Virus record (IMG/VR): IMGVR_UViG_3300047470_000079
Location: 1-25,664 of that record
Origin: a virus
Reading direction: 5' to 3' (one strand)
Length of the DNA stretch: 25,664 nucleotides
Part shown: positions 1 to 25,664 of the stretch, piece by piece
How the letters are laid out: every line of letters begins with the position of its first letter
Position numbering within the stretch: position 1 is the stretch's first letter
The notes under the pieces: generated by a model
Told to the model about the DNA's origin: nothing
The model's input: the letters and a program-made list of their open reading frames with translations, nothing else
Database searches by the model: none
Program-made: the position numbers and the translations under genes

Positions 1-601
1 GGACAATTGCGTCTCCCTTGGCCTTCGCTGCGTCGATCTTTTGTTGGTTGAGGTAGCCTGCGACTTCAGAGTTCTTGACGACCTTCTGAGTCCCGTTGGA
101 GAACTGTAGGAGCGTGAAGGCACCATCGGCCAGAGGGGTGACCTTGGGCTGATTGAGTTCCCGATCCTTGTTAGTACGGTCGTCGTAACCTTGGTTGAAG
201 GCTTGCACACCAGCACCTAGGCCTTCCTTAAGGTTCCTAGCGCCAAGGAGCGCAGCACCACCATTGATCAGGCCGTCATAGATCGAGTTCATGTCCTTAC
301 GGGGAGCTTGGGGAGCCTGAGACTGCCCCATAGGACCCTGAGGTGCCTGAGGGGCCATAACCTGATCCATAGGACCCTGGGGAGCCTGTGGTTGCCCTTG
401 TTGGCCCGGATCACCGCCCATGTACGCCGAGAGGGTCCCAGGCTGATTCCGAAGGGCCTGAAGGATGTACGAAGGGATACCTTGGGCCTCAGGGTTCCCA
501 TTAGGGTATCCATCGTCCTTGCCCTGCATCGCTTCACCGAGCCACGAGGGCATCTGATCGTACTGCGGGTCTTGGGGATCCACGCTAAATTGACTTGCCA
601 T
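1..601 (-). CDS. virion-associated protein, Pro/Gln-rich N-terminus (partial)
   Basis: The reading frame opens at an ATG whose first base is 601 and stays open to the window edge, so the C-terminus is missing; 200 residues are visible. Residues 45-100 are rich in Gly, Pro and Gln, with repeated QAPQGPM-like units that look like a flexible linker. Residues 105-130 (LINGGAALLGARNL) could form a helix, and the rest is hydrophilic with no recognised catalytic motif. It follows the 394-aa virion-like gene after 9 bases, with GGAGAAACC just before the start, and is last in the visible leftward virion cassette. Position and composition suggest an internal virion or DNA-ejection protein. That is inference from context; no family was recognised. 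Confidence 0.75.
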   Translation of the reverse strand, partial: MASQFSVDPQDPQYDQMPSWLGEAMQGKDDGYPNGNPEAQGIPSYILQALRNQPGTLSAYMGGDPGQQGQPQAPQGPMDQVMAPQAPQGPMGQSQAPQAPRKDMNSIYDGLINGGAALLGARNLKEGLGAGVQAFNQGYDDRTNKDRELNQPKVTPLADGAFTLLQFSNGTQKVVKNSEVAGYLNQQKIDAAKAKGDAIV

Positions 602-610
602 GGTTTCTCC

Positions 611-1795
611 TTAACCGTAAGCGTCGACGCTATCGAAAGCGCCTGCGCCAGTGACGTTGTTGTATCCACCTTCGAGACCCGGCATAGGCGTGGAGGTGTT
701 ATTGAACCCGCCAAGCTTGCCGATAATGCCCGCACCAGACGCTGCGCCACCGAGGGCACCTTGGATACCCGAGGAGACCGGCGAGGAGACCTGACCTGCC
801 ACACCCGTGCCACCGTAGGAACCGTTGATGATCTTCATGTACTTCTGGAGGAGGTCGAGGTTGGTGTTCTGACCTTCGTAGTACTGGTCCTTGTTGGCGT
901 CGAGGTTCGCTTGGTCGTTGGTCTGATAAATGTTGCCAGCACCAGTGAGTTGGTCGAAGTTGTTGCCGTTGGCCTGTTGAGCAGCCGTGAGGGAACCCAC
1001 GCCTTGACCATACGCCGTACCAAGTTGCTGGTTGACGTTGCTGCGGAGGGCCTGCTGTGTGTTGTACTGGGATTGAGCCGTACTGAGGCCTGTGTTGAAC
1101 AGGTTGCTACGGATGCTCGAGGAAATGTCAGCGAGACGGTCCGAGGCACCACGCTCTGCGATACCTTGGGCCACCCCGGTACGTGAGGAATTCAGGTTAC
1201 CCGAGCCGGTAGCCGCGAGATTCAACGCAGGGAGTGTATTTTCATTCAGGTTCCGCACGGTGTCCCTAGAGGCTGCATCGATCATCGAGTCAGCGTAGGG
1301 GCTGTTGGCGTACTGGTTGGCCGTATTCAGGAAATTCTGAGTCTGGTCCGTACCAGCTTGGTCAAATACCGACTGTGCGTTATTGCCGAACTGCTGACCG
1401 AAGCCAAGCATCGAGCTACCACTGCCGTACAGACCATTGGCGATGTTCTGACCTTGGTTCCCTGCGAACGCTGCGGTACTGTTGGCGCCTTGAGTGGTGT
1501 ACGGATTGAGACCAGCTACGCGCGGGCCTGTGTAGGCGCCCGTGGTGGCATCATTCAGGAAGCCTTGGGCCTTATCGTACCCTTGGGTGATGTAAGGCTG
1601 CGCCTTGGACCACGGGGAATTGACATCTGCTTGCTGCTGTTGAGCACCCTTGGCCGAACTATCGTCTCCGAAGATGCTCCCTACTGCACCAATCGCTGCG
1701 GAGCCGAGGCTTGCCGTGATCGGATCAATGCCGTACTTACGGCCAATCCCCGGAGCAAGGGAAGGCACGAGCATCCTGAGGATTGCTTTGAACAT
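611..1795 (-). CDS. putative internal virion / DNA-ejection protein
   Basis: This 394-aa protein is rich in Gly, Ala, Ser, Asn and Gln. A short hydrophobic stretch near residues 27-43 (ITASLGSAAIGAVGSIFG) is followed by a long low-complexity region with many Gln/Asn, and a Gly-rich C-terminus. There are no cysteines and no enzyme motifs. This composition is common in podophage proteins that leave the capsid with the DNA and help it cross the envelope. The start overlaps the stop of the acetyltransferase gene as TAATG, indicating translational coupling, and the gene lies inside the leftward virion cassette. It could be the counterpart of a T7 internal core protein such as gp14, but I see no direct sequence match; the role rests on composition and neighbours. 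Confidence 0.75.
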   Translation of the reverse strand: MFKAILRMLVPSLAPGIGRKYGIDPITASLGSAAIGAVGSIFGDDSSAKGAQQQQADVNSPWSKAQPYITQGYDKAQGFLNDATTGAYTGPRVAGLNPYTTQGANSTAAFAGNQGQNIANGLYGSGSSMLGFGQQFGNNAQSVFDQAGTDQTQNFLNTANQYANSPYADSMIDAASRDTVRNLNENTLPALNLAATGSGNLNSSRTGVAQGIAERGASDRLADISSSIRSNLFNTGLSTAQSQYNTQQALRSNVNQQLGTAYGQGVGSLTAAQQANGNNFDQLTGAGNIYQTNDQANLDANKDQYYEGQNTNLDLLQKYMKIINGSYGGTGVAGQVSSPVSSGIQGALGGAASGAGIIGKLGGFNNTSTPMPGLEGGYNNVTGAGAFDSVDAYG

Positions 1796-2247
1796 TAGAG
1801 TAATACCTTGGTGTAGACAGCCCCACTCTTCCGGTAGCGCAGGCGCTTGAAGACGGAACCACGGTCCAGGTTGTCCTGAGTGCTGACGACAGCCTTCTTC
1901 ACCCCTGCTTCACGCATGCGATCTTCGGCATAGCGGAACAGGTGAACCCCAAGCCAACCTTGGCGGTACTCGGGGAGGATGAAGTAGGAGTCGTTGAAGC
2001 AGAACAGGGAGGACGCGTGATGCGGGTGACGGCTGAGTAGATTCTTGCTATACCCTATGAGCTTCCCGTTATCTCGCACCGTGACAAACAGGAGGATTCC
2101 TGAGGTCTCAGCAGCGAGGTAAAAGGCCTCGTTGAGGAAGAAGGGGATTTCAGCTTGGTCGTAGGCGATCTCTGAGTAGTGTTGCTCCCACAGGGGACGC
2201 ATCTCTTCGACGGCTTCACTCCACTTCTCAACTTGGTAGCTAATCAT
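1795..2247 (-). CDS. GNAT-family N-acetyltransferase
   Basis: This 150-aa protein has the layout of a GNAT acetyltransferase, which moves an acetyl group from acetyl-CoA to an amine. A central strand (about residues 84-92, CFNDSYFIL) leads into PEYRQGWLGVHLF (92-104), matching the Q/R-x-x-G-x-G/A acetyl-CoA pyrophosphate loop, then a helix and the strand KKAVVST (117-123). The C-terminal segment VFKRLRYRKSGAVYTKVL resembles the usual GNAT 'F-x-x-x-G-Y' end. Its length is typical. It sits between a small virion-cassette gene and the internal-virion-like gene and overlaps the latter as TAATG. Acetyltransferases in phage virion cassettes are known, but their targets mostly are not; the substrate here cannot be told. 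Confidence 0.85.
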   Translation of the reverse strand: MISYQVEKWSEAVEEMRPLWEQHYSEIAYDQAEIPFFLNEAFYLAAETSGILLFVTVRDNGKLIGYSKNLLSRHPHHASSLFCFNDSYFILPEYRQGWLGVHLFRYAEDRMREAGVKKAVVSTQDNLDRGSVFKRLRYRKSGAVYTKVLL

Positions 2248-2266
2248 AGGGGTGTTACTCTCTGTT

Positions 2267-2425
2267 TTAAGGTACGTGTCCGCCTATCTGCTCGAGGGCT
2301 GCCACGAGAGACTGAATGGTCCGCTCCAATTTCTTCAGTTCCTCAGTGAGAAAGAGGACCTGCGATTGGGGATTAGTCGGAACACTCGAGCGGACATACT
2401 TGGTGATGGGGGTGGTGTAGATCAT
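2267..2425 (-). CDS. small hypothetical protein in the virion cassette
   Basis: A 52-residue frame (starts MIYTTPITKY, ends EQIGGHVP) begins at 2425, with its ATG overlapping the TGA of the 571-aa hub-like gene as ATGA. It fills the gap before the acetyltransferase gene, 19 bases downstream. Residues 20-45 (VLFLTEELKKLERTIQSLVAALEQI) form an amphipathic helix with leucine spacing that suggests a short coiled coil. There is no signal peptide or membrane segment. The overlap and the neat fit in a tight operon are the main evidence that it is real. A small tail or assembly accessory role is plausible but unproven. Confidence 0.65.
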   Translation of the reverse strand: MIYTTPITKYVRSSVPTNPQSQVLFLTEELKKLERTIQSLVAALEQIGGHVP

Positions 2426-4137
2426 CGGCGACTCAATGTCTTGATGTCGAAGTCCATACCTGAGAACTGGAAGTTACTGATCGATGCCGTGCTCACCTTG
2501 TAGGCGAGGTAGCGGCCTGCGACCATCATGTCCAGCTTGTACTCTTCGGCAGGGTTATACGTCGAACTCGACCGGTACACTGCAGCTTGCTTAGGGAGAT
2601 CCGCAGACCCTACTTCGAACGTGAAGACACCCGTGGAATCCTCAAAGGAACACTGAGGCACCAGAGACTGCACGAGCTTGTACCCTCGGAGGGTCGTAGG
2701 CAGCCCTGCGTTATCCAGGTCGATCCCTACCCGCTCCACATAGGCAGGCTTGAGGACCTCTTGGTTCGCGGGGAGATTAACCAACCCTGCGGTCGGGAGA
2801 TCCACAGCGAATACTCGGGTATCTGTGACCCCTGCGTTCTGATCGGCAACCGAGAGCATGATGGGCATCTTCGGGGTGATCCCGAGGAAGCTTGTGTAGC
2901 TCGTGTTATACAGTTCGTAGGTATCCGTGACATCCGGGAAGGAGTTCTTCACCAGTGCAGCGTTGGCCTCGGCTCCCCCAATGATGTTCGGGAGATCCAT
3001 GAAGGACCAAGTGTCGTTCTTGTAGTTGTAGATCGCAGCTTGGTTACAGAAGTCAGCATTGACGAACGCTGCTTCATCCTGCAGGGTCGGGTAGCAGAAG
3101 TGGACCAAGTTGGCGACCGAGTCATGGACCACGAAGCACGAGGTCTGACGGGTGCGGTCCAAGGTGTTGTAGATCGTCCGGCGAACACGGCTGTCACTGA
3201 TGGAGTTCTTAGCGAGACCATCGTGGACATAGATATCGTTCTCACCGAAGACGAAGTGCTTACCCTCGATCTCAACGACACAGTTCGTGTTGATGATCCC
3301 GCCTTCGAAGGGAGCCTTACGGAACCCAAAGACTGCAGAGTCCCCGCGATATTCCACGTTCCACACTTGGGACTGGTTGTAGACCACGAAGCTGCTGCCG
3401 AGGACCAGACCATCACGGATAGGCGAGCGCATCTCAGAGATTACGTTCTCACCCGCCACGAAGTTAGGATTCGAAGGGTCCCAATTGATCGTCGAGATTG
3501 CAGCCCCGTACTGGATCGGGTTAGACCACTTGAACATCGTGGGGTACTTCACCCCGTTCTTGTTCAGGTTCATCATGATGGCGAAGTCCAGGAACGGACG
3601 GACCACCGCTGCTTGATCTGTGGCTACCCAGTCACCACCAATCTGTGAGTACAGGGGGTCATTGTTCGGGATGTTCCGGACGTAGGGCCTCATGCCCTGA
3701 CGGGCCAAGAAGGAGATCCCTGCGACCTGACAGTGGGACCAAGGGTTATCGTTGGTTACCGTGCCTGAACTAGGGGTAAGGAACGTGAGGTTATTGTTTG
3801 GGTACGCACGTACGGTACCGTCTCGATCACATACGAAGACTGCTTCCCCGATCTGGGCGTCGGCATAAGAGCCAACGAAACGAGCAAGCGTAGAGCTACC
3901 ACCTTCAGCCGAGTCATAGGGATTCGTGTTGGCATCGTAGGTACCCGGGGCCGTGTCATACGTGAGGGCTGACCGAATAGGATTGAACAGTTGCTTGAAC
4001 ACAGGAGCACGGGTAATCCGGTCCTCATCGAAGATGACGTTGTTCGCGGCAGAGAAAGCATTAGGCGGGAGGTCGTACGGGTTGGCATCAGTGATGACCC
4101 CCACGCCCCCAAGCTTCCGAAGCGGGAGAGTCGGCAT
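2422..4137 (-). CDS. tail hub / tail tubular protein B-like virion protein
   Basis: This 571-aa protein begins MPTLPLRKLGGVGVITDANP, followed by PYDLPPNAFSAANNVIFDEDRITRAP. A short N-terminal motif announcing Pro-Tyr-Asp-Leu-Pro-Pro and then 'N-V-x-F' is common in podophage tail hub (tubular B) and P22-type stabilisation proteins. The rest is mainly short beta strands (for example QVWNVEYRG and DTWSFMDLPNI) in the style of a beta-propeller. T7 gp12 is longer (about 790 aa), so this would be a compact version. It lies directly after the two tail-tip genes and overlaps the next small gene. The hub role is inference from N-terminal pattern, size and position; a general virion structural role is more secure. 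Confidence 0.7.
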   Translation of the reverse strand: MPTLPLRKLGGVGVITDANPYDLPPNAFSAANNVIFDEDRITRAPVFKQLFNPIRSALTYDTAPGTYDANTNPYDSAEGGSSTLARFVGSYADAQIGEAVFVCDRDGTVRAYPNNNLTFLTPSSGTVTNDNPWSHCQVAGISFLARQGMRPYVRNIPNNDPLYSQIGGDWVATDQAAVVRPFLDFAIMMNLNKNGVKYPTMFKWSNPIQYGAAISTINWDPSNPNFVAGENVISEMRSPIRDGLVLGSSFVVYNQSQVWNVEYRGDSAVFGFRKAPFEGGIINTNCVVEIEGKHFVFGENDIYVHDGLAKNSISDSRVRRTIYNTLDRTRQTSCFVVHDSVANLVHFCYPTLQDEAAFVNADFCNQAAIYNYKNDTWSFMDLPNIIGGAEANAALVKNSFPDVTDTYELYNTSYTSFLGITPKMPIMLSVADQNAGVTDTRVFAVDLPTAGLVNLPANQEVLKPAYVERVGIDLDNAGLPTTLRGYKLVQSLVPQCSFEDSTGVFTFEVGSADLPKQAAVYRSSSTYNPAEEYKLDMMVAGRYLAYKVSTASISNFQFSGMDFDIKTLSRR

Positions 4138-4139
4138 TG

Positions 4140-4694
4140 TTATACCTTCATGATGTAGGCCAAGGCCATGTACGGAGGCAGCGAGGTATGCTGATGATCA
4201 CCCACGAGGTTCGCAGTGTGCGTATGGTTCGCAGGAGCAGAGACAGCCGTGACAGCAGTAGCGCCTGTACCAGACTGGACAGCATTCAAGGTAACCCCAG
4301 GGGCACCCGCAGTTGCACCGTTGATCGTGTGAGTGTGTGACCCTGCCATCCCGGTACTCGAGGAGCCACCTATGGTTCCCACAGGGTTATCCGTGGTGTT
4401 GGCACCATAGACAAACTTCTTACGGAGATCCGGGGTCCCATTGGTACCATCACAGAGCGCATAGCCTGCAGGGATAGCCACGATGGCTCCCGACCACATC
4501 AAGATCACTCCCACGGGTACCGGGGAATTCAATTGGGCAGGGGTACTTGTGACGGGACCGTCCAGGTTCGGGAAGGTGTTCTTGAGGGCTGCCTTGATGG
4601 TTCTGAGGTGATCGTCCGACTGAGAGACACTATCGGTACTCAGGGGATTCGCAGGGTTAAGCTGGTTGATGTAATTGGCGGTTTCGAGTGGCAT
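4140..4694 (-). CDS. tail collar-domain / receptor-tip protein (paralog B)
   Basis: This 184-aa protein has an N-terminal helical region (1-50, with PANPLSTDSVSQSDDHLRTI) and then a collar-type segment near 60-95: PVGVILMWSGAIVAIPAGYALCDGTNGTPDLRKKF. The second half is Gly/Ala/Thr-rich with three His-x-His motifs (SHTH, NHTH, DHQH) and ends PPYMALAYIMKV. Collar domains occur in short tail fibre proteins such as T4 gp12. In T4 gp37, HxH pairs bind iron along the fibre tip that contacts the receptor. It is clearly related to the 243-aa protein just upstream, so the pair arose by duplication. It is short for a complete fibre, so it may be a tip attached to the tail through its N-terminus. Confidence 0.85.
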   Translation of the reverse strand: MPLETANYINQLNPANPLSTDSVSQSDDHLRTIKAALKNTFPNLDGPVTSTPAQLNSPVPVGVILMWSGAIVAIPAGYALCDGTNGTPDLRKKFVYGANTTDNPVGTIGGSSSTGMAGSHTHTINGATAGAPGVTLNAVQSGTGATAVTAVSAPANHTHTANLVGDHQHTSLPPYMALAYIMKV

Positions 4695-4700
4695 CTGTAT

Positions 4701-5432
4701 TTACACCTTCATGATGTAGTAGAGGGCGTAGTACGGATTCCGGATATCGATAGCCGCCCCACCGCCTGCGTTGTCAATAGCGAGGACGTGACTGTGTGCC
4801 CCGTTGACCGAGGAGTTGACCGAGAAGAAGTGACTGTGGGCACCTGCGGGATTCGTGGGGTTCTGGAATCGTCCCGACGAATACCCAGTGGATACGGCTA
4901 CGTTGGCGCCGCCATTGTCCGAACCTGCCTGTACCGAGCCGTTATTGGGGAGACTGTGCTGGTGGTCGCCCACGTCTGACGTATTCCCCTGCACTAGGTG
5001 ATTATGGTCACCCAAAGTATCCGAGTGTCCCGAGTGGTTATGCACGGGCATCTGGGACTGGGACAAGGTGATGAAGGGGGCACCACCTGAAGCAGTAAGG
5101 CCGTAGGAATTCCCTGCGCCGACGATAAACCTATCGACCAGATTGGGGGTGATGATATTCCCCGCACCATCACTACGTGCAACAGTCTGACCATTACACA
5201 ACGCCCACCCCGCAGGGATAGAGGGTTGTGCCCACATAATGATCCCGCCAACAGGCATCAGGGTATTAAGTTGGGCTTGGTTCCAATTCACTGCACCCGA
5301 GAGATTCGGGAAGGTATTCTTCAGGGTCGTCTTAATGAGACGGATATGGTCATCTGCAAATGCAATGGCATCTGAGCCAAGAGGATTAGCAGGTACGAGA
5401 CCGTCGATATAAGTAGCGGATTCTAATGCCAT
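4701..5432 (-). CDS. tail collar-domain / receptor-tip protein (paralog A)
   Basis: This 243-aa protein is the first gene of the leftward virion cassette. Its N-terminus (MALESATYIDGLVPANPLGS, then DDHIRLIKTTLKNTFPNLSG) aligns with paralog B, and PVGGIIMWAQPSIPAGWALCNGQ is the collar-type core. The C-terminal half carries five His-x-His motifs (HNH, HNH, HQH, HSH, HSH) in Gly/Asn/Ser-rich sequence, and the end NPYYALYYIMKV matches the end of paralog B. Known families suggest a trimeric, metal-stabilised tip that touches the host surface. About 55 more residues than B lie in the variable, His-rich half, so the two may recognise different receptors. The start at 5432 follows the non-coding control region. 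Confidence 0.85.
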   Translation of the reverse strand: MALESATYIDGLVPANPLGSDAIAFADDHIRLIKTTLKNTFPNLSGAVNWNQAQLNTLMPVGGIIMWAQPSIPAGWALCNGQTVARSDGAGNIITPNLVDRFIVGAGNSYGLTASGGAPFITLSQSQMPVHNHSGHSDTLGDHNHLVQGNTSDVGDHQHSLPNNGSVQAGSDNGGANVAVSTGYSSGRFQNPTNPAGAHSHFFSVNSSVNGAHSHVLAIDNAGGGAAIDIRNPYYALYYIMKV

Positions 5433-5517
5433 GGGTATCTTTGGGTGACTGTGGATACCCTTGGGGTACCTTGGTTTTATCTAAGGATAAGACCATTATT
5501 AATAACCTATATATAAA

Positions 5518-5535
5518 CTATAGGGACTTAAGTAA
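5518..5535 (-). promoter_or_regulatory. candidate leftward phage-RNAP promoter for virion genes
   Basis: Read leftwards, 5535-5519 is TTACTTAAGTCCCTATA, followed by G at 5518. The TATA-G end matches the initiation end of T7-class promoters, and 10 of 17 upstream positions match T7. It lies about 85 bases before the first virion gene. A second leftward site with 11 of 17 matching positions lies before the reductase gene. The same DNA read rightwards (CCTATATATAAACTATA then GGGAC, 5506-5527) also looks promoter-like because the core is nearly palindromic, so direction is uncertain. No experimental support. Confidence 0.35.
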
Positions 5536-5666
5536 AACCTAGGGTCCTTTAGAATCCTTAGGTCTCTAAGAATCTAAAGCCCCCCTACCCCCCATAGCCC
5601 TTACTGGTCTATTAATGGTCGAGATAATGGTCAATGTAGGGAAAAACTTAGGTGAAACTTGTGCAA

Positions 5667-5714
5667 CCTTGGGGGTCCTTTGGGTACCCTTGGGGTCCTT
5701 GAGTTACCCTTGGG
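5667..5714. repeat. tandem 20-21-base CCTTGGGG repeats
   Basis: Units begin at 5667, 5688 and 5708, each starting CCTTGGG. The first two share the pattern CCTTGGGG(G)TCCTT, then a 5-base variable part and TAC. The third is partial. Looser copies of GGGTACC and CCTTGGGG continue left (5458-5475) and right (5738-5795). No coding function is visible. Confidence 0.55.
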
Positions 5715-5970
5715 AATAAAGGGGGTGGGATCAACTTGAGGGTACCCGGGGGGTCCTAGGGGGTACCTTGGGTTTCTTTGGGAATCTTGGGGACGTTGCT
5801 CTCACGCAACAGGTCGAACAACAACAACAACGAAAAACCTTTAGGCATTCTTTTGGAAGTGGATCCAAAGAGGACCTAGGGGGTACATCCGGCACCGTGT
5901 GGGCACAGCAAGGAGCGTGGCTCGAGTGGGAGCCTGGGCTAAGTGCTTGATTCTAAAGGAGATACATCCG

Positions 5971-6039
5971 ATGAGTTATCTAATGTGGAATCAGGGAACG
6001 TTGGTCTACTCATTGGCCAGTGGTAGCCAGGGGCATTAG
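5971..6039 (+). CDS. possible 22-aa leader peptide
   Basis: ATG at 5971 opens 22 codons (MSYLMWNQGTLVYSLASGSQ, then GH and stop) behind TTCTAAAGGAGATACATCCG. That leader closely resembles the well-known T7 gene 10 translation leader, with AAGGAGATA and TACAT in the same order. The ribosome site is much stronger than those of most genes in this window. The frame is very short, has no visible family and lies upstream of the main early promoter. It could be a true micropeptide, a decayed gene or a leftover leader. Confidence 0.25.
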   Translation: MSYLMWNQGTLVYSLASGSQGH

Positions 6040-6060
6040 GGATAGCTGAGGTGCACCCAG

Positions 6061-6137
6061 GGATTAACCGACCGAGCGGTCAGGTATTCCAAATAGTGAA
6101 GGAAGGGGTTCGTGTGTGTTCGACAGGCGAACGAACC
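6061..6137. repeat. two strong hairpins in the control region
   Basis: Hairpin 1 (6061-6090): GGAT at the base pairs with ATTCC, then ACC with GGT, then GACCG with CGGTC around an AG loop, with small bulges. Hairpin 2 (6107-6137): GGTTCG pairs with CGAACC, and an inner TTCG pairs with CGAA around ACAGG. Neither is followed by a T-run, so they do not look like simple terminators. They end about 40 bases before the early promoter. Operator, origin or RNA structure are all possible. Confidence 0.4.
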
Positions 6138-6177
6138 TGAGCCCTTAGTCACCAAGACACCTTTTGATCGAAAGTAC

Positions 6178-6206
6178 TTGCACAACACTGTGTGTTCCTA
6201 TATATT
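6178..6206 (+). promoter_or_regulatory. sigma70-type early promoter
   Basis: TTGCAC (-35, 6178-6183) and TATATT (-10, 6201-6206) are separated by exactly 17 bases, and transcription would start near 6213. The first early gene starts at 6249, giving a leader of about 35 bases. This is the best host-type promoter before the early cluster. The -35 is embedded in the recurrent TTGCACAAC element. Confidence 0.65.
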
Positions 6207-6248
6207 CTCTACATACCGCAACGAACCAGACGAACCCAAGGAACCCAA

Positions 6249-6410
6249 ATGAAAACTCTGCGCAACCTTAAGAGCAACGTCGAGTCCGGACACATCGCAA
6301 TGTTCACCATGATGGTAATGCTCGGATGTTCCCTTAGTGCCTTTGGGGGCCTTGTGTATCCCGATACGTTCCTTGGCTCTGTCGCTAAGTTCGCATTCAA
6401 CCTTCATTAA
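6249..6410 (+). CDS. small early membrane protein
   Basis: This 53-aa protein (MKTLRNLKSNVESGHIAMFT, then a hydrophobic run) has a basic N-terminus and one likely membrane span at about residues 15-36 (MFTMMVMLGCSLSAFGGLV). I chose the ATG at 6249 because an in-frame upstream ATG at 6192 would lie upstream of the expected transcript start. It is the first gene behind the early sigma70-type promoter, 17 bases before the next gene. The leader ends CCAAGGAACCCAA, a weak ribosome site. Early phage membrane peptides often act in host takeover or superinfection exclusion, but nothing here identifies a function. Confidence 0.6.
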   Translation: MKTLRNLKSNVESGHIAMFTMMVMLGCSLSAFGGLVYPDTFLGSVAKFAFNLH

Positions 6411-6427
6411 GACCCAGGGGAAACCAA

Positions 6428-6664
6428 ATGATCCTATATCAATCCCAAGCTAACGCCGTCGCACAATCAATGTGGGCGTTAAATAATGTGCATGCAGTTG
6501 TGGACGTTCGAATCGTCTTAGATGACGAAGGGGAATACATCAGGGTCCGGGAGTCGGACGTTACAGGGGAAGTGATCGTAAAGCATTACAAGAGAGGTAA
6601 TGCGGGCGCCCGTGAGGTCTATACCAATCAGGATGCATTCCTTACCGCGTACAACCTAGCGTAA
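6428..6664 (+). CDS. hypothetical early protein
   Basis: This 78-aa soluble protein begins MILYQSQANAVAQSMWALNN and has no cysteine, signal peptide or membrane segment. The middle (VDVRIVLDDEGEYIRVRESD) looks like paired beta strands, followed by a basic patch (VKHYKRGNAGAREVY). It starts 17 bases after the small membrane-protein gene and shares its transcript. GGGGAAACC before the ATG is a weak ribosome site. The sequence after its stop holds the hammerhead ribozyme, so its mRNA would be cut just downstream. I do not recognise a family. Confidence 0.6.
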   Translation: MILYQSQANAVAQSMWALNNVHAVVDVRIVLDDEGEYIRVRESDVTGEVIVKHYKRGNAGAREVYTNQDAFLTAYNLA

Positions 6665-6732
6665 CCAGAGGAACCCTGTGCAAATAAGTTTAAATAACAG
6701 TTGCACACCTCTGCACAACACACAGTAGGATA

Positions 6733-6788
6733 GGTCGAAACCCTCTTAAACATGAGGGTCTACGGGTAACGCCCGTACTGATGAGACC
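6733..6788 (+). ncRNA. type II hammerhead ribozyme
   Basis: All core elements of a hammerhead self-cleaving RNA are present in the order of the type II form (open end at stem II). Stem II left strand GGTC is at 6733-6736 and GAA at 6737-6739. Stem III is ACCCTC (6740-6745) with GAGGGT (6754-6759) around an 8-base loop. The cleavage base is C6760 in the triplet GTC. Stem I is TACGGG (6761-6766) with CCCGTA (6772-6777) around TAACG. The invariant CTGATGA is at 6778-6784, and the stem II right strand GACC is at 6785-6788. Cleavage is expected between 6760 and 6761. It lies in the 145-base gap between two early genes, 21 bases before the next ATG, so it would split the early transcript and leave a 5'-OH end 49 bases upstream of that gene. 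Stem II is short (4 pairs), so activity in the cell needs testing. Confidence 0.9.
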
Positions 6789-6809
6789 AACGAAACCAAG
6801 GACCAAGCC

Positions 6810-7016
6810 ATGAAAATCGTTACGACCTGCCCTATCACGCAACGTGCCCTGTATGTCTCGGATATTAAACCTCGCCTCATCCAGCGGGGTGCCAAAGGTG
6901 ACTGGGGATACAGCACGAAAGCAGAACAAGCCGTAGATATGGGTGTTGCGTGTACCGATGCATGTCTTCGCGATATGCGGGCTACTGGTCGTAAGCCTGT
7001 TGTTATCGGGGGCTAA
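6810..7016 (+). CDS. hypothetical early protein downstream of the ribozyme
   Basis: This 68-aa protein starts MKIVTTCPITQRALYVSDIK and contains three cysteines: C7, and C48 and C52 in VACTDACL. A Cys-x3-Cys pair with an early Cys could bind metal, but the spacing is not a known zinc motif. The ATG at 6810 follows AACCAAGGACCAAGCC, with AAGGA as a possible ribosome site. After hammerhead cleavage its mRNA would begin at 6761, with stem I at the very 5' end. The next gene starts 4 bases after its stop. No family recognised. Confidence 0.6.
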   Translation: MKIVTTCPITQRALYVSDIKPRLIQRGAKGDWGYSTKAEQAVDMGVACTDACLRDMRATGRKPVVIGG

Positions 7017-7020
7017 GACC

Positions 7021-7152
7021 ATGTTCACCCTAGTCCATCGTTTCACAGGAAAAGCGTTATTACGGTTCCTCACACTGGAGGAAGCCTTAGTCGCACTGCA
7101 GGAAGCTGCGGTACCTGATCTGTTCTACATCTCGAATAAGGAAGCAAAATGA
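7021..7152 (+). CDS. small hypothetical early protein
   Basis: This 43-aa protein (MFTLVHRFTGKALLRFLTLE ... FYISNKEAK) is predicted soluble, with an amphipathic helix around LTLEEALVALQEAA. The longer in-frame start at 6943 lies inside the previous gene, so I chose 7021, four bases after that gene's stop; the sequence before it (GGGGGCTAAGACC) is a weak ribosome site. Its stop overlaps the next start as ATGA (7149-7152), which supports it as a translated unit. Function unknown. Confidence 0.55.
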   Translation: MFTLVHRFTGKALLRFLTLEEALVALQEAAVPDLFYISNKEAK

Positions 7153-7304
7153 ACACTCGCCTTTATCACGTGGTAGTTATGAACGAGCGGACAGGCGTTA
7201 AGGTTCGTCTGAGTGCTTCCCCCGTGACCCATAGCGAAGGCTGTACATGGTTGCGCAAGGTCACTTCCTTTGCCTGGCGTCGTAAGTTTCTGGAGGAAGT
7301 TTGA
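7149..7304 (+). CDS. small basic early protein
   Basis: This 51-aa frame begins MNTRLYHVVVMNERTGVKVR and ends FAWRRKFLEEV. Its ATG overlaps the previous TGA (ATGA), and its TGA overlaps the TTG start of the next gene. It is rich in Arg, Lys and Val; the first half looks like a beta hairpin and the end like a short helix. The pattern resembles small early phage proteins that bind host factors, but no specific family is recognisable. The ATGA overlaps on both sides are the main evidence that it is translated. Confidence 0.55.
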   Translation: MNTRLYHVVVMNERTGVKVRLSASPVTHSEGCTWLRKVTSFAWRRKFLEEV

Positions 7305-7516
7305 GACCCTCCGTACGCCCAGTAACCAAGGCCCTAGAGGCATACTCGCGGGCTATCGAACCAACGCCTACACTGATCCATGATCTAACCAGGGCTCTCG
7401 CAGAGGAGCTAGCGGGAACCTTGGGAGGAACCGTAGAGATATGGCTCCCAGGGAACATACGGATCATTCGAGAACATCGAGAACATCTAGAACATAGCGC
7501 AAACGAGAAAGCCTAG
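7301..7516 (+). CDS. hypothetical early protein with TTG start
   Basis: This 71-aa protein has no in-frame ATG before its middle. The likely start is TTG at 7301, overlapping the preceding TGA, behind a strong GGAGGA ribosome site at 7292-7297. Residues 10-40 look helical (TKALEAYSRAIEPTPTLIHD, then LTRALAEELAGTL). A beta segment (GGTVEIWLPGNIRIIR) follows, then a charged tail with the repeat REHREHLEHS. A terminator hairpin begins within its last codons at 7512. No family recognised; a rare start with a strong ribosome site is the notable point. Confidence 0.55.
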   Translation: MRPSVRPVTKALEAYSRAIEPTPTLIHDLTRALAEELAGTLGGTVEIWLPGNIRIIREHREHLEHSANEKA

Positions 7517-7533
7517 GGATTCCCCTGGGTTTT
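7512..7533 (+). terminator. factor-independent terminator
   Basis: CCTAGGG (7512-7518) pairs with CCCTGGG (7523-7529) around ATTC, followed by TTTT. The 7-bp stem has one G-T pair. It overlaps the end of the TTG-start gene and would end the early transcript before the lipoprotein gene. Confidence 0.65.
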
Positions 7534-7598
7534 GTCGTTTGGGTTACATTACGTGCGCATTACCTATCACAATAATTGACCTAACAATTAAACAGAAC

Positions 7599-7820
7599 AT
7601 GAAAACTATTCTCATTACCTTGGTTACCCTGGGTTCCCTTTCTTCCCTTTCGGGTTGCGCAGGTTCCACTATGACACCTCAACAGGCCCAAGCTTGGTCT
7701 GAGGGTCTAAGTAGCCTGGGGCAGACTGTGGGAGCCAGTAGGACCAAGTATCGTCAACCGCAAGCACCTAGCTATACCTGCGTCGACTACGGTTCATTCA
7801 CTAACTGTAACCCTAGCTAG
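7599..7820 (+). CDS. early lipoprotein
   Basis: This 73-aa precursor begins MKTILITLVTLGSLSSLSGC. It has a basic N-terminus, a hydrophobic core and a lipobox L-S-G-C with the lipid-modified Cys at residue 20. The mature part (about 54 aa) is polar, with two more cysteines (SYTCVDYGSFTNCNPS) that could form a disulfide in the periplasm. I chose the ATG at 7599 because it gives a proper signal peptide; an upstream in-frame start at 7539 does not. It lies between two terminators, so it may have its own promoter. Phage lipoproteins made early often block a receptor against superinfection (T5 Llp). The spanin Rz1 is the other common type, but this protein is not proline-rich and has no Rz partner here. 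Confidence 0.75.
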   Translation: MKTILITLVTLGSLSSLSGCAGSTMTPQQAQAWSEGLSSLGQTVGASRTKYRQPQAPSYTCVDYGSFTNCNPS

Positions 7821-7841
7821 GTAACCGCAGACAAACTAGAG

Positions 7842-7864
7842 ACCCTAGGTAACCCCTGGGGTTT
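7842..7864 (+). terminator. terminator hairpin after the lipoprotein gene
   Basis: ACCCTAGG (7842-7849) pairs with CCTGGGGT (7855-7862) around TAACC, with one G-T pair, followed by TTTCGTGCTTGTGT. The T-run is short. It lies between the lipoprotein gene and the convergent HNH gene and would block rightward transcription. Confidence 0.55.
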
Positions 7865-7877
7865 CGTGCTTGTGTGT

Positions 7878-8369
7878 TCAGACAGTCTCAGTCTCGACAC
7901 TGACGGACGTTGGCCAGCCTTCGTCATCGTAGTGCGTGATTGTGTTGCTGAGACCCTGCAGTCTATCGATCAGGTAATCACGCCTATTGGTGTGCACCTG
8001 AACCATAGAACGGAGGCTGTCGCCTAGGTCGTTCAGTTCATCCTGGGTCCAATCACCTGATAGGCGTTTGGCTCTAAGTTTCTTTTGAACGTCTTTGTAC
8101 AGCCATACCGTGCGCTGTTCCAAGGTATCCAAGGGTCTCGCATTGAGACTCAGGTTGCACTCAGAACACGCGGGAACCGTCAGAAGCGGAATGTTTGCAT
8201 CGCGATACGCTTGAGTACCCCTGGCCATTACGCGGGCTAATGCTGGCGTATGGTCGGAATGCTCAGGGTATCTGCACTGGCAGTAGGTACAGGTTCGTGA
8301 GTCTCCGTACGGTTTGTACAGGTGACCCACAGCCTTTATAGCAAAGGTCCGGGTTTTATTGGTTTTCAT
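7878..8369 (-). CDS. HNH-family endonuclease (free-standing)
   Basis: This 163-aa protein has a zinc-bound HNH-type core. C27 and C30 (TCTYC) are followed by D39-H40-x-P42 (SDHTPA) and then C68, C71 and N72 (ACSECN). The DH is the usual general-base pair. The C-terminal part is helical (LEQRTVWLYKDVQKKLRAKR, then DELNDLGDSLRSMV) and may contact DNA. The frame can be extended to a GTG at 8408; I chose the ATG at 8369 because the extra residues (PLGTARSPVGP) look non-native and the ATG is followed by the HNH region. It is convergent with the early cluster, like a mobile homing-type gene, and does not interrupt another gene. Upstream is a long non-coding stretch. Confidence 0.8.
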   Translation of the reverse strand: MKTNKTRTFAIKAVGHLYKPYGDSRTCTYCQCRYPEHSDHTPALARVMARGTQAYRDANIPLLTVPACSECNLSLNARPLDTLEQRTVWLYKDVQKKLRAKRLSGDWTQDELNDLGDSLRSMVQVHTNRRDYLIDRLQGLSNTITHYDDEGWPTSVSVETETV

Positions 8370-8786
8370 GGGTCCAACAGGGGAACGAGCGGTTCCCAAG
8401 GGACCCACATAGAATGACGAAAGGATGCCTAGGAGGCGATGGGGGAACTGAGGGGCGAAATCCGGAGGCGAAAAGCCATCCAGCCTGTCCTAGCACCACA
8501 CAGAGGGCTAGAAAGGGCATTCCTGATGGCTACTTGCGTTCCCAAAGTCAAACGGCTATGGTGCGCGACCCTCAGCCTAGGCGTTTCTATACCAGTTTTG
8601 GGATACGAGAGGGCGAAAATGGGGTATTTTTGGGGGTTTGGGATTGCTCAGAACGAGCGAGGGTCTGCGGAAGGATGCAAAGGGTGACCTGGAGATGCCC
8701 AAAATTTGTTTGGGTTTTCCAATTGATCTATAAAATCCGAAAATGGCCAGCCGTTCCAACTAGAAGGCCTGGAAATATTTTGCTCA

Positions 8787-8868
8787 AATCTGAGTGTGCC
8801 CTGTCGGACCCCAAAGGGAGAGAGAGGAGAGAGACCAATGAGGCTCCCCAACAAGGCACGCTCAGATT
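8787..8868. repeat. large imperfect hairpin with purine-rich loop
   Basis: AATCTGAGTGTGCC (8787-8800) and GGCACGCTCAGATT (8855-8868) are complementary at 13 of 14 positions. After one unpaired base on each side the pairing goes on for about seven more (TGTCGGA with TCCCAACA, some G-T). The loop of about 38 bases contains GGGAGAGAGAGGAGAGAG, a repeated ribosome-site-like tract, then ATG at 8838. This could be an RNA structure on either strand. It has no T-run, so it is not a standard terminator. Confidence 0.5.
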
Positions 8869-8939
8869 CCCCTGAAACACAGGGAATCGAGACTCAAACA
8901 TTGCGTTTAAGGTTTCGGGTAGAACTTGTGGCTCATTAG
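8838..8939 (+). CDS. possible 33-aa peptide in hairpin loop
   Basis: ATG at 8838 follows GGAGAGAGACCA, an excellent match to the AGAGAG ribosome sites used by confirmed genes here. The frame (MRLPNKARSDSPETQGIETQ ... VELVAH) is 33 codons and soluble. The start codon lies in the loop of the large hairpin and the frame runs through its 3' arm. No family, and no other gene on this strand for 3 kb, so it may be chance. Confidence 0.2.
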   Translation: MRLPNKARSDSPETQGIETQTLRLRFRVELVAH

Positions 8940-9086
8940 GCCGGTGAGGTATCCGGGTTGTGGATTCAGAGCCACTTCCCTCCCATTCTCCGTTTGCTTT
9001 CCTTACCTGATGATCACTACAAGCCTAACGACCCCATCGTAGCTTACGGCTAGGGGACTGTGGACGGCTACGCCACACATTAGTTC

Positions 9087-9161
9087 TGGCATACCTCGAC
9101 GGATTCGAACCGCCATCGCAAGGATTTGGAGTCCTGCATCTTACCGTTGGACTAGAGGCAT
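9087..9161 (-). tRNA. tRNA-Trp (anticodon CCA)
   Basis: The minus strand folds as a complete tRNA. The acceptor stem is ATGCCTC with GAGGTAT (one G-T), followed by discriminator G and an encoded CCA. The D arm has loop CAACGGTAA. The anticodon stem is CAGGA with TCCTT (4 of 5 pairs) and loop CTCCAAA, giving anticodon CCA for UGG. The variable loop is GCGAT, and the T arm is GGCGG-TTCGAAT-CCGTC. It lies 60 bases beyond the stop of the endonuclease VII-like gene, probably on the same leftward transcript. Length is 75 bases with CCA. Phage tRNAs can supply scarce tRNAs or replace host tRNAs cut by defence nucleases. Confidence 0.92.
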
Positions 9162-9221
9162 ATAAAAGGATCAGGCTTCCCACCTGAATTGCCGGGTTGT
9201 CTTCGCGCTATTGAGGGCGAG

Positions 9222-9626
9222 TCACCGGAGGTACTCACTCATTCGAGCGAGAATAGTTTGGTCATCGAATACATGACCTAAAGCTGTGTTGCAATGGAAG
9301 CAGAGTATGCCTCGCACCTTCCCTGTCGTGTGACAGTGGTCGACACAAGGCTCATTACCCGCTCGCACATCTTTCGCCTTCAGGTTTGCACCATCAAACG
9401 TTACTTCTGCACTGCAGATTGCACACCGCCCTTGTTGCCTCTCATACATCCGAGAGAAGTCCGCAAGGGTAATACCGTACTGTCTTTTCAAATGCTTGTT
9501 GCGGTAGCTTCTGAGTCGAGCTTTGCCTGACCCATCCGTGCATGTGTAGCACGAGACGCGATTATGTGAGCCACGCCCCGGCTTCTTCTCGTAGGCATCC
9601 CCGCAGAATTCGCAGGAATGGTTCAT
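9222..9626 (-). CDS. endonuclease VII-family nuclease
   Basis: This 134-aa protein matches the recombination endonuclease VII family (T4 gp49), a zinc beta-beta-alpha-metal nuclease that resolves branched DNA and also occurs as mobile HNH-type genes. Visible parts are an N-terminal Cys4 site (C5, C8, C26, C29), YGITLADFSRMYERQQGRCA (50-69), a CAIC pair (C68, C71), the catalytic DHCHTTGKVRGILC (96-109) and FHCNTALGHVFDD (110-122) with C112 and N113. I chose the ATG at 9626 because it overlaps the reductase stop as ATGA and leads straight into the zinc site; a longer start at 9653 is possible. It could resolve replication intermediates before packaging or be a selfish nuclease next to the reductase gene; the overlap favours co-translation. 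Confidence 0.88.
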   Translation of the reverse strand: MNHSCEFCGDAYEKKPGRGSHNRVSCYTCTDGSGKARLRSYRNKHLKRQYGITLADFSRMYERQQGRCAICSAEVTFDGANLKAKDVRAGNEPCVDHCHTTGKVRGILCFHCNTALGHVFDDQTILARMSEYLR

Positions 9627-11605
9627 CGGATTGGGCAACTCCCATTGACGCACTCATCTTCAAGAACAGCATCGAGGTTGTCGGTGCCTTCGTTAAGGTT
9701 GATGTGCTGTAGGCCAGCAACGTAGGCGTCATAGACGTCCTTAGTCACTACTGCCTGAGGCAGATACTTATACCCGAGGTCTTCAGCAGACTTCGTGGGG
9801 TCAGCACGGAAGAGGAACGAGACGCCCACATAGGACTCCCAGTTATCCATCAGCCAATCAACGATTGCAGGAACTTCGTCCACGCTATAGCTGATCGTTG
9901 CGGATACGTTTTGGTCGCACCAGTGCGTCATCAACATCTTGTATCTTTCGAGTTGCTCAAGGGCAGTCTCAAGATTTACTTCCATCTCGACACCGTTCTT
10001 GACCACTGTTGAGAATGGCACGGTATCCCATGCAACCGGGAGTGTGATCAGGACCGCTTCGTCATCCGTAGGGTTCGGGATAACCTTGTAGCCCGCGCTG
10101 CGACACAGAGGGACCAGGGGGTCATACTTACCAAAGTTGACGCTGTTGAAGATGTACTTGCCCAAAGGAGCGTGCAAACCCTCGGTACAGTCCATGACCT
10201 TCGACAGAGTTCCCGAAGGCTTCACCGTGGTTACGTTCTTGGGACGCGGGGTGCCAAGTTCATCAGCCATAGAGTAGGCTGCTGCGTGGGCTGTGCGGCG
10301 AAGCTCGATGAAGTCATAAGGCTTCATGTCGGGGCGCATCACGATACCCGTCAGACCTACTCCACATAGGCGGAGGAAGTCGTTGCCTCGGTGCCACGAT
10401 TCTTGAAGGATCCCGTCGCGGAGGTCTACACAAGTCTGACGGTAATTTGCGCGAGCGGCTAACTGAATAGCCCTACGAAGGCCATCAGAGTCTCCAGCAA
10501 ACTTACCAACATCGACCTCAGTCAGATTACAGAAGCTCTTATTACCTAGCAGGATCTCCGCACAGGGATTCACACCCTTAAACCACGGGGCACGAGCGGT
10601 TGCAGCTTGGCCATTGATAAACCCTGGCTCGCTACCACCTGACTCAACCATCAGATCGAAGATGTGTTGAAGCTCTGCGCGGCTCGGCTTCTGCTTGAAC
10701 AGTAGGGAGTTATTCGACTGCGCACGCTGGATGTTATTTACCCACCAGTCACGCTTTGCGGTTGTGAACTCTTGCCATTCGTCCTGACCATATTCGAAGA
10801 GAGCTATCTCTGCGCTGCGGCGGCTCGATAGAATTGTTCCAAGCCAATTGACGATATCGAGAATGTCAATTCGTGTGAGGAGGCTGCCAGCCCTGCGATT
10901 GAGGATGCCAAAGATTGCTCCAACAGCTTTGCATAGTGCTTCGTCACCTGAACTGACCCATCCGTATCCAGCAAGGCGTTCACCAGCCGGTCGGATAGCC
11001 GAGGTATCGAGTATAAATTTATCGGCGGCATATTGATGAGCGGCCAACTTACCGAGCGCTTTGGCCCAAGCTTCTGCTGAGTCACCGACACTGATTGTCC
11101 AGACGCCATCTTTGAAGGTCTCAACGTTGTGCTCACGACCACCCTTCTCGGTGCGCTCAGAGCGAATGAATTCGATTGTGGGGATACGCTTCTGGAAACC
11201 AGTAAGCTGACCAACGATGGGACTGAAGCCAACACCGCAACCCTGCAGCAAGAGCCACAGACAGTCGACGATATCCTGAACGGTCTCGACCTGGGTGAAG
11301 CTACAGTTGAACTGCGAGGCTTCACGCTTCTTTGCGACCTTGGTTCCCCCAAGCCACAGCGTGCGACCACTCATGAGAACCTTGCGGTCGATCATCAGTT
11401 GACGAAGCTCACCTAGTTCAGCAAGTTGGTTGTCGCTAATGTCATAGCCTGCCTTGTCAGCAGCGCGATCCCAAAGCCACATCTGATGCCCGACCACACG
11501 GTCAATCATTTCCTCGAAAGTCTCGAAGACTGTCCCCTCAGCATTCAGTGGTCGCTGGTAGGTTCGTCGGGCCACAAGCTGTGACCGAAGTGATGCGTTG
11601 CTCAT
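9623..11605 (-). CDS. nrdJ: adenosylcobalamin-dependent (class II) ribonucleotide reductase
   Basis: This 660-aa enzyme reduces ribonucleotides to deoxyribonucleotides for phage DNA synthesis using a B12 radical. It follows the monomeric class II pattern known from Lactobacillus leichmannii RTPR (about 740 aa). The thiyl-radical cysteine is in NPCAEI (C348) with E350 beside it. The redox pair is C101 (QFNCSF) and C359 (SFCNLTEV), and the C348-C359 spacing of 11 equals that of C408-C419 in RTPR. The C-terminal pair is in CVNGSCPIR (C652, C657). TTVKPSGTLSKVMDCTEG fits the phosphate-binding loop. No separate radical-generating subunit is needed or seen. A structured leader at 11661-11797 precedes the start, which has AGAGAG-type ribosome sites. 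It is the only minus-strand metabolic gene near the RNA polymerase gene. Confidence 0.95.
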   Translation of the reverse strand: MSNASLRSQLVARRTYQRPLNAEGTVFETFEEMIDRVVGHQMWLWDRAADKAGYDISDNQLAELGELRQLMIDRKVLMSGRTLWLGGTKVAKKREASQFNCSFTQVETVQDIVDCLWLLLQGCGVGFSPIVGQLTGFQKRIPTIEFIRSERTEKGGREHNVETFKDGVWTISVGDSAEAWAKALGKLAAHQYAADKFILDTSAIRPAGERLAGYGWVSSGDEALCKAVGAIFGILNRRAGSLLTRIDILDIVNWLGTILSSRRSAEIALFEYGQDEWQEFTTAKRDWWVNNIQRAQSNNSLLFKQKPSRAELQHIFDLMVESGGSEPGFINGQAATARAPWFKGVNPCAEILLGNKSFCNLTEVDVGKFAGDSDGLRRAIQLAARANYRQTCVDLRDGILQESWHRGNDFLRLCGVGLTGIVMRPDMKPYDFIELRRTAHAAAYSMADELGTPRPKNVTTVKPSGTLSKVMDCTEGLHAPLGKYIFNSVNFGKYDPLVPLCRSAGYKVIPNPTDDEAVLITLPVAWDTVPFSTVVKNGVEMEVNLETALEQLERYKMLMTHWCDQNVSATISYSVDEVPAIVDWLMDNWESYVGVSFLFRADPTKSAEDLGYKYLPQAVVTKDVYDAYVAGLQHINLNEGTDNLDAVLEDECVNGSCPIR

Positions 11606-11660
11606 CTCTCTGTACTCTCTCTGTTAAGCATGTACTGCATTGTGTTGTGTTATTGGGAAA

Positions 11661-11797
11661 AAAGAATCACAAGGGAACCCCAAGGCAACCGAATGGCAGT
11701 GCCTAACTCATCCGAGGGACCCTAAGTGAGTGCTCGTAGGCGCAGGTATCGGATGATGTTTGTATGGGGGAAGCCTGAGGCTCCCTTGTGATTCTTT
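11661..11797 (-). ncRNA. structured leader RNA of the class II reductase (candidate riboswitch)
   Basis: On the minus strand a perfect 16-bp stem, AAAGAATCACAAGGGA (11797-11782) with TCCCTTGTGATTCTTT (11676-11661), encloses about 105 bases. Inside, TCATCCGA and TCGGATGA pair (8 bp), AGGCA and TGCCT flank a 12-base loop, and GGGAGCC-TCA-GGC-T-TCCC can form a competing hairpin that uses the end of the outer stem. The outer stem's 3' arm runs into TTTTTT, as in a regulatory terminator. It ends about 55 bases before the reductase start. A B12-enzyme leader is a natural site for an adenosylcobalamin sensor, but the usual B12-box sequence is not obvious to me. Candidate 'nrdJ motif' RNAs have been described upstream of such genes. 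The structure is clear; the function is inference. Confidence 0.6.
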
Positions 11798-11952
11798 GGG
11801 TTCATAAGGACTCTAAGGGTCCCTAGGTTTATTACATAGTTATTACAATGAGAAACAACCCTAGGTCTTACTTAGGTTTGTCTTAGGGTTACCTAGGGTT
11901 TACCTTAGGAATCCCCTACCCCTTAGTTGTGCAACTTTGTGGGTCTCTCTCT

Positions 11953-12125
11953 AATGGTAGGCAAATTACCGATGTCCTTGATTTTAAAGGACTTTTTGAT
12001 TTCACATTTCTGGTCTATATATAGTGTCCTGAGCAGGGTTCCTGAGGGTAACCTGAGGGTCAACTCTAGAAAACCTCTAGCAAATTTCCTTTGAAATCAT
12101 GCACATCGGCAATTTGCCTACCATT
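11953..12125. repeat. 38-base imperfect inverted repeat flanking a leftward promoter candidate
   Basis: Arm 1 (11953-11990) begins AATGGTAGGCAAATTACCGA. Arm 2 (12088-12125), read on the other strand, begins AATGGTAGGCAAATTGCCGA. The arms agree at 34 of 38 positions and are 97 bases apart. The middle contains CTATATATAG and three CCTGAG copies. TTGTGCAAC boxes lie just outside each arm (11927 and 12157). The start of the RNA polymerase transcript (about 12207) lies outside, so the repeat is probably a DNA element (operator, origin or recombination site) rather than an RNA hairpin of that message. Confidence 0.75.
12020..12036 (-). promoter_or_regulatory. candidate leftward phage-RNAP promoter for the reductase
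   Basis: Leftwards, 12036-12020 reads CTGCTCAGGACACTATA. GACACTATA is identical to the core of the SP6 promoter, and 11 of 17 positions match the candidate before the virion genes. The predicted first base is T rather than the usual G, which is a weakness. The site sits in the middle of the long inverted repeat, about 400 bases before the reductase start. Unproven. Confidence 0.35.
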
Positions 12126-12171
12126 GCAGAGAAGGCCTAGTGTCTCCTCAAATTTTTTGTGCAACTCTGAG

Positions 12172-12200
12172 TTGTGTTGCGATGTGAATCAGGCTATACT
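12172..12200 (+). promoter_or_regulatory. sigma70-type promoter for the RNA polymerase gene
   Basis: TTGTGT (12172-12177) and TATACT (12195-12200) are 17 bases apart; the -10 box matches consensus at 5 of 6 positions. Transcription would start near 12207, 29 bases before the RNA polymerase ATG. A host-type promoter here fits the T7 scheme in which host polymerase makes the phage polymerase. Confidence 0.6.
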
Positions 12201-12235
12201 CGGTTCACTGACTCAACGAACCCACGGAGCAAGAC

Positions 12236-14737
12236 ATGACTGAAATCGCGCTGAACTACGAAGCACAATCCGCCCTGGAAGAGCGTATGTTGGCCAAGGG
12301 TGCGGAGCGTTACGAAGGCAATGCTGAGTTTGCGCACTCCATGGGTGACCTGAGCAAGGCTGAAGAGCGCCTGTTTGAGAACGCATTACCGAAGATGGTC
12401 GAGGCTGTTCGTCTCGCTCACTTTGCGGAGTTGGAGAAGTCCCACCGTGGCGCTCACTTCAAGGCCATGGACAATCTGGACCACACCCTGCTGTCGGGGA
12501 TTGTGCTCAAGAATGCGTTCAATACTGCGACGAGCGAAGAGACCCTGACCTCTATGTATGAGGCCATTGGTTTCGAAGTCCGGGTAGCAATTGCGGCAGA
12601 GCGTCTGAAGAACGCAGACAAGAAGGCCCACAAGAAACTCATGGACCCCCGGATGAATCGGTCGGCCCGTGCGAAGCTTGAAGCTGCTGAGGCTCTGTTA
12701 GATCAGTTCCCGGAACCGGGTGTCGACGCTGACGCTATGGTCGGGATTGGTGCTGGATTGTTCTTCGTGGCGCAACAATCGACGAGCCTCTTCGAGCACT
12801 TCGAGAAGACCGACACGGACTCTGGTGAAATCCAGATGCGCCTTGGGTTCACCGAAGCTGCCCATGAGGCCCTGCAGAAAGCCAAGGATCGCCAGCAATG
12901 GACCACGCCTGTGTATCAGGCCATGCTCACGGTCCCGAACCCTTGGGTTGCCTTCGACACTGGTGCATACAATGATGTGCGTGTTGCCAAGACCGTGAAG
13001 ATTGCTAACACGTTCAATCCGATGACCAAGAAGCTGATCTCTGCAGCCATCGAAGGGAACGCTCCGTTCGTTGGTGCTCTCAATGGGATCCAAGAGGTTC
13101 CCCTGCGGATCAACCGCACGGTCCTCGAGGCCCTGACGTTCTGCCACGATATGCGTATCCCTGTGGGCAAGCTCCCGGGTCCCCGCAAGGCAGTCCCGAA
13201 GGATGCTGAAGACAAGGTGAAGTGGGGTATCCGCAAGGACAACAAGATTTCCAACGCGAAGCATGCGGTGGTGTCGAGGGACCTTGAGGAAGCCAAGCTC
13301 CTCGCTGATGTGGAACGCTTCTTTCAGCCCCACGTTCTGGACTGGCGTAGCCGTGTGTATGCAAAACCCGGCTTCAACCATCAACGTGCTGACTACTGCA
13401 AGGGTCTCTTTGAATTTGCAGATGGTGAGGTCCTGACACAGCGTGGCGTTACGTGGCTGATGTGGAACGTAGCGACGACTTTCGCTATCAAGATCGATGG
13501 TCGCGCTCTCGACAAGATGCCCTTCAGTCTCCGTGTCCAGTGGACCCAAGAGAACATTGAGATGATCAAGTCCGTAGCAAAGGACCCTATCGCCTCTATG
13601 GACGTCTGGAAGGTCGCGGACTCCCCGTTCTGCTTCCTCGCTGCTTGCGTGGCCTTGGCGGGCTATCTGAAGGACCCTACGGGCTATCGTTGCCACCTGC
13701 CTATCGCTATCGATGGTAGCTGCTCGGGTATCCAACACTTCTCGGCAATCATGCGGGACGCTGATGGTGGTGCCCTGGTCAACCTGATGCCCTCGGAACT
13801 CCCGCAGGATGTCTATGCGGCTGTCGCTGCTATCTCTGGTCCTCTGGTCGAAGCTGACCTGAATCACGAGGACGAGAAGATCCGAGGCTTTGCGCAACTG
13901 TGGCACTCCTACGGCATCGACCGTAAGGTGACCAAGCGTAACGTGATGACCTACGGGTACGGTTCGGAAGTCTCTGGCTTCGCTGACCAGTTATACGAAG
14001 ACATCATGGCTATCGATGATGAAAGCCGGGCACACTTTGGGGTCACCAAGGACAACTGGCTCGAGATGATGGAGGTAGCTCGCTATCTGGCGAACCACAA
14101 CATGACTGGCATCAAGCAGACCGTTAAGGGTGCCCCGCTTGTCATGGAACTCCTGAAGGCAATCGCTGGTGTTCTGGCGAAAGCTAACCTTCCGGTTCGC
14201 TGGACTACGCCTATGGGTTTCCCGGTGCTCAACGCTTACTACAAGCCGACCTTCCAACAGATCAAGACCCTGCTGTGGAACAAGGCCTTGAATGCGCCTA
14301 CGGCCTACAAGCCCAAGGTACAGACTGGGTTCTCCAAGGAGTTGAACGCCCACAAGCAACGTACCTCTATCAGCCCGAACTTCATCCACTCCTTCGATGC
14401 AGCACACCTTCAACTGGTCGTGCAGAACTCGAAGGCCGAAGGGATCCATAGCTTCTTATTGATCCATGACTCGTTTGCAGCCCTGCCGAACCAGATGGAC
14501 TCGTTCTCGATGATCGTGCGTAAAAGCTTGGTCGACATGTACGAAGGACGTGACCCCCTGGAAGACATCCTGCTGACGGCCCGTGCTGACCTTATCGTCA
14601 CCGGCGAGGCCACCCAGGATGAAGAGGGAGCGAAGAAGATCGCCAAGCTCATCAAGGAGTTAGACAAGCTTATGGTTCCCCCGCGTGGCACCTTGGACCT
14701 CAACAGCATCCTCGAGTCCCAATACGCTTTCGCTTAA
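12236..14737 (+). CDS. single-subunit DNA-dependent RNA polymerase (T7 gp1-like)
   Basis: This 833-aa polymerase transcribes phage genes from phage-specific promoters (T7 RNAP is 883 aa). Key parts are visible: motif A AIDGSCSGIQH with D493 (T7 D537), the O-helix DRKVTKRNVMTYGYGS with R563, K567 and Y575 (T7 R627, K631, Y639), motif C LIHDSFAALP with D745 (T7 D812), and a C-terminus ending YAFA, close to the T7 FAFA foot. In the specificity loop the four T7 promoter-contact positions (R746, N748, R756, Q758) appear replaced by Q, K, L and A, so it should use different promoters from T7. It has its own sigma70-type promoter, leader GGAGCAAGAC, and a terminator hairpin after its stop. Confidence 0.98.
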   Translation: MTEIALNYEAQSALEERMLAKGAERYEGNAEFAHSMGDLSKAEERLFENALPKMVEAVRLAHFAELEKSHRGAHFKAMDNLDHTLLSGIVLKNAFNTATSEETLTSMYEAIGFEVRVAIAAERLKNADKKAHKKLMDPRMNRSARAKLEAAEALLDQFPEPGVDADAMVGIGAGLFFVAQQSTSLFEHFEKTDTDSGEIQMRLGFTEAAHEALQKAKDRQQWTTPVYQAMLTVPNPWVAFDTGAYNDVRVAKTVKIANTFNPMTKKLISAAIEGNAPFVGALNGIQEVPLRINRTVLEALTFCHDMRIPVGKLPGPRKAVPKDAEDKVKWGIRKDNKISNAKHAVVSRDLEEAKLLADVERFFQPHVLDWRSRVYAKPGFNHQRADYCKGLFEFADGEVLTQRGVTWLMWNVATTFAIKIDGRALDKMPFSLRVQWTQENIEMIKSVAKDPIASMDVWKVADSPFCFLAACVALAGYLKDPTGYRCHLPIAIDGSCSGIQHFSAIMRDADGGALVNLMPSELPQDVYAAVAAISGPLVEADLNHEDEKIRGFAQLWHSYGIDRKVTKRNVMTYGYGSEVSGFADQLYEDIMAIDDESRAHFGVTKDNWLEMMEVARYLANHNMTGIKQTVKGAPLVMELLKAIAGVLAKANLPVRWTTPMGFPVLNAYYKPTFQQIKTLLWNKALNAPTAYKPKVQTGFSKELNAHKQRTSISPNFIHSFDAAHLQLVVQNSKAEGIHSFLLIHDSFAALPNQMDSFSMIVRKSLVDMYEGRDPLEDILLTARADLIVTGEATQDEEGAKKIAKLIKELDKLMVPPRGTLDLNSILESQYAFA

Positions 14738-14766
14738 TTCTTGCACAACACACTGCAGCACAACAT

Positions 14767-14782
14767 AGGCCCTACGGGGCCT
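14767..14782 (+). terminator. terminator-like hairpin after RNA polymerase gene
   Basis: AGGCCC (14767-14772) pairs with GGGCCT (14777-14782) around TACG, a stable 6-bp stem, followed by TCTGCATTTCT. The T-run is broken, so termination is likely partial; an RNA processing or early terminator role (as at the end of the T7 early region) is plausible. A TTGCACAAC box lies just before it at 14741. Confidence 0.5.
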
Positions 14783-14814
14783 TCTGCATTTCTGGAGCAA
14801 CACAAGGACCCCGT

Positions 14815-14955
14815 ATGGATTTCGATTCGCTCGATGAGCAGTACGACGAGGGCTACATGCCACTCGATGAAGCAGTAACCCTCATGGCCCATGGATACGA
14901 CATGAACGCGTATGAAGGCCATTCCCCCCCGTTTGACCCTTACTTTGAAGACTGA
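14815..14955 (+). CDS. small acidic protein between RNA polymerase and SSB
   Basis: This 46-aa frame (MDFDSLDEQYDEGYMPLDEA ... PPFDPYFED) is strongly acidic: about 13 Asp/Glu and no Lys or Arg. It starts at ATG 14815 behind AAGGACCCCGT and ends 5 bases before the SSB start, so it fills the gap exactly. In T7 the small acidic gp2, which inhibits host RNA polymerase, is encoded next to the SSB gene. Position and charge raise the same idea here, but the sequence is shorter and shows no clear match. A DNA-mimic or simple accessory protein is equally possible. Confidence 0.6.
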   Translation: MDFDSLDEQYDEGYMPLDEAVTLMAHGYDMNAYEGHSPPFDPYFED

Positions 14956-14960
14956 GACAC

Positions 14961-15500
14961 ATGGCATTTTTCACAACACCCAAAGGCCCCTCGGGCTACA
15001 GCAACCTGTTCACTGCGGACACCAAGTTCGATCCTGAAGGCAAGTACAAGACCAGCATTACGCTGTCTGAAGAGGCCGCAAAGCCCCTGCTCGACCAGAT
15101 CGAGGAAGAGCGCCTGGAACTCGGCAAGAAGGCCAAGACTTCCAAGGGAAGCCCCTACAAGGTCAACGAGGATGGCTCGTACACCTTTACGTTCAAGTCG
15201 AAGAAGCAACCGAAGGTCATGGATTCCAAGGGCAACCTGATCCGCGAAGAGATTCGTATCGGCGGTGGCTCGACCATTCAGGTCCGTGGTTCCTTTGGTA
15301 CCTATGAAGGATTCGGTGGTGGAGTCTGCGCATACCTGAACGAAGTCCGTCTGGTCAAGCTGGTCGAGTCGAGCGCTGACTGGGGCACGGATGACGAAGA
15401 CGATGATGGCTACGTTGCGGAACCGTCGAGTAACCGTAAGGCTCCCAAGGCCGAAGAGCGAGACGAGGAAGAGGAAGCTGACGAAGACGTGAACTTCTGA
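14961..15500 (+). CDS. single-stranded DNA-binding protein (gp2.5-like)
   Basis: This 179-aa protein has the size and design of T7 gp2.5 (232 aa), which coats single-stranded DNA and recruits polymerase and helicase. An N-terminal oligonucleotide-binding region (MAFFTTPKGPSGYSNLFTAD to about residue 135) is followed by a linker and a very acidic tail (DERDEEEEADEDVNF in part) ending in Phe. A terminal aromatic residue after an acidic tail is the T7-type signature for contacting partner proteins. GGGSTIQVRGSFGTYEGFGGG forms the central strands. It overlaps the endonuclease I gene as TGATG, so the two are co-translated. Confidence is based on tail and position. Confidence 0.88.
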   Translation: MAFFTTPKGPSGYSNLFTADTKFDPEGKYKTSITLSEEAAKPLLDQIEEERLELGKKAKTSKGSPYKVNEDGSYTFTFKSKKQPKVMDSKGNLIREEIRIGGGSTIQVRGSFGTYEGFGGGVCAYLNEVRLVKLVESSADWGTDDEDDDGYVAEPSSNRKAPKAEERDEEEEADEDVNF

Positions 15501-15910
15501 TGAAGCGCTCATGGGTCACTAAGAAGAACCATGGGCTTAAGGTGAAGCAAAAGCTGCGTAGTGGTCTTGAAGAGAAGATCGCTGCGCAGTTGGATGAAGC
15601 GGGTATGGCATACGAGTATGAAACTCAGAAACTTGAGTACGTAATCCCGCACTCCTACAAACCTGATTTCATTTTAAGCAATGGGATCATTGTGGAGGGA
15701 AAAGGACTTTTCGATTCTGCAGACCGCACCAAGCATCTGGCAGTGAAAGCCGCCCATCCCGAGAAGGACATCCGCTTCGTATTCTCCCGTAGTTCAAGCC
15801 CCTTATACAAGGGATCAAAGTCTACCTATGCCTCATGGTGTGAACGCCACGGATTCCTTTATTCCGACAAGGTTGTTCCTGAGGCTTGGTTAAAAGAGAG
15901 AAAGACATGA
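15500..15910 (+). CDS. endonuclease I (Holliday-junction resolvase, gp3-like)
   Basis: This 136-aa nuclease matches T7 endonuclease I (149 aa), which cuts branched DNA and helps degrade host DNA for nucleotide recycling. Visible catalytic residues are the PDF motif with D56, IIVEGKG with E66 and K68 (T7 D55, E65, K67), and an upstream acidic residue in SGLEEKIAAQL (E24 or E25, T7 E20). The N-terminus is basic (MKRSWVTKKNHGLKVKQKLR). It overlaps the SSB stop (TGATG) and its own stop overlaps the next start (ATGA), as in a tightly coupled operon. It works with the exonuclease and the reductase to supply DNA precursors. Confidence 0.92.
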   Translation: MKRSWVTKKNHGLKVKQKLRSGLEEKIAAQLDEAGMAYEYETQKLEYVIPHSYKPDFILSNGIIVEGKGLFDSADRTKHLAVKAAHPEKDIRFVFSRSSSPLYKGSKSTYASWCERHGFLYSDKVVPEAWLKERKT

Positions 15911-16119
15911 CACAGACTCAAGTTCTGCTTAAGCACCTCCGCAAGGCAGGCAGTATCACCCAACGGGAAGCGATTATGGATCACTCGATTCAGTCCCTTA
16001 CTCGACGCGTTACGGACCTTCGCCTCGCTGGCTACAACATCACTGGTGATTGGAAAGAACACCCGGTAACTGGTCAGCGTTACATGCGTTACACCTTGGG
16101 TACCCCGGAGATCCTCTGA
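15907..16119 (+). CDS. helix-turn-helix domain protein
   Basis: This 70-aa protein begins MTQTQVLLKHLRKAGSITQR. It matches a common phage winged-helix family (HTH_39-like): an N-terminal helix, 'AGSITQREAI', a recognition-helix segment (SIQSLTRRVTDLRLAGYNI) and a C-terminal wing (GQRYMRYTL). Members are typically 65-80 aa. The longer in-frame start at 15886 lies inside endonuclease I; the ATG at 15907 overlaps its TGA and follows AAAAGAGAGAAAG. It probably binds DNA, but its target is unknown. It overlaps the next gene as TGATG. Confidence 0.75.
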   Translation: MTQTQVLLKHLRKAGSITQREAIMDHSIQSLTRRVTDLRLAGYNITGDWKEHPVTGQRYMRYTLGTPEIL

Positions 16120-16310
16120 TGATCGTCAAGGTCAAGCACACGAAGAACGGCAACGTGAAGATCACGATGAGCCTCGAGCAGGCCCAGTACCTACGAAGTG
16201 GTCTCCTTAAGGCTGCTTATGGCACTGGCTTCCCCCCTGTCTGTCCGATGGCTCAAGAGGTCTTCCTGCATATCGATGATCAGCTTGAGGCGGCTGGCAT
16301 CAACTTCTGA
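16119..16310 (+). CDS. small hypothetical protein
   Basis: This 63-aa protein (MIVKVKHTKNGNVKITMSLE ... EAAGINF) starts at the ATG overlapping the previous stop (TGATG). It has an N-terminal beta pair (MIVKVKHTKNGNVKITM) followed by a helix (LEQAQYLRSGLLKAA) and a second helix (CPMAQEVFLHIDDQLEAAG). Similar short phage proteins with this beta-beta-alpha pattern are common, but their role is unknown. It lies 20 bases before thyX, with an AGAGAGAG ribosome site in between. No enzyme motif is visible. Confidence 0.65.
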   Translation: MIVKVKHTKNGNVKITMSLEQAQYLRSGLLKAAYGTGFPPVCPMAQEVFLHIDDQLEAAGINF

Positions 16311-16330
16311 ACACACAAGAGAGAGAAAAC

Positions 16331-16981
16331 ATGAAAGTAGCTGACATTGAGGTCAAGCTTTTGGATTCCATGGGCACGGACCTTAGTGTCGCTAACGTGG
16401 CACGGGTTTCCTTCGACAAGCAACACGATGAGTTGACCGATGGTGACGTGAAGCTCATCAACTACCTTGCTACCCATGACCACTGGTCACCTTTCGCCCA
16501 CTGCTTTGCATCCTTCCGGATCAAGGCACCGCTGTTCGTAGCTCGGCAACTCGTTAAACATCAGGTTGGCCTTAGTTGGAATGAGGTGAGCCGTAGGTAC
16601 GTGGATAGTGAGCCTGAGTTCTATATGCCCAAGGAACTCCGAGGACGCGCTGAGAACGTCAAGCAAGGCTCAGGCGGCGCTCTAGATCCCAAGCACAACG
16701 CCAGTTTCATTTGCTGGATCGAAGGGACCACGAGTAACGCACTGGAGACCTGTGAAGAACTTCTGGCCCGTGGTGTAGCCCCCGAGATGGCCCGTATGGT
16801 CCTCCCGCTGAACACGATGACCGAATGGATCTGGTCAGGTTCCCTCATGGCCTTCGCTCGTGTCTGTCGTCAACGTCTCGATCCCCACGCTCAGTACGAG
16901 TGCCGTCTGGTTGCTGAACAACTGGATGAACGGCTTCGTTGGGCTTTCCCTGAATCAATGGCTGCACTTCTGGATAACTGA
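16331..16981 (+). CDS. thyX: flavin-dependent thymidylate synthase ThyX
   Basis: This 216-aa enzyme makes dTMP from dUMP using FAD, folate and NADPH. The family signature appears as ARQLVKHQVGLSWNEVSRRY (71-90). It is the phage-type variant of RHRx7S: K76, H77 and Q78 replace R-H-R, with one extra residue before S87. HDHWSPFAHC (49-58) is the usual 'H..PFEH' motif. RMVLPLNTMTEWIWSG (around 155-172) and RQRLDPHAQYECR (181-193) match the C-terminal substrate region. ThyX length is typical. The AGAGAGAGAAAAC leader precedes the ATG. With the B12-dependent reductase it gives the phage its own dTTP supply, and thyX is known in several marine podophages. Confidence 0.95.
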   Translation: MKVADIEVKLLDSMGTDLSVANVARVSFDKQHDELTDGDVKLINYLATHDHWSPFAHCFASFRIKAPLFVARQLVKHQVGLSWNEVSRRYVDSEPEFYMPKELRGRAENVKQGSGGALDPKHNASFICWIEGTTSNALETCEELLARGVAPEMARMVLPLNTMTEWIWSGSLMAFARVCRQRLDPHAQYECRLVAEQLDERLRWAFPESMAALLDN

Positions 16982-16982
16982 T

Positions 16983-17168
16983 ATGCGCAAAGCAAAACTG
17001 CTGGTCGACTTCAGTGAGGTCGATGGTCCCGCGTGGTCCCTTGGGGCAACCGTGGAAGTCCTCGGGTACATCGAGGGACTCCTTGGGACCTTCTACGAAG
17101 TAGAGGGTTCCGATGGGATCCGTGGCTACGTGTATCCCCGTGAAATCGAAATGATCGAGATGGATTGA
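16983..17168 (+). CDS. small hypothetical protein, possibly SH3-like
   Basis: This 61-aa protein begins MRKAKLLVDFSEVDGPAWSL and consists mostly of short beta strands with glycine turns (GATVEVLGYIEGLLGTFYEV, then RGYVYPREIEMIEMD), resembling an SH3-like barrel. I chose the ATG at 16983, two bases after the ThyX stop; the longer frame opening at 16860 runs through thyX. The next gene, primase-helicase, starts two bases after its stop. No function is evident; the tight spacing between two essential-type genes argues that it is expressed. Confidence 0.6.
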   Translation: MRKAKLLVDFSEVDGPAWSLGATVEVLGYIEGLLGTFYEVEGSDGIRGYVYPREIEMIEMD

Positions 17169-17169
17169 G

Positions 17170-18780
17170 ATGGAACGCGAAGAGTCCTCACTGATTCGCA
17201 AGGGACCGTGCGACGAGTGCGGATCTAGCGATGCAAATGCCCTGTACTCAGATGGCCATACGACCTGTTACTCGTGCGGTCACTATGAACGCGGGGATGG
17301 AACTGTACCTACAAGAGGAAGAAAGAAAGTGGCTGCAAATCTGGACGAGTACTCCAATGCCGAAGTTCAAGGCATCCCTCCGCGTCTGATCAGTGAGGAA
17401 ACCTGCCGCCAATTCGGTGTTCGTATCGGCCAGTACGCAGGTAAGAAGGTCCACATGTACCCGTACATCAAAGACGGCGAAGTGGTGGCCTGTAAGGTCC
17501 GTGATGCCAACAAGGAATTCTCCTTCATTGGTGACGCGGCGAAGCCCCCTATGTTCGGTCAGAACCTGTGGGACAAGGGTAAGAAGATCGTCGTCACCGA
17601 AGGCGAGATCGACTGCTTGACCGTATCACAGCTACAGGGTGGCAAGTGGCCAGTGGTGTCCGTTCCTAACGGTGCCAAGAGTGCCAAGAAGGACATGGCG
17701 AGGCAGATGGAGTTCTTCGAGAAGTTCGAAGAGATCGTCATCATGTTCGACATGGACGGACCCGGGCGGGAAGCAGCGAAAGCGGTGGCAGAACTGTTCC
17801 CCCCGGGCAAGGCTAAGATCGCCTCCCTTCCCCTGAAGGACCCCAATGAGTGCCTTAAGGCCAACAAGGGCCAAGAGGTCATCCAGGCCATATGGAACGC
17901 GAAGGCGTATAGGCCCGATGGGATCGTAGGTATCTCTGACCTTTACGATGAACTGGACCGTGAGATCGAGAAGGGTCTCCCGTGGTTCCTCCCGAAGTTG
18001 ACCGAGTTGACCCATGGTCGCCGTTGGGGTGAGGTCTACGGTTGGGGTGCTGGTACTGGCATTGGAAAGACAGATGTCTTCACACAGCAGATTGCTTTCG
18101 ATGTGACCGAGTTGAACCAGAAGGTCGGACTGATCTTCTTGGAGCAACAGCCTAAGGAAACCGCAGCACGCGTAGCTGGCAAGGTGAAGGGCAAGAGGTT
18201 CCATGTTCCCGATGCCAATTGGACCCGTGAGGAACGCCTCGGGGCCGTTAAGGAACTCGAGGGCAAGGTGTTCTTATACGATAGCTTTGGGGAGACCGCA
18301 TGGGACGTTGTGGCAGCCAAGATCCGATACATGGCACACGCCGAGGAAGTCCGCATCTTCTATGTGGATCACCTGACAGCCATGGCGGATACCGCAGATG
18401 AGCGTGGTTCCCTCGAGCAAATCATGAAAGAGATGGCAGGGTTGGCTCAGGAGCTACGAGTCATCATTCATTTCATTTCGCACCTTAGCACTCCTGAGGG
18501 GAAATCCCACGAAGAAGGAGGTCATGTGTCCATCAAGCACTTCAAGGGCGCACGGGCAATCGGCTTCTGGAGCTTCTTTATGTTCGGACTCGAGCGAAAT
18601 CAACAGGCTGAGGATGAAGAGGAACGCAGCACGACAACCCTTCGAGTACTGAAGGACCGCTATACGGGCCAAGCTACCGGCGCCCTGATTCGCCTTGGGT
18701 ACGACAGGATCACTGGTCGGCTCTATGACAAGCAAAGTGACTTCACGCCTGAGGCTGACCCTGAGGCTTACACCTTTTAA
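17170..18780 (+). CDS. primase-helicase (T7 gp4-like)
   Basis: This 536-aa protein unwinds the replication fork and makes primers (T7 gp4 is 566 aa). The N-terminal zinc site is C14, C17, C33 and C36 (CDECG...CYSCG). The TOPRIM catalytic part follows with EGEIDCL (144-150) and FDMDGPGR with D194 and D196. The RecA-like helicase core has Walker A GAGTGIGKT (293-301, K300). A Walker B-type strand RIFYVDHLTAM is near residue 400, and RVLKDRYTG in the last quarter is the usual arginine-finger region. It ends AYTF, an aromatic end like that which contacts the polymerase in T7. One frame covers both activities with no visible internal start. Confidence 0.95.
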   Translation: MEREESSLIRKGPCDECGSSDANALYSDGHTTCYSCGHYERGDGTVPTRGRKKVAANLDEYSNAEVQGIPPRLISEETCRQFGVRIGQYAGKKVHMYPYIKDGEVVACKVRDANKEFSFIGDAAKPPMFGQNLWDKGKKIVVTEGEIDCLTVSQLQGGKWPVVSVPNGAKSAKKDMARQMEFFEKFEEIVIMFDMDGPGREAAKAVAELFPPGKAKIASLPLKDPNECLKANKGQEVIQAIWNAKAYRPDGIVGISDLYDELDREIEKGLPWFLPKLTELTHGRRWGEVYGWGAGTGIGKTDVFTQQIAFDVTELNQKVGLIFLEQQPKETAARVAGKVKGKRFHVPDANWTREERLGAVKELEGKVFLYDSFGETAWDVVAAKIRYMAHAEEVRIFYVDHLTAMADTADERGSLEQIMKEMAGLAQELRVIIHFISHLSTPEGKSHEEGGHVSIKHFKGARAIGFWSFFMFGLERNQQAEDEEERSTTTLRVLKDRYTGQATGALIRLGYDRITGRLYDKQSDFTPEADPEAYTF

Positions 18781-18790
18781 AGAGAGAGAA

Positions 18791-19069
18791 ATGATTAACG
18801 AACACGATATTGCGGACTTCCAAGACATTCCCGAGGAAGAGAACACGTCCCTACTGGCTGAGTTCCATTCGTCCACTTGCAACGGACCAGCACAGACGAA
18901 GATCGAGAAAGGTTACTTCAATGAGGCAGCCCTGTGTATCACGCAGGACAACCTTGGCTCCCGGTCCTTCGAGAACGACGAGGACATGGTGGTCCTTGAC
19001 CGTCTCGCGCAGCACACGCTGTACATCATCCTGAAGGCTCGCTTCGAGGACCTCGCGGACCCTACCTAA
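18791..19069 (+). CDS. hypothetical protein between helicase and ligase
   Basis: This 92-aa protein begins MINEHDIADFQDIPEEENTS and is acidic in its first third. Two cysteines (STCNGPAQ and ALCITQDN) are not in a zinc-site pattern. The C-terminus is a likely helix (MVVLDRLAQHTLYIILKARF). The ATG at 18791 follows AAAGAGAGAGAA, the preferred ribosome site; an earlier in-frame ATG at 18695 lies inside the helicase gene. It occupies the place of T7 gene 4.x small genes. No family recognised. Confidence 0.6.
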   Translation: MINEHDIADFQDIPEEENTSLLAEFHSSTCNGPAQTKIEKGYFNEAALCITQDNLGSRSFENDEDMVVLDRLAQHTLYIILKARFEDLADPT

Positions 19070-19077
19070 GGAATCAC

Positions 19078-19686
19078 ATGGAATTCATTGCATACCCCAA
19101 GACCCCGCGACTGAAGCGCGACATCGTCATCACCGAGAAGATCGACGGCACGAACGCACAGATCGTTATCACCAAGACAACCATCGAAGACTTCGGTTCC
19201 TCGGACGTGACCGCACTGCAGCCGCTGGAGATAGCGCAAGGCTGTCTGACGCTGCGCGTCGGTTCCCGCAATCGCTGGATCACCCCGAACGCCAACGGCA
19301 AGCAGACGGACAACTTCGGCTTCGCACAGTGGTGCTTCGAGAACCAAGAAGAACTCTTCAAGCTCGGCGAAGGCCAGCACTTCGGTGAATGGTACGGCGC
19401 TGGTATCCAAAGCACCTACGGCCTCGATCACAAGCGCTTTGCCCTGTTCAACACGGCTCGTTGGGGGGCACACAACCCGAACACCCCTGCGTGCGTCGAA
19501 ACGGTTCCTGTGCTCCTACAAGGCTCCATGGCAGATGTCGATGACGCCCTGCTCAGTCTCAAGGTACTCGGCTCGAAGGCTGTCCCCGGCTTCATGAAAC
19601 CCGAGGGAATCATCGTGTACCACACGGCCTCGAAGCAGAACTTCAAGGTGCTGCTGGAAAACGACGATCAACCTAAGGGGCTGTAA
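19078..19686 (+). CDS. RNA ligase-family nucleotidyltransferase
   Basis: This 202-aa protein carries the covalent nucleotidyltransferase motifs of ATP-dependent ligases. Motif I is EKIDGTNAQI with nucleophile K21. A motif Ia-like segment is VGSRNRWIT. YGLDHKRFALFNTARWG fits motif III, PEGIIVYH motif IV and NFKVLLEN motif V. The pattern is closest to the Rnl2-type RNA ligase domain (K-x-D/H-G-T-N) rather than T7 DNA ligase, and only the catalytic domain is present (a full T7 ligase is 359 aa). It may reseal RNA nicks, including cut tRNAs, or act as a DNA ligase in this phage; the sequence alone does not decide. It overlaps the next small gene as TAATG. Confidence 0.85.
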   Translation: MEFIAYPKTPRLKRDIVITEKIDGTNAQIVITKTTIEDFGSSDVTALQPLEIAQGCLTLRVGSRNRWITPNANGKQTDNFGFAQWCFENQEELFKLGEGQHFGEWYGAGIQSTYGLDHKRFALFNTARWGAHNPNTPACVETVPVLLQGSMADVDDALLSLKVLGSKAVPGFMKPEGIIVYHTASKQNFKVLLENDDQPKGL

Positions 19687-19829
19687 TGGATCTCCTTCAA
19701 CTCATCGCCATCCTGCTTGGGTGCCTCGGGATCGTGGCGGCCTTCGTGGGCCTCATCCATTACTACGCTGACCTGCTGGACAAGGCCTTCAACGTCGACG
19801 AATACCTCGAAGACCCTGACATCAAGTAA
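19686..19829 (+). CDS. small single-span membrane protein
   Basis: This 47-aa protein starts at the ATG overlapping the ligase stop (TAATG). Residues 2-27 (DLLQLIAILLGCLGIVAAFV and on) are a clear membrane span with only one charge at the start. The C-terminal 20 residues are acidic (DKAFNVDEYLEDPDIK). The next gene has AAGGAG right after its stop. Nothing suggests a holin (single span, middle of replication operon), though that cannot be ruled out. Function unknown. Confidence 0.65.
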   Translation: MDLLQLIAILLGCLGIVAAFVGLIHYYADLLDKAFNVDEYLEDPDIK

Positions 19830-19837
19830 GGAGCCTT

Positions 19838-20215
19838 ATGGCTAATCCGTATGACGTCTCCCCTCGGGAAGCTTGGTTGGAGACGCAGTACAAGAGACTG
19901 AACGCTGAAGTGACATACATGAGGCAGATGAACGCCTCTCCTTCGTACTCACTCACCGAAGCTCCCGACACCCTCTTCATCCATCCCGCCCATCACACCC
20001 TTCAACTTGCCGCTTCCTGCCACATGGCGCGGGAGAACTACAGGATGCACGTCTATGCCCGCTCGAATGTACAGGAGTTCGGGGAAACATCCATCAAGTA
20101 CTTCGTGAACGATATGGACGTTATGGACGCACGACACGCAGCTTCCGTAATGGAGGACATGCATAAACGGCTGGTGTTCGACATCGGTCGTCACCTTTGG
20201 GACCCTAAAAAATAA
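19838..20215 (+). CDS. hypothetical protein
   Basis: This 125-aa protein begins MANPYDVSPREAWLETQYKR. The first 40 residues form a likely helix with many charged residues. His residues cluster at about 49-55 (FIHPAHHTL), and there is another helix near the C-terminus (MDARHAASVMEDMHKRLVFD). It has one Cys and no enzyme signature; the His cluster might bind metal but does not match a known motif. TAAGGAG sits 8 bases before the start, a strong ribosome site. The stop lies within the AAATAAAGGAACTG leader of the methyltransferase-like gene. Role unknown. Confidence 0.65.
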   Translation: MANPYDVSPREAWLETQYKRLNAEVTYMRQMNASPSYSLTEAPDTLFIHPAHHTLQLAASCHMARENYRMHVYARSNVQEFGETSIKYFVNDMDVMDARHAASVMEDMHKRLVFDIGRHLWDPKK

Positions 20216-20844
20216 AGGAACTGTATGCGCGTGCTGGTCGCTTGTGAGTATAGCGGCGCAGTGCGGGATGCTTTTAGGGCCTTAGGCCACGAAGCCATGA
20301 GTTGTGACCTTCTGCCTACCGAGGTCGAAGGCCCTCACTATCAAGGGGATGTCAAAGACATTATCAATGATGGATGGGACCTCATGGTCGCTCACCCGCC
20401 CTGCACCTACCTGACTGTAGCTGGCGTTCGCTGGCTGTATCACCCGGAAGACAAACACCTTCCGACCTCTGAACGAAGACCCCACCCTAGCTACCCAAAT
20501 CGTCGCAAGGACCAAGAGGAAGGCCTCGAGTTCGTTCAGTACCTCATGGATGCTCCGGTCCCCAAGATCGCCATTGAGAACCCCATCAGCATCATCTCCA
20601 GCCGTATCCGTAAGCCTGACCAGGTGATCCAGCCGTGGATGTTCGGGCATGGGGAAACCAAGGCTACCTGCCTGTGGCTCAAGGGTCTTCCGAAGTTGGT
20701 CCCTACGAACATTGTGGAAGGCCGCGAGGCTCGGGTTCACATGATGCCTCCAGGCCCTGATCGCTGGAAGGAACGCTCCCGGACATTCGCGGGAATCGCA
20801 AACGCTATCGCCTCTCAGTGGGGTAAATAAAGGAACTGTATGCG
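20210..20844 (+). repeat. 20-base direct repeat forming the leaders of two genes
   Basis: AAATAAAGGAACTGTATGCG occurs at 20210-20229 and again, identical, at 20825-20844. Each copy holds the stop of the upstream gene, the ribosome site AAGGAA and the start codon of the next (methyltransferase-like and DNA polymerase). It is a repeated translation-start cassette and also an identical pair that could recombine and delete the methyltransferase-like gene. Confidence 0.7.
20225..20830 (+). CDS. DNA cytosine methyltransferase-like protein
   Basis: This 201-aa protein belongs to a common phage group related to C5-cytosine methyltransferases. The start MRVLVACEYSGAVRDAFRAL resembles the SAM-binding motif I. 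DLMVAHPPCTYLT (52-64) gives motif IV with the catalytic PPC (C60). IAIENP (115-120) is the motif VI ENV-like position, and RSRTFAGIANAIASQW matches the motif X-like end. It is only about two thirds of the usual length and has little room for a target-recognition domain, so it may be inactive or act on nucleotides or RNA. It could protect phage DNA from host restriction. It shares an identical leader with the DNA polymerase gene. Confidence 0.75.
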   Translation: MRVLVACEYSGAVRDAFRALGHEAMSCDLLPTEVEGPHYQGDVKDIINDGWDLMVAHPPCTYLTVAGVRWLYHPEDKHLPTSERRPHPSYPNRRKDQEEGLEFVQYLMDAPVPKIAIENPISIISSRIRKPDQVIQPWMFGHGETKATCLWLKGLPKLVPTNIVEGREARVHMMPPGPDRWKERSRTFAGIANAIASQWGK

Positions 20845-22738
20845 GACTACCCTGTTCGATTTGGAGACCAATGGACTCCTGCAAGACGTAACGAAAATCC
20901 ATTGCATCTCCGTGAAAGACCTCGAGACAGGGGAATGCTTCCGCTATGGGCCTGAGAACGTACACCTTGGTGTGTACTATCTTCAAGAGATGGCGGACCA
21001 AGGGATCCTTGCTGGTCACAACATCATCTCGTATGACATCCCTGTGATCCAGAAGTTGTACCCAAGGTTCACCGTGGATCGCACGAAGGTTGTCGACACG
21101 TTGGTCAAGTCCCGCCTGTTCTTCCCTGACCTGAGCACCCGCGATGGGGGCCATGTGAAGGCCAAGGTTCTCCCGAGTTCCCTTGTGGGTTCCCATAAGC
21201 TAGAGGCTTGGGGGTATCGCTTGGGACTCCAGAAAGGTGAGTACGCCACTGACTTCAAGGAACGCTGGATCGAGATGAATGTCGGGGAGGCTCTTGAGGA
21301 ACACCTGTGCTCCCTGACGCCCAAGGCCATCGAGAAGCTCGACCAGTCTGCATGGATCACCACTTGGGGAAAGCAGAGCTACCCTGAGGGCCTTGAGTGG
21401 CTCGAGTACTCCGAGTCTATGGGTGACTACTGTGACCTCGACGTTGAAGTCACTGAGGCCCTGTACAAGCATTTGGAGACCATTGAGTACTCTCAGGAAG
21501 CTGTGGACCTGGAGCACGCTGTCCGCTGGTACTGCTCGATGATGGAGCGTAGCGGCTGGCCCTTCGATGTCCAGGCTGCTGCCAAGCTGTACGCGACCCT
21601 TGCTGTAGAGCGTGATGCTATCCGTCAGTTGATGATGGAAACCTTCCCGCCCCTCGTGGAAGAACGGTTCTCCCTGAAGACTGGTAAGCGCCTGAAGGAC
21701 AAGATCACCGAGTTCAATCCCGGTAGTCGTGACCAGATCGCCCATCGTCTGAAGGTGAAGTACGGATGGGTACCCACGGCCTTTACACCCGCAGGGAAAC
21801 CTCAGGTAGACGAAACGGTCCTTGAGAAGCTGGATTATCCCGAGGCTCAGGTCCTCGCTCAGTACTTCCTATTGGAGAAACGAATTGGGCAGCTTGCGGA
21901 AGGTGACAAGGCTTGGCTCAAACTTGAGCACAAAGGCCATATCCATCACTCCATCAATACAAACGGTGCAGTTACAGGCCGCTGCACTCACTCGTGGCCC
22001 AACATTGCCCAAGTACCTTCTGTGTCCGCTTTGTGGGGCAAAGAGTGCCGAGCGCTTTACGGTGTGCGCCCTGGATTCAAGCAAGTGGGAGTGGATCTAT
22101 CCGGGATCGAACTGCGTTGCCTTGCGCACTACATGGCTCACTGGGACGACGGAGAGTACGGACGAGTCATCCTCAACGGAGACATCCACACCGTAAATCA
22201 ACAGGCCGCTGGTCTCCCTACTCGTGATAACGCGAAGACGTTTATTTATGGGTGGCTCTATGGTGCTGGTGACGCGAAGATCGGCTCCATCGTTGGTGCT
22301 GGTGCAAAGCGGGGCAAGGAGCTGAAAGAGTCCTTCCTAGAGAAGCTCCCTGCCCTTGGGAAGCTTAAGAAAGCTGTCGACAAAGCAGCAGACCGTGGGT
22401 ACCTCATCGGTCTCGATGGTCGTCGCGTTCCTGTTCGTCATAAGCACGCAGCCTTGAACACCCTGCTCCAAGGTGCGGGTGCTGTCATTGCGAAGCGTTG
22501 GCTACTGGAGGTCTGCATGGAAGCGGAGGCCCGTGGCTACAAGTACGGGTGGGATGGTGACTGGACCTTGATGGGCTTCATACATGATGAGCTTGCGATT
22601 GGTGCCCGCGAGGGTCTCGAGGATGAGATCGGAAAGATGGCCGTCGAGTGTGCAAAGCGGACAGGCGAGTACTTTAAGTTTAAGTGCGCGGTTGATGCTG
22701 AGTACAAGACTGGTTCAAATTGGTCGGAGACTCATTGA
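20840..22738 (+). CDS. DNA polymerase (family A, T7 gp5-like)
   Basis: This 632-aa replicative polymerase has an N-terminal 3'-5' exonuclease (FDLETNG, D7 and E9) and the family A polymerase core. Motif A is GVDLSGIELR (D419), motif B is KTFIYGWLYGAG (K466, Y470) and motif C is IHDEL (H582, D583, E584). T7 gp5 is 704 aa; the shortening seems to lie between exonuclease and palm. A second exonuclease aspartate is likely in YCDLDVEVTEAL. It acts with the primase-helicase and SSB in this operon. The start was chosen by the AAGGAACTG leader. An HNH endonuclease gene starts one base after its stop. Confidence 0.97.
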   Translation: MRTTLFDLETNGLLQDVTKIHCISVKDLETGECFRYGPENVHLGVYYLQEMADQGILAGHNIISYDIPVIQKLYPRFTVDRTKVVDTLVKSRLFFPDLSTRDGGHVKAKVLPSSLVGSHKLEAWGYRLGLQKGEYATDFKERWIEMNVGEALEEHLCSLTPKAIEKLDQSAWITTWGKQSYPEGLEWLEYSESMGDYCDLDVEVTEALYKHLETIEYSQEAVDLEHAVRWYCSMMERSGWPFDVQAAAKLYATLAVERDAIRQLMMETFPPLVEERFSLKTGKRLKDKITEFNPGSRDQIAHRLKVKYGWVPTAFTPAGKPQVDETVLEKLDYPEAQVLAQYFLLEKRIGQLAEGDKAWLKLEHKGHIHHSINTNGAVTGRCTHSWPNIAQVPSVSALWGKECRALYGVRPGFKQVGVDLSGIELRCLAHYMAHWDDGEYGRVILNGDIHTVNQQAAGLPTRDNAKTFIYGWLYGAGDAKIGSIVGAGAKRGKELKESFLEKLPALGKLKKAVDKAADRGYLIGLDGRRVPVRHKHAALNTLLQGAGAVIAKRWLLEVCMEAEARGYKYGWDGDWTLMGFIHDELAIGAREGLEDEIGKMAVECAKRTGEYFKFKCAVDAEYKTGSNWSETH

Positions 22739-22739
22739 G

Positions 22740-23138
22740 ATGGGACGACCTGCAATTGCAATTCGCTTCGTGGAACTGGATGGAGGCTGTCTGGTTCCCC
22801 TCAACATCCGAATGAACCAAGACGGGTACTTCAGGAAGCGCTGGTCCGGTGAGGCTGAAATGTTTCACCGGTTCATCTGGCGTGCCCGCAAGGGACCAAT
22901 CCCTGAAGGCTTCGAAATCAATCACCTGTGTGGTAATCGCGCGTGCCAGAACGTGGAGCACCTTGAGTGTATCGACGGCACTGAGCATGCGGTGAAGACC
23001 AACCTAGAGCGCTACGCCCACATCAATGCAGAGGCCCGGAAGTATTGGGAAGAGACAGGCTGCAATGGTGCAACGCTCGCTCGCATCTACGGCCATGTGG
23101 CGTACCTCTGGATCCGTAAGTGGAAAGCCCATGGTTGA
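22740..23138 (+). CDS. HNH homing endonuclease
   Basis: This 132-aa protein has the HNH core MFHRFIWRARKGPIPEGFEI followed by NHLCGNRACQNVEHLECI: H62 in INHLC, C64 and C69 as zinc ligands, N71 and H74. The C-terminal segment (TGCNGATLARIYGHVAYLWI) is a likely helix-turn-helix that binds the target. Free-standing HNH genes after the DNA polymerase gene are typical of T7 relatives (T7 gene 5.3 position). The longer frame from 22584 lies inside the polymerase, so the start is the ATG at 22740, one base after the polymerase stop. It may cut polymerase-gene DNA lacking the insert. Confidence 0.88.
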   Translation: MGRPAIAIRFVELDGGCLVPLNIRMNQDGYFRKRWSGEAEMFHRFIWRARKGPIPEGFEINHLCGNRACQNVEHLECIDGTEHAVKTNLERYAHINAEARKYWEETGCNGATLARIYGHVAYLWIRKWKAHG

Positions 23139-23148
23139 AGAGGTACTC

Positions 23149-23319
23149 ATGAAAGCTTGGACGGACCCTCCGTTCGTCAAGGGCAACTTTGCTCGACAAC
23201 ATGCTCACGAGGTAGCTGCGGCGGCTTCGTTGGGCCTAATTACAACCGAGGTAACCCAAGGGACCTTTGGAGTCCAGTGGCTTATCACACGAGAAGGCTT
23301 GGCGGTACTGAATGGCTAG
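23149..23319 (+). CDS. small hypothetical protein, winged-helix-like
   Basis: This 56-aa protein begins MKAWTDPPFVKGNFARQHAH. It has a helix (ANFARQHAHEVAAAASLGLI region) and then a beta hairpin (TTEVTQGTFGVQWLITREGL), a compact winged-helix-like pattern. An in-frame ATG at 23131 overlaps the HNH gene; I preferred 23149, with GAAGAGG at the right distance before it. Its stop overlaps the next gene by 8 bases. Possibly DNA-binding; unproven. Confidence 0.55.
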   Translation: MKAWTDPPFVKGNFARQHAHEVAAAASLGLITTEVTQGTFGVQWLITREGLAVLNG

Positions 23320-23587
23320 GAAACCTAAGGCACCCGATGTATCCGTAACCCCGTACCTCTATGGGGACGTGCTCTACATGAGCGTGGATGTGGATGACGT
23401 GGAGTACGAGTTTGAGGTGAAGCTGGAGACCCTGTTCAAGGTGACCGCAGAGACCATAGATCCGTATGACCTCGAGCAAGAACAAGAAGCACTGACGCTG
23501 ATCTTCGCCCTTGAAGATGGCACACGACAAATCAATGATGCCCTCGGGGCTGATGAACAGGAGTTTGAAGATGAGCAACAACACTGA
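23312..23587 (+). CDS. acidic hypothetical protein
   Basis: This 91-aa protein (MARKPKAPDVSVTPYLYGDV ... DEQEFEDEQQH) has a basic N-terminus, beta-rich middle (VLYMSVDVDDVEYEFEVKLE) and acidic end. The start overlaps the previous gene; its end overlaps the next gene by 17 bases. There are no cysteines and no known motifs. The C-terminal Asp/Glu stretch could mimic DNA, but that is a guess. Tight overlaps are the evidence that it is expressed. Confidence 0.6.
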   Translation: MARKPKAPDVSVTPYLYGDVLYMSVDVDDVEYEFEVKLETLFKVTAETIDPYDLEQEQEALTLIFALEDGTRQINDALGADEQEFEDEQQH

Positions 23588-23951
23588 GTTTCAAGTTGGG
23601 GATCGCGTTGAGTTCACTGCGGAGTACAAGCATTTCGCCAAGCAGGGCGAGCAAGCCACGGTGGTGGGGCACCACGAAAAGTATGACAACATCGTCACCG
23701 TGGAAACGGCCCAGGGTCGTACCTTTGACGCGTACCGCTGGCGTCTCAAGCACGTAGAGGCCACCCCGGTACCCAAGGAATTCCGATTCTTCCGCCGTAG
23801 TGACGCAGCGATTTCCACGGATCCCTACGAATCCTTCGAGGATGCCCTGGCTGCTTGGAAGGCGTTCGCTCAGGATGGTCAGGAAGTAGAGATCATCGAA
23901 GTGGTGAGCCATGGGTCGTACAAGGCTGTCCTGAAGATCGAGGAAGCCTAA
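23571..23951 (+). CDS. hypothetical protein with SH3/KOW-like N-terminal domain
   Basis: This 126-aa protein begins MSNNTEFQVGDRVEFTAEYK. Residues 7-50 (FQVGDRVEFTAEYKHFAKQG to VTVETAQGRTF) look like a small beta-barrel of the SH3/KOW type that often binds RNA or protein. The C-terminal part has a helix (SFEDALAAWKAFAQDGQEVE) and strands (EIIEVVSHGSYKAVLKI). The start at 23571 has ACAGGAG at 23557-23563; the longer frame from 23511 lacks this. It overlaps the exonuclease gene as TAATG. No specific function is evident. Confidence 0.62.
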   Translation: MSNNTEFQVGDRVEFTAEYKHFAKQGEQATVVGHHEKYDNIVTVETAQGRTFDAYRWRLKHVEATPVPKEFRFFRRSDAAISTDPYESFEDALAAWKAFAQDGQEVEIIEVVSHGSYKAVLKIEEA

Positions 23952-24682
23952 TGCTCCTCCTGATTGACGCTGACATCCCTTGCTACCGGGCTGCTGCAGC
24001 TTGTGAGACCGAGGTCGACTGGGGCGATGATGTCTGGTCGATCTATACCGATGTAGGCAGGGCCAAGGAACTCTTCCAAGGCTACATCCAGAAGTTCGTG
24101 GATGACACAGGCTGCGATGAACTGAAGCTCTGCTACACCTCCTCGGATAACTTTAGGTCCACGGTCTATCCCCCGTACAAAGGGAACCGTAAGTCCCGTA
24201 AGCCTGTGGGCTATGGTGCCCTCAAGGAATGGTCCAAGGAACTCTATCCTCACTTCGAGAAACCTACGCTCGAGGCTGACGATTGCATGGGGATCCTAGC
24301 GACCAAGTTCAAGGGTAAGACGATGATCGTCACCATGGACAAGGACCTCAAGACAATCCCAGGGACCCTTTGGCACCTCGATCAGAAGCTTAACGGCAAG
24401 AAGATCCAGGTTACCGATAAGGACGCTTGGGAATGGTTCCTGACGCAGACGCTTACTGGCGATGTGACCGATGGGTTCCCTGGGTGCCCTGGTATTGGTC
24501 CGGTATCCGCAAAGAAACTTTTGGAAACCAAGGGTGCTAACTGGGACACAGTGAAGCACGCATACATTAAAGCTGGTCTCACTGAAGACGATGCATTGGT
24601 ACAGGCGCGATGCGCTCGGATCCTGCATGCCTCTGATTGGGACTTTGAGAAGAGTGAGGTAATTCTATGGAAGCCACAGTGA
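23951..24682 (+). CDS. 5'-3' exonuclease (FEN-like, gp6-like)
   Basis: This 243-aa nuclease resembles T7 gp6 (about 300 aa), which removes RNA primers and degrades host DNA. Visible features are LLIDADIPCY with D6 and D8, YKGNRKSRK (76-84), LEADDC (D110, D111), MDKDLKTIPG (D130, D132) and the H3TH motif GCPGIGPVSAKKLL (178-191). These acidic residues coordinate the two metal ions in the FEN family. It is shorter than T7 gp6, missing mainly the C-terminal part. Overlap with its neighbours (TAATG before, 16 bases after) shows co-translation. It feeds nucleotides to the pathway of the reductase and ThyX. Confidence 0.9.
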   Translation: MLLLIDADIPCYRAAAACETEVDWGDDVWSIYTDVGRAKELFQGYIQKFVDDTGCDELKLCYTSSDNFRSTVYPPYKGNRKSRKPVGYGALKEWSKELYPHFEKPTLEADDCMGILATKFKGKTMIVTMDKDLKTIPGTLWHLDQKLNGKKIQVTDKDAWEWFLTQTLTGDVTDGFPGCPGIGPVSAKKLLETKGANWDTVKHAYIKAGLTEDDALVQARCARILHASDWDFEKSEVILWKPQ

Positions 24683-25122
24683 AGTCTTGCTTCAGCTGCA
24701 AACATATAGAGAGAAGCACCGAGGGGACCGACTGTGGCGCCTGTCTCGATTCACGGGACACGTTCTACCCTTCGTGGGAAGACAAGCGTGGGATGCCCAT
24801 TACCCAAGTAGTCATCGAAGGAACCAAGCACGACCAAGGCAAAGCCCGTATGTCCCTCTTGGATACCTCGTGGCTCCTTGGGGTCGCTGAGGTCCTTACG
24901 TTCGGTGAGAAGAAGTATGCGGCTCACAACTGGCGTAAGGGGATCTCTGTGTCCCGCTTGCTGGATGCCCATGCCCGTCACACGGCTGCATTCAACAATG
25001 GAGAAGACTTGGACCCTGAGTCCGGTAAGAGTCACCTGTACCACGCTTCGTGCTGCCTTATGTTCGCTAGCTGGATGATTGGGAACCGCCCGGATCTTGA
25101 TGACCGCTTTAAAGGCGCTTAA
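24667..25122 (+). CDS. dATP/dGTP diphosphohydrolase-family protein with zinc ribbon
   Basis: This 151-aa protein has an N-terminal Cys4 ribbon (C8, C11, C23, C26) followed by the DUF5664 / dGTP_diPhyd_N pattern: KHDQGKARMSLLD, FGEKKYAAHNWRKG, RHTAAFNNGEDLDPESGKSH, LYHASCCLMF. In the Z-genome phages this MazG-like family (MazZ) removes pyrophosphate from purine dNTPs. A general dNTP pool-control role is also possible. The start overlaps the exonuclease by 16 bases and follows GTGAGGTAATTCT. Its stop overlaps the next small gene as TAATG. No PurZ-type gene is in this window, so a link with modified DNA is only a hypothesis. Confidence 0.82.
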   Translation: MEATVKSCFSCKHIERSTEGTDCGACLDSRDTFYPSWEDKRGMPITQVVIEGTKHDQGKARMSLLDTSWLLGVAEVLTFGEKKYAAHNWRKGISVSRLLDAHARHTAAFNNGEDLDPESGKSHLYHASCCLMFASWMIGNRPDLDDRFKGA

Positions 25123-25253
25123 TGAACATCTGGACCCAATGTTACCTAGCGTTCCTAAAGGATCGCGCCAAGTACCCACAGGGCCATCGGTTCCACCCTA
25201 AGGACTACGAGTCCTTTCTGGTCTGCTGGTACAACGACTTCTGTAACGATTAA
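25122..25253 (+). CDS. small hypothetical protein
   Basis: This 43-aa frame (MNIWTQCYLAFLKDRAKYPQ ... LVCWYNDFCND) starts at the ATG overlapping the previous stop (TAATG) and ends 13 bases before the MazG gene, whose AGAGAG ribosome site follows. It is aromatic-rich (6 Trp/Tyr/Phe in the last 15) with three cysteines and no membrane span. It fits the gap exactly, which supports translation. It resembles short phage proteins with an FLxxWYxxF pattern of unknown function. Confidence 0.6.
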   Translation: MNIWTQCYLAFLKDRAKYPQGHRFHPKDYESFLVCWYNDFCND

Positions 25254-25266
25254 AGAGAGAAGAGAA

Positions 25267-25578
25267 ATGAACGGATTCAACCTATACCAGGAAGACGCTA
25301 TGTCGTTCCGCCTTCCTTCGGCAACCACGGAATACGCCCTCTTGGGCCTCCCTGCTGAAGTGGGCGAAGTGTGTGGCTACATCGCGAAGAGTATCCGCGA
25401 CGATTACCCGCTGGATCCCAAGGTAATCAAGAAGGAACTTGGTGACATCCTGTGGTTCGTTGCGGCTATCGCTGCAGATGCTGGTCTGAGCCTGGGTTCC
25501 ATCGCTGAGGGGAACATTGAGAAGCTGCAGAGTCGTAGTGCCCGTGGGGTTATCTCAGGGTCCGGCGACGACCGCTAA
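25267..25578 (+). CDS. MazG-like nucleotide pyrophosphohydrolase
   Basis: This 103-aa protein matches the MazG fold: an all-helical enzyme that hydrolyses NTPs or dNTPs to monophosphates with pyrophosphate release. The metal-binding signature is LLGLPAEVGEVCGYI (E31, E34) plus KKELGDILWFVAAI (E57, D60). The N-terminal helix is MNGFNLYQEDAMSFRLPSAT and the C-terminus is short. The length is typical of single-domain phage MazG. The AGAGAGAAGAGAA leader is a strong local-type ribosome site. Two pyrophosphohydrolase-type genes in a row is notable. Its stop overlaps the next gene as TAATG. Confidence 0.88.
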   Translation: MNGFNLYQEDAMSFRLPSATTEYALLGLPAEVGEVCGYIAKSIRDDYPLDPKVIKKELGDILWFVAAIAADAGLSLGSIAEGNIEKLQSRSARGVISGSGDDR

Positions 25579-25664
25579 TGTTCCAGACCGCCTACCTATG
25601 GTGGTCCCTTCCCTTCTGGTTCTGTGTCCCCTCGCCTACCTATGTCGACTACTGGCAGATGGCG
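25578..25664 (+). CDS. partial hypothetical protein at the window edge
   Basis: Only the first 29 residues are visible: MFQTAYLWWSLPFWFCVPSP, then TYVDYWQMA. The frame starts at an ATG overlapping the MazG stop (TAATG) and is cut by the window end. It is very rich in Trp, Phe and Tyr, so it may be a membrane or aromatic-rich small protein. Nothing more can be said. Confidence 0.5.
   Translation, partial: MFQTAYLWWSLPFWFCVPSPTYVDYWQMA

Follow-up and report, generated by a model that had tools for sequence, protein, structure and literature searches.

What purpose would a self-cleaving RNA serve between two early genes of a T7-like soil phage? The question is raised by positions 6733-6788 of a 25.7-kb viral contig (25,664 nucleotides; "the window" below, meaning the whole stretch of DNA that was analysed), where an earlier note had recognized a type II hammerhead ribozyme and assigned to it the job that RNase III does in T7. 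The T7 early genes are transcribed by the host polymerase into one long RNA, which RNase III cuts between genes. Phage and bacterial hammerheads have been known in numbers since 2011, and what they are for has been a question from then on. Perreault et al. 2011 (PMC3088659) describe Hammerhead_II ribozymes that include prophage copies between genes, already suggest that these divide long phage RNAs into shorter messages, and note ardA beside hammerheads; a systematic use in T7-like early operons, with all three hammerhead types in an operon, does not figure in the passages of that paper drawn on here. A literature search joining hammerheads with Autographiviridae, podoviruses or pelagiphages, which excluded subscription journals and preprints so that earlier notice is possible, gave nothing relevant.

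The window encodes a T7-like RNA polymerase (12236-14737, plus strand; phrog_414, E = 7e-179), the gene for which lies about 5.4 kb downstream of the ribozyme, together with a T7-type primase/helicase, endonuclease I, a family A DNA polymerase and a 5'-3' exonuclease; ThyX, a ribonucleotide reductase and an RNA ligase are also present. The T7-type polymerase and replication genes bear out the assignment to a T7-like phage, and the gene order, with the ribozyme upstream of the polymerase gene and on the same strand, bears out its placement in an early operon. The general layout calls for a correction: long minus-strand ORFs (611-5432), which are probably the tail genes, diverge from the plus-strand early genes, an arrangement unusual for T7-like phages. 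In T7 the tail genes are on the same strand as the rest, whereas here they would be on the opposite one, and the one-strand gene layout of T7-like phages is not found in the window. The RNA ligase gene (19078-19686; PF09414, E=9e-11) belongs to the replication region and lies in a segment missing from the aligned stretch of the related contig L002. A tRNA-Trp (anticodon CCA; ARAGORN) is located at 9087-9161 on the minus strand, within a minus-strand stretch beside the ribonucleotide reductase gene.

The nearest named phages are remote, with about 31% identity in the polymerase, and a DNA search for close named relatives returned only matches covering 1% of the window. A profile of the group's polymerases matched one bacterial genome, a Caballeronia temeraria contig, the polymerase of which is 85% identical to that of the sister lineage L178, itself 47% identical to that of the window. 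This match through a sister lineage hints weakly at a host among the Burkholderiaceae. The C. temeraria contig L371, which represents the same place as L265, has no intact hammerhead upstream of its polymerase gene.

The ribozyme is flanked by two early genes on the plus strand, of 78 aa (6428-6664) and 68 aa (6810-7016), neither of which has a match in Pfam or PHROG. The ATG of the latter, at 6810, lies 21 bases past the ribozyme, as the earlier note had it, and is preceded by a ribosome-binding-like AAGGA (6798-6802). The element opens with GGTC (6733-6736), the 5' arm of stem II, which pairs with the 3' arm GACC (6785-6788) at its end, followed by the core GAA (6737-6739), which is invariant in the alignment of related copies. 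Stem-loop III (6740-6759) is formed by ACCCTC (6740-6745) and GAGGGT (6754-6759) around an 8-nt loop, and its closing A-U pair (6740/6759) adjoins the core. The hammerhead rule predicts cleavage between 6760 and 6761, after C6760 of the GTC triplet (6758-6760). Beyond this are stem-loop I (6761-6777; TACGGG at 6761-6766 and CCCGTA at 6772-6777, with the loop TAACG) and the catalytic core CTGATGA (6778-6784), which is kept in every copy except one (L007, see below). All hammerhead invariants, namely the NUH triplet, CUGAUGA and GAAA by stem III, are thus present, and the positions given for them earlier are correct to the base. The minimum-energy fold of 6733-6788 is exactly the hammerhead (-22.1 kcal/mol, z = -4.0), with stems I and III closed by loops and stem II open, which is the type II order; a descriptor of core plus stems found no match in 200 dinucleotide shuffles of the window.

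A covariance search of the whole window against 4,227 Rfam families, a check that the note had named, matched Hammerhead_II (RF02276) to 6733-6795 at 33.1 bits (E = 0.003, or 7e-7 when only this model is searched); the tRNA was the sole other match. This score falls below the family's gathering cut-off of 37 bits, which is administrative and reflects no structural requirement; it is statistically clear nonetheless, and it renders the ribozyme invisible to routine automatic annotation. Relative to the RF02276 hammerheads as portrayed in the consulted parts of PMC3088659, the window copy shares the core, the circular order with stem II open and the placement between phage genes, but differs in its 4-bp stem II, its 5-nt loop I, its sub-cut-off score and the absence of a pseudoknot between loop I and the 3' tail, for which the longest complement is 2 nt. 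A ligand-controlled ribozyme was considered and rejected, as no extra domain is seen in the sequence.

We found seven further distinct copies in related contigs, five near (L002, L004, L147, L148 and L157) and two diverged (L005 and L007), six of which are intact and one of which has a core change. All 16 pairs are kept in 8/8 sequences, such that 100% of the cells are paired, and two pairs have changed on both sides: the outermost pair of stem III is C-G in six copies and G-U in two, and the top pair of stem I is G-C in six and U-A in two. With eight related sequences this covariation amounts to modest evidence, the number of both-side-changed pairs being matched by a fifth of column shuffles and the overall score by none. 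Together, the Rfam match, the exact fold and the pairing kept in relatives sustain the type II assignment. One of the diverged copies (L005, 5071-5126) is an intact hammerhead directly after the stop codon of an ArdA gene, and has a GUA triplet, which is acceptable to hammerheads; the Rfam scan of that genome does not list it. The other (L007, 4738-4793) keeps all stems and has ATGATGA in place of CTGATGA, making it a probably catalytically dead copy and a natural negative control. In L008, a close relative, the hammerhead is missing, which along with the decay in L007 indicates that the ribozyme is not essential. When one core mismatch was allowed in a type II search of the hammerhead-less loci, only the L007 copy, which is decayed, and a single poor match came up. 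No hammerhead is reported in the relatives at the Rfam gathering threshold, implying that this threshold hides them.

These observations bear on whether the element might be an ornament or a decaying remnant that either does not cut or cuts without consequence. The sub-threshold score, the lost core C of L007 and the lack of a pseudoknot for loop I would fit such decay, but the core is intact in 7/8 local copies with its pairing kept, the placement across phages is sense-only and boundary-only (see below), and according to the relevant passage of PMC3088659 only some 40% of hammerheads are predicted to have a pseudoknot. We accordingly regard a remnant as quite improbable.

Among the relatives of the window, the ribozyme persists while the genes on both sides are swapped. 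About 90 bases are kept between unrelated genes in the window, L002 and L004; identity to L002 is 95% in the 20 bases before the ribozyme and 25% in the preceding 20. The conserved part includes a box, TGCACAACACACAGTAGGATA (6712-6732), which is common to L002, L004 and L148 and partly to L147, and does not stand before the copies of L005 and L007. An ArdA anti-restriction gene (PF07275) precedes the ribozyme in L004 and L005, and the corresponding gene of L002 is ArdA-like, just below the cut-off. Positions 6701-6732 of the window resemble a fusion of the two boxes that flank the ArdA-like gene in L002 (4065-4600). The window is probably an L002-like arrangement that has lost the ArdA-like gene by recombination between two GCACAACAC boxes. 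T4-type phages reportedly possess "mobile regulatory cassettes" of promoter and stem-loop, proposed to serve accessory-gene exchange; in these as in the window, exchangeable accessory genes are separated by a short conserved regulatory island, but here the island is a ribozyme and the box before it is no demonstrated promoter. The kept island and the apparent gene loss could suggest that the ribozyme is retained mainly as a recombination-prone site for exchanging accessory early genes. We rate this as very improbable, since recombination needs neither an intact catalytic core nor sense orientation, and copies within one phage, and between groups, differ in type and sequence and share position.

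Two promoter candidates immediately upstream were also discarded. Although TGCACAACACACAGTAGGA is similar to the end of a T7-type promoter, a phage-polymerase promoter before the ribozyme was dropped because the 44.7-kb relative G001 shows no second occurrence of the motif and the copies of L005 and L007 are not preceded by it. Of a sigma-70 promoter directly before the ribozyme, only the -35 half is left in the window. A sigma-70-like candidate for the early genes is found further upstream (6179-6206, plus strand, 9/12 match), and its TTGCAC-17-TATATT recurs in L007 and L008; by count, such candidates in the window are no more numerous than expected by chance. In L002 and L004, a sigma-70 promoter is clear ahead of the gene upstream of the ribozyme.

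Is the position of the window ribozyme a local accident or a rule? We scanned 145 viral loci with a T7-like RNA polymerase, of which all but the added phage HTVC109P were gathered by polymerase similarity, for hammerheads of types I, II and III; the scan covered at most 8 kb ahead of the polymerase gene and all the downstream DNA available. The 145 loci display 121 hammerheads, every one of them in sense and ahead of the polymerase gene; the antisense strand of these loci gave none, nor did the 891 kb of DNA that follow the polymerase gene or three rounds in which the loci were shuffled. Many of the contigs are near-copies, and the 121 matches reduce to 70 sequences that differ from one another (26 of type I, 26 of type II and 18 of type III). 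The distance from the upstream stop codon to the start of the hammerhead has a median of 5 nt for these 70, as against 151 for random positions, and only 1/70 lies inside a long ORF as against 182/350 random positions. A ribosome-site-plus-ATG motif follows within 150 nt in 70/70 (median 27.5 nt), a measure that is only supportive, given that the motif follows roughly one in three random positions within 60 nt. The inner stem positions show a wide variety of pair types across 80 distinct sequences, where variety rather than pairing counts as evidence, as the descriptor demands pairing. Because a ribozyme match brought the pelagiphage group into the sample, the proportion of carriers is no estimate of prevalence; the strand and upstream/downstream contrasts are unaffected by this. 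Hammerheads here thus fill one functional slot, the gaps between early genes. In three pelagiphage-like contigs (L319, L335 and L348), the early region ahead of the polymerase gene shows the types in the order III, III, II, I, which perhaps reflects common descent.

Named phages show the same pattern, and those cultured marine SAR11 phages (pelagiphages) that are carriers have 1-4 hammerheads each. The Pelagivirus isolate HTVC109P has three (type II at 563-621, type I at 1105-1164 and type II at 2325-2378); the remainder of its 41-kb genome has none. The annotated starts of its gp03 (589) and gp05 (1121) lie within the first two predicted ribozymes, and these start codons are probably misannotated. 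HTVC031P (L359), likewise a Pelagivirus isolate, has four (291-341, 1301-1361, 2070-2154 and 40979-41033), the last of which, a type III at the end of the record, would come just before gene 1 if the ends were joined. In the early genome part, HTVC168P has two, Eistla three and HTVC021P one, and none was detected in HTVC022P, HTVC201P, HTVC200P, HTVC119P and HTVC309P; HTVC019P has one weak candidate. At the gathering threshold, Rfam gives none in the first 20 kb of HTVC109P or in HTVC031P. Since HTVC109P, HTVC031P, HTVC168P and Eistla are cultured isolates with cultured hosts, the processing hypothesis is directly testable.

This pattern can be set beside phiYeO3-12, where RNase III sites are annotated in the gaps between early genes and ahead of the polymerase gene, and where no hammerhead was found. 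The T7/T3-type sites (phiYeO3-12 R0.3, R0.45 and R1) and the hammerheads lie alike between early genes, upstream of the polymerase gene and in sense, and both are expected to separate early messages. They differ in that RNase III sites are hairpins cut by a host protein to leave 5'-phosphate ends, whereas a hammerhead cuts itself and leaves a 5'-OH; RNase III sites also occur after the polymerase gene (phiYeO3-12 R1.1 and R1.3), where the scan of the 145 loci gave no hammerhead. Their occurrence in equivalent gaps makes protein-free cutting the most economical reading, and their position supports well a role in early-message processing in place of RNase III. We infer an early transcript over the window ribozyme, and think it likely that 6733-6788 is an active hammerhead that cuts this polycistronic RNA, with counterparts in many T7-like phages, where all three permutations would punctuate the early operons. 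Upon self-cutting between 6760 and 6761, the upstream message would receive a 2',3'-cyclic-phosphate end, and the downstream one would carry a 5'-OH and open with the stem I hairpin and a short leader that holds a ribosome site of its own. Such a built-in, host-independent site would be the functional counterpart of the RNase III sites of the T7 early region and could yield messages each with its own length and stability. Hammerheads of this kind may plausibly be active in cells, given the operon-processing proposal of Perreault et al. and, as reported in the part of PMC3088659 concerned, one prophage-type array from A. tumefaciens whose hammerheads cleave in E. coli.

If this holds, a textbook RNA processing step, the cutting of T7 early RNA by RNase III, is matched in other T7-like phages by one that needs no protein, and their early message maturation would be independent of host enzymes. 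Against processing count the sub-cut-off score, the patchiness among close relatives and the pelagiphages in which none was detected (HTVC022P, HTVC201P and HTVC309P); host RNase III is presumably available to these phages, leaving no obvious need for a ribozyme. An active ribozyme might instead serve to control decay, the cut speeding up or slowing down the turnover of the upstream or downstream message, with their separation a by-product. The 5'-OH end that a hammerhead cut leaves on the downstream RNA is a poor substrate for the 5'-monophosphate-dependent RNase E, and types II and III leave the stem I hairpin at that end, both of which would suit such a role. Type I copies in the same slots leave only a short leader devoid of this hairpin; a common stabilising structure is therefore not required, and we deem decay control as the main purpose unlikely. 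A wider version of early-message processing, in which several T7-like lineages, including SAR11 (Pelagibacter) phages, use hammerheads of all three permutations in place of host RNase III in their early operons, the 5'-OH ends alter RNA stability and the junctions act as fixed points for exchange of accessory genes (e.g., ArdA anti-restriction genes), strikes us as evenly balanced between right and wrong.

On a tree built from 73 dereplicated polymerase rows, carriers lie in two widely separated regions, a soil group and the Pelagivirus group with its long-branch relatives L181 and L182; the enterobacterial T7-like clade (12 rows), to which phiYeO3-12 belongs, has no hammerheads. Their presence requires at least 12 changes of state, a number inflated by some rows scored as lacking them (e.g., L011) that have too little upstream DNA to judge, and hammerheads seem to have been gained and lost often among T7-like phages. 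Mesorhizobium phage Lo5R7ANS (L357), in which no hammerhead was found, has a putative RtcB gene (9397-10050) in its T7-like early region; RtcB is a ligase of the type that joins hammerhead-made ends.

The earlier view that hammerheads are uncommon in phages did not hold up: among the matches listed, they are common in phage contigs and several phage loci carry 4-7 copies. Most of the hammerhead phage contigs tested show no T7-type polymerase, so that the T7-like early region is one use among others. Four phage contigs (L038, L069, L142 and L167) have 6-7 type II hammerheads each, mostly between consecutive genes.
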